Assembly: GCA_025362795.1 (NCBI GenBank)
Contig: JANYFE010000089.1
Coordinates: 1 to 64,000 of the forward strand
Length of the DNA: 64,000 nt
Direction of reading: 5' to 3'
Origin: Rhodobacterales bacterium
Lineage (GTDB): Bacteria > Pseudomonadota > Alphaproteobacteria > Rhodobacterales > Rhodobacteraceae
The position numbers and the translations under genes were made by a program. This document shows, piece by piece, positions 1 through 64,000 of this stretch; the first letter of the stretch is position 1; every line of letters begins with the position of its first letter. Below the pieces are notes generated by a model. The model saw nothing but the letters and a program-made list of their open reading frames with translations. It was not told where the DNA came from and ran no database searches.

Positions 1-73
1 CCACAGTCAGCCCGGCTTCCTGCTCCTTGATCATCCCAATGATCTGCGTCTCGGTGAAACGGCTCTTTCGCAT
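1..73 (-). CDS. IS3-family transposase OrfA, N-terminal fragment (runs off window)
   Basis: The first 24 residues (MRKSRFTETQIIGMIKEQEA, then GLTV) are the classic N-terminus of OrfA of IS3-family elements, the small helix-turn-helix subunit made together with the OrfB DDE integrase. The ATG is at 73-71 and a purine-rich AGGAGCAG lies just before it. The gene reads leftward out of the window, so the rest of the element is not visible and its completeness cannot be judged. Confidence 0.85.
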   Translation of the reverse strand, partial: MRKSRFTETQIIGMIKEQEAGLTV

Positions 74-139
74 TCGTCTGCTCCTTCAGGGTTGGGCAGA
101 CTCTACACCAGACTGAGGGAACTTCCGGGGGGCAGGTCA
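1..139 (-). mobile_element. Left (5') end of an IS3-family insertion sequence
   Basis: The terminal sequence read on the minus strand starts TGACCTGCCCCCCGGAAG at 139, like the TGACCTGCCCCC ends of many IS3-group elements, and leads into orfA about 65 bases inside. The flanking DNA from 140 onward is a coding gene that the element interrupts. Only this end is in the window; the target-site duplication cannot be checked. Confidence 0.75.
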
Positions 140-371
140 CACCGCCCGGACCAAGTGGCCGCAGTCTTTGCTGCCCAGTCACAAGGCGAGCGTCGGCGAA
201 GACACCCGCGAATACAGCGGCCACTACAAATTCTGCCGTCGTAGCATCCTCTGCAGAAGTGCCCGTCATGGTCAGAACTTGCGAGTCCGCGGCCAGAAGC
301 GCGGCAATTGCGACGCTATCGCCTGCGCCGACCGCCGTCGCGAACTGCCGCGGAAAGTCGTCTGAAGTCAT
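140..371 (-). pseudogene. NTF2-like / SnoaL-type protein, N-terminal 77 codons, interrupted by IS3-family element
   Basis: From the ATG at 371 the reading frame runs MTSDDFPRQFATAVGAGDSV and continues through IAALLAADSQVLTMTGT, the usual start of a DUF4440/SnoaL nuclear-transport-factor-2-like domain (small cone-shaped proteins, some enzymatic, some binding). Such proteins are normally about 120-150 residues, so roughly half is lost or displaced beyond the IS end at 139. Its ATG overlaps the TGA of the upstream DUF1638 gene (ATGA), implying translational coupling to the corrinoid cluster. The family assignment rests on a short segment. Confidence 0.6.
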
Positions 372-1015
372 AGCTTGGCGACCTGCCTCAGTGTGTTCGC
401 CAGATCGCCATACCCAGTGAAACGGCGCTCGTAGGCCAAACCAAGCCGCCCGGCACAGTCTGCGGCCTTGGCATCAAGTGTCGGGTCACTCGTCTGAGCT
501 TGATAGACCAACTTGGTATAATTGCCAAAATACATATCCCGCAGCTCCGGGTGACGGTCCAAACCCATCGGCCGCCAGACGAAGGCATCGAACTGTCGAA
601 CAAGAAAATCTGTCAAATAGAAGGCGGTGAATTCGGTTTCTGAGTGGGCGTGAAACACGTCATTGCCTTCAAAAAACGAATAGCAGTGCGGGCCCTGGAT
701 CATCTCCACTCCCAACTCCTTGCACTTTTCAAACAACAGGCCGCCTGTGCCGCAATCTGCATACAAGATGAAGATCGTCTCGTATGTCGCTTTGTGTTCT
801 TCGACGGCCCTAGCGACTTCGTCAGTGATTTTCTTGGGATAAAGGTGGAGTTTGGCGGGAAGACATTGGAGGTCCAGGTGATCCCAGCCGTTGATCCGCT
901 TCAGTGCCAATACCTCGTGAGCCAGAGCGCCGCAGGCGATCAGCAGAACACGGCCCTGATGGTTTGGCGGCAGGCCAGCCTCGGTCAGCTCCACGTCATC
1001 CGGTATCAACGCCAT
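368..1015 (-). CDS. DUF1638 domain protein of the corrinoid methyltransferase cluster
   Basis: This 215-residue protein matches the DUF1638 family: conserved stretches IACGALAHEV near residue 26, YADCGTGGLLFEKC near 84 and GPHCYSFFEGND near 107 contain cysteines that could bind a metal or cluster. No signal peptide or membrane segment is seen. It follows a tiny membrane protein and, further upstream on the same strand, the corrinoid protein gene. DUF1638 genes commonly sit beside corrinoid methyltransferase genes; a role in corrinoid maturation or reactivation is plausible but unproven here. The stop codon overlaps the start of the broken NTF2-like gene. Confidence 0.8.
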   Translation of the reverse strand: MALIPDDVELTEAGLPPNHQGRVLLIACGALAHEVLALKRINGWDHLDLQCLPAKLHLYPKKITDEVARAVEEHKATYETIFILYADCGTGGLLFEKCKELGVEMIQGPHCYSFFEGNDVFHAHSETEFTAFYLTDFLVRQFDAFVWRPMGLDRHPELRDMYFGNYTKLVYQAQTSDPTLDAKAADCAGRLGLAYERRFTGYGDLANTLRQVAKL

Positions 1016-1161
1016 TTCGTTCTCCGAACGACAAGTACCAGAACCAACGCGGCAAATCCAAACCAGGCGAACGACAATCCCAAAGCATAAGCCAGCCCGA
1101 CGGTCAGCCCGGCTGCGGCGATCACGACGGCGATAAGCGACAGAAAGGTCTGGGTCGGCAT
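1006..1161 (-). CDS. Small two-helix membrane protein
   Basis: A 51-residue product starting MPTQTFLSLIAVVIAAAGLT is almost entirely hydrophobic, with two predicted membrane helices separated by a short polar turn (ALGLSFAWFG) and a basic C-terminus ending VVRRTKWR. The ATG at 1161 is preceded by a GGAAGGG ribosome site; a longer start at 1218 lacks one and would add a non-hydrophobic leader. Its end overlaps the first codons of the DUF1638 gene by 10 bases, so the two are probably co-translated. No family is recognised. Confidence 0.6.
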   Translation of the reverse strand: MPTQTFLSLIAVVIAAAGLTVGLAYALGLSFAWFGFAALVLVLVVRRTKWR

Positions 1162-1221
1162 GTTGAGTATCCCTTCCCCCCCTAGATGGCCTCGGTGCAA
1201 CAGAATTCCAAGCGGCAAAGC

Positions 1222-1254
1222 AAAAGGCTCCGGGCAGCGAACCCGGAGCCTTTT
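1222..1254 (-). terminator. Intrinsic terminator after the corrinoid protein gene
   Basis: A near-perfect 13-bp stem (AAAAGGCTCCGGG against its complement) with a 7-base loop is bounded by A and T runs, so it can work in both directions. It lies about 15 bases past the corrinoid gene stop, between that gene and the small membrane protein, and would reduce read-through into the DUF1638 genes. Confidence 0.75.
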
Positions 1255-1269
1255 GGCGATCAGACAGCG

Positions 1270-1965
1270 TCAGGCGTTCGGGCGGTTGTGTTTACGCGCC
1301 ACGAACTGTTTGGCAGTCTCAACCGCAACAGCGGCATCCCGGCAATAGGCGTCAGCCCCGATCGCGCGGCTGAATTCCTCGTTCAACGGCGCACCACCGA
1401 CCAGCACGATATAGTCATCGCGCATGCCTTTTTCCTTCAGGGTATCGATCACGACCTTCATGTAGGGCATCGTAGTGGTCAAAAGCGCAGACATGCCAAG
1501 GATATCAGGCTGTTCGCTTTCCAGAGCCGCCAGATATTTCTCGACCGAGTTGTTGATTCCAAGATCCTTGACCTCGAATCCTGCACCTTCCATCATCATG
1601 CCTACCAGATTTTTGCCGATGTCATGGATGTCGCCCTTAACGGTTCCGATCACCATTTTGCCCATGCGCGGGGCGCCAGTGGCAATCAGCAACGGCTTCA
1701 GGATGGCCATGCCGCCCTTCATCGCATTGGCAGCCAGCAACACTTCCGGCACGAACAAGATGCCGTCGCGGAAGTCGGCGCCGACAATCGTCATCCCCGC
1801 CACCAGCGCCTTGGTCAGCGCGTCATAGGGGGCCCAACCGCGTTCAATCAGGATATTGACCGCCTCTTCAATCTCTTCCCGCAACCCGTCGTACAGGTCG
1901 TCATGCATTTGCAGGACCAGCTCGTCATCGGAAAGTTCAGAAAGGATGATTTCGTCGTCGGCCAT
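1270..1965 (-). CDS. Corrinoid (cobalamin-binding) protein of a split methionine synthase / methyltransferase
   Basis: The 231-residue protein has the two-part layout of methyltransferase corrinoid proteins: an N-terminal helical cap (about residues 10-95) and a B12-binding Rossmann domain (about 100-225). The cobalt-ligating motif is plain at 111-119 (GDIHDIGKN; His114 is the lower axial ligand), followed by MSALLTTTMPYM and LVGGAPL. It corresponds to the B12 module of MetH or to MtbC/MttC proteins. The homocysteine methyltransferase gene lies nearby on the same strand (3267-4286) and a pterin-binding partner would have to be elsewhere. Three-piece MetH systems have been reported in related Rhodobacterales, which supports, but does not prove, that role here. 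Confidence 0.88.
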   Translation of the reverse strand: MADDEIILSELSDDELVLQMHDDLYDGLREEIEEAVNILIERGWAPYDALTKALVAGMTIVGADFRDGILFVPEVLLAANAMKGGMAILKPLLIATGAPRMGKMVIGTVKGDIHDIGKNLVGMMMEGAGFEVKDLGINNSVEKYLAALESEQPDILGMSALLTTTMPYMKVVIDTLKEKGMRDDYIVLVGGAPLNEEFSRAIGADAYCRDAAVAVETAKQFVARKHNRPNA

Positions 1966-2091
1966 TTGGGCGCTCCTCGGGCAGGTGAACTGTCAATGGG
2001 GCCAAAGGCCCGCGCGGACTTTTCGATTTGCGACATGCCTCGGATGAAAGCCGACAGCAAGGGGGCGCGGGTGGAATTTCCTGTGGAGCTT

Positions 2092-2106
2092 GTTCTTATT
2101 TCGTTC
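2092..2106 (+). promoter_or_regulatory. Putative LexA (SOS) box GTTC-N7-GTTC
   Basis: GTTCTTATTTCGTTC is an exact match to the direct-repeat LexA site GTTC-N7-GTTC of alphaproteobacteria. It ends 12 bases before the ATG of the radical SAM gene, next to a TATAAA-like stretch, a position where bound LexA would block transcription. Confidence 0.6.
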
Positions 2107-2118
2107 TATAAAGTAGAA

Positions 2119-3207
2119 ATGCAACCCAAAGAAAACAGCATTCTTCTAGGACAGCGTTTGCGCGCCCGCGGGGCGGGGAGCAATGATACAGGGCGGTTTG
2201 AAGGGAGGTCGCGCATTGCCCATGATGATGGCTGGGAAATGGTCGAGGACGAGCGTCTGGTGCGCACCGAAGTTCGGCTCGAACGGCCGCGCTCCGCCAT
2301 CACCTACAACCGCTCGCCCGACCTGCCGTTTGATCGTTCGATCAACCCATTTCGCGGTTGTGAACACGGCTGTATCTATTGTTTTGCCAGGCCGACCCAT
2401 GCATTTCTGAACCTTTCTCCGGGCCTCGACTTCGAAACCAAGCTGATCGCGAGACCGGGGATTGGCAAAGTGCTGGAACGGGAACTCCGGGCAACAAACT
2501 ATCGGGCGGCGGTGATTGCAATTGGGACGAATACCGATCCGTATCAGCCGATTGAGGCGGAGAATCGGGTGACGCGCGAACTGCTTGAGGTGCTTGCAGC
2601 GTTTCGGCATCCCGTTGCCATTACCACCAAGGGCACGCTGGTGGAGCGAGATCTGGACATTCTGGCACCCATGGCGGCGCAGGGCCTTGCTAGGGTGGGG
2701 ATTTCGATCACCACGCTTGATCCGGTTCTGTCGAGGCGAATGGAGCCCAGGGTGGCGGCACCGTTGCGTCGGCTGGCCATTATCAGGCGGCTGAGCGAGG
2801 CCGGGGTGTCGGTGCGCGTCATGATTGCTCCGGTGGTGCCGGGACTGACTGACCCGGAACTGGAAACGATCATGGAGGCAGCCAAAGAGGCTGGGGCGCA
2901 AGCCGCCAGTTACATCTCGTTGCGCCTGCCGCTGGAGGTGTCGCATCTGTTTCGGGACTGGTTGGCGCAACACTATCCCGACCGGGCCGCCAAGGTCATG
3001 GCGCGGGTCAAGGAATTGCACGGCGGCAAGGACTATGATGCCGAATGGGGAAAACGTTTTCGGGGCGAGGGGTTATGGGCCGATTTGATGGCGCAACGGT
3101 TCAAAGTGGCTGTGGCGCGGCTGGGGTTGAATGCGCCCTTGCCGCCTCTTCGAACCGACCTTTTCAAATCACCCCCACGCTCAGGCGATCAACTCAACTT
3201 GTTCTGA
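2119..3207 (+). CDS. PA0069-family radical SAM protein (spore photoproduct lyase-like)
   Basis: The 362-residue protein carries the radical SAM cluster motif CEHGCIYC at residues 81-88 and the surrounding NRSPDLPFDRSINPFRGCEH block typical of PA0069/SplB-like proteins. The preceding RLRARGAGSNDTGRF segment is the usual N-terminus of this family, so the ATG at 2119 is chosen over in-frame starts up to 930 bases upstream, which only read the shadow of the corrinoid gene. The family is related to spore photoproduct lyase, which repairs UV thymine lesions, but the substrate of the PA0069 branch is unknown. A LexA box immediately upstream suggests damage induction. Confidence 0.85.
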   Translation: MQPKENSILLGQRLRARGAGSNDTGRFEGRSRIAHDDGWEMVEDERLVRTEVRLERPRSAITYNRSPDLPFDRSINPFRGCEHGCIYCFARPTHAFLNLSPGLDFETKLIARPGIGKVLERELRATNYRAAVIAIGTNTDPYQPIEAENRVTRELLEVLAAFRHPVAITTKGTLVERDLDILAPMAAQGLARVGISITTLDPVLSRRMEPRVAAPLRRLAIIRRLSEAGVSVRVMIAPVVPGLTDPELETIMEAAKEAGAQAASYISLRLPLEVSHLFRDWLAQHYPDRAAKVMARVKELHGGKDYDAEWGKRFRGEGLWADLMAQRFKVAVARLGLNAPLPPLRTDLFKSPPRSGDQLNLF

Positions 3208-3266
3208 CACCCGACGTCGGTTTGTTTCGAAAGAACGCAGTCAAAACTTTTTTCGAAGAAACGTGC

Positions 3267-4286
3267 CTATTGCCCGCGCCGTCCGCGGCGTTCGCGCTTT
3301 GGGTCGCCCGAAGTGTCGCCAGTGCCATCCGAAGCAGACGAAAACCCGCCGAGGGCCGCCTTGATGTCATCGACCGTGGGGCGCGGACCTTTGGGCCGGG
3401 TTTCCAACGCTTGGCGCATTGCCCGGAGGTGGTTAGGCATTGTGCCACAACAGCCACCAATGATCCGCACACCGGCATCGCGAGCCAAAACCGCATATTC
3501 GGCCATCAGGTCAGGTGTGCCATCGTAATGGATATGGCCGTTGTGATACTTTGGAATACCCGCATTGCCCTTGGCAATGATCGGGCGGGCGGTACCCGCA
3601 GTCTCGAACCCCAGAACGGTGCGCATCAGGTCAGACGCGCCAACGCCGCAATTGGCCCCGAACGCAATCGGCGGATTTGCCAGGTTTTCGACCATCCCGG
3701 CCAAAGCGGCTGAGGTGATGCCCATCATGGTGCGGCCAGCGGTATCAAAACTCATCGTGCCACACCACGGCATGCCTGCCAGTTGGGCGGCCTCGGCGGC
3801 GGCGGCGTATTCTTCGAACGCCGACATGGTTTCGACCCACAAAATGTCAGCGCCCCCTTCTTTCAACCCTTCGGCTTGTTCATGAAAAATCTCGACTGCC
3901 GTTTTGTGGGTCAAATTGCCCATCGGCTCAAAAATCTCACCCGTTGGGCCAACAGAGCCGGCGACCACCACGATCCGGCCCGATTCATCAGCAATTTCGC
4001 GGCCCAGGCTGGCTGCGACCTTGTTCAACTCTCGCACGCGACCTTGCGCATTGTGCAGTTTCAGACGCGCCGCGTTACCGCCAAAGCTATTTGTCAGGAA
4101 AATATCCGACCCGGCATCAACGGCAGACTTATATAAAGCGCGGATGTTGTCGGGGCGGTCGGTGTTCCAGAATTCCGGCGGCTCGCCGGCTTCAAGCCCC
4201 ATGTTGAACAGGTTGGTGCCAGTGGCGCCATCGGCCATCAACCAATCGCGCTGCGACAGCAACTTGGAGAGAGCATCCTGTGCCAT
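3267..4286 (-). CDS. bmt: Homocysteine S-methyltransferase (Bmt / MetH N-terminal module type)
   Basis: This 339-residue protein is a homocysteine methyltransferase domain, from MADGATGTNL near residue 17 to the zinc-site GGCCGT motif (Cys279-Cys280) with the third ligand probably in GANCGVG near residue 215. It transfers a methyl group to homocysteine to make methionine; the donor is betaine in Bmt or a methylcobalamin protein in split MetH. The nearby corrinoid gene on the same strand favours the latter. The C-terminus carries an unusual basic tail (PKRERRGRRGQ). It lies 2 kb from the corrinoid gene, with the convergent radical SAM gene between them. Confidence 0.87.
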   Translation of the reverse strand: MAQDALSKLLSQRDWLMADGATGTNLFNMGLEAGEPPEFWNTDRPDNIRALYKSAVDAGSDIFLTNSFGGNAARLKLHNAQGRVRELNKVAASLGREIADESGRIVVVAGSVGPTGEIFEPMGNLTHKTAVEIFHEQAEGLKEGGADILWVETMSAFEEYAAAAEAAQLAGMPWCGTMSFDTAGRTMMGITSAALAGMVENLANPPIAFGANCGVGASDLMRTVLGFETAGTARPIIAKGNAGIPKYHNGHIHYDGTPDLMAEYAVLARDAGVRIIGGCCGTMPNHLRAMRQALETRPKGPRPTVDDIKAALGGFSSASDGTGDTSGDPKRERRGRRGQ

Positions 4287-4301
4287 TGACCTGTTCCTGG
4301 T

Positions 4302-4616
4302 TCAGATTTCGTTCATCAGCTGCGTTTTGGCGACGGAAAGCAGCTCACCCAGTTTGGCGCGCACAACATCTGCAGAGGCTTTGCCGACCAGGTCGCCCGC
4401 CACTTTGCGAACCACATCTTCAACGCCAGCCTCTTCGAAATCGGAATTCACGACTTCCATCGCGTAGGCCGCGGCATCCTCACCGGATTTGCCCAGTAGA
4501 CCCGCAGCCCACAGGCCCAGCAGCTTGTTGCGGCGGGCCTCAGCGCGGAACTGCATGTCGGCGTCATGGGCGAATTTCGATTCAAACGCGTTTTCACGGT
4601 CGTCAAACAGGGTCAT
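4302..4616 (-). CDS. F1-ATPase inhibitor zeta subunit (DUF1476)
   Basis: The 104-residue product beginning MTLFDDRENAFESKFAHDAD and containing RAEARRNKLLGLWAAGLLGK matches the zeta subunit described from Paracoccus denitrificans ATP synthase, an alphaproteobacterial four-helix protein whose N-terminus inserts into F1 and blocks ATP hydrolysis. The start at 4616 gives the family length; the upstream in-frame extension is not conserved in character. It lies just downstream of the methyltransferase gene start, 15 bases apart on the same strand, and is divergent from purC. Confidence 0.9.
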   Translation of the reverse strand: MTLFDDRENAFESKFAHDADMQFRAEARRNKLLGLWAAGLLGKSGEDAAAYAMEVVNSDFEEAGVEDVVRKVAGDLVGKASADVVRAKLGELLSVAKTQLMNEI

Positions 4617-4811
4617 GGTCTGGTCCTCGATTGGATCGGATCGGTGACCTTCCATATGCCCCGCGCGACGCCGTCCTGCAAGGGGAAGCCTGCACGGGAT
4701 TGCCAAACGTCGGAGGCCCGGCCTTGCGAGGCGACGGCCTTTGGCCTATAGGCTGGCACAACCGGGCAGGGCATGTTGGTGCCGCCGCCACGTGGAGTTT
4801 TCGGAGAGTTC

Positions 4812-5576
4812 ATGGCACGGCGCAAGAAGGTCTACGAAGGTAAGGCCAAAATCCTGTATGAAGGCCCGGAGCCGGGCACGCTGATCCAGTATTTCAAGGA
4901 TGAAGGGGCGGCCAGCCCGGCGACGCCAGAGGTTGGCGCGGCCGCGTCCGAAGGCAAAGGTGTGCTGAATAACCGCCTTTCAGAGTTTTTCATGGCCGGT
5001 CTGAACTCCATTGGGGTGCCCACGCATTTCATCCGCCGGATCAACATGCGCGAACAACTGGTGCGGATGGCAGAGATCATTCCGGTCGAAGTCGTGGTGC
5101 GCAACTTTGCGGCGGGAGATTTGTCGACCCGGTTGGGGATTCCCGAGGGGACGCCGCTGCCGCGGCCGATCGTGGAATATTACTATAAAGACGCGCGGTT
5201 GAATTCGCCGCTCGTCAGTGAAGAACATATCATCGCATTCGGCTGGGCCAGCCAGCAGGATCTCGATGACATGATTGCACTAGCATTACGGGTCAACGAT
5301 TTTCTGTCGGGCGTGATGATGGGTGTTGGCATCAGGCTGGCCGATTTCCGCATTGAGGTCGGTCGCATCTGGGACGGCGATTTCATGCGGCTGATCGTGG
5401 CCGACGAGATCAGCCCGGATTCGTGCCGGTTGTGGGATCTGCGCGGCGTGGTCGAACGGGGTGAGCCTGCACCAGAGCCGGGGCCACTGGCCGATGTATA
5501 TACCGAACTGGCGCGGCGGTTGGGGGTTCTGCCCTCGAATGTAACGCATGCGCCAAAGCCGACCTTGATCAACTAG
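4812..5576 (+). CDS. purC: Phosphoribosylaminoimidazole-succinocarboxamide synthase (SAICAR synthetase)
   Basis: The 254-residue protein (family norm about 240-255) catalyses ATP-dependent joining of CAIR and aspartate in purine biosynthesis. The N-terminus MARRKKVYEGKAKILYEGPE with the ATP-binding KAKILY, EVVVRNFAAGDLSTRLG near residue 97 and VSEEHIIAFGWAS near 134 are diagnostic. The ATG at 4812 fits the family; the 13-codon upstream extension is leader. purS follows 9 bases after the stop, forming a two-gene purine operon. Confidence 0.95.
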   Translation: MARRKKVYEGKAKILYEGPEPGTLIQYFKDEGAASPATPEVGAAASEGKGVLNNRLSEFFMAGLNSIGVPTHFIRRINMREQLVRMAEIIPVEVVVRNFAAGDLSTRLGIPEGTPLPRPIVEYYYKDARLNSPLVSEEHIIAFGWASQQDLDDMIALALRVNDFLSGVMMGVGIRLADFRIEVGRIWDGDFMRLIVADEISPDSCRLWDLRGVVERGEPAPEPGPLADVYTELARRLGVLPSNVTHAPKPTLIN

Positions 5577-5585
5577 GAGAGACCA

Positions 5586-5825
5586 ATGAAAGCCCGTGTG
5601 ACCGTGATGCTGAAGGCTGGGGTTCTGGATGTGCAGGGTGAGGCGGTACGTTTTGCGCTTGGGACGCTGGGGTTTGGCGGCGTGACGGGCGTTCGGCAAG
5701 GCAAGGTGATCGAACTGGACCTGGCCGAGAATGACCGGGGTGCAGTGGAAACGTCCGCCAAGGCGATGTGTGAAAAGCTGTTGGCCAACACCGTGATCGA
5801 AGGCTACAGCATCGAGGTGCTATGA
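5586..5825 (+). CDS. purS: Phosphoribosylformylglycinamidine synthase subunit PurS
   Basis: The 79-residue protein (MKARVTVMLKAGVLDVQGEA, then GVRQGKVIEL and CEKLLANTVIEGYSIEVL) is the small structural subunit that holds together PurL and the glutaminase PurQ in the three-part FGAM synthase. An AGGAGA site precedes the ATG. In many alphaproteobacteria purQ follows directly, but here an inverted repeat and an alcohol dehydrogenase gene come next, so purQ must be elsewhere. Confidence 0.95.
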   Translation: MKARVTVMLKAGVLDVQGEAVRFALGTLGFGGVTGVRQGKVIELDLAENDRGAVETSAKAMCEKLLANTVIEGYSIEVL

Positions 5826-5872
5826 CCAAATTTCTTCGAAGAAATTCGCGAATCTTTTCGAAGAGATTTGGT
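5825..5872. repeat. Long imperfect inverted repeat / terminator-like element after purS
   Basis: Arms of about 20 bases starting ACCAAAT and ending ATTTGGT enclose an AATTCGCGAA centre, and each arm itself contains a TTCGAA-centred palindrome (TTTCTTCGAAGAAA). It begins on the last base of the purS stop codon, so it probably ends purS transcription. Its form resembles the AATTTTCTGCGAAAATT palindromes at 25977-26051. Confidence 0.6.
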
Positions 5873-5904
5873 CTGGCCCGTGAATCAAGTTGAGAATGCC
5901 CCAC

Positions 5905-6942
5905 ATGCGCGCAGCCGTCATTCGCGAATACCGCGCCGACCTTAGCTTGGAGAAGGTCGCTGATCCAACCTGCGAGACTGACGGCGTGGTCTTGCGCGTG
6001 CTCGCTTGTGGCATCTGTCGCAGCGACTGGCATGGCTGGATAGGCGAACATCCGCGCGTCCTGCTGGGGGCCATTCCGGGGCATGAGTATTGCGGCGAAG
6101 TGGTCGAGGCCGGGCCGCTGGCGAAATGGCGAGTGGGGGAAAGGGTGATTGCGCCGTTCATCCTGTCGTGTGGCGACTGTCCAGAATGTCGGTCCGGACA
6201 GACCACGACGTGCCGCGCGGCGCGGGTGCCGGGGTTCGGCGAACCGGGGGCTTATGCGGAATATGTCTCGGCACCCCATGCCCACAATCTTGCGCTGTTG
6301 CCCGACAGTCTGACGCCTGCCCTGGCGGCGGGGCTAGGATGTCGGGTTACCACCGCCTATCATGCGCTGACAGGGCGGGCCGCGTTGCAGGCGGGGGAAT
6401 GGCTGGCAGTGCACGGCACCGGCGGGATCGGGCTGTCGGTTTTGCTGATCGGGCGGGCACTTGGGGCACGCGTGATCGTAGTTGATGTCGTGCCTGAGCG
6501 GTTGTCCCATGCGATGAGCTTGGGCGCCGAAGTGGCGATTGATGCGCGGGACGGGGATGTCGCCGGGCGGATCATCGCGGCATCTGGCGGCGGGGCGCAT
6601 GTCTCGGTCGAGGCGTTGGGGATCGAGGTCACCGCAAATGGATCGTTGGAATGTCTCCGACCTTTGGGGCGGCATGTGCAGGTTGGCCTGCCTGTGGGGC
6701 ACACTGCCAACATGCAGATCAACATGAACGCGGTCTATATGAAGCAACTGGCTATATTTGGTACACGGGGAATGCCAAGTTGGCGCTATCCTTCTCTGCT
6801 TGACCTGATCGAGCGCGGGATGGTTGACGTTCGGCCGATCGTGGCACGGCATGTGGCGCTGTCGCAGGCCTCTGACGAGCTTAGGGCGTTCGATGCACCG
6901 ATGCCACCAGGCGTGGCAGTGATCGTGGACTTTGCGGGCTAA
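5905..6942 (+). CDS. Zinc-dependent alcohol dehydrogenase (MDR superfamily)
   Basis: The 345-residue protein has the catalytic-zinc cysteine in CGICRSDWHG (Cys38), GHE at 59-61, the four-cysteine structural-zinc loop CGDCPECRSGQTTTC near residues 92-106, and a GTGGIGLS dinucleotide-binding motif near 173. It should oxidise an alcohol or reduce an aldehyde with NAD(P); the substrate is not evident. The ATG at 5905 is preferred to 5896 or a TTG at 5890 because of the ribosome-site spacing and the family-typical MRAAVIREY start. It stands alone between purS and the DUF1513 gene. Confidence 0.88.
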   Translation: MRAAVIREYRADLSLEKVADPTCETDGVVLRVLACGICRSDWHGWIGEHPRVLLGAIPGHEYCGEVVEAGPLAKWRVGERVIAPFILSCGDCPECRSGQTTTCRAARVPGFGEPGAYAEYVSAPHAHNLALLPDSLTPALAAGLGCRVTTAYHALTGRAALQAGEWLAVHGTGGIGLSVLLIGRALGARVIVVDVVPERLSHAMSLGAEVAIDARDGDVAGRIIAASGGGAHVSVEALGIEVTANGSLECLRPLGRHVQVGLPVGHTANMQINMNAVYMKQLAIFGTRGMPSWRYPSLLDLIERGMVDVRPIVARHVALSQASDELRAFDAPMPPGVAVIVDFAG

Positions 6943-6952
6943 TAGGTCTTGA

Positions 6953-8008
6953 TCAGGTGCCGATCTTAACTAGATGGTTGTCCCATAGGGTGGCGCTGCG
7001 GTCGAGCAGGGTCATGCCTTTGTCGCCAGCGTCCCAGACTGCGCCTTGGCCATCGGTGGCGACGAAGCCTGTTGGCCCGGTCGCTATGCCAGAGATGTCG
7101 GCACGGTCATGCGTGGCGATATAGTTGCCCGATGCGTCAAAGATCATCAGGACGCCGCCTTTGGCCGAAGTGATTGCGATGCGGTCCGTCGTGGTGGCAA
7201 TAGAACCGGCATAGCCATGCATCGCCATCGCCTGTGTGTCTGGCGGCGCACAGATGCGGGGCGCGGCGCCTGGGCTCCACAGGCCAAGCTGAGGTACCGA
7301 TTCCGCCGGATCGCCTTCCCATTGCAGGGCGAACGCGACGCTGTCGCCAACGAGAGCAAGATGGCGGATCGAGTTCTGGCGCAGGGTTGGCGCCAGGCTG
7401 ACCTGCTCAAGTTGGGTGCCCTCCGAAGACAACAAGGTCAGGTTGGGCCGCATACTGGGAATGTTCAGTTTGGCGCGGTCGCCGGGGTCGGTCTGGATGC
7501 CGCCGTTGGCCACAACGATGCGACCATCCGCCAAACGTTTCATGTCATGCGGGCCGGTGCCGCCGGAGTCCCATTCCGCGACGCGTTGAAAGGTTTCGGT
7601 CTCCCAAAGTCCGATGCGGCCCGCCGAACCTTCGGCCACGACTTCAGAAGTCATCAGTCGCTTGCCATCCGCCGAAAACACGCCGTGCCCGTTGAACTGG
7701 CGACCTTGGGGTGGTGTCAGATGATGGAGCACGGTGCCGCTGAAGCAATCGATCACCAACGCAAAAGTGCCGGGACGTCGGGCGAATGCCACGGCATAGG
7801 GTTGGCTCGGATGTGCGGCGGCTGCGTGACCCCGGCCGGGCAGGGGAATGCGGAACAGGCTCTGACCCGCTGCCGTCAATCCGTGCAGGACATAGCCGTC
7901 GCCAAGTTTGCCAGCGGCCAGAAAAGAGGGGTTGCCGGTATCAGCCCAACTGAGCCCAGGCAGGCTGATGGCGGCAAGGCTGGCTAGAAAGGCGCGTCTG
8001 GTGGCCAA
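6953..8008 (-). CDS. DUF1513 family exported protein (beta-propeller-like)
   Basis: The 351-residue protein starts MATRRAFLASLAAISLPGL, a twin-arginine-type signal followed by a processing site after SWADT, so it is probably exported folded. The body (GRGHAAAAHPSQPYAVAFAR, then FNGHGVFSADGKRLMTSE) matches DUF1513 and looks like propeller blades. Family members often occur with imelysin-type and di-haem oxidoreductase genes of iron uptake; none of these is intact here, the neighbour being a dead acyl-CoA dehydrogenase. It may have been left behind from such a cluster. Confidence 0.8.
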   Translation of the reverse strand: MATRRAFLASLAAISLPGLSWADTGNPSFLAAGKLGDGYVLHGLTAAGQSLFRIPLPGRGHAAAAHPSQPYAVAFARRPGTFALVIDCFSGTVLHHLTPPQGRQFNGHGVFSADGKRLMTSEVVAEGSAGRIGLWETETFQRVAEWDSGGTGPHDMKRLADGRIVVANGGIQTDPGDRAKLNIPSMRPNLTLLSSEGTQLEQVSLAPTLRQNSIRHLALVGDSVAFALQWEGDPAESVPQLGLWSPGAAPRICAPPDTQAMAMHGYAGSIATTTDRIAITSAKGGVLMIFDASGNYIATHDRADISGIATGPTGFVATDGQGAVWDAGDKGMTLLDRSATLWDNHLVKIGT

Positions 8009-8197
8009 ATTGGCATGCTCCGCTCATTATCTGGGATAGCTGACAGAAATACTTTGGAATGTAAATCAGGATGTGCGCGGGCTCAAGTTTTGCGGGACGC
8101 TTGGCACTGCAGCACTGAACCTGGTGGCGGTTTCACACCTCGAGTCCCGTGGGCCTGGGGTGGCGGGGCAGGAGAATTTTTGCAAATACTCGGGGGA

Positions 8198-9300
8198 TTA
8201 GCGGTCAGGGTCGTTCTTCGGAAAACGGTCCACACCGCGGGTGGTGGCTTGCAGGAGGGGGTTGGATACCATCAGCGGCGCACTGAGAACGTCGCGTAGG
8301 GGTTCACTAAGAGAATAGGGCCCACCCTCGGCATGGCCGTGAAAGCCGATGATCTGCAGGCAGGCCAATGTGATCTCGCAAGCCGCTTCGGATGCCACGA
8401 TTTTCAAACGATTGATCTGGACTGCCGCCGCGAACGAGCTGGACGCGCGGGCCGCCGGCAAGTTGTCTCTGATCAAAGCGTTGATCCTGTAGTGGCGGTT
8501 GCGCAGTTCCGAGAGATTGGTGACGCTTTCGGCCGAGTCTGGCAGTTCAGTTTTGACACAGCTGCCAGCCGTATCCAATGCGCGGGCGGCAAGGCCACTC
8601 CACACCGCAGCCTAGAGAAGATAGGTGACGCTGGTCGTAGTGCTGCTGGCGACGGTCGTGAAGGGTTCGGCAAACACCGCTTCGGCGGGAAATCAGACCG
8701 TAGAGATCCAAGCACGGTTGTCGATGCCTTGCTTGCCCATAAGGCAGCTGACCGTGCTTTTCCACCGCTTTGGTGGCATCGGCCCGCACAATGACGAGGC
8801 GCTGGGCGGGTTTTGGGCCTCTGTTGCCCAAAGCAGTCACCAGAAACGCGCCAGCATCAGGGACATAAGAGGTGTTCGAGGTGTCCTTATGCAATGCCGC
8901 GGCAGAAAGTATTGCGGTGGCGCGGTGCGTGTTGCCACCGGTTCCAGGCTCGGAGACGACAGAAGCAACCAGCCTGCGGGAGGCGGTGAGACTGCGGAGT
9001 TCATCGGTCAAATAGGGCGACGATTTGGCATGGACGGCCCAGGTGTGCAGCTGACCCAGATGCATCGCATAAGTCAGGCCAGCAGAACCCGAGCGGCGGG
9101 CGAGGTCGAAGGTGACTTGCACGGCAACGCATACGCCGGCGCCCCGTCCAGCCTTGTCGGGGGGGCACGGTGAGGGCAAGCAGATCCTTGGCGGCCGCCA
9201 ATCGGATCAGGGCAGCGCAACGCCCGTCGGGCGTGCCGCTGGGATCGGGCATGGTGGCGCTAGTCTTGGCAAGGTCGGGGTGGTGATGGGCATCGGGCAA
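8198..9300 (-). pseudogene. Degraded acyl-CoA dehydrogenase
   Basis: Recognisable acyl-CoA dehydrogenase segments occur in order but in three frames: DGRCAALIRLAAAKDLLALT (near 9220-9160), GLTYAMHLGQLHTWAVHAKS and VVSEPGTGGNTHRA (about 9080-8930), FPAEAVFAEPFTTVASS (about 8690-8640), then a C-terminal part with KIVASEAACEITLACLQIIG and YSLSEPLRDVLSAPLM (about 8410-8260). There is an in-frame TAG near 8612 and at least two frameshifts. An intact gene would make a flavin enzyme of about 370-400 residues that oxidises an acyl-CoA or related substrate. The original start is uncertain. Confidence 0.75.
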
Positions 9301-9355
9301 CCCTAGCTTAGTGAAGTGACCCCAGCTTAGGCGGAGCTCGCAGGGTTAAAATCGT

Positions 9356-10927
9356 TCAAGGGCCTGTGGGGCCTACGCCCGGCGAGATATTATAAAAGGC
9401 GTCGGCCTTTACATGTGCCCAATCGCCTTTGGTGCCATCTGGCCAGATGACGCGAATTTGCGCCGTATCATCCGCGCCAAGGCCAAAGTGCCACCAGCCC
9501 AACTGGCCGCCTGCATGACCACCGCCCGAGGTGATCTCACGGGTTTCGGTCGCGTCGCCATGTTTGACTTCGATCCATGCACCGATCGCATCGCGGTTGC
9601 TACCGGATTGGTGCAATGCCACTTGCAACCAGTGGCCGAACTTGGTCGAGCTGTTGCGCCAGATTTGCGCCCGATCATGGCGGTTGACCACGACAAGGTC
9701 CAACTGGCCATCACCGTTCAGGTCGATCACGGCAGCACCTCGGGCAGTTTTCATGCTGGCGACCCCAGCCTTGTCGCCAACTTCGACAAACCTGCCATCG
9801 GCGCCTTGCAGCATCAGGTTGTTGGGGTCTTTCATAGCGAAATCAGGCATTTCAGACACATTTCCCTTGGCGACAAACAGATCGGCGCGGCCGTCGTTGT
9901 TCACGTCTTCAAACTGGGCATGCCAGCCGGTCGAAGGGTGGATGTCGCCGCCGGTATAGGGACGCTGGGCGATGGCGTTCAGAGAAAAGGCGATGTCCTT
10001 GAAGGTAGGCTTCGCGGCCCCATCGGCCAGTGTTTGCAATTTGCTGTCGGCCATCGAGGTCAGGAAGTAATCGGGCAAGCCGTCGCCATTTATGTCGCTG
10101 GAAGCGATGCCCATCCCCCAGATTTTCAACGGCTTCCAGCCATCCTTCGCGCCATAAAGCACCGGTTCAGCGCCCGGTTCGACGTGCCACAACTGCTCTG
10201 ACCCGCCCTTGTAATACTCCCGGTCGTTTGAGACCCGCAACGAAGGTGTGCCAGAGCGGTTCCAGTCGGTGAATAGCATCGACAATGCACAGAAGCTGGG
10301 TTTCATGGGCAGGGGTTCGGCGAAGCCATTGGCGCCGGTGGCCGGCCGGTGCAACCAATTGGCGGTGCACGATCCCCACGGGAAGGCGTCCTGTGTGCGG
10401 TCAATGTAGTTGCCGATGGCGAGCGTGGGCCACGTTTGACCCTTTTCCCAGGTCGCGGCAAAAGCGGTGGACCATGCGTCTCCGCCCTTGAATCTCCAAT
10501 CCTCATTGGCGCCGTGGAACTTGCATTGGCCTTCGCCTTTCATCACCACATTCTCGCCAGACCGCAGGATGATCAGATCGGTGATCCCGTCGCTGTCGAC
10601 GTCCAGCGGGTAGGCGCCGGTGACGCGGTCCATCTCTGCCCCGCTGGTGACGGCGGTGAATTTCAACGCACCGCCAGTTGGACTGTCATTGCGGTAGAGC
10701 GTCGATAGCGCAGTTCCCCCAGAGAAAAACAGGTCGGGCTTGCCATCACCGGAACAGTCGAATGCGGCGACGCCGCCACCCACCATGAACTCCCAGTCGC
10801 CCTGATAGACGCTGGTGATGCCGGAGGCGACCTCTTCGGTGAACTGTGGGATGATCAGGTCTTGGGCATGGGCAAAGCCAGGCAGTGCCAGAAGGGCGGC
10901 AAGGATCAGTTTCATCGCATCCCTCAT
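9356..10927 (-). CDS. Secreted FG-GAP/VCBS repeat protein with C-terminal ASPIC/UnbV domain (CRTAC1-like)
   Basis: The 523-residue protein has a signal peptide (MKLILAALLALPGFAHAQ; the true start may be the internal ATG at 10915) and several calcium-binding FG-GAP/VCBS loops of the form DxSGDGKPDLFF, DVDSDGITDLII, DINGDGLPDYFL, DVNNDGRADLFV and DLNGDGQLDLVV, folding into an extracytoplasmic propeller. The C-terminal NSSTKFGHWLQVALH and VIWPDGTKGDW blocks are ASPIC/UnbV signatures. Its ATG overlaps the haloperoxidase stop codon (ATGA), so the two are made together. Function is unknown; the family is thought to mediate binding. Confidence 0.85.
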   Translation of the reverse strand: MRDAMKLILAALLALPGFAHAQDLIIPQFTEEVASGITSVYQGDWEFMVGGGVAAFDCSGDGKPDLFFSGGTALSTLYRNDSPTGGALKFTAVTSGAEMDRVTGAYPLDVDSDGITDLIILRSGENVVMKGEGQCKFHGANEDWRFKGGDAWSTAFAATWEKGQTWPTLAIGNYIDRTQDAFPWGSCTANWLHRPATGANGFAEPLPMKPSFCALSMLFTDWNRSGTPSLRVSNDREYYKGGSEQLWHVEPGAEPVLYGAKDGWKPLKIWGMGIASSDINGDGLPDYFLTSMADSKLQTLADGAAKPTFKDIAFSLNAIAQRPYTGGDIHPSTGWHAQFEDVNNDGRADLFVAKGNVSEMPDFAMKDPNNLMLQGADGRFVEVGDKAGVASMKTARGAAVIDLNGDGQLDLVVVNRHDRAQIWRNSSTKFGHWLQVALHQSGSNRDAIGAWIEVKHGDATETREITSGGGHAGGQLGWWHFGLGADDTAQIRVIWPDGTKGDWAHVKADAFYNISPGVGPTGP

Positions 10928-12231
10928 TTCAGTGTTATCAAAGCGGTGGTGAAGGCGGCGATGCAGCGACCTTGGGCCTGTCCGTTCTCGATGGCCGGGC
11001 GGAAGTGGATGCCACCGTACAGCCTTGACATCGCCGCCTCGTCTGCGGCGGCCCAGAAGCTTTTGAAGCTACGCTGCGGCGTTCCATCAGGGGTAGGTGT
11101 CTGGTCATCAAAGGCGAAATCATCGCCGAAAAGCTGGGTCAGCACGGTGGCCGCCGCCGCCGATTGGTCGGAATGTCCCGATGGGTATTCCGGGAAGGGC
11201 GGTGTGTTCAGCAGGGGCTCCCATTTCGGGTCGATGACCTTTTTGATATAGCTGATCGGGCGGATCACGTCGAATTCGTATTTGTCACGCCAGCAACCGA
11301 TAAACGCATCGGCCATCGCAGTGCCAAGTCGGGCGAGGGCATCGACGTGTTGATCTAATGGCATGGCTTTGACATTGGCAATCTCGTTTAGAATGCTGAT
11401 CCAGTGACCCGGCGGAGTAAAAGTCAACATGGCGTCGTCGGACCAGAACCGGGCGACCGACTTTTGATCATCAGTCAGTTTGAAACTGGTCTGGTACACT
11501 TCATCGGCGGCCTTGTAGAAATCCGACGCCTTGTCTTCACTGTAGTCGGGCGGCGGCGGGAGGGCGCAGGTGGCACCGGTAGGCATGGCGAATGGGCGGT
11601 TCTTGCCCCAGTCGGGCAAAAGAGGTGCCTGTTGCTGGACGATTTTCGACGTGGGCAGCCATCGGCCGGGATCTTTGCCGACAGAATAGCTGCGGGGAAA
11701 GCCCATGTTGTCGATGACAGCACCGCCATCCCCCTTTGACCAATCAAAGATATGCGCGGCCAGCGCCTCGCCATAATCCACGCTGCGTGCGACCACGTCA
11801 TCAGGTAGGCCGTTGGCAGCATCGACGCCAAGTTTGGCATCCATCGATTCCATCGCGTGCTGGCCAGTTGGGCCAGTATTGCCGAAGAAATCATGGGTCA
11901 TGGCAGCAAGGGTGGCTTCCAGAATCACCGCGTCGTCATAGGCACCCGCTTCACGTTGTGGCGGTGTGGTGAAAGCATTCAACTGACCCGCCAGCGTCTG
12001 CATATGTTCGGACCCACTGGCGACCGCCTCGTAAGAGGCGACGCCAAGGTAGGCGAGGGCGCGGCTGGCGACGGGCGGAGTATAGGTCGGGGTGTGGCGA
12101 ACCAGTTCCAATACCAGCTTGTAGCGGGTGTCCAGCACCTTTGCCGCCTCGTCGTGCCGGGTATCGGCGAACGCAGGCGAAATCAGCACCAACGCCGCGA
12201 GTGCGCAGGCGAAGCGGGCAAAATGGGTCAT
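10924..12231 (-). CDS. Vanadium-dependent haloperoxidase family protein (PAP2-related), exported
   Basis: The 435-residue protein begins with a signal peptide ending near SPAFA. It shows the vanadate pocket of this superfamily: K-x6-RP (KYEFDVIRP, about residues 315-323), PSGH near 349-352 and SR-x5-H (SRLYGGIH near 402-409). Canonical acid-phosphatase relatives have SR-x5-H-x3-D; here the last position is alanine (HFRPA). Members oxidise halides with hydrogen peroxide or act as phosphatases; which applies cannot be told from sequence. It lies 24 bases after xylA on the same strand and is coupled to the ASPIC/UnbV gene. Confidence 0.85.
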   Translation of the reverse strand: MTHFARFACALAALVLISPAFADTRHDEAAKVLDTRYKLVLELVRHTPTYTPPVASRALAYLGVASYEAVASGSEHMQTLAGQLNAFTTPPQREAGAYDDAVILEATLAAMTHDFFGNTGPTGQHAMESMDAKLGVDAANGLPDDVVARSVDYGEALAAHIFDWSKGDGGAVIDNMGFPRSYSVGKDPGRWLPTSKIVQQQAPLLPDWGKNRPFAMPTGATCALPPPPDYSEDKASDFYKAADEVYQTSFKLTDDQKSVARFWSDDAMLTFTPPGHWISILNEIANVKAMPLDQHVDALARLGTAMADAFIGCWRDKYEFDVIRPISYIKKVIDPKWEPLLNTPPFPEYPSGHSDQSAAAATVLTQLFGDDFAFDDQTPTPDGTPQRSFKSFWAAADEAAMSRLYGGIHFRPAIENGQAQGRCIAAFTTALITLK

Positions 12232-12255
12232 AGGACAGGCTTTCGGTTGGTTGGG

Positions 12256-13557
12256 TCAGACGAAACGGTTCCACAGGTTTTCCAGACGTTCCTGTCGGCC
12301 GGAACGCGGCTCTGGGTTCAGACCCTTGGCTGTGACAGAGGCCGCGGCATCCTCTAACGAACCTGTCAGCAGCGCCTTGGCATTGCCTGTGTCCCAACCC
12401 GAATAGCGGTTGGCCCTTGCCTTTTCCATGCCGCCATCCGCCATCAAAGCAGCGGCCGACTTCAGCGCACGGGCGCAGGTGTCCATGCCTCCGACATGGG
12501 AAAGGATCAGATCGGCCGGGTCAAGCGACTGGCGCCGGATCTTGGCATCAAAGTTGGTGCCGCCAGTTGTGTATCCACCCGCCCGCAGGATTTCGTAGAA
12601 GGCCACGGCTTTTTCGACATGGTTGTTCGGGAATTGGTCGGTGTCCCAGCCAGACTGGTAGTCGTTGCGGTTCATGTCGATCGACCCGAAAATCCCCAAA
12701 GCAGTGGCCAGCGCAATCTCGTGTTCGAACGAATGGCCGGCGAGGATGGCATGGCCCTGTTCGATGTTGGTCTGCACTTCTTTCTCCAGCCCGAATTGCA
12801 CGAGAAAGCCGTAAACCGTCGCCACGTCGTAATCATACTGGTGCTTTGACGGCTCCTGCGGTTTCGGCTCGATCAGGATCGAACCTTTGAAACCGATCTT
12901 GTGCTTGTACTCCACGACCTGCTGCAAGAAGCGTCCTGCATGTTCACGTTCGGCCCTGAGGTCGGTGTTCAAAAGGGTCTCGTATCCCTCGCGCCCGCCC
13001 CACAGAACGTAATTCTGCCCGCCGAGTTTGTGCGTGGCGTCCATGTTGGCCTTCACTGTGGCGGCGGCATAGGCGTAGACATCGGGATCGGGGTTGGTTG
13101 CGGCACCTGACATCCAGCGACGGTGGCTGAACATATTGGCGGTGCCCCACAACAGTCGCGTCTTATGGGTCGATTGCTTTTCGCCAAGGTAATCAACCAT
13201 TTCCTCAAGGTTGCGCTTGCTTTCGGCGAAACTTGCCCCTTCGGGCCGCATGTCGGCATCGTGGAAGCAATAGAAAGGGGCGCCCAGAATTTCGAACATC
13301 TCGAACGCGACATCGGCCTTCATGCGGGCTAGAGCCATCGTCTCGCCGAACCAAGGGCGTTGCAAGGTCTGGCCACCGAACGGGTCGCCACCCGGCCACG
13401 CGAACGAATGCCAGTAGGCCACGGCAAAACGCAGATGATCCTCCATCCGCTTGCCGTTCAGAACTTCGTCAGGGTTGTAGTGGTGGAAGGCGTATTCGTT
13501 GGTCGAATGCGGGCCTTCGTATTTGATAGTGGGGATGCCTTTGAAAAAGTCGGTCAT
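12256..13557 (-). CDS. xylA: Xylose isomerase
   Basis: The 433-residue protein converts D-xylose to D-xylulose. Hallmarks are [17 protein letters not shown] near residue 47, the catalytic-histidine region [13 protein letters not shown] near 97, the metal ligands in [16 protein letters not shown] near 230, [14 protein letters not shown] and [19 protein letters not shown] near 292. The ATG at 13557 follows a GAGGTTCC ribosome site, and the length is standard; the upstream in-frame extension lies inside xylB. The gene is seven bases after xylB and is the last catabolic gene of the operon. Confidence 0.97.
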
Positions 13558-13564
13558 TGGAACC

Positions 13565-15004
13565 TCAATGGGATAGTTTCTGGATGGCGGAACGGGCGGC
13601 GCAATAGCGGGCATAGCCGTCGCCATAGGCGGCCTTCAGCGTCGGGTCCGGGGTGATCGTACGTTCGATGAGCGGCATGCTGGCGATTTCCGCACCCGCG
13701 CCGGTGGCGGCCATCATGCCAAGCCGGGCGGCACCGAATGCCCCACCGAAATCTCCGGCGGCGGGCACCGAAACCGCGCAATCCAGCGCTGTTGCTATGG
13801 CCTTCAGCCAGTAGTCAGAGCGCGAGCCGCCGCCGACCGCCAGCAGTGTTTCCAGCTTGGTCCCTGTGGCGGCAAGGGCATCACGGCTGTCGCGGAAGGC
13901 AAAGGTCACGCCCTCCAACACCGCCCGCGTTCCGGCTGCCCGGTCGGTGGCGTGATCAAGGCCGAGAAAAGCGCCCCGGATGGCGGCGTCGTTCAGCGGC
14001 GTGCGTTCGCCCCCGAGATAAGGCAGGAACAGGGTTTTACCAGGCGCTTGCAGCGCCTTGAGTTCGCCAGTCAACGCAGCTGCTGTCTGGCCTACCAGCT
14101 GCGCATACCAATTCAGCGCATCGGTGGCGGCCAAAATCACGCCCATCTGGTGCCAGGTGCCCGGCAGGGCATGGCAGAACGTGTGCACCGCGGTTTCCGG
14201 GGCAGGCTGATAGCCATTATTGGCCGCGAACAAAACACCCGAGGTGCCCAGAGACACAAACGCCTGACCCGCTTTGACCACACCGACGCCAACGCCCGAC
14301 GCCGCATTGTCGCCCCCGCCGCCCGCAATCACCACTCCATTTGCCAGCCCCCAGCGGGATGCGAGTTCGGGGCGCAACGTGGCGGAGACTTCGGAGCCTT
14401 CAACCAGCCGCGGCATATGGGACCGGTTCAGCCCGGTGGCGGTCAGCAATTCGTCCGACCAATCGCGCTTGCCGGTATCGAACCACGCTGTCCCAGCCGC
14501 ATCCGACATCTCGGCGACATGATCGCCGGTCAGCCATAGTCGCAAGAAATCCTTGGGTAACAGTACTTTGGCGACTCTGGCCCATAGCGCAGGCTCGTGC
14601 CTCTGCACCCAGATCAACTTTGGCGCGGTAAAGCCGGGGAACACGATGTTGCCGGTAACGCGGCGGAACATCGGATCGTCGTCCAGTTCGGCCGCCTCGG
14701 CAAAACTGCGGGTATCATTCCACAGAATGCAGGGTCGCAGCACCTGATCGGACGCATCCAGCAGGGTGGCGCCATGCATGTGCCCCGACAGACCAATGCC
14801 CGCCACTTTGCCCAAACCATTTGAGGCCAACGCGTCCAGCACCGTTTCAGCGGCCGCAATCCAATCAGAGGGACGTTGCTCGCTCCACCCTTCATGTGGG
14901 CGCTGCACGGTCAAAGGCGCGGTTGCCTCAGCCAGAATCCGTTGCGCGTCGTCGATCAGTATGCCCTTGAGACCCGAAGTGCCCAGGTCAAGACCGATGT
15001 ACAT
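13565..15004 (-). CDS. xylB: Xylulokinase
   Basis: The 479-residue FGGY-family kinase phosphorylates D-xylulose to xylulose 5-phosphate for the pentose phosphate pathway. [18 protein letters not shown] is the first phosphate-binding loop, followed by [13 protein letters not shown] near residue 75, LWNDTRS near 99, [14 protein letters not shown] near 230 and the ATP-site [19 protein letters not shown] near 394. Its ATG overlaps the TAA of xylG (TAATG), so translation is coupled. Confidence 0.96.
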
Positions 15005-15768
15005 TATGCTGCCTTTGCCGGTGTCTTGCCCAAAATGATCATGCCCAGAATGTCGTCATCAGTTACATCAGCCACATTGACTGTACCAACCAGCTGGCCA
15101 TTTTTCATAACCGAAGCCCGGTCACAGAGTTTCATCACGGAATGAATGTCGTGTTCAATCAGGAAGATGCCCAGACCTTGACGCTTCAGCTCCTGGATCA
15201 GTTCGGCAACCATCTGGGTTTCATGCGGACCAAGGGCAGCGGTCGGCTCGTCCATGATCAGGATCTTGGCGTTGAAATAAACGGCGCGGGCGATGGCGAC
15301 CGACTGACGCTGACCGCCAGAAAGCGCGGACACCGGCACGTCGAATTTGCGGAAGTTGGGGTTGAGTCGCGCCATGATCTTGCGGGTTTCGGCCTCCATC
15401 GCGCTCTCATCCAGAAAGCCGCGGGACGACACCAGTTCGCGGCCCAAAAACAGGTTGGCGGCGGCGTTCAGGTTGTCAGCCAACGCTAGCGTCTGGTAGA
15501 TCGTCTCGATGTTCTGGGTGCGGGCGTCGCGGGGATTGTTGATCTCGACCTTATGGCCATTGATCAGGATTTCGCCTGCATCGGCCTTGTAGGCGCCAGA
15601 CAGGCATTTGATCAGCGTCGATTTCCCGGCGCCGTTATGTCCCAGCAGGCCGACGACTTCACCGGGATACAGGTCGACCGTGACGTGGTCGACCGCTTTG
15701 ATCCCCCCGAATGAGATCGAGATATCACGCAACTCGACCAGCGGGGTTCCTGTGTTTGCAAGTGCCAT
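15004..15768 (-). CDS. xylG: Xylose ABC transporter ATP-binding protein (single ATPase domain)
   Basis: The 254-residue ATPase has Walker [12 protein letters not shown] (about 41-51), signature [16 protein letters not shown] near 146, Walker [13 protein letters not shown] near 168 and the switch histidine in FLIEHD near 204. Unlike the two-domain XylG of Escherichia coli (about 510 residues) it has one ATPase domain and presumably works as a homodimer, the arrangement common in alphaproteobacterial sugar transporters. The ATG at 15768 follows GGGGGGAAGTC. It sits between xylH and xylB. Confidence 0.93.
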
Positions 15769-15781
15769 GACTTCCCCCCCC

Positions 15782-17113
15782 TTATTTCGATTTGGCGCGA
15801 TAAATGTTGTCAACATAGACGGCAAGGACCAGGACGACGCCTACAACCATGCTCTGAATGGAGGTATCAAAGCCGATCAGCACCATGCCGGTGCGCAGGC
15901 TTTCCATGACGAGGGCCCCAAGGATGGCCCCGTAGATCGTGCCAACGCCACCCGCCAAAGACGTCCCGCCGATGACGGCGGCGGCGATGACATAAAGTTC
16001 GTCAAACACACCCAAAGCATTAGTCGCTGAGTTGAGCCGCGCAGATGAGACCACCGCCGACAAGCCCGCCAGCATTCCCATCAACGCGTAGACCCGCAGC
16101 AACATCCATTTAGTGTTGATGCCGGACAAAGCCGCGGCCTCCGGATTGCCACCGATGGCGAAAACATATCGGCCGAAACGGGTGCGAGTCATCAGGAAGG
16201 TCATTGCGATGCCGACACAGGCCAGAATCAGCACTGGAATGGCAAAGCCATGGCTGATGAACAACCCCTCTGGCGGCACAGTAATGTTGTTGGCAAGGGC
16301 ATAGTTTTTCACGATCCCCGTGGGCCAGGGGTAAGAGTTGACCAGCAGCGTGGCCCCCAGGATCAGGCCACAGCCCAGAACTGCCATGAAGACCTCGGCC
16401 CAAAGCGGGCGCAGGGCGAATTGGTGCTTTTGTCGGTTGGCCCGCCCGCTTTGCAGCATCCAGAGCATGCCGATGCACGCCAGCCCCCCGACGACCCAGC
16501 TCCCCCAAAAGCCAACAGCACCGTATGGTCCGCCGCCAAGCAGCGCGAAATCGGCGTCAACCGGCGAGATGGTCTTGCCATTTGCGACCAGAAACGCCGC
16601 ACCGCGGAAAAACATCAGACCGCCGAGCGTAACGATGAAAGACGGAATTCCGCGATAGGCGATCAGCCAGCCGTTGAACGTGCCGACGAGAGCCCCCATG
16701 ACCATGCCGATAATCACAGTGATCACCCAGATCAGCGGGCTGCCAAGGCCGAGATAATCGGGCAGGATGTTGACCTGCATCACGCCCATGATCATCGCGA
16801 CAAAGCCCAGAACCGAGCCGACCGAAAGATCGATATTGCGGGTGACAATGACCAGCACCATACCCGTCGCCATGATACCGATTGACGACGTCTGCACCGA
16901 CAGGTTCCACAAGTTGCGCGGCGTCAGGAACGCGCCGCCATCGCGGAAAATTACGCCATACAGGTGAAAGCCGACCCAGATCGCCAGCAGCGCCCCGGCC
17001 ATGCCCAACAGGCGGGTGTCGATTTCGGTGGCTTTCAAAAAGCGCTTTAGCGCATTCGCAGGCAAATCGGCTGCGGAACCGTGCGGAATGGTCGGTCGGG
17101 TCTGATCGCTCAT
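15782..17113 (-). CDS. xylH: Xylose ABC transporter permease
   Basis: The 443-residue integral membrane protein has about ten to twelve hydrophobic segments and family motifs [20 protein letters not shown] near residue 79, [20 protein letters not shown] near 143 and [20 protein letters not shown] near 390, typical of BPD_transp_2 sugar permeases such as XylH/RbsC. It forms the inner-membrane channel for XylF-delivered sugar with XylG. The length exceeds the usual 330 residues but is normal for the XylH subgroup. It is 14 bases upstream of xylG. Confidence 0.94.
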
Positions 17114-17233
17114 GCGCTCATCCTCCTGGCAATCTGATAGTTGAACGGCAGGCTGGGCGGATCTTTTGCCGCAGTTATCCTCGCCGGGGCAGGCTTAGGC
17201 CTTTGGCCCGGTTTGGCAAGTCCGCAATGCGAT

Positions 17234-17263
17234 CCCGGTGCCGCCGCGGGGGGCAGCACCGGG
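17234..17263 (-). terminator. GC hairpin between xylF and xylH
   Basis: An 8-bp perfect stem (CCCGGTGC with GCACCGGG) around a 14-base GC-rich loop lies 15 bases after the xylF stop and has no clear T run. In binding-protein-dependent transporter operons such hairpins often stabilise the binding-protein message or attenuate read-through, giving more XylF than membrane components. That role is inferred. Confidence 0.55.
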
Positions 17264-17278
17264 AGTTCGTCGCAAGCC

Positions 17279-18304
17279 TTACTTGCAGGCAGCTACGTCA
17301 GCCAGGGCACCTTCGCAGGCCTCTGCTTTGGTGATGTGGCCGCCGTCGATGGCCAGGTTCAGCGTCTCGCGGGTCAGCGCGGTCGGCGTTAGCAGGATGG
17401 CGTTCATCTCGACCTTCTTTGCGCCATCAGAGAACTTCACAGCGCCTTCGATCTTGTCGAGTGCTGTGCCTTCACCCAGAGCAGCGGCAATCTCGCCAGC
17501 GGCTTTGCCCAGAGCGCGGCTGTCTTTCCAGACCGAGACTGTCTGGGTGCCACGCGCCACGCGGTTGATCGCCGCAAGGTCGCCGTCCTGGCCACCCAAT
17601 GGAACCGTCAGGCCCTGTGCTGCCAAAGCCGCCGCAGCGCCGCCCGCCATTCCGTCATTTTCCGCCAAAACGGCGTCAACGGCGTTGTTATTGGCGGTCA
17701 GGATCTGCTCCATGTTCTTCTGGGCATTCTCCGGCTTCCAGCCATCCGAGAACGACTCGCCGACGATCTTGATCGTGCCGGCCTTAACGGCGTCACCGAT
17801 GACCGACATCATGCCTTGAAGCAGGAAGCCAGCGTTCGGATCACCTGGGTCGCCCTTGATGATGGCGTAGTTGCCTGCAGGCTTGGCCTTCATCACTTCG
17901 GTGGCGATGATCTTGCCAACACCGATGTTGTCGAAGGTCAGATAGAAGGTGCGATTGTCTTCAATCAGGCGGTCGTAGCCGATGACAGGAATGCCTTCAG
18001 CGGCGGCCTTGTCGACGGCCGGCCCAATTGCATCTTTGTCCCAGGCGTTGATGATCAGCACGTTGGCGCCTTGCGAGATCAGCGCATCCACGTCGTTCAA
18101 CTGCTTTTCCGAGGACGATTGCGCGTCGGCGGAAATGTAGGTGTCGCCGGCCGCTTCAATCGCGGCTTTCATCGCAGCTTCGTCAATTTTCCAGCGCTCT
18201 TCCTGAAAGCTTGCCCAGGAAACGCCAATTTTCTTGCCACCCGCGTAAGCCGCGGTCGACAGGCCAGTCGCTGCGATCACAGCGGCCAAAAGTACCTTAC
18301 GCAT
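17279..18304 (-). CDS. xylF: D-xylose ABC transporter periplasmic substrate-binding protein
   Basis: The 341-residue protein has a signal peptide (MRKVLLAAVIAATGLSTAAYA) and the two-lobed sugar-binding fold of XylF: GVSWASFQEERWKIDEAAMK near residue 28, IINAWDKDAIGPAVDKA near 83, IPVIGYDRLIED near 104 and PLGGQDGDLAAINRV near 224. It captures xylose in the periplasm and hands it to XylHG. It is first in the operon, about 200 bases from the divergently transcribed ROK regulator gene. Confidence 0.96.
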   Translation of the reverse strand: MRKVLLAAVIAATGLSTAAYAGGKKIGVSWASFQEERWKIDEAAMKAAIEAAGDTYISADAQSSSEKQLNDVDALISQGANVLIINAWDKDAIGPAVDKAAAEGIPVIGYDRLIEDNRTFYLTFDNIGVGKIIATEVMKAKPAGNYAIIKGDPGDPNAGFLLQGMMSVIGDAVKAGTIKIVGESFSDGWKPENAQKNMEQILTANNNAVDAVLAENDGMAGGAAAALAAQGLTVPLGGQDGDLAAINRVARGTQTVSVWKDSRALGKAAGEIAAALGEGTALDKIEGAVKFSDGAKKVEMNAILLTPTALTRETLNLAIDGGHITKAEACEGALADVAACK

Positions 18305-18517
18305 TCAATCCTCCTCATGGATGCGGCCAGCGCATGGCCGGTTCGACAGATTCGTCCGAACTGCGGCGAAACTGCCGTGAATAAATTCAGTTGTCAAAAT
18401 AAAAATGAGGCGTAAACCTCGGACCGAACTATAGCTGGGCAGATGCTGTGCCGCATTGCAGCGGAATGGCGGGGTGTGGCAACATATTTGATGAACTTTA
18501 GTTTTCAGGGTGAATGA
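18305..18517. promoter_or_regulatory. xylF / xylR divergent control region with two AACTWTAGYT half-palindromes
   Basis: This AT-rich spacer must hold both promoters. Two related near-palindromic sites, AACTATAGCT at 18427-18436 and AACTTTAGTT at 18494-18503, are candidate operators for the ROK regulator; the second lies 14 bases before the regulator start, suggesting autoregulation. A TTGACA hexamer on the minus strand (18397-18392) has no convincing partner -10 box. Assignment is by position and symmetry only. Confidence 0.45.
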
Positions 18518-19795
18518 ATGCGCACACTAGGTCTGGCGGAAGATCAGGATGATGGCCGTAAAGGCTGTGGTCCTCGCATCGCCACTCTGTCTGAATCCCT
18601 GCGTCCGCTGCGCCAGCAGGTGTTCGAACAAATCCGGGCCGCCGGACTGGTCGCACGGGTGCAGTTGGCCAAGGAACTCGGAGTCAGCCCGGCCTCTGTC
18701 ACAACGATCACCTCTGAACTGTTGGACGCCCTCTTGATTGAAGAGGTGGCGGCCCCTCGGGACGTTGACCTCGGCCGGGGTCGCCCCGCTGTAGCCCTTG
18801 GGGTCCGCGGGCCGGCGCATCTGGTAGTGGGGATCAAACTGTCAGACCGCGAACATACTGCTGTTGTCGTCGATTTTGCAGGCAACATGCTGGCCGATGA
18901 CGCCATCGCCCGTGAGCCGGGTCCCACTTCGCTTGCGGAAATGCTGGATGCGGTCGAAAGTCTGCTGGATCGGGTTTGTGCCAAGGCGAACCTGTCGCGG
19001 CGAGATCTGTCGGGGGTAGGCATTGGCGTGCCGGGTTTCGTCGACAATTCCGAAGGTATGGTGCATTGGTCATCGACCCTGTTCGAACGTAAAGTTCCCC
19101 TGGCAGCGACGGTGCAGGCACGGCTTGGTCTGCCGGTTTTCATCGACAATGACGCAAATCTGGTCGCCTTGGCAGAGTTGTGGTTCGGCTCGGCGCGGGC
19201 TTTGGCGGATTTCGCGGTTGTCACCATCGAACATGGCGTCGGCATGGGCTTTGTCATGAACCACCGCATCTATCGGGGTGCGCAGCGGCTCGGCCTTGAA
19301 TTGGGTCACACCAAGGTGCAGTTGGACGGTGCCTTGTGTCGCTGTGGACAAAGAGGGTGTCTGGAAGCCTATGTGGCGGATTACGCGCTGGCGCGCGAGG
19401 CGGTGACGGCGCTGAACTGGAGCCACAAACAAAGCGCGTCGGTGCCGGTCCTGCTGGAAAGCCTTTATCAGCATGCCAAGGCCGGCAATGGCACGGCGCG
19501 CGGCATCTTTCGCCGGGCGGGGCGTTACCTCGCGTTGGGGTTAGCCAATGTGGTCAATCTGTTTGACCCGGCGCTGATCATCCTGTCGGGCGAGCGGATG
19601 AAGTATGACTACCTGTATGCGGCGGAAACACTGGCCGAGATGCGCGATCTGGTGATCAATTCTGGCCGCCCACAACCGCCCATCGAAATTCATGCTTGGG
19701 GCGACCTTTTGTGGGCGCATGGGGCGGCAGCACTCGCGCTGTCGGCGGTGACGGAACGAATTCTCACGGCGCCGCGCGAGATGGCGGCGCAGTAG
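18518..19795 (+). CDS. xylR: ROK-family transcriptional regulator of the xylose operon
   Basis: The 425-residue protein has an N-terminal winged helix-turn-helix (about residues 35-85, LAKELGVSPASVTTITSELL) and a ROK sugar-kinase-like domain: VVGIKLSDRE near 108, VGIGVPGFVDNSEG near 167, IDNDANLVALAELWFG near 209 and the zinc-binding CRCGQRGCLEAY near 275. Such proteins repress xylose genes until xylose binds. Divergent placement from xylF supports this target. The symbol follows usage for this operon and does not imply homology to the AraC-type XylR of enteric bacteria. Confidence 0.88.
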   Translation: MRTLGLAEDQDDGRKGCGPRIATLSESLRPLRQQVFEQIRAAGLVARVQLAKELGVSPASVTTITSELLDALLIEEVAAPRDVDLGRGRPAVALGVRGPAHLVVGIKLSDREHTAVVVDFAGNMLADDAIAREPGPTSLAEMLDAVESLLDRVCAKANLSRRDLSGVGIGVPGFVDNSEGMVHWSSTLFERKVPLAATVQARLGLPVFIDNDANLVALAELWFGSARALADFAVVTIEHGVGMGFVMNHRIYRGAQRLGLELGHTKVQLDGALCRCGQRGCLEAYVADYALAREAVTALNWSHKQSASVPVLLESLYQHAKAGNGTARGIFRRAGRYLALGLANVVNLFDPALIILSGERMKYDYLYAAETLAEMRDLVINSGRPQPPIEIHAWGDLLWAHGAAALALSAVTERILTAPREMAAQ

Positions 19796-19924
19796 ACGGC
19801 CGATCGTCAGACCGTTAGATCCGCGATGGAAACCCCCGCGGCTTGAAGAGCGTAGGTTGGTTACGTGGTAAATCATCGGTTAACGAAAATAGACATAGTT
19901 AACGATTACAATATCTTACCAGTT

Positions 19925-19940
19925 TGTCCACATGTGGACG
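19925..19940. repeat. Inverted repeat TGTCCA-CATG-TGGACg
   Basis: A perfect 14-base palindrome GTCCACATGTGGAC lies 130 bases past the xylR stop, in non-coding DNA. The same 14-mer recurs at 42977-42990, and a relative with a different centre occurs at 44107-44124. No intact gene start is close to this copy. Confidence 0.55.
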
Positions 19941-20001
19941 CTTCAAAACAGCATCGGTCCGTCCAGCCCTGGCAGGCCGCCCGCGAAGATTCCTCAGACC
20001 G

Positions 20002-20394
20002 CCTGATGGCAATTCACAATCGCCCTTGCCGTCCCCTCGCGGATTATCATCTTGATTGCGTCCCGCATCAAGAAATACGGCCCTTTGATATTGACTGCGA
20101 ACATCTGGTCAAACCGGCCCAGCGAAGTGTCACAATGGTGCCCTGATCCGTCAAAGCCCAAGCATTGACAAGTACGTCGATCCGCCCGAACGGCCGGTCG
20201 GTTTTAGAAATGACTTCGCGACATTCCTCGACCTGTCCGAAATAGGAGCGGACGAAATAGGCCGGTGTGCCGGTAAGACCGCGGCCCCCCCCCGCCGCAC
20301 ACGAGGCCGCCAGCCTGCTGGCAATCGCGGCCCTAAGTCCCTGCGGCGCCGCGGCAATGACGCAGATCTTGCCATCCATCCGCTTTCCAAAAAA
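20002..20394 (-). pseudogene. Short-chain dehydrogenase remnant
   Basis: An SDR N-terminus is readable (MDGKICVIAAAPQGLRAAIA, where the glycine-rich TGxxxGxG cofactor motif has decayed to AAAPQGLR), followed by DRPFGRIDVLVNAWALTDQG, normally the NNAG region. A frameshift near 20130 leads to RFDQMFAVNIKGPYFLMRDA and a stop codon after AIVNCHQAV, before the catalytic YxxxK. The gene is clearly dead. It follows the IolE-like remnant on the same strand, as in a polyol or inositol catabolic operon. Confidence 0.7.
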
Positions 20395-20402
20395 AAACGC
20401 GG

Positions 20403-20590
20403 TCAAGCAACGACCTCATACCCCGCAGCTGCCATGATACGCAGCAATTCTTTGTGTCCTTTAGTGGACCATTCCAAGCGCAGCGCTTTTTTCAGGTCTT
20501 GCTCTGGCTCAACCGTGAACCAGCCTTCGTAGCCGTATGAGGCACAGCGTTTCACAATCGCCTCGAAATCCAACGAGCCACGCCGGGCAT
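20403..20590 (-). pseudogene. IolE / sugar-phosphate isomerase-type TIM-barrel C-terminal fragment
   Basis: About 60 residues (GSLDFEAIVKRCASYGYEGW, then FTVEPEQDLKKA and GHKELLRIMAAAGYEVVA) match the C-terminal end of myo-inosose-2 dehydratase and related xylose-isomerase-like barrels, where DGSLDF and VEAEQD are conserved. Nothing upstream continues the barrel; the tex gene begins at 20709 on the other strand. With the SDR remnant it looks like the leftover of a lost polyol operon. Confidence 0.65.
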
Positions 20591-20708
20591 AGTAAAGGCG
20601 CCAATTGGTCTGCTGGAGAAGCGACCAGCTATTGAGCGGCGTGAACTTGGGCCTTGCCCCTGCGGCCCGCGGGTTTATGGTCCGATATCCCTGATGGAGT
20701 GAGATGTT

Positions 20709-23012
20709 ATGATCAAACTGCGCCCGCTTGCCTTTGTAATTGCTCAGGAAATAGGGGCAACGCTGGCGCAGGTCACATCTGCAGTGACGCTGCTGGATGA
20801 GGGCGCGACGGTACCTTTTATCGCGCGATATCGCAAGGAGGTGACGGGCGGGTTGGATGATACCCAGCTGCGAAATCTCGCGGAGCGGTTGGTTTATCTG
20901 CGGGAATTGGAGGGGAGGAGGGTTGCGATTTTGGGGGTTATTTCGGAGCAGGGGAAATTGACGGATGCGTTGGAGGCGGCCATTGCGGGGGCTGTGACCA
21001 AGGCGGAGTTGGAGGATTTGTATCTGCCTTACAAGGTCAAAAGACGGTCCAAGGCCTTGATTGCGCGAGAGAATGGGTTGGGGTCGCTCTTGGATGCGGT
21101 GCTGGCGAATCGGGAGGTGGATCCGGTGGTTTTGGCTGCGGGGTTCATCACCGAGGCGGTGCCAGATGTTAAGGCAGCGCTCGATGGGGCTAGGGACATT
21201 TTGGCGGAGGGTTTGGCCGAGAATGCGGACCTGCTGGGGCGGCTTAGGGCGCACCTGAAACAGGTCGGGCGGATCGCGTCGCGCATGGTCGAGGGCAAGG
21301 CCGCGGAGGGGGCGAAGTTTTCGGATTACTTTGCCCATTCAGAGCCTTGGAGTTCTGCCCCGTCGCACCGCGTGCTGGCGATGTTGCGCGGGCAGAATGA
21401 AGGGTTTTTAAGCCTTGATCTGGAAGTCGATCCGGATGCGGCCAAGGGGGAAAGCCCCTGTGAGCGCAGTTGCGGCGCGGTTTTGCAGGCATCTGGTCGG
21501 GGCAAGGGCGACGTCTGGTTGCGCGAAGCGGCATCCTGGGCGTGGCGGATCAAGCTGCGGACGTCGCTGACTCTGGATTTGATGGGCGAGGTTCGGGAGC
21601 GTGCAGAGACTGGGGCAATTCAGGTTTTTGCGCGTAATTTGAAGGACTTGCTACTGGCTGCTCCGGCGGGGGGGAAGGCCACGATGGGGTTGGACCCGGG
21701 GATCAGAACCGGGGTGAAGGTCGCGGTCGTTGATGCGACGGGGAAGGTTGTGGCGACGGAAGTGGTTTATCCGTTCCAGCCGAAGAATGAGTTGCGGGCA
21801 GCGCAGGTCACGCTGGCCAAACTGGTTGCAAAACATGGGGTCAAGTTGATTTCGATTGGCAACGGCACTGCCAGCCGCGAGACGGAAAAGATGGTGGCGG
21901 ACATGCTGGCGGTGTTGCCGGGGGAAAAGCCGGTCAAGGTGATCGTCAGTGAGGCGGGGGCTTCGATCTATTCGGCGAGTGCGTTGGCGGCGAAGGAATT
22001 TCCTGATCTGGACGTGAGTTTGCGGGGTGCGGTGAGCATTGCACGGCGGTTGCAAGACCCGTTGGCGGAACTGGTCAAGATTGAACCCAAGGCAATTGGG
22101 GTGGGTCAGTATCAACATGATGTGGATCAGGTGCGGTTGAACCGTAGCCTTGGTGTGGTTGTGGAGGATGCGGTGAACGCGGTGGGGGTGGATGTGAACA
22201 CCGCCTCGGCCCCGCTGCTGGCGCGGGTGTCGGGGGTGGGGCCGGGGTTGGCGGAGGCGATTGTGGCGCACCGCGATGCCAACGGGCCGTTCAAATCAAG
22301 GCGGGACTTGCTGAAAGTGGCGCGGTTGGGTCCGAAAGTGTTTGAGCAGGCGGCGGGGTTTTTGCGGATCACCGGGGGGAAAGAGCCACTGGATGCGTCC
22401 AGCGTTCACCCGGAAGCCTATGATGTGGCACGAAAAATCGTTGCGGCTTGCGGGCGGGATATTCGCAGTCTGATGGGGGATCAGGTGGCGTTGGGGCGGC
22501 TGGACCCCAAGGTTTTTGTGAATGACAAGTTTGGTTTGCCGACGGTGCGCGACATTTTGACGGAGTTGGAAAAGCCGGGGCGTGATCCGAGACCGGAGTT
22601 CAAGACGGCGACTTTTGCCGATGGTATCAATGAAATCAAAGACCTGAAGGTCGGCATGTTGTTGGAGGGCACTGTCACCAACGTGGCGGCTTTTGGGGCG
22701 TTTGTGGATATTGGGGTGCATCAGGACGGGCTGGTGCATGTCAGCCAGTTGGCGGACAAGTTCGTGAAAGATCCGCATGAGGTTGTGAAGGCGGGCGATG
22801 TGGTGAAGGTGCGGGTGGTCGAGGTTGATGCGATGCGCAAGCGTATTGCTTTGACAATGAAAAAGGACAGTGGCGAGGCGCGCGAACAGCTGCGGGAACG
22901 TGCGCCGGAGGTGCCGAAGGGGCGTCCGGGCCCAAATGCGGCCGGGCCGGTTTCCAGCGGTTCGGGGGCTTTCGCCGACGCTTTGCGGGGGAAATTTCCC
23001 GGCAAAGGTTAA
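20709..23012 (+). CDS. tex: Tex-family RNA-binding transcription accessory protein
   Basis: The 767-residue protein has the full Tex layout: N-terminal helical domain ([20 protein letters not shown]), YqgF/RuvX-like domain ([20 protein letters not shown] near residue 322), helix-hairpin-helix domain ([20 protein letters not shown] near 512) and a C-terminal S1 domain ([20 protein letters not shown] near 660). Tex binds nucleic acid and affects transcription and stress tolerance. Codons are rich in G-ending forms like many genes here. The start at 20709 follows a GAG-containing site. Confidence 0.95.
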
Positions 23013-23080
23013 TGTCTTGCCGACGTCTTGCCGGCGTCTTCTTTGCGTCTCTACGATTTTGGAGACTTTTTTGGCGGTGC

Positions 23081-23098
23081 GGCGGGGTGAACCCCGCC
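23081..23098. terminator. GGCGGGGT-GA-ACCCCGCC hairpin between convergent tex and DUF4105 genes
   Basis: A perfect 8-bp stem with a two-base loop ends directly before the stop of the minus-strand gene and 70 bases after the tex stop, preceded by a run of T residues on the plus strand (CTTTTTTGG). This GC palindrome type is common between Rhodobacterales genes and probably acts as a terminator or REP-like element. Confidence 0.55.
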
Positions 23099-24112
23099 CT
23101 ACGGGGTGCGGATCAGGGTTGAATAGTCCTGACCGGAGGTGATGGTCAGGGCGCGGGCCGAGATGGCGGCGGCGGCGCGGCGTTCGGCCATCGGCATGGT
23201 GCCGGGCAGGCCACCCAACTCGTCGATGTATTCGGGCAGTTGGCCGGAAAACAGCAGGCGGCGGTCCAGGGGCATGTCGGGTTTGATGGCCTGCACCAGA
23301 TGATAGACGGTCGAGGCGCAGTTGGCGGTGACGGTGTTGTAGAACTGCGGTTGTTCTGCAAGCCGGTTGCCAAGGTCAAGGTAGGTCAGGAACAAGGTGC
23401 GTTGCTGTTCGGGTTTCAGTTTGACCGGGAACAGGTGGACATCCTCGCCGCGCTGATTGGTGCGGACGCGGACCACGTCATTTTCGTCTGCGGCGATCAG
23501 GACCAGTTCGAACTGGCGGAAGAAGCCACCGATGGAAGAGAAGCTTTCGCCGACCTCTTTGCGAATCTCGACCGAGAAGGCTACGTGCTGGTGGTCGGCA
23601 AAGCCGAAGCTGACGATCAGATGGGCGATGTCGGGGTCGCCCCAGGTCGAGGTGATCATATCGACGGTTTCAAGCTGGTCCAGGTTGTAGGTGCGGGTTT
23701 CCCAGAGTGGGGTGCCTTGCGCGTCGGAGGTCCAGTTGAAGTTGCGGACGTTGTGCAGGGTGGCGATGCTGCCGGTGACGGTGCCGGAAATGCCATGGGC
23801 GACGTCGGGGGCCCAGTTGCGATCCTGACGGGGCTGGATGGTTTGATACCAGCCACCGACTGCAACGGCGGTCACGGCGAAGACGGCCCAGGCTTTGCGG
23901 CGCTGGATGAAATGCAGGGTCAGGATTGAGATGAACGCGATGGCAAGGGCAGTGAGGGCCAGTGTTTCGGTCAGGCCGGAAAGTTGCACCCACAGCGCCG
24001 TGGCGGCCCACGCGGTGGTGGCTGCGAGCAGGATGATAAAGCCTGCATGGGCGAGCCAGCGAGCGCTGGTGCGCAGGCGGCTGGGGTTCCGGGCATAGGT
24101 GACGCTGGACAT
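23099..24112 (-). CDS. DUF4105 (Lnb N-terminal domain-like) membrane protein
   Basis: The 337-residue protein has about three hydrophobic helices in the first 95 residues, then a periplasmic-type domain containing VDMITSTWGDPDIAHLIVSF and FYNTVTANCASTVYHL, characteristic of DUF4105. The Cys and His positions suggest a papain-like (NlpC/P60-like) peptidase or amidase fold, but activity is not established. The start at 24112 is preferred because it directly precedes the basic residues before the first helix. It is the last gene of the minus-strand pspA-yiaA cluster. Confidence 0.75.
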   Translation of the reverse strand: MSSVTYARNPSRLRTSARWLAHAGFIILLAATTAWAATALWVQLSGLTETLALTALAIAFISILTLHFIQRRKAWAVFAVTAVAVGGWYQTIQPRQDRNWAPDVAHGISGTVTGSIATLHNVRNFNWTSDAQGTPLWETRTYNLDQLETVDMITSTWGDPDIAHLIVSFGFADHQHVAFSVEIRKEVGESFSSIGGFFRQFELVLIAADENDVVRVRTNQRGEDVHLFPVKLKPEQQRTLFLTYLDLGNRLAEQPQFYNTVTANCASTVYHLVQAIKPDMPLDRRLLFSGQLPEYIDELGGLPGTMPMAERRAAAAISARALTITSGQDYSTLIRTP

Positions 24113-24184
24113 CGCGGGCTCCGTCAGGCGGACATCGGGGTGCCGGGCCTGTGGCGGCCCGGCCATCACGGCAGAATCATCGGG

Positions 24185-24466
24185 TCACGGGCGGCTGGCG
24201 TTGACTTCCATCAGCAAGCGTTCGGTGCGGGCTTCGTCGATCTTGTTGTGCAGGCGCTGCGATTCCTCGGCGTCGCGGATCGACTTGGTGATGGCGGCAG
24301 TGGAGTTGACCAGCATCAGCGCGGCCATGGCGTAAAAGCCCTTGGCGGCAAAGCTGGCCTCCAGGAAGTAGATGCCGCCTGACATCATCACGGCAGCAAC
24401 GCCGAAATTCAGGTAGGTGAACATGGTCCAGGCGGTTGACGGTTTGGTCGGGAGCAGATCTTGCAT
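24185..24466 (-). CDS. YiaA/YiaB family inner membrane protein
   Basis: The 93-residue protein has two membrane helices (FTYLNFGVAAVMMSGGIYFL and YAMAALMLVNSTAAITKSIR) followed by a charged tail, matching the YiaAB two-helix domain. The family's role is unknown; members are often linked with envelope stress genes. It lies 107 bases downstream of the PspA-like gene on the same strand, under the presumed control of the TetR regulator. Confidence 0.8.
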   Translation of the reverse strand: MQDLLPTKPSTAWTMFTYLNFGVAAVMMSGGIYFLEASFAAKGFYAMAALMLVNSTAAITKSIRDAEESQRLHNKIDEARTERLLMEVNASRP

Positions 24467-24573
24467 GGTGTGTTCCTTTCATGGAGGGGCCGGTGTCAGG
24501 GTTGTTTCCTGATTGGCACCAATGACACCGACTTCTGGTTGAATTGCGGCGGATTTAGGGAATTCGGGTGGTG

Positions 24574-25251
24574 TCAGGCGACTTGTGCCTTGAGCCGTTG
24601 CAGAACGGATGCGGCGTCAGGGCGCAGGGGTGCGCCGCAACCAGCGGCGGCGAGGCGGTTGCGCATGGCTTCGGCATTTGTCGAGGCGCTGAGGTCGAGC
24701 AGGGCGGCGCGGGCGGCCTCTGTCGTGGTCTGGCGGGTTTGCAGGCGGGCGAGGGTGGCCTCTGCCTCTGACAGGTTGGCGGTGGCGGTGATCGCGGCGC
24801 TGGAGTGCAGGCGTTGGGTATGGTCGGTGGCGATGGCCAGACGCTGGCCGCGTTGCAGATCGCGCAGGCGGGATTCGGCATCGGTCAGGATGCCCCGCAG
24901 ATGGGCGATTTCGGTGTCGTAGGTGGCGAGGGCCTTTGCGGTGGTGTCACGTTCAGCCTCTAGCTGAGCGATGGCACCGGCGGCTTCGGTGGCAAGGTCG
25001 TCGCGGCCTTTGGCCAAGGCACCGATGGCGCGGGTTTCGAGGTCGGCCAATTGGGCTGCGATGCGGTCGGCGGATTTGCGTTCGCGTTCGCCGTAAGCCA
25101 TCACCATGGCCACGGCGCGGCGGGCTGTTTCAACGCCAGCGGCGCAATCGCGGAGTTGCTGGCGCAGGATCGGCAGGGCGAGGGTATCGGTCAAAGCCTC
25201 GGTCGTATCGGCGTTGCGGCCCCGCAGCAGAGTGACAAACAGTTTGAACAT
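24574..25251 (-). CDS. PspA/IM30-family coiled-coil protein
   Basis: The 225-residue protein begins MFKLFVTLLRGRNADTTEAL, an amphipathic membrane-binding start, then runs as nearly continuous alpha-helical coiled coil (LRDCAAGVETARRAVAMVMA, AQLEAERDTTAKALATYDTE, ARLQTRQTTTEAARAAL). Length and layout match PspA/IM30 (Vipp1) proteins, ESCRT-III-like scaffolds that stabilise damaged membranes. It starts 18 bases from the nearest of three TetR operators and heads the pspA-yiaA-DUF4105 unit. Confidence 0.75.
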   Translation of the reverse strand: MFKLFVTLLRGRNADTTEALTDTLALPILRQQLRDCAAGVETARRAVAMVMAYGERERKSADRIAAQLADLETRAIGALAKGRDDLATEAAGAIAQLEAERDTTAKALATYDTEIAHLRGILTDAESRLRDLQRGQRLAIATDHTQRLHSSAAITATANLSEAEATLARLQTRQTTTEAARAALLDLSASTNAEAMRNRLAAAGCGAPLRPDAASVLQRLKAQVA

Positions 25252-25268
25252 CTTGCTCTCCTTTGTTA

Positions 25269-25337
25269 TGAACGCTGTTCATGTGATCGGTATGCCAGAA
25301 GTGTGAACGATGTTCAAAAGTATTTGAACGCCGTTCA
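25269..25337. promoter_or_regulatory. Three TGAACGNNGTTCA operators between the pspA-like gene and its TetR regulator
   Basis: The 13-base palindrome TGAACGNNGTTCA occurs at 25269-25281 (centre CT), 25304-25316 (AT) and 25325-25337 (CC). The block fills the divergent promoter region, so the encoded TetR protein probably represses both itself and the envelope operon. Confidence 0.7.
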
Positions 25338-25356
25338 CGAAACAATCGAGGGTAAG

Positions 25357-25956
25357 ATGGGAAACAATCGCGAGGAGCAGCGCGGCGATCTGCGCAAGCG
25401 GCTGATTGGTGCGGCAGAGGCACGGATTGTGGCGGGCGGGCTGGAGGGGTTGAAGGCGCGGGAGGTGACGGCGGATGCGGGTTGCGCACTTGGGATGCTG
25501 TATATCGTGTTCGACGATCTGGACCGGCTGGTGTTGCAGGTGAATTCGCGGACTTTGGCGCGGCTGGGGGTGGCCTTGGCTGCGGCGGTGCCCGAAGGGG
25601 CTGCGCCGAAAGAGGTGATGGCGGCACTGGCGCAGGGCTATCTGGGGTTTGCGCTGAATAATTTCCGGCTGTGGTCGGCGCTGTTCACGCACCGCTTGCC
25701 CCACGGGGTGGCGGTACCGGAGTGGCACAAGCTGGATCACGAGGTGCTGTTCGCGCAGATCATCGCACCTTTGGGACAACTGCGCCCCGACTTGCGAGGG
25801 GCGGAATTGCAGCAGCGCGCGATCACGGTGTTTGCGGCGGTGCATGGCGTGGTGATGCTGGCGCTGACCGGGCGGTTTTTTGCCACGCCGCGCAACGCGT
25901 TGGCGGGGGAAGTGGCGGCGCTGGTTGATGCGATGATGCGGGGGTTGGCGGGGTAG
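25357..25956 (+). CDS. TetR/AcrR-family transcriptional regulator
   Basis: The 199-residue protein has an N-terminal helix-turn-helix (RLIGAAEARIVAGGLEGLKA, then VTADAGCALGMLYIVFDDLD) and a TetR C-terminal domain of the WHG type (LWSALFTHRLPHGVAVPEWH). The ATG at 25357 follows a GAGGGTAAG ribosome site; a longer in-frame reading upstream covers the operators and is not coding. It is divergent from the PspA-like gene and separated from it by three palindromic operators. The ligand is unknown. Confidence 0.85.
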   Translation: MGNNREEQRGDLRKRLIGAAEARIVAGGLEGLKAREVTADAGCALGMLYIVFDDLDRLVLQVNSRTLARLGVALAAAVPEGAAPKEVMAALAQGYLGFALNNFRLWSALFTHRLPHGVAVPEWHKLDHEVLFAQIIAPLGQLRPDLRGAELQQRAITVFAAVHGVVMLALTGRFFATPRNALAGEVAALVDAMMRGLAG

Positions 25957-25976
25957 GGCCTTGAGGAGGGGCGGGC

Positions 25977-26051
25977 GAATTTTCTGCGAAAATTCAGGAT
26001 AGGGGCAAATTTTCTGCGAAAATTTGAGATCGCAATTTTCGCAGAAAATTG
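25977..26051. repeat. Three AATTTTCTGCGAAAATT-type palindromes between convergent genes
   Basis: Copies lie at 25977-25995, 26007-26025 and, in the opposite orientation, 26033-26051. Each arm can fold alone or copies two and three can pair with each other. The element sits between convergent TetR and tldD, 20 bases after one stop and 5 before the other, so a bidirectional terminator is likely. Confidence 0.65.
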
Positions 26052-26055
26052 GAGG

Positions 26056-27477
26056 TCAGGTCTGCGAACCACCCACCGTCAGACCACCGATCATCAGGGT
26101 GGGCTGGCCGACACCGACCGGCACCCACTGCCCGGCTTTGCCGCAATTGCCGATACCGGGGTCCAGCGCCAGATCGTTGCCAATGGCGCGGATTTGTTTC
26201 AGCGCGGTGGCACCGTCGCCGATCAGGGTGGCACCCTTGACGGCTTCGCCGACCACGCCATTGCGGACGCGATAGGCTTCGGTGCAGGAAAACACGAATT
26301 TGCCGTTGGTGATATCGACCTGACCGCCGCCGAAGCCTACGGCGTAAATGCCGTCTTTCAGACTGGCGACAATGCCGGCGGGGTCGTCGTTGCCAGCGAG
26401 CATATAGGTGTTGGTCATGCGCGGCATCGGGATATGGGCATAGCTTTCGCGGCGGCCGTTGCCGGTGGGGGCGACACCCATCAGGCGGGCATTCTGGCGG
26501 TCCTGCATGTAGCCTATCAGCTTGCCGTCTTCGATCAGGATGTTCTTGGCAGACGGGGTGCCTTCGTCATCGACGGAGATCGAGCCGCGACGGTCGGGGA
26601 TGGTGCCGTCGTCCAGCACGGTGACACCTTTGGCGGCGATCTGCTGCCCCATCAGGCCCGCGAAGGCGGAGGTTTGTTTGCGGTTGAAGTCGCCTTCCAG
26701 CCCATGACCAATCGCCTCGTGCAGAAGAATGCCGGGCCAGCCGGGCCCCAGAACCACATCCATCATGCCGGCGGGGGCGGGGACGGCGTCCAGGTTGACC
26801 AAGGCGATGCGCAGGGCTTCACGGATCTGCGCCTGCCAGAAGGCGGGTTCCATCAGGCGGGCGAGGCCGTGGCGGCCACCGCCGCCGGTGCCGCCCTGTT
26901 CGCGGCGGCCGTTCTGTTCGACGATGACGCTGACATTCAGGCGGGCCATCGGGCGGATGTCGGTCAGGCGCAGGCCCTCGGGGCGCAGGATTTCAACCTC
27001 TTGCAGGCCAGCGGCGAGGGTGGCGGAGACCTGAATGACGCGGTGGTCGAGGGCGCGGGCGTAGGCGTCGATTTCCTTCAGGATGTCCAGTTTGCCGGCA
27101 AAGCTCGCGTCGGTCATCGGGTCGGCATCGGTGTAAAGCTTGATATTGGTGCCCTTGGGGCTGGCTGCCATCGTACCACCACCGTGGCCCACGGCAAGCC
27201 GTGCGGTCTGAGCGGCGCGGCGCAGCGCCTGTTCGGAGATTTCGGTGGAATGGGCATATCCCGCGACCTCGCCCCGGATCGCCCGCAGGCCGAACCCTTC
27301 GGAGGCGTCATAGCTGGCAGTCTTGATGCGGCCATCGTCCAGAACCAGCGCCTCTGACCGGCGGCGTTCCAGAAACAATTCGCCATCGTCGGCCCCAAGG
27401 GTCGCTGCGCGTAAGGTGGCGAGGGCCGCGGCCTCGTCCAGATGGGTTTCGAACGGGCGGAAGGGGGCGTCGGTCAT
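26056..27477 (-). CDS. tldD: Metalloprotease TldD
   Basis: The 473-residue protein is the TldD subunit of the TldD/TldE zinc protease that degrades unfolded or leader peptides and matures some peptide antibiotics. It has the HExxxH motif in LLHEAIGHGLEGDFNRKQTS near residue 255, ASEGFGLRAIRG near 60 and DDEGTPSAKNILIEDGKLIG near 310. The start at 27477 gives MTDAPFRPFETHLDEAAALA; an extra 15 codons upstream lack a ribosome site. The partner tldE is not in this window. Divergent from ctaC. Confidence 0.94.
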   Translation of the reverse strand: MTDAPFRPFETHLDEAAALATLRAATLGADDGELFLERRRSEALVLDDGRIKTASYDASEGFGLRAIRGEVAGYAHSTEISEQALRRAAQTARLAVGHGGGTMAASPKGTNIKLYTDADPMTDASFAGKLDILKEIDAYARALDHRVIQVSATLAAGLQEVEILRPEGLRLTDIRPMARLNVSVIVEQNGRREQGGTGGGGRHGLARLMEPAFWQAQIREALRIALVNLDAVPAPAGMMDVVLGPGWPGILLHEAIGHGLEGDFNRKQTSAFAGLMGQQIAAKGVTVLDDGTIPDRRGSISVDDEGTPSAKNILIEDGKLIGYMQDRQNARLMGVAPTGNGRRESYAHIPMPRMTNTYMLAGNDDPAGIVASLKDGIYAVGFGGGQVDITNGKFVFSCTEAYRVRNGVVGEAVKGATLIGDGATALKQIRAIGNDLALDPGIGNCGKAGQWVPVGVGQPTLMIGGLTVGGSQT

Positions 27478-27656
27478 GGAAAAATCCTTGGGCGGAGGTT
27501 GAAACGGGTCGGGCTGTACCATTTTGCCGCAACAGTTTCTCTTGTCGTCACGTCCCTAATATGGTTTCACGGCAACCAGAAACAACGGGATTCTGTCAGA
27601 CATACTGGCCGGGTCGAAAAGGCGGCGCAAAGCTGCCCTGCGAACAGGAATAGAAC

Positions 27657-28493
27657 ATGCGTCTTCTGACCCCTTTGCATCGTGTAGCGGCAGGTGTTGC
27701 GGCCAGCCTTCTGGCGTTTGGCGGGCCGGTTTCTGCGGAAGTCCTGCAGAAAATCGGCGTGCCGCTGCCCGAAGGCACCGGGTTCCAGCCCGCGTCCAGC
27801 GTGACGGCGGTCGTGGCGCAGGGACTGGACCACATGCTGCTGATCGTCTGTACGGTGATCGTGGCCTTTGTGACCGTGCTGCTGCTGTATGTGGCGTGGA
27901 AATTCGGGGCAAAGCGTCATGCGGTTCCAGCCAAGTTTACCCACAACTCGCCTTTGGAAGTGGCATGGACCCTGATCCCCATTGTCATTCTGGTGTTCAT
28001 CGGGTCGTTCTCGCTGCCGGCCTTGTTTCAGCAGGAAGAAATTCCGGCGGCGGACGTGCTTATCAAGGCGACGGGAAACCAGTGGTACTGGAGCTATGAC
28101 TATCCCAATGACGGCGTGGCGTTTGACGCGGTCTTGCTGGACAAGGACAAGCTGGCGGCAGCGGGCTATGCGCCGACCGATTACCTGCTTGCGGCGGATA
28201 ACGCAGTTGTCGTGCCCGTGAACAAGAACATCGTCGTGCAGGTGACGGGCGCGGATGTGATCCACGCCTGGGCGGTGCCGGCATTCGCGGTCATGCACTC
28301 GGCTGTGCCGGGACGTTTGGGCCAGTTGTGGTTCAAGCCGACGCAGGAAGGCATATATTTTGGCCAGTGCACCACGCTGTGCGGGTCGAACCATGCCTAC
28401 ATGCCGATTGTCGTCAAAGTCGTCAGTCAACAGGCCTATGATGCCTGGCTGGTCGCGGCCAAAGCCGGGAACGTTGCGCTCGCGTCGAACTGA
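27657..28493 (+). CDS. ctaC: Cytochrome c oxidase subunit II
   Basis: The 278-residue precursor has a signal peptide (to about PVSA), two membrane helices ([20 protein letters not shown] and [19 protein letters not shown]) and a periplasmic cupredoxin domain holding the binuclear CuA site: [10 protein letters not shown] near residue 202, then the [14 protein letters not shown] block with both cysteines, His and Met. It accepts electrons from cytochrome c in aa3-type oxidase. It heads the ctaC-ctaB-coxF-ctaG-ctaE operon; subunit I is not in the window. Confidence 0.97.
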
Positions 28494-28562
28494 GCCGGAA
28501 CGGACAGCCGGATTGGAAGGCCCCCGCGCAGGGGCCTTCGTGTTACGGGGTAGCAGGACGCC

Positions 28563-29498
28563 ATGACCGAGACACAGACAACTTTTGACGAACTGGCCGA
28601 GCCGGGTTTTGGCGATTTCGTGCAGTTGCTGAAGCCGCGCGTGATGTCGCTTGTGGTGTTCACGGCGCTGGTCGGGCTGGTGGTGGCGCCGGTGCATCTG
28701 TATCCGGTGGCGGGGTTTTCAGCGGTGTTGTTCATCGCTTTGGGCGCGGGTGCGTCGGGTGCGCTGAACATGTGGTGGGATGCCGATATCGACGCGGTGA
28801 TGCGGCGGACGGCGAACCGGCCGGTGCCCTCGGGGCGCATCCAGCCGGGTGAGGCTTTGGGGCTGGGACTGGCGCTGTCGGGGATTTCGGTGGTGATGCT
28901 GTGGCTGGCCACCAATGCCGTCGCGGCGGGGCTTTTAGCTTTCACGATCTTCTTTTATGCCGTGGTCTATTCGATGTGGCTGAAGCGGTCGACGCCGCAG
29001 AATATCGTGATCGGGGGCGCTGCCGGGGCGTTTCCGCCCATGATCGGCTGGGCCGCTGCGACCGGGTCGGTGGCGCTGCCAGCGGTTTTGATGTTCGCGC
29101 TGATCTTCATGTGGACGCCACCGCATTTCTGGGCGTTGGCGCTGTTCATGAAGGATGACTATTCAAAGGCTGGCGTGCCGATGCTGACCGTGACGCATGG
29201 ACGGCGGGTGACGCGGGCCTATATCCTGATCTACACCGTGCTGCTGATGCCGGTGGCGCTGGCGGTCGGTTTTACACCGATTGGCGGGCCGGTCTATCTG
29301 GGTGTCGCGGTGCTGTTGAACCTGTGGTTCCTGATTGGCGCGGTGCGGATCATCCGGCGCGACGAGGTGCAGGCCGAGGCGGACAAATACGCGGTGGAAA
29401 AGGCGTTCTTCCGGTTTTCGTTGCTGTATCTGTTCCTGCATTTCGGGGCGCTGCTGGTAGAGGCCGGGTTGCACGGCATGGGGCAAGGAGCCTGGTGA
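28563..29498 (+). CDS. ctaB: Protohaem IX farnesyltransferase (haem O synthase)
   Basis: The 311-residue UbiA-family membrane protein attaches a farnesyl group to haem b, first step to haem a. The prenyl-diphosphate motif NMWWDADIDAVMRRTANRPV is at about residues 69-88, and the second conserved loop YSMWLKRSTPQNIVIGGAAG near 138; about eight to nine helices follow. Its stop overlaps the next start (TGATG). Confidence 0.96.
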   Translation: MTETQTTFDELAEPGFGDFVQLLKPRVMSLVVFTALVGLVVAPVHLYPVAGFSAVLFIALGAGASGALNMWWDADIDAVMRRTANRPVPSGRIQPGEALGLGLALSGISVVMLWLATNAVAAGLLAFTIFFYAVVYSMWLKRSTPQNIVIGGAAGAFPPMIGWAAATGSVALPAVLMFALIFMWTPPHFWALALFMKDDYSKAGVPMLTVTHGRRVTRAYILIYTVLLMPVALAVGFTPIGGPVYLGVAVLLNLWFLIGAVRIIRRDEVQAEADKYAVEKAFFRFSLLYLFLHFGALLVEAGLHGMGQGAW

Positions 29499-29683
29499 TG
29501 AATTTCGAGCCGGAACATGAGATCCACAAACGCCGTTTTTCGCGCAATCTGGGCGTGGGGCTGGCGCTGGGTGCGTTTGTCATGCTGACGTTTTTCCTGA
29601 CGGTGGAAAAGGTGACGCGCGGCGATCCGATGCATGCGATCCGGGGCGAGGGGGCTGTCGTGCAGCCCGACTCCGCGCCATGA
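29498..29683 (+). CDS. CoxF-like small membrane protein of the cytochrome oxidase operon
   Basis: The 61-residue protein (MNFEPEHEIHKRRFSRNLGV) has a polar N-terminus, one membrane helix (LGAFVMLTFFLTVEKV) and a short periplasmic tail. Small proteins of this form, called CoxF, lie between ctaB and ctaG in Paracoccus and Rhodobacter relatives and are presumed assembly helpers. Its ATG overlaps the ctaB stop and its TGA overlaps the ctaG start (ATGA). Confidence 0.8.
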   Translation: MNFEPEHEIHKRRFSRNLGVGLALGAFVMLTFFLTVEKVTRGDPMHAIRGEGAVVQPDSAP

Positions 29684-30249
29684 GACAGGACCAGAAAACC
29701 GCGGGTTGGTTGGCGCTGATGGTGGCGGTCATGGTGTCGCTGTCCTTCGTGGCGGTGCCGTTCTATTCGTGGTTTTGCAAGACGACCGGTTATGGCGGCA
29801 CCACGTCGGTGGCCAAGGCGGCACCCGCCAAGGCGCTGGGCCAGATGATCACGATACGTTTTGACGGCTCGCTGGAGGCGGGGATGCCCTGGACCTTCAA
29901 ACCGGAGCAGCGCGAGATGCGCCTGCATATCGGCGAGACCGGGCTGGCGTTTTTCGAGGCCACAAATCCGACCGACCGGACGGTGGCGGGTCAGGCCAGC
30001 TATAACGTGACGCCCGACGCGGCTGGCGGCTACTTTACCAAGATCGAGTGCTTTTGCTTTACCGAACAGGTGCTGAAGCCGCATGAGGTGGCGCATATGC
30101 CCGTCACGTTCTATGTGGACCCCGCGATCGTCAATGATCCGGAAGGCAAGCTGGTGCAGGAAATCACCTTGTCCTATACATTCCATGAAATCCCGCTTCC
30201 CAATACGCAGGCAGCCCTTGCCCCTGCGGACGTGAAACCGATAAACTAG
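29680..30249 (+). CDS. ctaG: Cytochrome c oxidase assembly protein CtaG (Cox11)
   Basis: The 189-residue protein has a single N-terminal membrane anchor (LALMVAVMVSLSFVAVPFYS) ending in the conserved YSWFCKTTGYGGTT, and a periplasmic immunoglobulin-like domain with the copper-binding ECFCFTEQVLKPHE motif near residue 126. Cox11 delivers copper to the CuB site of subunit I. It is translationally coupled to coxF and 27 bases upstream of ctaE. Confidence 0.96.
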   Translation: MRQDQKTAGWLALMVAVMVSLSFVAVPFYSWFCKTTGYGGTTSVAKAAPAKALGQMITIRFDGSLEAGMPWTFKPEQREMRLHIGETGLAFFEATNPTDRTVAGQASYNVTPDAAGGYFTKIECFCFTEQVLKPHEVAHMPVTFYVDPAIVNDPEGKLVQEITLSYTFHEIPLPNTQAALAPADVKPIN

Positions 30250-30276
30250 CCCAAAGAACAGCCGAGGAACCCCGAC

Positions 30277-31101
30277 ATGGCCCATGCCAAGAACCACGAC
30301 TATCACATTCTTCCGCCGTCGCTGTGGCCGTTCATGGGGGCGTTTTCCGCCTTTTTGATGCTGGGCGGTCTGGTGGTCTGGATGAACGGCCATGGCGCTG
30401 CCGAACGCGGCACCCCGTTCATCGCCATCATCGGCCTGCTGGGCGTGTTGTACACGATGTACGGCTGGTGGTCGAACGTGGTTCACGAAGGCAATACCGG
30501 CGACCACACCCCGGTGGTACGGATCAGCCTGCGCTACGGGTTCATCATGTTCATCATGTCTGAAGTGATGTTCTTTGCCGCCTGGTTCTGGACCTTCTTC
30601 AAGCACCGCCTGTATCCGATGGGGCCGCTGTCCCCGATCAAGGATGGCGTCTGGCCGCCTGCCGGGATTGAAGTGTTCGACCCCTGGCATCTGCCGATCA
30701 TCAACACGCTGATCTTGCTGTGTTCGGGCGCGGCGGCAACCTGGGCGCACCATGCGCTGGTGCATGACAACAACAACCGCGCCGACATAAAGCGCGGTCT
30801 GACGCTGGCGATTATGCTGGGGGTGATGTTCACCGGATTTCAGGCCTATGAATATGCCCATGCCGGTTTCGGTTTTGCCGGGAACATCTATGGCGCCTCG
30901 TTCTTCATGGCGACCGGTTTTCACGGCGCGCATGTCATCATCGGCTCGATCTTTCTGACAGTCTGTCTGCTGCGCACCTATGCCGGAGATTTTACGCCGG
31001 AACAGCATATCGGATTTGAAGCGGCAGCCTGGTACTGGCACTTTGTTGACGTGGTCTGGCTGTTCCTGTTTGCCGCAGTTTATGTCTGGGGCGCTGCCTG
31101 A
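30277..31101 (+). CDS. ctaE: Cytochrome c oxidase subunit III
   Basis: The 274-residue seven-helix protein contains the family blocks [20 protein letters not shown] at the start, [17 protein letters not shown] near residue 97, and [11 protein letters not shown] and [20 protein letters not shown] near the end. Subunit III stabilises the oxidase core. A terminator follows the stop. Confidence 0.97.
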
Positions 31102-31131
31102 GTCTGCAACAGTTTCTAATGCTGAAACAAT

Positions 31132-31166
31132 AGCGCGCCCATGCGAGTGGGCGCGCTGTTGTTTTA
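31132..31166 (+). terminator. Intrinsic terminator after ctaE
   Basis: A perfect 10-bp stem AGCGCGCCCA / TGGGCGCGCT with a 6-base loop (TGCGAG) is followed by TGTTGTTTT. It should end the ctaC-ctaE transcript before the inserted VPLPA-CTERM gene. Confidence 0.8.
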
Positions 31167-31249
31167 AAAGGCTAATTCGGCCTATTTAGAATTCAATTGA
31201 CTCAAATCCTGCTTTCGAGGTTTTATTGCGCCTTTGGAGGAGAAAGCAC

Positions 31250-31819
31250 ATGAATGTATCAATCAAGACCCTTTTGACATCGGCGGCACTTGTGATGCTG
31301 GGCACTGTTGCGAGTGCCGCGACCTTGAGTTTTGACACGACGGCGGACTGCGCATCTGCGGGTTTGACAATTACGCAGGGTTCTACGGAAGGACCGTGCA
31401 TTGGTTCGACGACGCCAAATGGCACGCCGGGTCTGTTGGCGCGGGGGGCGGCCGACTCGTTCTGGACCGTGCGGTTCAACAGTGCCCAGTCTTCAATCTC
31501 GATTGACCTTGGCGATTTCGGTGCCGACAGTGACTTTTTGTTTCTGGCGGTCTATGACAGCTTCAACATGCTGCTGGGCGCCGTCAACATTGATGTCCTT
31601 GCCGATGACGTCATCATGCACAGCCTTAACTTTAGCACTGTCTCGGACAAAATTGCATGGGCGGCGTTCGGCACGCAGGGTGGGCTTGGCGGCATTTATG
31701 CAGACAACCTGACATTCGGGAAGCAAATGTCGGCGGTGCCGGTTCCGGCGGCGGGCGGGTTGCTGGCGCTGGGTCTGGCCGGTCTTGCGGCATTGCGGCG
31801 CAGAAAATCTGCCGTCTGA
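31250..31819 (+). CDS. Secreted VPLPA-CTERM (PEP-CTERM type) sorting-domain protein
   Basis: The 189-residue protein has a signal peptide (to about VASAAT), a beta-rich body of unknown fold and a C-terminal sorting tail: VPVPAAGGLLALGLAGLAAL then RRRKSAV, that is a VPLPA motif, one helix and a basic end. Such proteins are recognised by an exosortase, cleaved and released to the cell surface or matrix. A GGAGGAGAAAG ribosome site precedes the ATG. It is flanked by its own terminators inside an otherwise conserved cytochrome oxidase/SURF1 array. Confidence 0.85.
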   Translation: MNVSIKTLLTSAALVMLGTVASAATLSFDTTADCASAGLTITQGSTEGPCIGSTTPNGTPGLLARGAADSFWTVRFNSAQSSISIDLGDFGADSDFLFLAVYDSFNMLLGAVNIDVLADDVIMHSLNFSTVSDKIAWAAFGTQGGLGGIYADNLTFGKQMSAVPVPAAGGLLALGLAGLAALRRRKSAV

Positions 31820-31846
31820 TTGCTGATCCTGCGCAAAGGCGATACT

Positions 31847-31881
31847 GGGTTGGGGCGCGGTCTGATGCTGCGCCCCAACCC
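31847..31881 (+). terminator. Hairpin after the VPLPA-CTERM gene
   Basis: A perfect 12-bp stem GGGTTGGGGCGC / GCGCCCCAACCC around an 11-base loop lies 28 bases past the stop and 15 before the SURF1 start. There is no T tract, so it may attenuate rather than fully terminate. Confidence 0.6.
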
Positions 31882-31895
31882 GTTCAGGATGCCTG

Positions 31896-32564
31896 ATGCG
31901 CCGCTTTGTAGCCCCTGTTTTGTTTGGCCTGATCGGGGCCGTCATCCTGATTTATCTGGGTGTCTGGCAGTTGCAGCGCCTGGCCTGGAAAGAGGCCATG
32001 CTGGCGCAGATCGCGGCGATGCTGGTCGATCCGCCGGTGCCGCTGCCAGCGCAAGTCGATGCCGACCATGACCGCTATCGTGGCGTGACGGTGGTGGGGC
32101 GGTTTACCGGCGCGGCGGTCTATTCGCTGGACAGTCTGAAGGATGTCGGGCCGGGCAAGCGTGTGATTGCGGTGTTCGAGACTGCTGACAAGCGGCGGGT
32201 GCTGGTGGATCGTGGCATCTGGCTGGACGGCACCGAGGCGCAGCCTCTGGTCGGCCATGATGCACAGGTCGCGGGCAATCTGGACTGGCCGCGCGAGAGT
32301 GACGGTTTCACGCCGCCGCCAGATGCCAAGACCGGGCTGTGGTTTGCCCGGGATGTTCCGGCAATGGCGCAGGCTTTGGGCACCGAGCCGGTGCTGATTG
32401 TCGCGCGTGGGCCGACTGGTGACGGGATTGCGCCGATGCCGGTTGATACTTCGGTTATTCCCAATAACCATTGGCAATACGCGATGACGTGGTTTGCGCT
32501 GGCGGCGGTGTGGTTGGGGATGACAGCCTATCTGCTGTGGCGTATCAGGCAGCGCACAGTTTGA
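31896..32564 (+). CDS. SURF1 family cytochrome oxidase biogenesis protein
   Basis: The 222-residue protein has the two-helix SURF1 topology: an N-terminal helix (FGLIGAVILIYLGVWQLQRL, with the conserved GxWQxxR-type WQLQRLAWK) and a C-terminal helix (AMTWFALAAVWLGMTAYLLW), with NNHWQYA just before it, flanking a periplasmic domain (VLVDRGIW). SURF1 assists haem a insertion into subunit I, consistent with the cta genes upstream. Confidence 0.92.
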   Translation: MRRFVAPVLFGLIGAVILIYLGVWQLQRLAWKEAMLAQIAAMLVDPPVPLPAQVDADHDRYRGVTVVGRFTGAAVYSLDSLKDVGPGKRVIAVFETADKRRVLVDRGIWLDGTEAQPLVGHDAQVAGNLDWPRESDGFTPPPDAKTGLWFARDVPAMAQALGTEPVLIVARGPTGDGIAPMPVDTSVIPNNHWQYAMTWFALAAVWLGMTAYLLWRIRQRTV

Positions 32565-32574
32565 GGGCAGGATG

Positions 32575-33951
32575 ATGCGGTATATCTCGACACGGGGCCA
32601 GGCACCCGCACTGACGTTCCTGGAAGCGATGATGACCGGGCTGGCGCGTGACGGCGGGTTGTATGTGCCAGAGGTGGTGCCGCATGTCAGTCCTGCGGGC
32701 ATGGCGGGGCTGTCGTATGAGGAAACTGCGTTTCGGGTGATGTGGCCGTTTCTGGGCGGCGTGTTTGGCGAGGACGAGTTTCGCGGGCTGATCGCCAAGG
32801 CCTATGCCGGGTTTGGTCATGCCGCGCGAGCGCCACTGGTGCAGTTGGGGCCAAACCATTTTCTGCTGGAACTGTTCCATGGGCCGACGCTGGCGTTCAA
32901 GGACTTTGCCATGCAGCTGATCGGGCAGATGATGCAGGCGGCTTTGGCGAAAAGCGGCAAGCGGATCACGATTGTCGGGGCGACCAGTGGTGATACCGGG
33001 TCGGCGGCGATGGAGGCATTTCGCGGCCTTGCCAATGTCGATCTGTTCATCCTGTATCCGCATGGCCGGGTGTCAGAGGTGCAGCGCCGGCAGATGACCA
33101 CGCCTGTCGAGGCCAATGTTCATGCGATTGCGGTGGATGGCGATTTTGACGACGCTCAGGCCCGCGTGAAGGACATGTTCAACGATCTGGCCTTTCGCGA
33201 CGAGGTGCGGCTGGCGGGGGTGAACAGTATCAACTGGGCGCGGGTTCTGGCGCAGGTGGTATATTATTTCTATGCGGGCGTGGCATTGGGTGCGCCGGGG
33301 CGGGCGGTGAGTTTCACGGTGCCGACCGGCAATTTCGGCGATATTTTCGCGGGGTATATTGCGCGGAGCATGGGGTTGCCGATTGAAAAGCTGGTGATTG
33401 CGACCAATCAGAATGACATTCTGGACCGGGCGTTGCGGACCGGGCGCTATCAGATGGATGGGGTCAAGCCGTCAATCAGCCCGTCGATGGATATTCAGGT
33501 CTCGTCGAATTTCGAGCGGGTGTTGTTTGACGCCTATGGCCGGGATGGCAAGGCTGTTGCGGCCTTGATGGGGGAATTGGCGTCGGGCGGCTTTGCGATT
33601 TCGCAAGGGGCGCTGGGGATGCTGCGCGAGGCCTTTGCATCGGGGCGGTGTTCGGAGGCAGAAACTTCGGCCAAGATGGCGCGGGTCTATGCTGCGACGG
33701 GCGAGGTGTTGTGCCCGCATTCCGCCGTTGGCGTGAAGGTGGCGGAGGACCATCTGGGTTCCACGCCAATGATCACGCTGGCCACGGCCCATCCGGCGAA
33801 GTTTCCGGATGCGGTGGAGGCGGCGGTGGGTGTCAGGCCTGCCTTGCCGGCGCGGATGGCGGACCTTTTTGCACGCAAGGAGCGCGTGACAAGGTCGGCC
33901 AATGATCTTAAGTCTTTGCAAGCCCTTGTCCGTGAAAGGATCGCCCGTTGA
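32575..33951 (+). CDS. thrC: Threonine synthase
   Basis: The 458-residue PLP enzyme turns O-phosphohomoserine into threonine. MRYISTRGQAPALTFLEAMM is the family N-terminus; the PLP lysine is Lys109 in HGPTLAFKDFAMQL, with VGATSGDTGSAAMEAFRG near residue 133 and VPTGNFGDIFAGYIA near 248 for cofactor binding. The second of two adjacent ATGs (32575) has better spacing from GGGCAGG. It follows SURF1 closely and its stop overlaps the TTG start of the M16 peptidase gene. Confidence 0.96.
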   Translation: MRYISTRGQAPALTFLEAMMTGLARDGGLYVPEVVPHVSPAGMAGLSYEETAFRVMWPFLGGVFGEDEFRGLIAKAYAGFGHAARAPLVQLGPNHFLLELFHGPTLAFKDFAMQLIGQMMQAALAKSGKRITIVGATSGDTGSAAMEAFRGLANVDLFILYPHGRVSEVQRRQMTTPVEANVHAIAVDGDFDDAQARVKDMFNDLAFRDEVRLAGVNSINWARVLAQVVYYFYAGVALGAPGRAVSFTVPTGNFGDIFAGYIARSMGLPIEKLVIATNQNDILDRALRTGRYQMDGVKPSISPSMDIQVSSNFERVLFDAYGRDGKAVAALMGELASGGFAISQGALGMLREAFASGRCSEAETSAKMARVYAATGEVLCPHSAVGVKVAEDHLGSTPMITLATAHPAKFPDAVEAAVGVRPALPARMADLFARKERVTRSANDLKSLQALVRERIAR

Positions 33952-35207
33952 CGACCCGTCTGACCACCCTGTCCAATGGACTGCGCATCGTGACCGAACA
34001 TATGCCGGGGCTGAAATCTGCTTCTGCCGGGGTCTGGGTGATGGCGGGGGGGCGGCATGAGCGGGCCGAGCAGAACGGGATTGCACATTTTCTGGAGCAT
34101 ATGGCGTTCAAGGGCACCAAACGGCGCACGGCGTTGCAGATTGCCGAGGAAATCGAGGATGTCGGCGGCTATATCAACGCCTATACCAGTCGCGAGATGA
34201 CGGCCTATTACGCGCGGGTTCTGGAGGCGGATGTCGGCCTCGCTCTCGATGTGATTGGCGATATCGTGCTGAACCCGGCCTTCGACAAGAAGGAAATCGA
34301 AGTTGAACGCCATGTGATCCTGCAAGAGATCGGGCAAGCGCTGGATACGCCGGACGACATTGTTTTTGATTGGTTGCAGGAAGTGTCCTACCCGGATCAG
34401 CCGTTTGGCCGCACCATTCTGGGACCGGAGGAACGGGTTTCGAGTTTCAGCCGCAAGGACCTGCAAGGCTTCGTGAAAGAACATTACGGGCCGGAGCAGA
34501 TGATTTTGGCGGCGGCGGGTGCGGTGGATCACGATGCGATCGTCGTGCAAGCGGAAGCGATCTTTGGCGGGTTGAAGGCGCGCCAACAGGCGGCGTTCCA
34601 GCCAGCAAAGTTTCTGGGTACCGAGCGGCGCGAGATCAAGGATCTGGAGCAGGTCCATTTTGCGATGGCGTTCGATGCGCCGGGCTATCGGCACCCTGAT
34701 GTCTACACCGCACAAGTCTATGCGATGACGATGGGGGGCGGCATGTCGAGCCGCCTGTTCCAGAAGATCCGGGAAGAGCGCGGTCTGTGTTATTCGATTT
34801 TCGCGCAGTCGGGCGCTTATGAGGATGCCGGGCAGATCACGCTATATGCCGGGACCAGCGCCGAAGAGATCGGTGCTTTGACCCAGTTGACGGTGGATGA
34901 GTTGAAGCGGGCGGCGGATGACATGTCGGAGGCCGAGGTCGCGCGGGCACGGGCACAGATCAAGGCCGGGATGCTGATGGGGCTGGAAAGCCCGTCCAGC
35001 CGCGCGGAACGGATCGCGCGGCTGCTGGCGATCTATGGCCGGGTGCCTGCCGTGGACGAGGCGGTGGCGCGGATTGACGCCGTGTCGACCGCGGATGTGC
35101 GGCGCTATGCGGGCGAGCTTACGGTAAGTGATGCGGCACTGGCGCTGTATGGACCGGTTGAGAACGCGCCGACCTTGGAGGCGATCCGGGCCAGGCTGCG
35201 CGGCTGA
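33948..35207 (+). CDS. M16 family zinc peptidase (processing peptidase-like)
   Basis: The 419-residue protein has the inverted zinc motif HFLEH (His47, Glu50, His51) and the third ligand probably Glu127 in RHVILQEIGQ, so this is an active subunit, most like the bacterial homologues of mitochondrial processing peptidase beta. A second, inactive M16 half (GGGMSSRLFQKIREERGLCY near residue 263) follows. The start codon is TTG, overlapping the thrC stop (TTGA). thrC and this gene are commonly adjacent in Rhodobacterales. Confidence 0.92.
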   Translation: MTTRLTTLSNGLRIVTEHMPGLKSASAGVWVMAGGRHERAEQNGIAHFLEHMAFKGTKRRTALQIAEEIEDVGGYINAYTSREMTAYYARVLEADVGLALDVIGDIVLNPAFDKKEIEVERHVILQEIGQALDTPDDIVFDWLQEVSYPDQPFGRTILGPEERVSSFSRKDLQGFVKEHYGPEQMILAAAGAVDHDAIVVQAEAIFGGLKARQQAAFQPAKFLGTERREIKDLEQVHFAMAFDAPGYRHPDVYTAQVYAMTMGGGMSSRLFQKIREERGLCYSIFAQSGAYEDAGQITLYAGTSAEEIGALTQLTVDELKRAADDMSEAEVARARAQIKAGMLMGLESPSSRAERIARLLAIYGRVPAVDEAVARIDAVSTADVRRYAGELTVSDAALALYGPVENAPTLEAIRARLRG

Positions 35208-35791
35208 TGCTGGGGCTGCACCGCAAGCCAAAGATCGAAACTGCGCGGATGACGCTGCGGCTGCCCGTGCATCCCGACTATCGCCAGTGGGCGCAGTTGC
35301 GCGACCAGTCGGCCGAGCATCTGACCCAGTGGGAGCCGGTGCGGGCGGTGGATCATCTGACGCGCAAGGCCTTTACCAACCGGGTCTATTGGGCGGCGCG
35401 GGCCGAGGCGCAGGGCACGGCGATGCCTTTGATGCTGATCCGGCGCGAGGATCAGGCCCTGCTGGGCGCGATCACGCTGGACAACATCCGGCGCGGACCG
35501 GTGCAGGCCGGGACTTTGGGCTATTGGATCGGTGCGCCCCATGCCAGGCAGGGCTATATGAAAGAGGCGATCCTGGGTTTGGTCCATCACGCCTTTACCG
35601 CGATGGACCTGTCGCGGTTGGAGGCGGCCTGTCTGCCCGAGAACGCGGCATCGCGTGGCGTGCTTGAAAAATGCGGATTTAAGTACGAAGGTGTCGCCCA
35701 AAGCTATTTGCAGATCAATGGGCGCTGGCGCAACCACGTGCTTTACGCCAACCTGCGGCATGACCGGCGCGGGCGAACTGACGCTGGCTGA
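35207..35791 (+). CDS. GNAT acetyltransferase, RimJ/RimL type
   Basis: The 194-residue protein has ETARMTLRLPVHPDYRQWAQ at the start, the acetyl-CoA loop region GYWIGAPHARQGYMKEAI near residue 105 and NAASRGVLEKCGFKYEG near 145, typical of ribosomal-protein N-terminal acetyltransferases. Its ATG overlaps the upstream peptidase stop (TGATG), so it belongs to the same operon. The protein target is not deducible. Confidence 0.9.
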   Translation: MLGLHRKPKIETARMTLRLPVHPDYRQWAQLRDQSAEHLTQWEPVRAVDHLTRKAFTNRVYWAARAEAQGTAMPLMLIRREDQALLGAITLDNIRRGPVQAGTLGYWIGAPHARQGYMKEAILGLVHHAFTAMDLSRLEAACLPENAASRGVLEKCGFKYEGVAQSYLQINGRWRNHVLYANLRHDRRGRTDAG

Positions 35792-35824
35792 GCTCCCGCG
35801 CTTTTCAGCGGGAAGGGGACTTTT

Positions 35825-36373
35825 GTGGGTGACGTCAAGATACTGCTGCTGCGCGGGGTGAATGTTTCGGGTGCGAATCGCCTGCCGATGGTGGAATTCC
35901 GCGAGATGCTGACAGGCTTTGGTCTGACCGATGTGGATACCCATGTGCAAAGCGGCAATGCGGTGTTTCGCGATCCGGGGGTAGCGGATCTGGCCGACAA
36001 GATCACCTCTGGCATGATGGTCCGGTTCGGGTTCAAGCCGGCGTTGTTTTTTCTGGATCTGGCCGATTTCCGCAAAGTACTGGCCGCCAATCCCTACAAG
36101 GTGCAAGGCGCTGCGGACGGCGCCAAGGTCCATATCTTATTTCTGGCCGAACCTGCGGTCGGGGCGGATCTGGCGGGCCTGCGGGCGCATGCGGTGGAGG
36201 GCGAGCAGGTGACGTTGACGGATAAGGCGCTGTATCTGCACACCCCGGCGGGTTTTGGCAAATCGGCTTTGGCAGAAAAATTGCAGCGTTACATAAAGGT
36301 GGGTCAGACGGCGCGCAATCAACGCTCGGCTGAATCGATTCTGGCGCTTGCAGCGGCGCTGCCGGTGGGCTGA
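35825..36373 (+). CDS. DUF1697 domain protein
   Basis: The 182-residue protein shows the DUF1697 pattern: LLLRGVNVSGANRLPMVEFR at the start, DVDTHVQSGNAVFRDP near residue 37 and TARNQRSAESILALAAAL near the end. The fold is ferredoxin-like and the function unknown. It starts with GTG behind a GGGAAGGGGA ribosome site, 33 bases after the acetyltransferase gene. Confidence 0.85.
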   Translation: MGDVKILLLRGVNVSGANRLPMVEFREMLTGFGLTDVDTHVQSGNAVFRDPGVADLADKITSGMMVRFGFKPALFFLDLADFRKVLAANPYKVQGAADGAKVHILFLAEPAVGADLAGLRAHAVEGEQVTLTDKALYLHTPAGFGKSALAEKLQRYIKVGQTARNQRSAESILALAAALPVG

Positions 36374-36377
36374 GCCG

Positions 36378-37190
36378 GTGCGCTGGCTGTGCGGGGTGAT
36401 CGTGGCGTTGGTGCCGGGATTGGCCCCAGAGCTGGCGCATGCAGAGAGGCGCATTCCGTCAGATTGCGTGGCGTTGTCGGCGGCGTCGCAGGTGGTGCCG
36501 GTGGTGTTCGGGGCGCCGCTGGCGGATGACGCGGTGCGCATCCACTATTTGCAGCATGCGATGTTTGCGATTGAGGGCGGCGGCTTGCTGGCGGTGACGG
36601 ATTACACCGGCGATATCGGTAACCGGAGCCTGGTGCCGGATGTGGTGACGATGAACAACGCCCATACGACGCATTACACCGACCATCCCGACCCGCGCAT
36701 CCCATTGGTGCTGCGCGGGTGGGGGCCGGTCGGTCAGCCGCCCGCCATCGACATTGATCTGGGAACGCTGCGGGTGCGCAATGTGACGACCGATCTGCGC
36801 GGGCCATTCGGCGAGGGGGCGCGCAAGGACGGCAATTCGGTGTTTGTCTTTGAGGTGGCGGGGTTGTGCATCGTGCATCTGAGCCATCTGCATCAGATCC
36901 CGACGCCGGCCCAATATGCCGCGATCGGGCGGGCCGATGTGGTGATGGTGCCGGTCGATGGCGCCTATACGATGGATGTGGCGGATATGGCCGATGTGGT
37001 GCGGCATCTGCATGCAAGGGTGGTACTGCCGATGCATTGGTTCACGCCCGAGGGATTGGCGCTGTTTTTGACGCAGATGCAAGGGGACTATGCAATTACG
37101 GTGCCGGGCAGGTCCGAGGTCGAGGTGTCGCGGGCGGCCTTGCCGCAGCGGCCAGTGGTGGTGGTGCTGCAACCTGCGCTTATTCCATAG
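36378..37190 (+). CDS. Exported metallo-beta-lactamase-fold-like protein
   Basis: The 270-residue protein begins with GTG and a signal peptide (MRWLCGVIVALVPGLAPELA, then HAERR). Its body has NNAHTTHYTDHPDPR near residue 95, LCIVHLSHLHQIP near 164, MVPVDGAYTMD near 191 and VLPMHWFTPEG near 216, like the UlaG/ComEC-type beta-lactamase-fold family in which H-x-x-H-type residues bind metal. The first motif is HTTHYTDH rather than the classic HxHxDH, so activity is uncertain. It starts 4 bases after the DUF1697 stop. Confidence 0.7.
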   Translation: MRWLCGVIVALVPGLAPELAHAERRIPSDCVALSAASQVVPVVFGAPLADDAVRIHYLQHAMFAIEGGGLLAVTDYTGDIGNRSLVPDVVTMNNAHTTHYTDHPDPRIPLVLRGWGPVGQPPAIDIDLGTLRVRNVTTDLRGPFGEGARKDGNSVFVFEVAGLCIVHLSHLHQIPTPAQYAAIGRADVVMVPVDGAYTMDVADMADVVRHLHARVVLPMHWFTPEGLALFLTQMQGDYAITVPGRSEVEVSRAALPQRPVVVVLQPALIP

Positions 37191-37322
37191 GCCGGTTTGC
37201 GCGGCTGGCCGCCGGAAAACTTCATGGGCCCGTTGGAGTTTTTGGGCCGGAGTGATGTGAAATCTGAATCAAATTGGCATGGTTGGGGTTTTGTGGAAGG
37301 TAGGGGGCGAATGGAGATTGCC

Positions 37323-38738
37323 ATGTTGAACGCCGCCGATCCGGGTTTTCTGAACGGTCTTGAGGGGCTTTTGCCCAAGGGCACTTTGCGGACACCCGAG
37401 CCGCGCTATCTGGAGGAGCCTCGCGGGCGGTGGCACGGGATCGCGGGGGCGGTCGCCTGCCCGGCCTCTGTTGACGAGGTGGCGGCTATTGTCCGGCACT
37501 GTGCTGCAGCGCAGGTCGGCATTGTGCCCTGGGGCGGCGGCACCGGTTTGGTGGGGGCACAGATCATGGCCGAAGGGCCGCTGCCGTTGGTCTTGTCGCT
37601 GGAGCGGATGAACCGGATGCGCGGGGTTTATCCAGAAGAGAATGTCATGCTTGCCGAGGCGGGGATCATTCTGGGGGATGTCCACAGGGCTGCGGAAGCG
37701 GTGGGGCGGGTGTTTCCGCTGACGCTGGCGTCTCAGGGATCGTGCCGGATTGGCGGAAACCTGTCGTCGAATGCCGGGGGGGTGAATGTGTTGCGCTATG
37801 GCAATGCGCGGGATTTGTGTCTGGGACTGGAGGCTGTATTGCCGGACGGCGCGATCTGGCACGGGTTGAAACGGCTGCGCAAGGACAACACCGGCTATGA
37901 TCTGCGCGGGCTTTTGATTGGGGCCGAGGGGACGCTGGGGGTGATCACGGCGGCAGCGTTGCGGTTGTTTCCCAAACCTGCGGCAGAAGGCGCGGCGTTG
38001 CTGGTGGTGCCCAGTCCGGCGGCGGCTTTGCGGTTGCTCGCCTTGGCGGAGGCGCGGCTGGGGCAGGTTGTGTCGGCGTTTGAGTTGATCTCTGGCATGG
38101 GGCTGGCGTTTCTGGCCGAGACGATGCCGCAGGTGCGCCAGCCGTTTGCCGATGCGCCAGACTGGATGGTGCTGATTGATCTGGGGATGGCGGAGGGGGC
38201 TGACCCGCAGGCGGCGCTGGAAGGGTTGTTTGAGGCGGCTTTGGCGCAGGGCCTGGTGATGGATGGGATTGTGGCGCAATCCCTGGCGCAAAGGGCCGGG
38301 TTCTGGGAACTGCGCGAAACGATCCCGCTGGCGAACCGGGCGGTGGGGGCGGTGTCGTCGCACGACATATCGCTGCCGCTGGGCGAGGTGGCGGGGTTCA
38401 TCGAGCGGGCGGGACCGGCCTTGGCGCGGTTGGGGACTTGGCGGATCAACTGCTTTGGGCATCTGGGCGATGGCAATCTGCATTACAACGTGTTCCCGCC
38501 CAAAGGCGCAAAATTAAGTGAGTTCAAAGGGATGTCGGAGGAAGTTAAGACTTTGGTGCATGACATGGTGAACGCCTTGGGCGGGTCGGTCAGTGCGGAA
38601 CACGGCATCGGGCGGTTGAAGGTGGGGGATTTGGAGAGGTATGGCGACCCTGCCAAGCTGGCCGCCATGCGGGCGATCAAGGCGGCCTTGGACCCCTTGG
38701 GCATCATGAATCCGGGCGCGGTGCTGCGGCGGGTTTAG
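37323..38738 (+). CDS. FAD-binding oxidoreductase, D-2-hydroxyacid dehydrogenase (GlcD) family
   Basis: The 471-residue flavoprotein has the FAD-binding PCMH domain (VPWGGGTGLVGAQIMAEGPL near residue 73, LASQGSCRIGGNLSSNAGGV near 138, LLIGAEGTLGVITAAALRLF near 197) and the FAD-oxidase C-terminal domain (NCFGHLGDGNLHYNVFPP near 375, SAEHGIGRLK near 422). It likely oxidises a D-2-hydroxy acid such as D-lactate or D-2-hydroxyglutarate. The ATG at 37323 follows GGAG with good spacing; 37311 is an alternative. Its stop overlaps that of the convergent SDR gene. Confidence 0.88.
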   Translation: MLNAADPGFLNGLEGLLPKGTLRTPEPRYLEEPRGRWHGIAGAVACPASVDEVAAIVRHCAAAQVGIVPWGGGTGLVGAQIMAEGPLPLVLSLERMNRMRGVYPEENVMLAEAGIILGDVHRAAEAVGRVFPLTLASQGSCRIGGNLSSNAGGVNVLRYGNARDLCLGLEAVLPDGAIWHGLKRLRKDNTGYDLRGLLIGAEGTLGVITAAALRLFPKPAAEGAALLVVPSPAAALRLLALAEARLGQVVSAFELISGMGLAFLAETMPQVRQPFADAPDWMVLIDLGMAEGADPQAALEGLFEAALAQGLVMDGIVAQSLAQRAGFWELRETIPLANRAVGAVSSHDISLPLGEVAGFIERAGPALARLGTWRINCFGHLGDGNLHYNVFPPKGAKLSEFKGMSEEVKTLVHDMVNALGGSVSAEHGIGRLKVGDLERYGDPAKLAAMRAIKAALDPLGIMNPGAVLRRV

Positions 38739-39643
38739 GCGAAGCGGACGCCTGTCAAAGCCTCCGATTCCGCCCATAACCGAGTGGCGGTGGTCTGATC
38801 AAGGGCGGCGGGGGGCAGTTTGGCCGGGGCGGGATAGCCGCGCGTTTCGCTCAAACGGTCGGGGCCGTAGTAGCCTTTGGCCCCCGGAGCTGTGGCGGCG
38901 TAGAGCGTGGGCAAGGCCCCCTGCGCCACGGGTTGGAACAGGAACCATAGCAGGCTGCGCGACAGGCCCATCAGGCTGAACCGGCCCGGGGCGTTGTGCA
39001 TCAGGTCGGTGCGGGCGATGCCGGGATGGGCGGCGATGCTGGTGATGCCCCAGCCTGCCGCCGTGCTGCGCCGGTCCAGTTCCAGGGCAAAGATCAGGCA
39101 GGCGAGTTTAGACTGGCTGTAAACCGGCATCGGGCGGTAGTATTCTACCGCCTGCAGATCGTCAAAGTCGATGCTGCCACTGCGGGCGGCTATGCTGGAC
39201 AGGGTGACGACTCGCGGGGCTTTGCCGCGCTTGAGCAGGGGCAGCAGGTGTCCGGTCAAGGCGAAATGGCCGAGGTGGTTGGTGCCAAGCTGCACCTCGA
39301 ACCCATCGGCGGTTTGTTGGCGGACGGGGGGCACCATGACCCCGGCGTTGTTGATCAGCAGGTCCAGCTTTTTCTGGCTGTTGGCCAGCCGCCCGGCAAA
39401 ATCCGCGACGGAGGCGAGGCTGGCGAGGTCCAGCCGTTCAAAGCGGATGCTGCCGGCTGGCACTTGCGCCTTGATCGCCGCGACGGAGGCGGCCCCTTTG
39501 TCGGGGTTGCGACCGGCAAGAATCACATCGGCCCCGGCGCGGGCGAGGGCCAAGGCATCCTCGAACCCCAATCCGCCCGTGCCCGTCACGACGGCGCTGC
39601 GGCCTTTTTGCGAGGGGATGTTCGAAACGGTCCAGGGGGCCAT
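38735..39643 (-). CDS. Short-chain dehydrogenase/reductase (retinol dehydrogenase/oxidoreductase type)
   Basis: The 302-residue protein has the SDR order: TGTGGLGFEDALALARAGAD near residue 20 (the usual TGxxxGxG appears as TGTGGLGF), LINNAGVMVPP near 95, catalytic Ser in VVTLSSIAARSG and YSQSKLACLIFALEL with the YxxxK pair near 172. PG and a C-terminal extension match the WWOX/retinol dehydrogenase-like group. The substrate is unknown. It is divergent from a TetR gene that probably controls it. Confidence 0.88.
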   Translation of the reverse strand: MAPWTVSNIPSQKGRSAVVTGTGGLGFEDALALARAGADVILAGRNPDKGAASVAAIKAQVPAGSIRFERLDLASLASVADFAGRLANSQKKLDLLINNAGVMVPPVRQQTADGFEVQLGTNHLGHFALTGHLLPLLKRGKAPRVVTLSSIAARSGSIDFDDLQAVEYYRPMPVYSQSKLACLIFALELDRRSTAAGWGITSIAAHPGIARTDLMHNAPGRFSLMGLSRSLLWFLFQPVAQGALPTLYAATAPGAKGYYGPDRLSETRGYPAPAKLPPAALDQTTATRLWAESEALTGVRFA

Positions 39644-39665
39644 GGGGAGGGACTTTCTAAAATAT

Positions 39666-39700
39666 TGCACTTGGTGTAGTATTATTTTGCACTGAGTGCA
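39666..39700. promoter_or_regulatory. Paired TGCACTnnGTGCA-type operators between SDR and TetR genes
   Basis: TGCACTTGGTGTA (39666-39678) and the palindrome TGCACTGAGTGCA (39688-39700) form two related sites 22 bases apart, just before both divergent start codons. They overlap AT-rich promoter sequence, as expected for TetR autoregulation and SDR control. Confidence 0.6.
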
Positions 39701-39722
39701 TAAATGTCAAGAGCCAAAAGAT

Positions 39723-40307
39723 ATGACCGACACATTGGGCGGATTGCGGCAGCGCAAACGCCAGCAGACAACCGACCGCATCATCCAGACGGCGCTGCAG
39801 TTGTTTTTGGACCATGGGTTCGAGGCGACCTCGCTGGATGCGGTGGCGGCGGCAGCGGGGATTTCGCGGCGAACCTTCTTTAACTACTTCATATCAAAAG
39901 ATGAAATCCTGATCTCACTACAGGCCGGGATGGGGGATGCGATGGCGGCGGCGGTGCGGGGGGCTGACCCCGGTTTGCGCCCGCTGGATGCGGTAGCGGC
40001 GGCGTTTCAGCAGGTCGTGGCGCAGTTTCCGCCGGACAAGATGCTGGTGATGGACCGTTTGATGCGGCGGAATGCGGCGGTGCAGGCGACCAAACAGGCA
40101 AGCTATGCGCAGCACGAGCAGAAGCTGTCTGCCGCGTTGCGGGACCGCTGGCCGGACCCTGCACGCGAAACCGCGTTGCGGCTGATCGCGGTGCTCGCCG
40201 TCGGGGCATTGCGCCTGTCGATGGAGGAATGGGCCAAGCATGGCGGGCAGCGGGCAATCGGCGAGCTGTTGCAGGAGGCGTTTGCCGCGCTGAGGACAGA
40301 GGTGTGA
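39723..40307 (+). CDS. TetR/AcrR-family regulator
   Basis: The 194-residue protein has a textbook TetR DNA-binding domain: QTTDRIIQTALQLFLDHGFE, then TSLDAVAAAAGISRRTFFNY and FISKDEIL in the first 70 residues, and an all-helical ligand domain. The ATG at 39723 is chosen by similarity of the start; a longer start at 39696 would overlap the operator. It is 80 bases from the divergent SDR gene, its likely target. Confidence 0.9.
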   Translation: MTDTLGGLRQRKRQQTTDRIIQTALQLFLDHGFEATSLDAVAAAAGISRRTFFNYFISKDEILISLQAGMGDAMAAAVRGADPGLRPLDAVAAAFQQVVAQFPPDKMLVMDRLMRRNAAVQATKQASYAQHEQKLSAALRDRWPDPARETALRLIAVLAVGALRLSMEEWAKHGGQRAIGELLQEAFAALRTEV

Positions 40308-40321
40308 TGCAAAAGACCGAA

Positions 40322-40347
40322 CGTCCTGCCGGTAAACCGACAGGACG
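40322..40347. terminator. Hairpin between convergent TetR and apt genes
   Basis: CGTCCTG pairs with CAGGACG, extended by inner CGGT/ACCG pairing around a short loop, 15 bases after the TetR stop. It is likely a terminator for the plus strand gene. Confidence 0.55.
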
Positions 40348-40455
40348 CTGGGTGGGGTAGTAGGGTCACGTGTTGCAAGCAGCGCCCGTCCGGTTGGGTG
40401 AACCGGATGTCACAATGTCTATGCTGATTCCTCTTAACTATTGGTAAACGCCAAC

Positions 40456-40989
40456 TTACAGCCCGGAAAATTCGCACAGCGCGTGGACATCCATACCCAT
40501 CGCTTCGAGCTTTTTGCGACCACCGAGATCTGGCAGGTCGACCACGAAGGCGCAACCGATGACCTGGGCGCCCAGCCGCTCGATCAGTTTGATGCCGGCC
40601 TCGGCGGTGCCGCCGGTGGCCAGAAGATCGTCGACCAGCAGGATTTTCTCGCCGGGTTGCATGGCGTCGTCATGGACCTCGACCACCGCCTCGCCATATT
40701 CCAGTTTATAGGCCTGGGAAATCGTCTGGCCGGGCAGCTTGCCCTTTTTGCGGATCGGCACAAAGCCGGTGGACAGCTGATGGGCGACAGCACCGCCGAG
40801 GATGAATCCCCGCGCCTCGAGCCCGGCGACTTTGTCGATCGCCAGGCCCGCGTAGGGCGACAGCAGTTGATCGACACAGATCCGAAAGCCGCGCGGATCG
40901 GCGAAAAGGGTGGTCACATCGCGGAACAGAATGCCGTCGTGGGGAAAATCAACAATGGTGCGGATATAGTCTTTGACGGATTTTGACAT
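40456..40989 (-). CDS. apt: Adenine phosphoribosyltransferase
   Basis: The 177-residue protein salvages adenine to AMP with PRPP. The N-terminus [44 protein letters not shown] near residue 55 and the PRPP loop [19 protein letters not shown] near 115 are diagnostic. The ATG at 40989 gives standard length; a long upstream extension is spurious. Apt complements the nearby mtnP, which releases adenine from methylthioadenosine. Confidence 0.95.
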
Positions 40990-41132
40990 CGTGTTCCCTG
41001 TCGGACGGTGTTCCGACACAAGTTCTACAGCAGGATGATGCGGGATAGGAACACCATCCTGCTTTGGTTTGGCGATGCGGCCACGATTTTTCGGTGGGAC
41101 AGCGCCGCCCGGCTTGGCAAGCAAGGCGGCGG

Positions 41133-41969
41133 TCAGGGCAGGCGCGCCGCCTGCACATGCATCCAGTCGAAATTTCGGCTGCGCCCAAGCGAGACCCAAC
41201 CCTCCGCCTCCCAGATCTGCCACCACGGGATATAATCGGGCTGGGCAAAGCGGGCACGGTCGGCGCCCCAGGTCAGCTGGTTGTGGGTGTCATCGAAGTC
41301 ATAGGCGACGCCCCAGGAATGCATGGACCAGGTCGAGGCGCTGCCTTTCTTGATCCGCGCGATATAATCGCCCGAGAAAACGTCGAGGGACAGGTCACGC
41401 AGGCTGGCTTCACCGTAGTGGGTGTGGATGGCGGACAGCACCCGGCCCAGAGAGGCGGCGCATTTCTGATGCGCCCAGAGAAAGTTGCGGGTCTGGTTCA
41501 GATTCCACGCCAGCCGGAACGTCCATGGTGAGGGCACCTTGACCAGCGGCGGAGGCGGGAAGGGGGCGTTGGGCTGACCGTGCGGGCCATAAAACGCAAC
41601 CATCGCACTTTCAACCGGCCAGCCGTTGGGGTTTGCGGCGCTGGGCGTGATGTCACGCCAGGTCGGAACCGTGCCGGTGGCCAGCTTTTGCGCAAGTGCC
41701 GAGGTGGCGAATTCGGTCTGTGGACCCCACCAGCCATCAATTGGGCCGGGTTCGATCCCTTCAGATTGCGCCATGGCTTGCAGGAAAGCGACGGCGCGGC
41801 GCTTTTCGGACATGGCCTGCCAGTCTTGGGGCAGTGCCACGCCAAGTTTTGGCAAGCCCGCAAGAATAGCAGCGTCCGTGCTGGCGGTGCGGTCACCGTC
41901 GATTGGGCCGGTGTATAGGCCAAGGGTCGCAAGTCTGGTTTGAACAAGGCGAATGTCACTGGTCTTCAT
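41133..41969 (-). CDS. M15-family peptidoglycan peptidase with N-terminal peptidoglycan-binding-like region
   Basis: The 278-residue protein has a putative peptidoglycan-binding region (residues 5-95, [20 protein letters not shown] and [20 protein letters not shown]) and a C-terminal D,D-peptidase domain with the zinc motif [16 protein letters not shown] near residue 217 and the last ligand in [12 protein letters not shown] at the end. No signal peptide is seen, so it resembles phage endolysins or needs a holin-like route. No other phage genes are near. Confidence 0.8.
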
Positions 41970-42067
41970 GGGTCACCTGCTGTCAAAAAAATTATGGGCT
42001 AATGACGGCATGATTCACCCTGTGGGTGAGTCGATGCAACTGAAATCATCTTGCGCCGGGACAGGGG

Positions 42068-42922
42068 TCAGAGAACGCGGCCCGCGATGGCGTCGAGTTT
42101 GGCCAGCAGGGTGGGATCGCGGTTGGCAGGGGCGGTCATCAGGGCATGGGTCAGGGCACGGTCGCAGCCGCAGGGGCAGCTGTCGTCGGGGCGGGTCAGG
42201 ACTGCGGGCAGGTTGGCCACCACCTGACGGGCGTTGTCGGCGTTGGCGGTCAGGGTCGCAATGACCTGAGCGACATCCACTTCGGTTTCGTTCCAGCAGT
42301 CGAAGTCGGTGACCATCGCCAGCGCCGCGTAGCAAAGTTCCGCCTCTCGCGCCAGTTTCGCCTCTGGCATGCCGGTCATGCCGATCACGTCGGCCCCCCA
42401 TCCGCGATAGAGTTGGGATTCGGCGAGGGTCGAAAATTGCGGGCCTTCCATCGCAAGATAAGTGGCACCCTGATGCAGGGTCAGGCCGGTCGCAGCCTTG
42501 GTGACGGCGGCGCCCAGCCGGGCGCAGGTTGGCCGGGCGAGCGAGACATGAGCGACCAGACCGGGGCCGAAGAAGCTTTTCTCGCGCTGGATGGTCCGGT
42601 CGATGTATTGGTCGACAAGAACAAAATCGCCGGGTTTGTAGTCGATGCGCAGCGATCCGACGGCGGAAACGGCAAGGATATCGGTGCAGCCAAGGCGTTT
42701 CAGCGCATCGATGTTGGCGCGATAGTTGACCGACGCGGGGCTTTGGACATGGCCGCGACCGTGGCGGGGCAGGAAGGCCATCGCGGTGCCGTTCAGGGTG
42801 CCGGTGAGGATTGCATCCGACGGGGCACCCCAGGGCGTCTCAACGGTGAGCCATTCCCCGTCTGCGATGCCGGTAATGTCGTAGACCCCGGACCCGCCGA
42901 TCACGCCAATTTTGGGTTGCAT
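42068..42922 (-). CDS. mtnP: 5'-methylthioadenosine phosphorylase
   Basis: The 284-residue protein has GVIGGSGVYDI at the start, FLPRHGRGHVQSPASVNYRA near residue 50, YLAMEGPQFSTLAESQLYRG near 173 and VIGMTGMPEAKLAREAELCY near 196, the MTAP signatures. It splits methylthioadenosine to adenine and methylthioribose 1-phosphate in methionine salvage, feeding Apt. A TGTCCA-CATG-TGGACA palindrome lies 54 bases upstream of the ATG. Confidence 0.94.
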   Translation of the reverse strand: MQPKIGVIGGSGVYDITGIADGEWLTVETPWGAPSDAILTGTLNGTAMAFLPRHGRGHVQSPASVNYRANIDALKRLGCTDILAVSAVGSLRIDYKPGDFVLVDQYIDRTIQREKSFFGPGLVAHVSLARPTCARLGAAVTKAATGLTLHQGATYLAMEGPQFSTLAESQLYRGWGADVIGMTGMPEAKLAREAELCYAALAMVTDFDCWNETEVDVAQVIATLTANADNARQVVANLPAVLTRPDDSCPCGCDRALTHALMTAPANRDPTLLAKLDAIAGRVL

Positions 42923-42975
42923 GGGGCCACTCCGCGAAGGTTGATTGCGAGGAGTGTAGGGGAGGGTGCGGCGGG

Positions 42976-42991
42976 TGTCCACATGTGGACA
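42976..42991. promoter_or_regulatory. Perfect inverted repeat TGTCCA-CATG-TGGACA upstream of mtnP
   Basis: This 16-base perfect palindrome lies 54 bases before the mtnP start. It shares its 14-base core with 19926-19939 and its arms with 44108-44123. A protein binding site is likely; the binder is unknown. Confidence 0.5.
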
Positions 42992-43058
42992 GCGGGCTAA
43001 GCGGTTGAAAGCAATGGGGTTGGTATAATTTGGTAAGGGGTCGTTAACCAGGAATTGC

Positions 43059-43110
43059 GGGTCGGGGTCGGGGTCGGGGTCCGGGGCGGCCGATGGCCGT
43101 CGCCCCGGAC
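43059..43110. repeat. GGTCGG tandem repeat and GC hairpin after the RTX gene
   Basis: About four copies of GGTCGG run from 43059 to 43081 and merge into a perfect hairpin at 43079-43110, whose 10-base arms GTCCGGGGCG / CGCCCCGGAC enclose a GGCC-gat-GGCC inner stem. It lies 9 bases past the minus-strand RTX stop and probably ends that transcript. Confidence 0.6.
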
Positions 43111-43118
43111 CAAGGCTG

Positions 43119-44045
43119 TCAGATGAATTGGATCAGCGTGGCATCGGTGTCGTGCAAGCCAACCAGTTGGATGGTGTCACCAAAGGTGCCGTAGTGCAGC
43201 ACGAGATTGCTGCCATCGGGCGCAGAGGTGAAGCTGTGGGTCACGGCGGCGGGCAGGTCGATGAAGTCCTGCGCGGTGTTGAAGCCGGTGATCCGGTCCG
43301 CGCCGTCATGCAGGGCGAACACAAAAGTGTCGGCGCCGCTGCCGCCGGTCATGGTATCGTTGCCCGCGCCGCCCGAGATCTTGTCTTTGCCCGCGCCGCC
43401 ATCAAGACTGTCGGCACCGGTGCCGCCAAACAGCTGATCATTGTTGTCGCCGCCGTAAAGCTTGTCGTTGTTGCCTTCGCCAAACAGCTTGTCATTGCCA
43501 AGACTGCCCTCGAACGTGTCGTTGCCGATGTCGCCATGGGCGATGTCGTTGCCGCTGCCCAGGAAAATGTGGTCATCGCCGCCGCCGGAAAACATCGTGT
43601 CGTTACCGGAAAGGTTCAGTGGAATCCCGTCGGATGACATGTCAGTTGCCAGCAAGATATCGGCGTTGGCATTGCCGTGGTAGCTGTAGCCCAGCGGCAG
43701 AAACAGATTTTCGACGGCGGAATTGTCGGCGCCAGACTTGTCGGCGACGATGGCGGATTGCAGGTCTACCGCAAGGATGCTGAGGCCGGTCACGGCCATC
43801 TGCGCCACGCCGTTCAGGGACACATCGACGCCGGTCAGGGTGCCGCCGGTCAGCACGGGCTGGCCGCCGACCAAGCCGGTCGTGATGCCGGAACCGTGGA
43901 TCACATAGACGGTCTGGCCCATCGACAGGACGAGTTCGGCGCCTGAGAAGCTCACGAGCGTCGCAGTAGTCGTCATGTTTTCGATGGCGGTGTAGAGGGC
44001 GCGGGGCGAGCTGATGACGCCGGGGGCAAAGGTGACGTTGGGCAC
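43119..44045 (-). CDS. Calcium-binding RTX repeat protein, presumed type I secreted
   Basis: The 308-residue protein has an N-terminal non-repeat half (about 1-165) and some ten RTX nonapeptides (GNDTMFSGG, GDDHIFLGS, GNDIAHGD, GADSLDGGA, GNDTMTGGSGADTFVF) that bind calcium as a beta-roll, then a C-terminal region typical of type I secretion signals. The start is GTG at 44045 behind AGGAG; the longer in-frame ATG start has no ribosome site. No enzymatic domain is seen and no secretion genes are near. Confidence 0.85.
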   Translation of the reverse strand: MPNVTFAPGVISSPRALYTAIENMTTTATLVSFSGAELVLSMGQTVYVIHGSGITTGLVGGQPVLTGGTLTGVDVSLNGVAQMAVTGLSILAVDLQSAIVADKSGADNSAVENLFLPLGYSYHGNANADILLATDMSSDGIPLNLSGNDTMFSGGGDDHIFLGSGNDIAHGDIGNDTFEGSLGNDKLFGEGNNDKLYGGDNNDQLFGGTGADSLDGGAGKDKISGGAGNDTMTGGSGADTFVFALHDGADRITGFNTAQDFIDLPAAVTHSFTSAPDGSNLVLHYGTFGDTIQLVGLHDTDATLIQFI

Positions 44046-44392
44046 GGGATAACTCCTGTTGGGATGATCGATTGGGCTTGGCGCACGGTAGGGGGCGGGA
44101 CCGGGTGTGTCCAGTTCTGGACACATTTGGGAAGTGTGGCGAAACAATGGCTTGGGTTTTTGAATTTTTACTCGCGGTTCAGGAGTTCCGGCGGGCAATT
44201 TCGCGGGGTTGGTCGGGCCGGGATGCGTGGCGCGGCGGCCTGAGTCTGTGGGTGGAGGGCAGCGGGGGTTCGCACCCCCGTGGAGTGTTTGAGCCAATGT
44301 GAATGGGCGAAGAAGCCGGCGAAAGTTTGGTTAAGCTGGCGTGAGGTGGGGCGGTGACAGGGCAGCGCTTGGGTGTAACGGGCGCAGGGTTG
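44046..44392. other. Non-coding gap with a palindrome and a repetitive hairpin
   Basis: No credible gene is seen. The gap holds the inverted repeat GTGTCCA-GTTC-TGGACAC at 44107-44124, 62 bases before the RTX start, and at 44263-44280 a CGGGGGT/ACCCCCG hairpin followed by GTGGAGTGTTT, a form also seen at 62018-62058. Confidence 0.6.
44107..44124. promoter_or_regulatory. Perfect inverted repeat GTGTCCA-GTTC-TGGACAC upstream of the RTX gene
   Basis: Seven-base perfect arms around GTTC sit 62 bases upstream of the RTX GTG start. The arms equal those of the sites at 42976-42991 and, less one base, 19925-19940. Confidence 0.5.
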
Positions 44393-44968
44393 CTAGTCCT
44401 TTGGCCGGTCCATCGCGAACAGGTCGCGGACCACGGTGTAGTCTTTGTAGCCGAGCCGTGCGACGGGGTTGAAGCGGGTGAGGTCGAAGCGGCCTTCCGT
44501 GAGGCAGTCGTCGCGCAGATGGATGCCGGTGACCTCGCCGATGACCATGAAATTGTCGCCGAGCAGCTGGATGATCCGGGTCAGGCGGCATTCGAGCGTT
44601 GCGGGAGCATGGGCGACACGGGGGCAATTGATGGTGTGGCATTCCGCCTTTTCGATGCCCGCGTGGCTGAATTCGTCGGTGCCGCGCGGCAAGCGGGCAG
44701 AGGTGGCGTTCATCTGATGCAGCATGGCTTCGCCGACCACATTCATCGCAAAGACGCTGGTGTCTCGGATGTTGGCGAGGCTGTCCTTGGCGCCGCCCGC
44801 GAACATCACTTGCGGCGGGGTGTCGGCGACGGCGTTGAAAAAGGAATAGGGGGCAAGATTGTCGCCGGGGCTGGCGCGCGTCGATATCCAGCCGATCGGG
44901 CGGGGGGTGACGATGGCGTAGAACGGCGAATGTGGCAGGCCGTGGCCGTTCTTCGGTTCGTAAAACAT
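44393..44968 (-). CDS. Flavin reductase-family FMN-binding protein
   Basis: The 191-residue protein begins MFYEPKNGHGLPHSPFYAIV and continues TPRPIGWISTR, NLAPYSFFNAVADTPPQVMF, DTSVFAMNVVGEAM and LGDNFMVIGEVTGIHLRD, the FMN-binding split-barrel pattern of the DIM6/NTAB group. It likely reduces flavin or a flavin-linked substrate. The start at 44968 gives the family N-terminus; 45007 would add 13 residues with a poor ribosome site. Confidence 0.85.
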   Translation of the reverse strand: MFYEPKNGHGLPHSPFYAIVTPRPIGWISTRASPGDNLAPYSFFNAVADTPPQVMFAGGAKDSLANIRDTSVFAMNVVGEAMLHQMNATSARLPRGTDEFSHAGIEKAECHTINCPRVAHAPATLECRLTRIIQLLGDNFMVIGEVTGIHLRDDCLTEGRFDLTRFNPVARLGYKDYTVVRDLFAMDRPKD

Positions 44969-45061
44969 GGGTGGGGCTTTCGGGGTTTGATCCTGATTGG
45001 GGGCCATGTTACGGGCGTTTTGCGGTGATTTCCAAGAGGCGGCGATTCTAAGGGGCGGCGT

Positions 45062-45580
45062 GTGTACAGGCTGGAAGAAGAGGTCGAGACCGACTGGTGG
45101 GAGGTTGAGGCGCTGTATGACCTGTGCTTTTCGCCGGGTCGCACGGCGCTGTCGTCTTACCGGTTAAGGGATGGCGTGCCGACGGTGGCGGCGCTGTGTC
45201 TGGTCGTGCGCGATGATGATGGCACTTTGGCGGCCGCGATCCGGTACTGGCCGGTCGAGGTGGGCGGCGAGGATGTGCTGCTGTTGGGGCCGGTGGCGGT
45301 CCATCCGACGCGGCAGAGCGAGGGGCTGGGCGGCCTGTTGATCAACGAAAGCCTGGTGGAAGCCCGGCGCACCGGCTGGGAGCGGGTGATGCTGGTGGGT
45401 GACGTGCCGTATTACCGACGGTTCGGGTTTGCCAAGCTAGAGGGCGTCGAGATGCCGCCGCCGACCAATCCGGAGCGCGTGTTGGGGCTGGCGTTGAAGG
45501 CGGGGGCCTGGGAGCGGGTGCGGGGTGCTGTGACCAAGGCCACGGGTGTTGCAGTCGGGATGGGTGTGGTTGCGGGGTGA
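45062..45580 (+). CDS. GNAT-family N-acetyltransferase (YhbS-like)
   Basis: The 172-residue protein opens MYRLEEEVETDWWEVEALYD (GTG start) and contains LLGPVAVHPTRQSEGLGGLL near residue 79 and GDVPYYRRFGFAKLEGVEMP near 117, as in YhbS-type acetyltransferases that act on small molecules or nucleoside adducts. It lies 37 bases before the EcsC gene. Confidence 0.88.
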   Translation: MYRLEEEVETDWWEVEALYDLCFSPGRTALSSYRLRDGVPTVAALCLVVRDDDGTLAAAIRYWPVEVGGEDVLLLGPVAVHPTRQSEGLGGLLINESLVEARRTGWERVMLVGDVPYYRRFGFAKLEGVEMPPPTNPERVLGLALKAGAWERVRGAVTKATGVAVGMGVVAG

Positions 45581-45616
45581 CTTGTGCTTGGCCCGCGCCA
45601 TGCCCACATTACGGGT

Positions 45617-46375
45617 ATGACCCAGCTACCTGCCGTGCGTTTGCCTGACCTTGGCGTCGAGATCGATGCGCTTGCCTATGCCGCCGGGCGGGCGCATGGG
45701 CCGTTTCTGCGGCTGATCAACCGCCTCGGCGGCGGCATCGAGGCGCAGCTGAGCAAGTTGCCCCGAAAGATGCGACAGGATCTGGAGCGGGCGACGGCGC
45801 GGGCGCTGAAGATGGCGCTGGATGCGGCGCGGGTCGGGGCGCATGCGCCCGATCTGGGGCGGCGCGGATCGACCTTTGCCGCGATGGCCACCGGAGCGGT
45901 TGGCGGGGCGGCGGGGCTGGCGGGGTCGTTGGTCGAATTGCCGGTGACGGTGACGATCATGCTGCATGCCATCCGGCGCGAGGCGGCAGCTGCAGGTTAT
46001 GACCCCGATGCCGAGACGATCAGGCTCGCCTGTCTGGATGTGTTTTCGGCGGGCAGTCCGATGCGGGCGGATGACGGGGTCAACACGGCGTTTCTGTCGG
46101 CGCGGATGGCGGTGGCGGGCCCGAGTTTGCAGCGGGTGGTGGCGACGGTGGCACCGCGGCTGGCGGTGGTTTTGGGCGAAAAGCTGGCGGCGCAGGCGGT
46201 GCCGGTGCTGGGTGCCATCACGGGGGCCGCACTGAATGCAGCGTTCATCAATTACTACCGCGAGATCGCCCGGATCCGGTTTCGGCTGATGCGGCTGTCT
46301 GAAGTGCACGGCGCGGACAAGGTGATGCTGGCCTTTGCTGCGGCGCAGGACAAGCCGGCGCTGACGGTCAACTGA
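45617..46375 (+). CDS. EcsC family protein
   Basis: The 252-residue protein has the EcsC pattern: long amphipathic stretches (GGAAGLAGSLVELPVTVTIM near residue 105, LRAI-type HAIRREAAAAGYDPDAETIR) and GAITGAALNAAFINYYREIA near the end, suggesting membrane association. Function in Gram-negatives is unknown. Convergent with ptsP. Confidence 0.85.
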   Translation: MTQLPAVRLPDLGVEIDALAYAAGRAHGPFLRLINRLGGGIEAQLSKLPRKMRQDLERATARALKMALDAARVGAHAPDLGRRGSTFAAMATGAVGGAAGLAGSLVELPVTVTIMLHAIRREAAAAGYDPDAETIRLACLDVFSAGSPMRADDGVNTAFLSARMAVAGPSLQRVVATVAPRLAVVLGEKLAAQAVPVLGAITGAALNAAFINYYREIARIRFRLMRLSEVHGADKVMLAFAAAQDKPALTVN

Positions 46376-46475
46376 ACCGGGTGAACGCAGGGCGTTTGAC
46401 GGGCGGGAAATTGTCGAAAGAGATTTATATCAAAGGGTTAATAGTAAGTCTTAACCTATTACTTGCGGATGTCGC

Positions 46476-48713
46476 CTAGTCGCCCTGCGTCGCCAGCCAT
46501 TCCATCAGCGCGGGGCGGGCGGTTTCGTGGCCTTCGGCGCGGGCGTGGTCGATGACGGCGCGGGCTTGGCCGAGGTTCACGCGGCGCAAGAGTGCCTTGA
46601 CCGGGCCGATCGATGCGGGGCGCATCGACAGGCGGCGCAGGCCCATTGCGGCAAGGGCGAGCGCCTCGATCGGGCGACCGGCGTCTTCGCCACAGAAGCT
46701 GAGTTTGGTGCCAAAGGGGGCGCAGCGGGCAACGACCAGTTCAAGGAAGGCGAGGAACGACAGGTTCAGCGTGTCGTAACGCTTGCGGACGCGTTCGTTT
46801 TCGCGGTCGGCGGCGAAGAAGAATTGTTTCAGGTCGTTGCCGCCGATCGAGATGAAATCGGTCAGCTGGAAGAACGCGTCGGGTGCGTAGGCGAGGCTGG
46901 GGGTTTCCAGCATGGCACCGATTTCGATGCTTGCCGGGATGGTGTGGCCCAAGGATTTCTCGCGGTGAATTTCGCGCAAGGTGTGGCTGCGGGCCATCTG
47001 AAACTCGCCGAATTCGGCAATGAACGGGAACATGACCTGCAACGGGCGGCCATTGGCGGCGCGGAGCAGCGCCTGCAATTGCATGCGCAGCACACCGGGT
47101 TTGTCAAGACCGACGCGGATGGCGCGCCAGCCCATCGCGGGGTTCGGCTCGTCATTCGGCTTCATGTAGGGCAGCACCTTGTCCGATCCGATGTCGAGGG
47201 TGCGGAAGGCGACCGGCTTGCCTTTGGCAGCATCCATCACGCGGGCGTAGAGCGTGGCCAGTTCGGCGCGTTGCGGCATTTTGTTGCGAATCAGGAATTG
47301 CAGTTCGGTGCGGAACAGGCCGACGCCTTCGGCCCCTGACCCCAAAAGCGAGGGCAGATCTGCCATCAGTCCGGCATTCATGTGCAATTCGACCGTCGCG
47401 CCGTCACGGGTGGTGGCGGGCAGTTCGCGCAAGCTGGCATAGCGTTTCTGCGCCTCTGCCTGCATGGCGATCTTGTCGCGGAACGAGCGGGCAACGGCGT
47501 CATCCGGGCGCAGGTGGACGATACCGGTGTCGCCATCGACGAGGATGGCGTTGCCGTTCAGCGATTCCTGGGTGATGCCCTTGGCGTGGATCACCAGCGG
47601 GATTGCCAGAGCGCGGGCGACGATGGCGGCGTGGGAGCCGACCGAGCCTTCTTCCAGCACGACACCTTTCAGTTTGCGGCCATATTCCAGAAGTTCGGCG
47701 GGACCGATATTCCGGGCGACAAGGACCGGGTTGTCGGGCATTTCCGCGCCGGTGTCCTTGCCCTGTCCGGTGAGGATGCGGAGCAGGCGGTTGGACAGGT
47801 CGTCCAGATCGTGCAGGCGTTCGCGCAGATAGGCGTCGGGCACCTGTTCCAGCCGGGCGCGGGCGGTGCCCTGTTCCTTTTCTACGGCGGCTTCGGCGGA
47901 CAGACCGCGCTGGATGTCGTCTTCCATGCGGCGCAGCCAGCCGCGGGAATGGGCGAACATGCGGTAGGCTTCCAGCACCGCCTTTTGATCCTTGTCGAGG
48001 CTTTCCGCCTCTAGCAGGTCATCGACAGACACGCGCAGGACGCCGACTGCGGCGCGGATGCGGTCAATCTCTGTCAGGGGATCGTCGGCAACGGGGTTGG
48101 TGACGACGACGCGGGGTTCGTGCAGCCAGACCCGGCCTTCGGCAGCGCCTTCCTGCCCAGTCGCGCCGCGAAACAGGGCGGGGTGGCGGTGCAGCGCGCT
48201 CATCCCGTCACCCGCGAAGGCACCAAGCTCGGTCATCTCTGCCAACACCATCGCGACGACTTCGATGGCGTCCATCTCGTCTTCCGAAAAGGCGCGGGCG
48301 GCTTTGGACTGGACCACCAGTACGCCAAGCTTTTCCCCGACGCGCTGGATCGGAACGCCGAGGAAGGAGGAAAAGATTTCCTCGCCCGTCTCTGGCATGA
48401 AGCGGAAGCCCTTTTCGGCGGGCGCATCGGCGGTGTTGACCGGCAGGCCGGTGCGGGCGACCCGGCCCACCAGCCCCTCGCCCAGTTTCATGCGGGTTTT
48501 ATGGACGGCGGCTTTCTTGAGGCCCTGGGTGGCGCAAAGTTCCAGCGTTTCGGCGTCGCGGAACAGGTAAATCGAACACACTTCGGTCTGCATGCTGTCG
48601 GCGATCAGATGGGTGATGCTGTCCAGCCGGTCCTGGCCCTTGGCGGGCGTGGCAAGCACGTCGCGCAAACGGCGCAGAAGTTTGCGGCTGTCGCTTTCGC
48701 TGCGTTCGGCCAT
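46476..48713 (-). CDS. ptsP: Phosphoenolpyruvate-protein phosphotransferase PtsP (EI-Ntr) with GAF domain
   Basis: The 745-residue protein has an N-terminal GAF domain (about 20-165), the enzyme I N-terminal domain with the phosphorylated histidine in GSVGSHAAIVARALAIPLV near residue 350, and the PEP-binding barrel (GLFRTELQFLIR, FRTLDIGSDK, CGEDAG). It starts the nitrogen phosphotransfer relay (EI-Ntr to NPr to EIIA-Ntr), which in alphaproteobacteria affects nitrogen and potassium balance. Partners are not in the window. Confidence 0.95.
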   Translation of the reverse strand: MAERSESDSRKLLRRLRDVLATPAKGQDRLDSITHLIADSMQTEVCSIYLFRDAETLELCATQGLKKAAVHKTRMKLGEGLVGRVARTGLPVNTADAPAEKGFRFMPETGEEIFSSFLGVPIQRVGEKLGVLVVQSKAARAFSEDEMDAIEVVAMVLAEMTELGAFAGDGMSALHRHPALFRGATGQEGAAEGRVWLHEPRVVVTNPVADDPLTEIDRIRAAVGVLRVSVDDLLEAESLDKDQKAVLEAYRMFAHSRGWLRRMEDDIQRGLSAEAAVEKEQGTARARLEQVPDAYLRERLHDLDDLSNRLLRILTGQGKDTGAEMPDNPVLVARNIGPAELLEYGRKLKGVVLEEGSVGSHAAIVARALAIPLVIHAKGITQESLNGNAILVDGDTGIVHLRPDDAVARSFRDKIAMQAEAQKRYASLRELPATTRDGATVELHMNAGLMADLPSLLGSGAEGVGLFRTELQFLIRNKMPQRAELATLYARVMDAAKGKPVAFRTLDIGSDKVLPYMKPNDEPNPAMGWRAIRVGLDKPGVLRMQLQALLRAANGRPLQVMFPFIAEFGEFQMARSHTLREIHREKSLGHTIPASIEIGAMLETPSLAYAPDAFFQLTDFISIGGNDLKQFFFAADRENERVRKRYDTLNLSFLAFLELVVARCAPFGTKLSFCGEDAGRPIEALALAAMGLRRLSMRPASIGPVKALLRRVNLGQARAVIDHARAEGHETARPALMEWLATQGD

Positions 48714-48782
48714 TGCGGCTGTCCCCTTTGATCCGGGTTAGACCATAAGGTTGCTGCAAAGGAAACAGTCGAGGCGCGGCGT

Positions 48783-49217
48783 TCAGGTGGTTGAGGCAGT
48801 GCCGGCTACTTCTTGGGCAATCTGGGCGAGGGTGACGCGGGACAGGGCATCGGTCAGCACCGCCTCTGCCTGCAAAAGTGCGGTTTGCATCGTGCTGTGC
48901 AGTCTGCGTTCAATGGCGCAATGGGCCGGGTTTTCGGCACCCTTTGCCGGGCGGCTGAACTGCGGCTCGCCGATGGCGCGGTAAACATCGGCCACGGTGA
49001 TGGCCGCCGCATCCCGCGCCAGCCACCAGCCGCCGTCATGGCCCTTGGCGGACCGGACGAGGCCAGCCTGCCGCAAGAGCCCCAGAACGCGGCGGACCAC
49101 GACCGGATTCGTGTTTTGGGCGGTGGCCATGTCTTCGGACCGCAGGGGCCGGGTGGGTTGCGCCGCCATATGGCCAAGGGCGTGCAGGGCCAAAGAGAGC
49201 TTGCTGTCGCGTTTCAT
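48783..49217 (-). CDS. Rrf2-family transcriptional regulator
   Basis: The 144-residue protein has the Rrf2 winged helix (MKRDSKLSLALHALGHMAAQ, then TNPVVVRRVLGLLRQAGLVR and GHDGGWWLARD). Only one cysteine is present (AHCAIE), so it lacks the three-cysteine iron-sulfur site of IscR/NsrR and resembles the cysteine-poor YwnA-like group. It is divergent from the thioredoxin-reductase-like gene, 38 bases away, and probably controls it, possibly in response to thiol stress. Confidence 0.87.
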   Translation of the reverse strand: MKRDSKLSLALHALGHMAAQPTRPLRSEDMATAQNTNPVVVRRVLGLLRQAGLVRSAKGHDGGWWLARDAAAITVADVYRAIGEPQFSRPAKGAENPAHCAIERRLHSTMQTALLQAEAVLTDALSRVTLAQIAQEVAGTASTT

Positions 49218-49255
49218 GTAACTATATATGTTGCGTGATGAGCATGGAGGCGACT

Positions 49256-50176
49256 ATGACCAAGGATGCGGGCAGTGACCAGACGGTTGATGTGGCAGTG
49301 ATTGGCGGCAATTTCGCGGGCCTGTCGGCAACGCTCTATCTGTTGCGGGCAAGGCGGCGGGTGGCTTTGTTTGATGATGGCACCCATCGGAACCGGTTTG
49401 CCCATGCCTCGCACGGGTTTCTGGGGCAGGACGGGGTGGCACCGGATGAGATCAAGGCGCGGGGGATGGCGGAGTTGCGGGCCTATCCGACGCTGGTGGA
49501 GATGCCTGTGCAGGTCTTGTCAGTCGAGGTCGGGTTTAGGGTGGCGTGGGATGGCGGCGTCATGACGGCGCGCCGGGTGCTGCTGGCGACGGGCATGCGC
49601 GATCTGGTGCCCGATGTGCCGGGGCTGGCGGCGTGCTGGGGACAGACAGTGATCACCTGCCCCTATTGCCACGGCTACGAATTGCGGGGGCGGGTGACTG
49701 GGGTTTTGGCGGAAGGGGAGATGGCCGGCCACTACATCCGTCAGGTGATCCGCTGGGCGGGCGATCTGGTGGTATTTGACAATGGTGTGCCGCTGCATCC
49801 TGCGACAGAAGCGGTCATAGTGGAACTGGGCCTGCCTTTGGTGCGCGGGCGGTTGCTGGCGGTGTCGCAGGAGGGCGGCATGATGCGGGGGGTGGAGGTG
49901 GCGGGCGAAGGCTGGGTTGATGTGGGGGCGTTGTATATGAAGCCACCCTCGGTTGCGGCGTCACCCTTTGCGGGGGATCTGGGGTGTGCGCTGGTCGCCA
50001 GCCCGATGGGGGATTATGTGCAGACCGATGGGTTTGGCCGCACCACGGTGGCGGGGGTCTTTGCGGCGGGGGATCTGGCGCGGCCCATGCCGATGGCGAT
50101 TGCTGCTGCCGCGGCGGGGGCGATGGCGGGGGTTGGCTGCGACATGGATCTGGCGGGGTTGTTGCCGCCGGGTTGA
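49256..50176 (+). CDS. FAD-dependent thioredoxin-reductase-like oxidoreductase
   Basis: The 306-residue protein has an FAD-binding start (VDVAVIGGNFAGLSATLYLL), a redox CPYC motif in TCPYCHGYELRG near residue 137 and the second flavin motif VAGVFAAGDLARP near 271. It is shorter and more diverged than TrxB and likely reduces a special disulfide partner. The ATG at 49256 has a GGAGG site at five bases; three upstream in-frame starts do not. Confidence 0.88.
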   Translation: MTKDAGSDQTVDVAVIGGNFAGLSATLYLLRARRRVALFDDGTHRNRFAHASHGFLGQDGVAPDEIKARGMAELRAYPTLVEMPVQVLSVEVGFRVAWDGGVMTARRVLLATGMRDLVPDVPGLAACWGQTVITCPYCHGYELRGRVTGVLAEGEMAGHYIRQVIRWAGDLVVFDNGVPLHPATEAVIVELGLPLVRGRLLAVSQEGGMMRGVEVAGEGWVDVGALYMKPPSVAASPFAGDLGCALVASPMGDYVQTDGFGRTTVAGVFAAGDLARPMPMAIAAAAAGAMAGVGCDMDLAGLLPPG

Positions 50177-50273
50177 TCCGTTTGCCGGAGGATTCGGCTG
50201 GATTGCATCAAAGGGGTGCGGGCTTTAGGATCGTGGGAGATGCCTGTGGCCCATATGGCGGAAGGTCGGTTCT

Positions 50274-50942
50274 ATGTTGCGAAAAACCCTGCGGAGCATG
50301 CTATTGACCGGCGCTATGATGTGGCCGCTGGCTGGTGTGGCCACGGATGCGACGGGCCACCGCCTGTCGCCGCCGCCCGCTGCTTTGCCGCTGGTTTTGG
50401 TGCAGGACGAAGGCGGGTCTGACAATGGCGGCGGTGACGGGGCGGCGGCGCAGGACACTTCCGACGGTGTGGCGGACGATCCGGCCGACGCCGAGGGCAT
50501 ATCAGAGGACGCGACGGATCAGATCGTGGCCGACCTGTCCACAGGCTCCGCGTTTTGTCAGGGGCTGGGCGATCCCGCGCTGAATGTCGATTGCCTGAGC
50601 GACCAGTTTGCCGCAGCGGCCAAGGCGATGCCGGCCAAGGGCGGTTACGCTGCGGCGCGCAAGGCGCTGCTGGATGCGGCGGCCCGGCTGCATGCGCTGG
50701 CGGCGGCCAATGCGGCACCGGGCAAGCCTGCGGCCAAGGTCAAAGCGGGCAAGCGCCATTCCACCCGCCCGCTGACGGCGGTGGCCAACCCGGCGGCGGT
50801 GGCGGCCAAGGCGGCGGCGATTGTCACGGAAACCCGGCTGGTGCTGCTGCGGTCGTCGTCAGGGTCGGATCAGCGGCGGATTGCCTATGAACAGGTCGCG
50901 GCGGTGGTGGATTCGACCAAGGTTCTGCTGCGGTCCAGTTGA
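50274..50942 (+). CDS. Secreted alanine-rich hypothetical protein
   Basis: The 222-residue protein has a signal-like N-terminus (MLRKTLRSMLLTGAMMWPLA), an acidic glycine-rich linker (about 45-80), two cysteines in AFCQGLGDPALNVDCLSDQF that may pair, and an alanine-rich helical C-terminus with two LLRSS ends. No family is recognised. Its stop lies 4 bases before the first copy of the lysC-end repeat, so before the cassette arrived it was probably the gene next to lysC. Confidence 0.55.
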   Translation: MLRKTLRSMLLTGAMMWPLAGVATDATGHRLSPPPAALPLVLVQDEGGSDNGGGDGAAAQDTSDGVADDPADAEGISEDATDQIVADLSTGSAFCQGLGDPALNVDCLSDQFAAAAKAMPAKGGYAAARKALLDAAARLHALAAANAAPGKPAAKVKAGKRHSTRPLTAVANPAAVAAKAAAIVTETRLVLLRSSSGSDQRRIAYEQVAAVVDSTKVLLRSS

Positions 50943-50946
50943 CCTT

Positions 50947-50987
50947 AGCCCACCTTGTCCAGATCAAACGCGTCGTGCAGGGCCTGC
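50947..50987. repeat. Left copy of the 41-bp direct repeat (duplicate of the lysC 3' end)
   Basis: Identical over 41 bases to 52153-52193. On the minus strand it encodes the lysC C-terminus QALHDAFDLDKVG and, with the two bases before it, a TAA stop. It is separated from real lysC by about 1.2 kb. Confidence 0.9.
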
Positions 50988-51016
50988 CCGCAGTTCGGCC
51001 ACAATTCGCGGCAAGG

Positions 51017-52129
51017 ATGCGGTCAGCAACCCCGGGGCAAACGCAATTGAAAGTCGAACACCGTTTCCCGGACACCACAGCCCGCATTGGACATGCAGCC
51101 AAAAGGCTGGAAGTGCAGCTTGGCAAGAATCCGTTTCACGTCGTCAATGAAGCCGAATTTCAGGCAATGCTGCACGCGGAACTGTTGCAGGAATTCCCCG
51201 AGGAGGTCGCGCTGTCTTTGGCACCCGGTGTCATCGACCGTCGCCCCGGACAGCCGCTGAAGGGCAGGCGGGTCTATCGCGAGGCCAAAATCCGCCCGGG
51301 TCAGGCGGGGCAGGAACCTGATCTGATCATTCTGCACGATGCGGCCCAAACCATTTTGCCCAAGGAAAACCACGCGCCGTCGCGGTTTGTCTGCCCCTAC
51401 GCGGCGATCATCGAGACCAAGATAGACGCAACGCCTGCTGACATTCTGTCCGGGAAGCCCGGCCGAAGCCTTGCCGCCAGCGTGATCGACAGCGATTTGC
51501 GAAAGTGGCTGGTGCCGTCAGAGACCGGCTTGGTACTGAGCATCATCTACACGGCCAACCCGGACTGGTATGCGGGCTGGCCCAATGTCGTGACGGTGCG
51601 GCGGGTTATCGCGCCAGCCCCGGCGCGTCTGCCGTCCGCTGCGACTATCAAGGCGGCAACAGGTGCTGTTGGGCGGGGTATCGACACGATCCATGCGGCG
51701 TTCCGCGCCAAGCCTTTTCGTTACCTGAGGGAAAAGGACTTTGAGGCGGAACTGTTCAACGTCCTTCGAGCGGCCAGTGCTGTCTCCCCAGACGAGCTGC
51801 ATCCGGTCAGAAGCCAGTGGATGTCGGCCCACTCGGAGACTCTGGGGCGCCGGCGCAAACATGATCTGGTTGTCCTTGGGGCCGTGCCGGGCGCTCTGGA
51901 TTTGGAAGTCGAGTTGAAAACCTCGCATTCCGATCAGCACAACTGGTTCAGGAACAAGGAGTTGGTGCGGGAATTTGGCGCGATGCAGACACTTCGCGAG
52001 GCGGGAGTTCTGGATCGCGCCTTGTTTCTGATGTTCCGGTTTGGCCCGTTAAAGTGGCAAGGTGACGCCGCAAGTTTGTGCGCGACTTATCCTGCGGTCG
52101 AGTTCGATTACCGATGCTCGGAGGATTGA
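51017..52129 (+). CDS. Putative tandem PD-(D/E)XK nuclease-like protein in a lysC-flanking cassette
   Basis: The product of about 370 residues shows two similarly built halves. Half one has NEAEFQAMLHAELLQEF (44-60), EPDLIIL (Asp102) and IIETKID (Glu133, Lys135). Half two has REKDFEAELFNVLRAAS (238-254), KHDLVVLG (Asp283) and DLEVELKTS (Glu299, Lys301). Each fits the E...D...ExK order of restriction-endonuclease-like folds. The start is uncertain: the ATG at 51017 has little space for its ribosome site, and a TTG at 50939 would begin inside the previous gene and read through the repeat. The gene is alone between two 41-bp direct repeats, with no methylase, integrase or transposase. Confidence 0.5.
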   Translation: MRSATPGQTQLKVEHRFPDTTARIGHAAKRLEVQLGKNPFHVVNEAEFQAMLHAELLQEFPEEVALSLAPGVIDRRPGQPLKGRRVYREAKIRPGQAGQEPDLIILHDAAQTILPKENHAPSRFVCPYAAIIETKIDATPADILSGKPGRSLAASVIDSDLRKWLVPSETGLVLSIIYTANPDWYAGWPNVVTVRRVIAPAPARLPSAATIKAATGAVGRGIDTIHAAFRAKPFRYLREKDFEAELFNVLRAASAVSPDELHPVRSQWMSAHSETLGRRRKHDLVVLGAVPGALDLEVELKTSHSDQHNWFRNKELVREFGAMQTLREAGVLDRALFLMFRFGPLKWQGDAASLCATYPAVEFDYRCSED

Positions 52130-52150
52130 AAATCCGGCTGAATCGCCAGG

Positions 52151-53410
52151 TCAGCCCACCTTGTCCAGATCAAACGCGTCGTGCAGGGCCTGCACGGCGA
52201 GTTCCATGTATTTGCGGTCGATCAGGACGGAGATCTTGATCTCTGACGTGGCGATGACCTTGATGTTGACGTTTTCAGCGGCCAGCGCCGAGAACATCTT
52301 GGCGGCAACACCTGCGTGGCTGCGCATGCCGATGCCTACGACCGAGATTTTGGCGACATCGCTGTCCACCACCAGATTGGCAAAGGCGAAAAGTCCGGCG
52401 CTGCGGGCATCCTCCATCGCCTTCTGGGCGCGCAGCACCTGATTGGTCGGGCAGGAAAACGTCATGTCGGTATAGGCGCGTTTGTCGGCGGGGTGTTCAA
52501 GGTCCGAGATGTTCTGGACAATCATGTCGACGTTGACACCCGCATCTGCCAGCGGGCCAAAGATGGCGGCGGCGATGCCGGGGCGATCCTCGACCCGGAC
52601 CAACGTCAGTTTCGCCTCGTCCCGGGAATGGGCGACGCCAGAGACAACTTTCGATTCCATGATTTCATCCTCGTCGCAGACCAGAGTGCCAGACGTGTCG
52701 TCGCTGTCCTCGAACGACGACAGCACCCGCAGGCGAACTTTATATCGCATCGCCAGTTCGACCGAGCGGGTTTGCAGGACTTTTGCGCCCAAAGACGCCA
52801 GTTCCAGCATCTCCTCGTACGCGATGCGGTCCAGTTTGCGGGCTTTGGAGGTGATGCGGGGGTCGGTGGTGTAGACGCCATCGACATCGGTGTAGATGTC
52901 GCAGCGCACCGCGCCGAAGGCGGCGGCGAAGGCCACGGCCGTGGTGTCTGACCCGCCCCGGCCCAGGGTGGTGATGCGACCTTCGGCTGACACGCCCTGA
53001 AAGCCCGCGACGACGGCGACCTTGAAGCCTTCGGCAAACTTGGCGTCGATGTTTTCGCGCGGAATGCTGATGAAGCGGGCCGACCCATGCGCGGAGGTGG
53101 TGTTGATCGGCACTTGCCAACCCTGCCACGACCGGGCCGGGACGCCGATTTCCTGCAAGCGCAAGGCCATCAGGCCCGCGGTGACATTTTCGCCCGAGGA
53201 GGTCACGGCGTCGTATTCGGGGGCGTCGTAGAGTTTCGAGGTAGACTCCACCCAGCCGACCAGTTCGTTGGTCTTGCCCGACATGGCCGACACGATGACG
53301 ATTACGTCAAAGCCGCGATCCACCTCGCGCAGCACTTTGCGGGCGACGTTTTCGATCCGCGCCAGATCGGCCACCGAAGTGCCGCCGAATTTCATCACCA
53401 GAACTGGCAT
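52151..53410 (-). CDS. lysC: Aspartate kinase
   Basis: The 419-residue protein starts MPVLVMKFGGTSVADLARIE and has the kinase core (GRGGSDTTAVAFAAAFGAVR near residue 152, DVDGVYTTDPRI near 176) followed by two ACT domains (VEDRPGIAAAIFGPLADAGV and GMRSHAGVAAKMFSALAAEN) for feedback control by lysine or threonine. It phosphorylates aspartate, the first step to lysine, threonine and methionine. The end QALHDAFDLDKVG is duplicated 1.2 kb away. Confidence 0.96.
   Translation of the reverse strand: MPVLVMKFGGTSVADLARIENVARKVLREVDRGFDVIVIVSAMSGKTNELVGWVESTSKLYDAPEYDAVTSSGENVTAGLMALRLQEIGVPARSWQGWQVPINTTSAHGSARFISIPRENIDAKFAEGFKVAVVAGFQGVSAEGRITTLGRGGSDTTAVAFAAAFGAVRCDIYTDVDGVYTTDPRITSKARKLDRIAYEEMLELASLGAKVLQTRSVELAMRYKVRLRVLSSFEDSDDTSGTLVCDEDEIMESKVVSGVAHSRDEAKLTLVRVEDRPGIAAAIFGPLADAGVNVDMIVQNISDLEHPADKRAYTDMTFSCPTNQVLRAQKAMEDARSAGLFAFANLVVDSDVAKISVVGIGMRSHAGVAAKMFSALAAENVNIKVIATSEIKISVLIDRKYMELAVQALHDAFDLDKVG
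52153..52193. repeat. Right copy of the 41-bp direct repeat (native lysC 3' end)
   Basis: This copy is the actual end of lysC, from the last base of its TGA stop inward. The two copies differ only outside the block, the stop being TGA here and TAA in the left copy. Confidence 0.9.
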
Positions 53411-53481
53411 GGTCGGTTCCGCCAAATGGGGTATTGCGCGGGTTCTTTATGCGGCGGGGCAGGGCTGCGCAAGAGGCGCGG

Positions 53482-54375
53482 TCAGTTCAGGTGGAAATCC
53501 TGCGGCAAGAGGGGCGGTGGTGGGGGCTGGTCAAGATGGGGGGCAAGGCTGATCTCGACGGTGCGGCACATGGCGTCCATCGGCAGGGCGTTCAGCGTGT
53601 CGCCGAACGGATGGGCGAGGTCTTCGGTCACTTCGGCCAGCCCCAGAAAGACATACGCCATAATGCCGACGAACACCGGGGTGAGCCAGCCTTCGGGACC
53701 AATCAGCGCGAGGGGAATCAGCAGGCAGTACAGATAGACGGTGCGGAAGATCAGCAGGGAATAGACGTAAGGCAGAGGCGTAGTGGCGATGCGTTCGCAT
53801 CCGGCCTGGTTCAGGGCAATGCTGCCCATCCGGGCAGAAAGGGTGCGGGCGGCGAAGCCGTCGATCTGGCCCGTGCGGTAAGCGTCGGTGAGAGCGGCGT
53901 TCATCGCGTCGAGGGCTGCGCACGGCGGGTGGGCGGCAGTGGCGAGGGCGTGCGGACCGTAGGCGAGGGCGGCGGCATCGGGGGGCAGGCGGCGCAGGTT
54001 CAGTCGGTGCAGGTGCAGAAAAGCCAGCGACAAGCGCAGGATGTGGTGGCGGGCCTCTGCATCAGGCAAGAACAGGTCCAGTTCGCGGGCGAAGGCGCGC
54101 AGATCGGTGATCAGGCCGCCCCACAGCCGGCGTGCCTCTGACCAGCGGTCATAGGCGGCGTTGTTACGAAACCCGAGTGACAGCGACAATGCGACGCCCA
54201 GAACCGAAAAAGGGGTGGCGGCAGATGACGGCAGTTTCAGAATTGTATGGTCGATGAAAACCAGCGCGGCAGCGATGGCAACGAGGCTGATCAGCGGCGC
54301 GACGATATGCGGCAGCACGGATCCGCGCGCGGCGGTAAGCAGCTGGACGAGGCCGGGTTTGTCGCGGACGATCAT
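53482..54375 (-). CDS. Bestrophin-family ion channel (YneE/UPF0187)
   Basis: The 297-residue protein shows the bacterial bestrophin pattern: FSVLGVALSLSLGFRNNAAY near residue 55 followed by DRWSEARRLWGGL, helices near the start and near LLIFRTVYLYCLLIPLALIG, then EVTEDLAHPFGDTLNALPMD near the end. Members form pentameric anion or cation channels. It stands alone between lysC and an RTX gene. Confidence 0.9.
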   Translation of the reverse strand: MIVRDKPGLVQLLTAARGSVLPHIVAPLISLVAIAAALVFIDHTILKLPSSAATPFSVLGVALSLSLGFRNNAAYDRWSEARRLWGGLITDLRAFARELDLFLPDAEARHHILRLSLAFLHLHRLNLRRLPPDAAALAYGPHALATAAHPPCAALDAMNAALTDAYRTGQIDGFAARTLSARMGSIALNQAGCERIATTPLPYVYSLLIFRTVYLYCLLIPLALIGPEGWLTPVFVGIMAYVFLGLAEVTEDLAHPFGDTLNALPMDAMCRTVEISLAPHLDQPPPPPLLPQDFHLN

Positions 54376-54471
54376 GGGGTCGGCCCGGGGGCGGCGGGGT
54401 GGCGGGGTTGGATCACGGCTTGGGCACCCAGGCGGGAGGAGCAGAATGTCAGGCGCCCGACCTGTGGCCTT

Positions 54472-55938
54472 TCAGACCGGATTGTAAAGCAGGAAATCAG
54501 CGGCTGTCAGCGCCAGGTGGCCAGCACTGTTGTCTAGGCAAAGGCTGAAATCCGCGGACCCGTCGCCATCGGCATCAACTGTGACGATGAGGGCGGAGGT
54601 GGTGACGCCGTCGATCAGCGCGGTGCCGACCCAGGTTGTGACCGACGCGATGCCGCTGCCGTCAAAGCCGTCCGCTAGAACCTGGATGACGCCAAGTGCG
54701 GAAAGATCAATCACATCCTCGCCCAAGACGAAATCGGTGATCGCGTCCTGGTTTGCTGTGCCGGACATGTCGGTGAACCGGAAAACGTCCCGGCCCATAC
54801 CACCGGTCATGAGATCGGCCCCGGTGCCGCCGTCAAGCAGATCTGCGCCCGAGCCGCCGCGCAGCGTGTCATCCCCGCCAAGGCCGATCAGCGTGGAACT
54901 GCCGCTGCCCGCCGTCAGGATGTTTGCTGCAGCATTGCCGGTCAAGGCGACCACCGTGCCGCCACCTGTCAGGTTCAACGCCTTTGATCCGGTCAGGAGC
55001 AGCGCCTCGAAATTGGCGAATTTGGTGGCGTTGAGGCTGATCTGGGCGGAGGTGACGGTGTCATAGCCGAAATCGGCGTCTTCCTGTGCGACGTCACGGG
55101 CGGCATTGACCTCGTAGCAGTCGTCGCCTTGCATCCCATAGAGAAAGTCATGGCCCTGACCGCCATACAGAATGTCATTGCCTCCGTCGCCGATCAGCGT
55201 ATCGACGCCGGAGCCGCCCAGCAGCGTATTGTTGCCTTCAAACCCGCGCAGCAGATCGTTTCCAGCGCCGCCCCCCTGCAATGTGTTGCCCGAAGCGGTG
55301 AGATAGTCATCGCCCGCCCCGCCAAAAAGGTGGTCATCGCCGCCAAAGCCCTCGATCTGGTTTCGCCCGGCATTGCCAAACAGGAGATTGTGCTGACCAT
55401 CGCCGCGCATGTCGAAGTCGGCGGTGCCTTGCAGGCGGATGTTCTGGATGTCATTGGCGGTGAAATGCGCGAAACTGGTGGTGGCAATCTGGGTCAGCCC
55501 GGTGTTTTCGGCAAAGTCGGCGGTCAAGAGCAGCGTGTTGGTGCCCCAGTAATCCTGGATCGTCACCTGCATGTCGCTTACCTGGTAGGTGTCATCGCCT
55601 TTGCCGCCGTCCAGCGTGTCGTGGTGGGCATAATTGCCCAGCTGGACCGCGGTCAGCCCCGGCAAGGGACGGGCTGCGAGCAGCAGGTCATTGCCATAGC
55701 CACCGAACAGGTGGTTCGAGACGGTCAGCGTCGCTGTCGCCTCCAGCGGGCCGGTGGCATAGCCGGGCCAGTCTGACGGGCCGGAATAGCCAGAGAGCGT
55801 GTCCTGCCCGGCATTGGCATAGATCTGGACCGAGAAGGTGTTGAACAGCCCTGCGGCATAAATGTCGGGCACTGCAAGTGCATCAGCCAGCAGCGTGCCC
55901 GTCAGCGAGAGGTACAGGGGATCAACCGGGTCGGACAT
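54472..55938 (-). CDS. Calcium-binding RTX repeat protein, second copy type
   Basis: The 488-residue protein contains several RTX blocks (GYGNDLLLA, GGDDHLFGGAGDDYL, GNDLLRGFEGNNTLLGGS, GNDILYGGQGHDFLYGMQG, GSGADLLDGGTGADLMTGGM), a C-terminal DVFRFTDMSGTANQDAITDF type haemolysin-repeat cap, and no signal peptide, as expected for type I secretion. It is not closely similar to the RTX protein at 43119. No enzyme domain is evident. Confidence 0.87.
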   Translation of the reverse strand: MSDPVDPLYLSLTGTLLADALAVPDIYAAGLFNTFSVQIYANAGQDTLSGYSGPSDWPGYATGPLEATATLTVSNHLFGGYGNDLLLAARPLPGLTAVQLGNYAHHDTLDGGKGDDTYQVSDMQVTIQDYWGTNTLLLTADFAENTGLTQIATTSFAHFTANDIQNIRLQGTADFDMRGDGQHNLLFGNAGRNQIEGFGGDDHLFGGAGDDYLTASGNTLQGGGAGNDLLRGFEGNNTLLGGSGVDTLIGDGGNDILYGGQGHDFLYGMQGDDCYEVNAARDVAQEDADFGYDTVTSAQISLNATKFANFEALLLTGSKALNLTGGGTVVALTGNAAANILTAGSGSSTLIGLGGDDTLRGGSGADLLDGGTGADLMTGGMGRDVFRFTDMSGTANQDAITDFVLGEDVIDLSALGVIQVLADGFDGSGIASVTTWVGTALIDGVTTSALIVTVDADGDGSADFSLCLDNSAGHLALTAADFLLYNPV

Positions 55939-56063
55939 GTCAAATTCCTTTGCCTAAAGCGCCAGCGACCCGAATGGGGGGCCGGATACCGCTTTGGTTG
56001 AGTGGAGATTTGGGCGGAACTATGACGGTTGCGGGCCCGGACCGGAAACCGGGGCGGTCGTTC

Positions 56064-57326
56064 CTAAAGCGCCCGCCAGCCGATGTCGCTGCGGCAGAAG
56101 CCGTCGGGCCAGTCCACAAGGTCGATCATGGCATAAGCGCGGTTGTGGGCATCGGCGAGCGTGTCACCCCGCGCGGTGAAGTTCAGCACGCGGCCGCCAT
56201 TGGCGGTGACAAGGCCGTCGCGCAATGTGGTGCCCGCGTGAAAGACCATGTGGCGGCTGTCTTCCGGCATGCGGTCCAAGCCGTTGATCACACCGCCTTT
56301 TTGATAGGGGCCGGGGTAGCCTTTTGCCGCCATCACCACGGTCAGGGCATGGTCGGCGGCCCAGTTGACTCGGGTCTCGGCGAGGCGGCCTTCGGCACAG
56401 GCCAGCAGCAGATCAAGGGCTTGGGCGCCTAGACGCATCATCAGCACCTGGGTTTCGGGGTCGCCGAAGCGGGCGTTGTATTCGACGAGGCGGGGCTGGC
56501 CGTGTTCGATCATCAGGCCAGCGAACAGGACGCCCTGATAAGGGGTGTTCCGGCGGGCCATCTCGGCGATTGTGGGCCGGATGATTTCGTCCATCGCCTT
56601 TTGGGCGATGGCGTCGGTGAGGACGGGCGCGGGGGAATAGGCGCCCATGCCGCCGGTATTGGGGCCTGTGTCGCCGTCAAAGGCGCGTTTGTGATCCTGG
56701 GCGGAGCCGATGGGCAGGGCGGTGGTGCCGTCGGTCAGGACGAAGAAGCTGGCCTCCTCGCCAGCCATGAATTCCTCGATCACCACCTCGGCCCCCGCTG
56801 CGCCGAACTTGCCGCCGAACATGTCGTCGATGGCGGCAAGGGCTTCGGGCAGGGTCATGGCGACGACGACGCCCTTGCCGAGGGCGAGACCGTCGGCCTT
56901 GATCACGATCGGCGCACCTTGCCGGATCACATAGGCGCGGGCAGCGGTGGCGTCGGTGAAGCGGGCGTAAGCTGCGGTGGGGGCGTGGCAGGCGTCACAG
57001 ATTTCCTTGGTGAAGGCCTTCGAGGATTCCAGCCGCCCGGCAGCGGCAGAGGGGCCGAAGGTCAGAAGACCTGCGGCGCGGGTATCGTCCGCCACGCCTG
57101 CCGCGATGGGCGCATCGGGGCCGATGATGATGAAATCTATCGCGTTCTCGGTGGCGAAGGCCACGACGGCAGCGCCGTCCATGATGTCGAGATCGGCACA
57201 TTCGGCCAAGGCTGCGATGCCCGCATTGCCGGGGGCCACGATCAGGCGGTCGCATTTGGGGTTCTGCTTGACCGCCCAGGCCAGCGCATGTTCGCGGCCA
57301 CCGGAGCCGAGGATCAGGATGTTCAT
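56064..57326 (-). CDS. purD: Phosphoribosylamine-glycine ligase (GAR synthetase)
   Basis: The 420-residue ATP-grasp enzyme joins phosphoribosylamine and glycine in purine synthesis. MNILILGSGGREHALAWAVK, the ATP-grasp loop IVIKADGLALGKGVVVAMTL near residue 138, SAQDHKRAFDGDTGPNTGGM near 208 and VEYNARFGDPETQVLMMRLG near 280 are characteristic. It is divergent from xseA with only about 70 bases between starts. Confidence 0.96.
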   Translation of the reverse strand: MNILILGSGGREHALAWAVKQNPKCDRLIVAPGNAGIAALAECADLDIMDGAAVVAFATENAIDFIIIGPDAPIAAGVADDTRAAGLLTFGPSAAAGRLESSKAFTKEICDACHAPTAAYARFTDATAARAYVIRQGAPIVIKADGLALGKGVVVAMTLPEALAAIDDMFGGKFGAAGAEVVIEEFMAGEEASFFVLTDGTTALPIGSAQDHKRAFDGDTGPNTGGMGAYSPAPVLTDAIAQKAMDEIIRPTIAEMARRNTPYQGVLFAGLMIEHGQPRLVEYNARFGDPETQVLMMRLGAQALDLLLACAEGRLAETRVNWAADHALTVVMAAKGYPGPYQKGGVINGLDRMPEDSRHMVFHAGTTLRDGLVTANGGRVLNFTARGDTLADAHNRAYAMIDLVDWPDGFCRSDIGWRAL

Positions 57327-57399
57327 GGGTAGCGTCCCCCGCTTGGCCTTTGGATGATTGCGTCATAGGGTCTTGGGGTGTGACCTGCAAGGTATGCCC

Positions 57400-58959
57400 A
57401 TGTCCGATATGTTCGAAGATAGCCCCGCCCCCGCCAGCAATGGCCCGGAATACACCGTCTCGGAACTGTCCGGGGCGGTGAAGAAGGTGATTGAGGGCGA
57501 GTTTGGCTTGATCCGGGTCAGGGGGGAGGTGGGGCGGGTCAGTCGTCCGGCCTCGGGGCATCTGTATTTCGATTTGAAGGACGACCGGAACGTCATCGCC
57601 GCGATTTCGTGGAAAGGGCAGGTTGCGCGGATGCAGGTGCGACCTGAGGAGGGGATGGAGGTTGTGGCCACGGGCCGCATGACCACCTTTCCGGGGCAGT
57701 CGAAGTATCAGTTGATCGTGGATGATGTGGCGCCCGCAGGGGTCGGGGCGCTGATGGCGATGCTGGAAAAGCGGCGGGTGGCGCTTGCGGCGGAGGGATT
57801 GTTTGATGCCTCAAGGAAGAAGGCGATCCCGTATCTGCCCACGGTGATCGGGGTGGTGACATCGCCGTCGGGTGCGGTGATCCGGGACATTCTGCACCGG
57901 CTGCGCGACCGCTTTCCGCGCCATGTGCTGATCTGGCCGGTGGCGGTGCAAGGGCAGGCTTGCGCGGCGGAGGTGGCGGCGGCGATCCGGGGGTTCAATG
58001 CGATTGTGCCGGGCGGACCGATCCCGAGGCCGGATCTGATCATCGTGGCGCGGGGTGGCGGCAGCCTTGAGGATTTATGGGGGTTCAACGAGGAAGTGGT
58101 GGTGCGGGCGGCGGCGGCGTCGGTCATTCCGCTGATCTCTGCCGTCGGGCACGAGACGGACACCACGTTGATCGACTTTGCGGCGGATTTGCGGGCACCG
58201 ACGCCGACGGCGGCGGCGGAGCTGGCGGTGCCGGTGCGGCTGGAGTTGGTTGCGGCGGTGGACGGGCAGTCGGCGCGGCTGAGCCGGGCTTTGGCGCAGG
58301 GGCTGGGGCTGCGTGGGCAGCGGTTGCGCGATCTGGCGCGGGCTATTCCCCGGCTGGACGGGTTGCTGGCCGGGCCACGGCAGCGGTTTGACGCAGGGGT
58401 GCAGCGGCTGGGCGGTGCCTTGGGGCTGACCGTGCAGCGGCGGCGCGGGCGGTTTGAGGCGCTGGCGGGGCGGCACCGGGCTGAGGTTTTGCTGGGGGTT
58501 TTTGTGCGGCGGCGCGAGCGGCTCGCGGGGCTGGGACGCGATCTGGATGGGCGGGTCGAGCGTCGGGTGGAGCGTGGGCATGCGGGACTGGACAAATGGG
58601 CGTCGCGGCTGGCCCCGGCTTTGGCGCGATTGATTGGCGGCGCGGGGCGGGAGATTGCAACGGGGCGGGAGCGGCTGGCCGGGGCCGTGCTGCGGCTGGA
58701 GGCGGTGCAGGGCAAGCGGTTTGCGGAATTGACTGCGCGGCTGGAGGCGCTGGACCGGACCCGGCTGACACTGGGCTATGCCGAGACGCTGAAGCGCGGC
58801 TATGCGGTGGTGTGGGGCGATGGGGCGGTGGTGACGACCAAGGCGGCGGCGGAGAAGGCGGCAGCGCTGGAGGTGCAGTTTCAGGATGGGCGGCTGGTGT
58901 TGGGCGCACGGCCGGCGCGGAAGGGACGCGCACCTGACGGGCAGGGGAGTTTGTTCTGA
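57400..58959 (+). CDS. xseA: Exodeoxyribonuclease VII large subunit
   Basis: The 519-residue protein has the N-terminal OB fold (VSELSGAVKKVIEGEFGLIR, SGHLYFDLKDDRNVIAAI) and the catalytic domain (VTSPSGAVIRDILHRLRDRF near residue 147, ARGGGSLEDLWGFNEE near 217, SAVGHETDTTLIDFAADLRA near 245), then a long arginine- and alanine-rich coiled coil ending in GYAVVWGDGAVV. It degrades single-stranded DNA with XseB, which is not here. It is about 70 residues longer than enteric XseA, the extra length lying in the coiled coil. Start 57400 has the better-spaced AAGG; 57394 is possible. Confidence 0.94.
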   Translation: MSDMFEDSPAPASNGPEYTVSELSGAVKKVIEGEFGLIRVRGEVGRVSRPASGHLYFDLKDDRNVIAAISWKGQVARMQVRPEEGMEVVATGRMTTFPGQSKYQLIVDDVAPAGVGALMAMLEKRRVALAAEGLFDASRKKAIPYLPTVIGVVTSPSGAVIRDILHRLRDRFPRHVLIWPVAVQGQACAAEVAAAIRGFNAIVPGGPIPRPDLIIVARGGGSLEDLWGFNEEVVVRAAAASVIPLISAVGHETDTTLIDFAADLRAPTPTAAAELAVPVRLELVAAVDGQSARLSRALAQGLGLRGQRLRDLARAIPRLDGLLAGPRQRFDAGVQRLGGALGLTVQRRRGRFEALAGRHRAEVLLGVFVRRRERLAGLGRDLDGRVERRVERGHAGLDKWASRLAPALARLIGGAGREIATGRERLAGAVLRLEAVQGKRFAELTARLEALDRTRLTLGYAETLKRGYAVVWGDGAVVTTKAAAEKAAALEVQFQDGRLVLGARPARKGRAPDGQGSLF

Positions 58960-59107
58960 GGCGGGGCGCTTTGGGGGGAAAGGCCGGGGGATTTCACACC
59001 CAGTGGCGCAGTTGGACCAATGTGACCGGCGCAAGACCGGCGCAACTAAAGGGGGCAGAGCCTTTCGCTGCGTCGGACCGGCTTTGGCCAAATTGTAACG
59101 GCTTGGC

Positions 59108-59521
59108 CTATACCCCAACCTGCGGGCCGGGACAGTTCATTGGTTCGCTGGTCTGGCCAACCTCTGACAACAGGTTGGCGCTGTCGCTGCCAAGGAATTG
59201 GGCGATCAGGCCCTGAGTGCCGCGGTAGAACAGCCAGCAATTGGGGTCGGGCTTGCCGTCATAGACAAAGCAGATGGCGCCGTTGTCTTCGTGCCAACTG
59301 CCGTATTCGCAGGGCTGGCCGGAGAAGGCCCACAGAACGCGGTGGTCGGGCAGGTATTGTTCCTGTCCCCAGACCGCGCCGCCCTCGGCATAAAGCAGGG
59401 TTTTGCCGGTGGCATAGTTGTCGAACTCGGTCGCGGTCAGTGGCGTGCCGAGGGTCGCCGGCGGCGGATCGGCCAGAACGGGCAGCGGCAGCAGGGCAAG
59501 GGCGAGTAGGAAAGGGCGCAT
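59108..59521 (-). CDS. Small secreted conserved hypothetical protein
   Basis: The 137-residue protein has a clear signal peptide (MRPFLLALALLPLPVLADPP) and a mature part with LTATEFDNYATGKTLLYAEG, EQYLPDHRVLWAFSGQPCEY, WHEDNGAICFVYDGKPDPNC and a further cysteine, suggesting two disulfides. Similar short exported proteins occur in Rhodobacteraceae, but I cannot name a domain. It follows the AlkB-like gene on the same strand. Confidence 0.7.
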   Translation of the reverse strand: MRPFLLALALLPLPVLADPPPATLGTPLTATEFDNYATGKTLLYAEGGAVWGQEQYLPDHRVLWAFSGQPCEYGSWHEDNGAICFVYDGKPDPNCWLFYRGTQGLIAQFLGSDSANLLSEVGQTSEPMNCPGPQVGV

Positions 59522-59574
59522 GGTCGCTCCGGTCAACGAGCAGGATTTTGGCAGGCGGCGGGCGAAAAGGCCAG

Positions 59575-60603
59575 TCACGGCTTGGAGAGCGCTGTGAGGC
59601 GGGCCAGTTCGGGGCGCATCTTGCGGCGCCAGAGCGGCGGGATGAGCGCGATCAGACAGGCCAGTGGCAAGGGCCACGGCAACAGGGGGGCATCGGCGGG
59701 CAGGCGCAGGCCCGGGTAAGAACGCTGGGGGTGGATGTGGTGGTCGGAATGGCGCGGCGCGTTCAGCATCAGAGCGGCGGAGAACAGGTGCGGCGTGTTC
59801 CAGCTGTGCGCGGCGCTGACGGGTTCGGGCTTGCCATTGGGCTGGATCGTGCGGCTGAGGCCGTAGTGCTGGACATAGTCGGACAGCAGGATCTGCGATC
59901 CGGCGTGGAGCCCGAGGGCGGCCCAGATCAAGAGGCCGGGCAATCCGGCGATCAGGGTGGCGAGGCCGAGCGCAAGAACCGCGCCGCCTAGGTAGATGGC
60001 ATAGGGATGGAGGCCGAGGCTGGTTTTGCGCCGGGTGGTTTCGGCAGCCCAGCCGCGGCGAAAGCTGAGCCGCCAGGCGCGCAGCAGAAACCGGTAGAAA
60101 CCTTCCCCGACAGGGGCGGTGTTGGGGTCCTCTGGTGTGGCGACGTGGCTGTGATGGACCAGCCGGTGGCTTGAGGCGTGATGCCCGAACAAGAGTGCGG
60201 TGTAGACGGCAACTCCGAGGCTGAACAACGGGCGCGGCCGGTGGATCAGTTCATGGGCGGCGGGGTGGGCGACCTGACCGAGCCACAGGCCGCCGGCAAA
60301 GAACAGGGCGGCGCGGGCGGGGGCTGGCAGACCAGAGGAGCCGGCAATCGCCCAGGTCAGCACCGGCAGGGCAGCGAGAGCGCCGAGGCCAAGGGCCACA
60401 AGCAACGCATCGGCAGCCGGAAATTCGCGGTCCCGGGCGGGATCGGCCGCAAAGGGGAGCAGCAGGTCAAGCGTCACGGCGACAAGGGTCATGTCGGCAA
60501 GTGCGGCAAGCGGCCAGAACCCGCCCCATGCAACGCCAAGCGCCAAAAGCAGCAGCGGACTGGCGGCGGCGAGGGCGAACAGGGCGACGGGGAGCGGGCG
60601 CAT
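59575..60603 (-). CDS. alkB: Alkane 1-monooxygenase / AlkB-type membrane di-iron hydroxylase
   Basis: The 342-residue membrane protein has the histidine clusters of AlkB: HELIHR near residue 116, HHASSHRLVHHSHVATPEDP near 141, DYVQHYGL near 244 and NAPRHSDHHIHPQRSYPGL near 283, with five to six hydrophobic helices. Such enzymes hydroxylate terminal methyl groups using rubredoxin; no rubredoxin gene is near and the substrate may be an alkane or a fatty acyl compound. Start 60603 gives MRPLPVALFALAAASPLLLL. Confidence 0.87.
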   Translation of the reverse strand: MRPLPVALFALAAASPLLLLALGVAWGGFWPLAALADMTLVAVTLDLLLPFAADPARDREFPAADALLVALGLGALAALPVLTWAIAGSSGLPAPARAALFFAGGLWLGQVAHPAAHELIHRPRPLFSLGVAVYTALLFGHHASSHRLVHHSHVATPEDPNTAPVGEGFYRFLLRAWRLSFRRGWAAETTRRKTSLGLHPYAIYLGGAVLALGLATLIAGLPGLLIWAALGLHAGSQILLSDYVQHYGLSRTIQPNGKPEPVSAAHSWNTPHLFSAALMLNAPRHSDHHIHPQRSYPGLRLPADAPLLPWPLPLACLIALIPPLWRRKMRPELARLTALSKP

Positions 60604-61015
60604 GAGGCAAGTGTAGCATCCGGCGCAGCAGAGGCCAGCCCCGAGCGCGGCTGTCGCGGGCAAGCGGGCTTTGCTCAAGACGCCAAGGGCGGGACGCGGC
60701 GCGGACGGAGGAGGTCAGTAGCCCGGGGAAGGCGGTACGTGGCGATTACCGGTGGGCGCTGGGCAGGCCCAACGACAAGGATGATAGTGCGGCCTGGGGT
60801 TTGAACGGGGCACCGAACAAGGGGCAGGGTTCGGGTCGGGTGAGGCCGGGTGCGCCTGATGAGCGGGCACTTGGTGTGCGCAACGCGAATTGGTTCACGC
60901 GAACAGGTGCAGCGGGCCGTTTTGCCGAAAGGCTGTTGCGATGGGTCTGACAGGCCGGCCCTTCCCCTGCGGGCGCAAAATGGCTAGGTGGGGATAAATG
61001 GCTTTGGGGTTGCGC
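60604..61015. other. Non-coding gap between alkB and ftsY
   Basis: About 410 bases with no credible gene on either strand: frames are short or lack ribosome sites and family resemblance. It holds the divergent promoters of the AlkB-like gene and ftsY; no specific element was recognised. Confidence 0.5.
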
Positions 61016-61996
61016 ATGTCCTTTTTCAAAAAACTTCGCATCCGGATGTTTCGTTCTTCGGACAAGATCGGCGAGGGGCTGGAGGCCCTGGTGGCCGACG
61101 CGCCCGCGATCGAGGCCGCAAAACCGTCGCTGATCGGCCGCTTGCTGGGGCGGGACGAGACGCGGCGGGTGGTGGATGACGCCATGCTGGAAAGTCTGGA
61201 AGATGTGTTGATCCAGGCCGATATGGGGGTGGAAACCGCGCAGCGCGTCACCGCCAACATTGCGGCGGGCTGGCTGGGCAAGCGGGTTTCGACGGACGAA
61301 TTGAAAGGTGCGCTGGCCAATGAGGTGGCGCGGATCATGGAGGGGGTGGCACGGCCGATGCCGCTTTACAGCCAGAAGCCGCAGGTCGTGCTGGTGGTGG
61401 GCGTCAATGGGTCGGGCAAGACCACGACGATCGGCAAACTGGCCAGTCAGTTCAAGGCGGCGGGCAAGTCGGTGGTGATCGCGGCAGGCGACACGTTCCG
61501 CGCGGCGGCGGTGGAGCAGTTGCAAATCTGGGGGCAGCGGGCGGGTGTGCCGGTTTTGACGGCTCCGGAAGGGTCGGACCCCGCGTCGCTGGCGTTTGAC
61601 GCGCTGGTCAGGTGCCAAGCGGACGGCGCGGATTTGTTGATGATCGACACGGCGGGACGGTTGCAGAACCGGGCCGATCTGATGGAAGAACTGGCCAAGA
61701 TCGTGCGGGTTCTGCGCAAGAAAGACCCGTCTGCGCCGCATAACACCATTCTGGTGCTGGATGCGACGACGGGGCAGAACGCCTTGGCGCAGGTCGAGAT
61801 TTTCCGCAAGATCGCCGATGTGACGGGGCTTGTGATGACCAAGCTGGACGGCACGGCGCGGGGTGGGGTGCTGGTCGCCTTGGCCGACAAGTTCGGGCTG
61901 CCCATTCATGCAATCGGGGTGGGCGAGCAGATCGACGATCTGGCGCCATTCGACCCGCAGGATTTTGCGCGGGCGCTGGTGGGGCTTGATGGGTGA
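61016..61996 (+). CDS. ftsY: Signal recognition particle receptor FtsY
   Basis: The 326-residue protein is the SRP receptor GTPase that docks ribosomes to the SecYEG translocon: helical N domain to about residue 115, then GVNGSGKTTTIGKLASQFKA (G1), AGDTFRAAAVEQL (G2), DLLMIDTAGRLQNRADLMEE (G3) and TKLDGTARGG (G4). The acidic N-terminal A domain of enteric FtsY is absent; the basic start MSFFKKLRIRMFRSSDKIGE probably binds lipid directly. An ATG at 60998 is an alternative start. Confidence 0.95.
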   Translation: MSFFKKLRIRMFRSSDKIGEGLEALVADAPAIEAAKPSLIGRLLGRDETRRVVDDAMLESLEDVLIQADMGVETAQRVTANIAAGWLGKRVSTDELKGALANEVARIMEGVARPMPLYSQKPQVVLVVGVNGSGKTTTIGKLASQFKAAGKSVVIAAGDTFRAAAVEQLQIWGQRAGVPVLTAPEGSDPASLAFDALVRCQADGADLLMIDTAGRLQNRADLMEELAKIVRVLRKKDPSAPHNTILVLDATTGQNALAQVEIFRKIADVTGLVMTKLDGTARGGVLVALADKFGLPIHAIGVGEQIDDLAPFDPQDFARALVGLDG

Positions 61997-62017
61997 GGTC
62001 GGGTTTGGGACCTGCCG

Positions 62018-62058
62018 CTGGAGGGTTTCACACCCTCCAGACCTCCCGTGGAGTATTT
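62018..62058. repeat. Repetitive hairpin element after ftsY
   Basis: A perfect 9-bp stem CTGGAGGGT / ACCCTCCAG with loop TTCAC is followed by CCCGTGGAGTATTT. Nearly the same hairpin-plus-CCCGTGGAGTGTTT arrangement is at 44263-44290, so this is a dispersed intergenic element, probably a terminator here. Confidence 0.55.
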
Positions 62059-62117
62059 CCGAAAGGGTAAGCCGAAATTTTAGATGAATTGGAGGGGCTT
62101 GGGCGCATGGCGGCGGG

Positions 62118-63017
62118 ATGAGCAGCTATATGATCTCGCTGGTGGGCACGCCTCAGGGGCACCGGCTGGCGATTGGCCTCGCGCTGCTGGCGGCCGTTTT
62201 GCACGCACTTTTCGGAGCGCTGCAGAAAGGCCGCGATGACCCCTGGCTGGCACGGGCGGCGATTGATGCGAGTTACGGCATCATAGCCACGCCGTTTGCG
62301 CTGTTCGTGGTGCCGTGGCCGGAGCCGTGGATGTGGGGCATCTTTGGCGGGGCGTTTCTGATCCATGCCGGATACAAGGTCATGCAGGCGATGACTTATG
62401 ACCGGGCACCCTATACCGTCGTGTATCCGGTGGTGCGGGGAACGGGGCCGTTTTTCACGGTTATCGGCGCCGGGCTGGTGTTTGGCGAGCATTTTGCAGC
62501 CCTGCAATGGCTTGGTCTTTTGATGCTTGTTGGCGGGATTTTCGGGCTGGCTGGGTATAACATCGCCCGTGTGCCGGTGGGGCAGACCATTCTGCCCGCG
62601 ATGGGGCTGGCGCTGATCACGGGCGGGTTTGTGGCGGCTTACACAACATATGACGCCTGGGGGATCAGGGCGACGGCGGATCCGTTCACCTTCCTCGCGT
62701 GGTTTTTCATGATCGACGGCGTGTTCATTCCGGTGGTGACGTTTCGCAAATGGCGCGATCTTGACCGGGCGCGGTTGATGCCTTTGCTGAAGCGGGGTGT
62801 ATTCGGTGCGTTTGTCGCCTATTTCAGTTTTGGGTCGGTGATGATGGCGACGCGGCTGGACCGGGTTGGCGAGGCGGCGGCGCTGCGTGAAACCTCGACC
62901 GTGTTCGCGGCCTTGATCGGCTGGTGGATCTTGGGGGAAAAGGTCGGGCGGGTGCAGGTGGCATTGATGGCGCTGATTGCCTGTGGCGCGGTGGTGGTGG
63001 AATGGGCGGGGGCGTGA
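62118..63017 (+). CDS. EamA-family (DMT) membrane transporter
   Basis: The 299-residue protein has about ten membrane helices in two EamA repeats, for example IGLALLAAVLHALFGALQKG and APYTVVYPVVRGTGPFFTVI in the first half and AALRETSTVFAALIGWWILG in the second. Substrate is unknown. It lies 17 bases upstream of yciB on the same strand. Confidence 0.9.
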   Translation: MSSYMISLVGTPQGHRLAIGLALLAAVLHALFGALQKGRDDPWLARAAIDASYGIIATPFALFVVPWPEPWMWGIFGGAFLIHAGYKVMQAMTYDRAPYTVVYPVVRGTGPFFTVIGAGLVFGEHFAALQWLGLLMLVGGIFGLAGYNIARVPVGQTILPAMGLALITGGFVAAYTTYDAWGIRATADPFTFLAWFFMIDGVFIPVVTFRKWRDLDRARLMPLLKRGVFGAFVAYFSFGSVMMATRLDRVGEAAALRETSTVFAALIGWWILGEKVGRVQVALMALIACGAVVVEWAGA

Positions 63018-63033
63018 CAGATTGGGGACGTTG

Positions 63034-63636
63034 ATGGACAAGAAGGTTGATCCGAAGCTGAAGATGGCGTTGGAACTGGGGCCGGTGTTGCTGTTCTTCA
63101 TTGGCTATACGGTGCTGAAGGACCGGGTATTTCACATCGCAGGGGCCGATTATTCGGCCTTTGTCGTGCTGACGGCCGGTTTCGCGGTGATTTTCGCCGC
63201 AAGCATTGCACTGCTGTGGCGGTTGACCGGCAGGCTGTCACCGATGCAGCTGGTTACGCTGGCGGTGGTGTTGTTCATGGGCGGCATGACGGTCTGGTTT
63301 AACGACGAGCGGTTCATCAAGATGAAACCGACCATCGTGTATCTGGTGTTCGCGGCGGTGCTTGGGGTCGGGCTGTTGCAGGGCAAAAGCTATCTCAAAC
63401 TGGCAATGGAGGATGCGCTGCCGATGCAGCCCGAGGGCTGGATGATCCTGACCCGGCGGATCACGGCATTTTTCGCCGGGCTGGCCGTTTTGAACGAGGT
63501 GATCTGGCGCAATTTCAGCACGCAAGTCTGGCTGGATTTCAAGCTGTTCGGGCTGACGGCGGCGATGTTTCTGTTCTTTCTGACGCAGGCGCGGTTGTTG
63601 GAGCGATATGGGATCAAGGATGCGGGCGAGGGCTGA
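63034..63636 (+). CDS. yciB: YciB/IspZ septation-type inner membrane protein
   Basis: The 200-residue protein starts MDKKVDPKLKMALELGPVLL and has about five to six helices with the conserved LGPVLLFFIGY, FNDERFIKMKPTIVYLVFAA and NEVIWRNFSTQVWLDFKLFG. It matches the intracellular septation protein A family, linked to envelope synthesis and division. The ATG at 63034 is chosen by the family start. Confidence 0.92.
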   Translation: MDKKVDPKLKMALELGPVLLFFIGYTVLKDRVFHIAGADYSAFVVLTAGFAVIFAASIALLWRLTGRLSPMQLVTLAVVLFMGGMTVWFNDERFIKMKPTIVYLVFAAVLGVGLLQGKSYLKLAMEDALPMQPEGWMILTRRITAFFAGLAVLNEVIWRNFSTQVWLDFKLFGLTAAMFLFFLTQARLLERYGIKDAGEG

Positions 63637-63845
63637 CGCAGGCGTTGCTCAAAACAGAGCGCCTGATGCGCGCGGTGTGATGGGTGTCGCCCGCGCCCAA
63701 GGGTCTTGGACCGATTAGGCCCTGCGAACATGCCCTGCGGCGTGCGGCTCGAAGTGACCGACCGTAGCCGCGAAACCTGCGGGATTGCCACAACCTTGCC
63801 CCATTTGTGCGCCACCTTGCTGCGGCAGGCAATTCGGGGGCGGCC

Positions 63846-64000
63846 ATGTTTGACGAAATCACCACGACACTGAAGCGCTTCATCGATCTGTTCCGGCAGG
63901 GCACGACGTTGCCGTGGACCATTCTGCTGCCGCTGGTGCTGCTGGTGGTGGCGTGGCCTTTGCTGCGGATTGCGCTGGACGACGAGCGGGCGACCTTCAT
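63846..64000 (+). CDS. Membrane protein, N-terminal fragment cut by the window edge
   Basis: An open frame starts MFDEITTTLKRFIDLFRQGT and contains one hydrophobic helix (TILLPLVLLVVAWPLL) before running off the end after 51 codons. No family can be assigned from this length. It is about 210 bases after yciB on the same strand. Confidence 0.5.
   Translation, partial: MFDEITTTLKRFIDLFRQGTTLPWTILLPLVLLVVAWPLLRIALDDERATF

Follow-up and report, generated by a model that had tools for sequence, protein, structure and literature searches.

The last 41 bases of lysC are present twice in the window, the whole 64-kb stretch of DNA analysed here. The gene concerned lies on the minus strand at 52151-53425, and its longest frame begins with TTG at 53425; we take it to be lysC, a name that comes from the earlier note and from general knowledge. 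One copy of the 41 bases is the lysC 3' end in place (52153-52193, proximal copy), and the other lies in direct orientation at 50947-50987 (distal copy), with an offset of 1206 bp. The sequence and a repeat search confirmed the exact identity claimed in the earlier note, and 43 of 44 bases are identical when the copies are extended over 50947-50990. Both copies encode the same lysC C-terminus on the minus strand, ...DLDKVG followed by a stop, also as claimed. The stop codon is TGA in the proximal copy (52153-52151) and TAA in the distal copy. On one side the identical stretch extends to position 2 of the stop codon, and on the other it reaches 13 codons and a third into lysC. Since the distal copy is non-coding and yet still identical, the insertion event was probably recent.

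This pair is the sole exact direct repeat of at least 18 bp at a spacing of 150-5000 bp in the window. The lysC flanks of relatives (1,406,793 bases) contain six exact direct repeats of at least 20 bp at this spacing, the longest of 25 bp, and none of at least 30 bp was found in these 1.41 Mb. In a survey of 649,592 bases of the same genome (the starts of 40 contigs, about 7.7 kb being N), exact repeats of at least 41 bp were found at four loci. Three of them (L280, L296, L302) are short-period or repetitive stretches, and the fourth (L303, at G000:C34), of 79 bp and 3342 bp apart, consists of two tRNA-Gly genes. A 38-bp match to the lysC end (84%) at G000:C1 sits within another gene and was rejected as a further copy. 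The inner end of the duplication (52193) falls within the right arm of a 17-bp palindrome, CGTGCAGG-G-CCTGCACG (52180-52196), which has one match in the window and none in 100 shuffles; it is lysC coding sequence, so it may be incidental.

The two copies enclose an insert of 1165 bp (50988-52152), and a single plus-strand gene, read from ATG 51017 (51017-52129, 370 residues), fills 1113 bp of it. This gene, predicted from its open reading frame, two homologues (L056 and L058) and a structural model to encode a tandem PD-(D/E)XK nuclease, is absent from the other 15 genomes of the genus searched. The earlier description of one gene between repeats is thus borne out, and a further option raised there, an insert left over from a larger island, agrees poorly with one intact gene occupying nearly all of it. 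The insertion at the lysC end is unusually compact. A six-frame search for tyrosine integrases gave no match in the insert or elsewhere on the window's contig, in line with the earlier remark that no integrase is visible; five tyrosine-recombinase matches lie elsewhere in the genome.

The true start of the nuclease gene is uncertain, because the frame is open from TTG 50939 (396 residues) and runs through the distal repeat; TTG 51047 is another possible start. TTG 50939 overlaps the stop (TTGA) of an upstream gene of 222 codons (50274-50942, plus strand), which is a neighbour of lysC in part of the genus and had no NCBIfam or Pfam match. Because of this overlap, translation of the two genes could be coupled, and the nuclease gene may be expressed by read-through from the 222-aa gene. 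A promoter scan found no sigma-70-like promoter, a terminator scan gave one terminator-like site, fewer than in shuffles, and an Rfam search of the window gave no match. GC3 is 0.70 in the nuclease gene and 0.78-0.82 in four nearby genes, and overall GC content is uninformative, being 0.60 in the insert and 0.62 in the window.

The predicted nuclease and its homologues

All residue numbers refer to the 370-residue reading from ATG 51017. The N-terminal half (about residues 45-195; 51149-51601, plus strand) contains D102, E133 and K135, and the C-terminal half (about residues 231-370; 51707-52126, plus strand) contains D283, E299 and K301, followed by an invariant TSHSDQHNW. The catalytic residues are exactly where the earlier note had placed them, and all six are invariant in the proteins of the window, L056 and L058. 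The earlier note had proposed two restriction-endonuclease-like halves and structure prediction of each; in the predicted models each half resembles PD-(D/E)XK nucleases, with the restriction-endonuclease-like core fold. Among the matches listed, AF1548 (1y88), BstEII, BamHI, Card1/Can2 and McrBC have in common with each half the predicted core fold and a D...ExK motif. Unlike these members of the superfamily, the window protein has two complete predicted active sites per chain and no significant sequence match. A recent internal duplication as the source of the two halves was dropped, the profile comparison between them being not significant (E 0.084 over 21 columns). For the pair of window and L056, dN is 0.35 against a dS of 2.9; the other pairs are saturated.

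No significant match to the protein was found in Pfam, NCBIfam, PHROGs, PADLOC or PDB sequences; the best library scores were E 0.033 in NCBIfam and 0.51 in PDB, and none of the three family members matched PADLOC at E <= 1. No helicase, CARF or methylase domain was detected in the chain. Motifs and models together suggest a previously undescribed nuclease whose single chain carries two complete PD-(D/E)XK catalytic domains, and the 370-aa protein would accordingly be expected to cleave nucleic acid. It points to an unannotated family of nucleases with two active sites, sparse and unrecognised by the libraries searched. An adjacent DNA methyltransferase, a feature of type II restriction-modification, was absent among the nine L056 proteins scanned and among those neighbouring proteins that were scanned in L058 and in the window.

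Only two homologues were found, L056 (61%) on a phage contig and L058 (50%) in a Roseovarius genome. Among 16 genomes of the genus, 394 of the family, 390 of the order and 398 of the phylum, sets that overlap and are samples, the gene was detected only in its own genome. In a search of 385 genomes of the class at E <= 1, 49 other genomes gave weak matches; the best (L027, E 2.9e-4 over 121 residues) was taken as chance, because about 0.1 such match is expected at 385 genomes. A first scan of genome contigs gave no homologue, and a second with two query sequences revealed L058. Phage and plasmid records gave no match to the nuclease, or one at E 0.1 within a helicase gene.

Both homologues lie in mobile contexts. 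L056 is a fragment of a lambda-like phage with genes for portal, head protease, decoration, capsid E, attachment, DUF6441, the nuclease, tail terminator and tail tube; its nuclease gene is followed by a perfect inverted repeat of 14 bp. In L058, a tyrosine-recombinase fragment (27.2 bits against a Pfam cut-off of 27.1) is found about 200 bp from the nuclease gene, and an IS91-type Y2 transposase together with a tyrosine recombinase some 600 bp from it. Judged by eye, the alignable DNA of the window, L056 and L058 ends at the gene boundaries. No direct repeats flanking the nuclease were found in L056 (down to 18 bp) or in L058 (down to 16 bp), where 757 bp precede the gene and a longer element is possible. 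In Rhodobacterales the gene is cargo of mobile DNA, by its place in a phage hotspot in L056 and by the recombinase fragment and transposase in L058. The mobile context of the homologues is in line with the minimal mobile nuclease that the earlier note had listed among several possibilities. The note had also proposed a search for homologues placed at lysC ends; of the two found, one is among phage head-tail genes and the other in the Roseovarius recombinase/transposase neighbourhood.

A cargo site in phage head-tail genes

We collected at least 110 DUF6441 loci, namely L056, the best 79 other viral contigs and the best 30 host-genome loci. The distance from DUF6441 to the tail terminator was scored in 83 of them; 15 without a terminator match in the stretch and 12 that lay on the other strand were left out. 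The junction was occupied in 70 of the 83 (L056 included; 430-3233 bp of extra DNA) and empty in 13, and these are not 83 independent events because some of the contigs are near-duplicates. In the relatives of L056 inspected, judged by reading and by a Pfam tally, the junction is empty or contains ParD/ParE-like pairs, LysR with a cupin, or a 458-aa gene with a radical-SAM gene. Of the three members of the nuclease family, L056 alone lies in this site.

In Pfam, the 79 cargo rows gave 51 families; among the matches listed were ParE in three, HipA, QueC, NYN and many metabolic families. In PADLOC the cargo gave 17 families, with prokaryotic viperin as the best match (E 8.6e-82). A control of 79 host ORFs gave 12 (mad3, mad8, AriA, Csa3, CasR, GajA and others), and the tally for the cargo is not clearly above it. 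The phage junction is thus a hotspot for cargo that includes some toxin-antitoxin and antiviral-like genes, and is not a demonstrated defence hotspot. Prophage hotspots that hold anti-phage systems are a published pattern, and the P2/P4 hotspots presented in PMC9122126 are similar in being small, high-turnover loci between two conserved phage genes that often hold just one gene or two, with toxin-antitoxin and viperin genes among the cargo. The site described here differs in lying inside the head-tail operon of lambda-like Rhodobacterales phages and in that defence genes are not clearly enriched. The junction between DUF6441 and the tail terminator could serve as an anchor for collecting more unknown phage cargo.

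The genome of the window itself contains a prophage of this lineage (L140) whose DUF6441 is 94% identical and which holds a different cargo gene of 368 aa. This host is therefore infected by phages close to L056, which would be a plausible route for the nuclease gene.

The lysC locus in relatives

A lysC match was found in 16 of 16 genomes of the genus and, at E <= 1e-100, in 135 of 139 genomes of the family, the own genome included; the nearest lysC loci searched are 84% identical. The nuclease had no match in the 15 other genomes of the genus, several of which are 75-90% complete. Among 14 loci of the genus, an orthologue of the 222-aa gene lies 14-343 bp past the lysC stop in five (L175, L173, L180, L182, L181), each with a single lysC end and no nuclease match; in the other nine it is absent from up to 4 kb downstream of lysC. 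G002 and G013 have a plain junction of lysC and the 222-aa gene. The empty site that the earlier note had proposed to look for in close relatives is thus present in part of the genus, and no relative searched carries the gene here, with or without the repeat. Because this empty arrangement exists, we conclude that the gene was inserted at lysC.

We also looked in 100 relatives (14 of the genus and 86 of the family) for a second copy of each relative's own lysC end, within up to 15 kb downstream of lysC and in some within only 2-7 kb, and found it in none; G003, of the same genus, was left out because its contig ends at the lysC flank. The best second match among relatives, 17 bp within a coding frame in L249, scored 34.2 bits, slightly more than the control maximum of 30.2; the score for the window is 81.8. 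Since no relative has a second lysC end, the duplication goes with the insertion in the window. The earlier note had described an element inserted in the 3' end of lysC so as to restore the gene. The insertion stands, by the empty arrangement in five of 14 loci. The implied use of the lysC end as an attachment site is not supported, given the count of zero in 100 relatives together with the lack of a tyrosine-integrase match on the contig and of any viral contig with the exact 30-bp repeat core. By these comparisons, integration at the lysC end does not seem to be common in the family.

Origin of the duplication and role of the gene

Our preferred explanation, held tentatively and with a little less than even confidence, is a one-gene mobile cassette whose cargo is a tandem nuclease, perhaps anti-phage, and whose insertion would have relied either on an integrase provided in trans or on illegitimate recombination. 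The nuclease gene would travel as cargo of phages and other mobile DNA, and one copy would have landed at the 3' end of lysC. Because the 41-bp lysC end is present on both sides of the insert, the last codons and the stop of lysC are retained. For the duplication itself, we slightly favour an integrase, supplied in trans, that would have acted on a 41-bp match to the lysC end, because the 3' ends of genes are classic places for att sites; illegitimate recombination with incoming DNA, facilitated by homology, would be nearly as likely. These two routes explain the sequence almost equally well. The most likely role of the protein is restriction of phage or plasmid DNA, with one active site perhaps acting on each strand, and a function in anti-phage defence may go with this. 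PADLOC gave no match to the protein, and the cargo of the phage hotspot showed no clear enrichment in defence genes. If the proposal is right, the locus is a seemingly recent and near-minimal example of a single cargo gene moving between phage and chromosome without a visible recombinase.

The first alternative, possible although we would sooner bet against it, is that the 41-bp copies are the attL and attR sites of a tyrosine or serine integrase acting in trans, as in integrase-less elements of the CIME type. Some features of an att-flanked element are present: direct repeats where a gene ends, the gene restored, and a single copy in the empty relatives. The length and place of the lysC repeat are typical of att cores, the repeat runs to the stop codon and so restores the gene, the identity of 41/41 suggests a recent event, and there are the five tyrosine-recombinase matches elsewhere in the genome. 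Against this, the insert has no tyrosine-integrase match, none of 100 relatives (up to 15 kb) has a second lysC end, the exact 30-bp core is absent from viral contigs, and the boundary palindrome is centred on a single base pair, whereas recombinase overlaps usually span 6-8 bp. CIMEs are integrase-less att-flanked elements, and the cassette resembles them in that direct repeats bracket its cargo at the 3' end of a gene and no recombinase of its own was detected; it differs in comprising one gene in 1.2 kb, with no second lysC end in 100 relatives. It would work much as such elements and phage cargo nucleases do, yet it can be classed neither with the CIMEs nor with any known defence system, because no integrase was detected, there is no related element at the site and PADLOC gave no match.

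Somewhat less probable is that a donor fragment with the nuclease downstream of lysC, for example one packed by a gene transfer agent or phage, underwent homologous recombination in lysC at one of its ends, and that illegitimate joining took place at the other, 41 bp into the lysC end of the recipient. This would explain why identity ends at the stop codon, where the flanks of two strains diverge, and why the stops differ (TAA and TGA). The lack of a detected integrase and of any helper or other element at lysC also favours it, and gene transfer agents are present in the family, accounting for 22 of 173 putative prophages in one survey (PMC8224337). However, no genome with the nuclease downstream of lysC was present among those searched, and with the nearest lysC loci only 84% identical both the donor and the recipient strain would be unsampled.

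It is unlikely that the gene is a free-standing homing endonuclease, which would cut empty alleles, be copied in by repair and spread selfishly among phages and chromosomes. Plain homing leaves no 41-bp duplication, and each of the three members occupies a site of its own, the alignment showing no flanking sequence in common. A target motif common to lysC and L056 seemed promising at first (0.002 against shuffles and 0.014 against the 41-mers of the window, in eight tests), but it was dropped: the 17-bp likeness between the lysC repeat and the L056 flank is not special, because four near-identical empty junctions among the 110 score higher. In favour of homing are a unit consisting of the nuclease only and its location between genes for essential phage structural proteins, a setting in which homing genes cluster according to PMC10448857; PD-(D/E)-XK is among the known homing families named in PMC6083498. 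The free-standing phage enzymes treated in PMC10448857 are likewise nuclease-only mobile genes beside essential structural genes, and the present family differs from them in having no common target site across its three members and a duplication at one of them.

Very improbable is a duplication made by the protein itself, in which the two active sites would nick opposite strands about 41 nt apart and fill-in around the gene would give a 41-bp target-site duplication; it would make the gene a minimal transposon without transposase, integrase or terminal repeats, and is weakened by the missing flanking repeats at the L056 and L058 copies. We give equally little credence to an assembly artefact, in which a short-read assembler joined pieces at a shared 41-mer: the assembly consists of 108 contigs and 41 is a step in some k-mer lists, but the foreign piece would even then have to carry a 41-bp lysC end, and nine contig pairs measured overlap at their ends by 138-141 bp, which suggests that the final k was near 141, at which the 41-bp repeat should have been resolved, as were exact repeats of 89 and 122 bp in the same assembly.

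Cargo between DUF6441 and the tail terminator

The junction between the DUF6441 and tail-terminator genes is a cargo hotspot in lambda-like Rhodobacterales phages. In L056, the phage contig bearing the nuclease homologue, this junction spans L056:4921-6190. It was scored together with 82 loci among the other DUF6441 loci (L061-L169); 70 of the 83 junctions were occupied and 13 were empty, and among the matches listed the cargo of the scored junctions was very diverse. The window's own genome carries a prophage (L140, on G000:C83) with a DUF6441 protein that shares 94% identity with its L056 counterpart, and the position held by the nuclease gene in L056 is occupied there by a gene for a 368-aa cargo protein (L140:2239-3345). 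By eye, the start of this protein resembles a signal peptide.

Another DUF6441 locus, L078, carries a phage cargo pair (L078:577-2823), in which a 458-aa protein, possibly the one behind the NYN-domain match in the cargo family tally, is followed by a 289-aa radical-SAM-like protein. Because this tally gives families without naming their members, we infer that the latter is probably the source of the prokaryotic viperin match (E 8.6e-82).

Predicted hairpins 3' of the nuclease genes

A perfect 14-bp inverted repeat lies directly 3' of the phage nuclease gene (L056:6072-6110). Folded as DNA with its flanks, it gave -15.3 kcal/mol (z -3.74), whereas only shorter hairpins were predicted between the window copy and lysC.

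Recurrent sequences in the window's genome

The 222-aa lysC neighbour ends in VVDSTKVLLR, which is found again at an apparent protein end in L002 (G000:C43); window:50903-50935 and L002:1501-1533 are 97% identical over 33 bases. The L002 protein reads as longer and repetitive. In L280 (G000:C11), positions 900-4300 show repeats with a period of 819 bp and exact stretches of up to 89 bp, probably within one coding gene.
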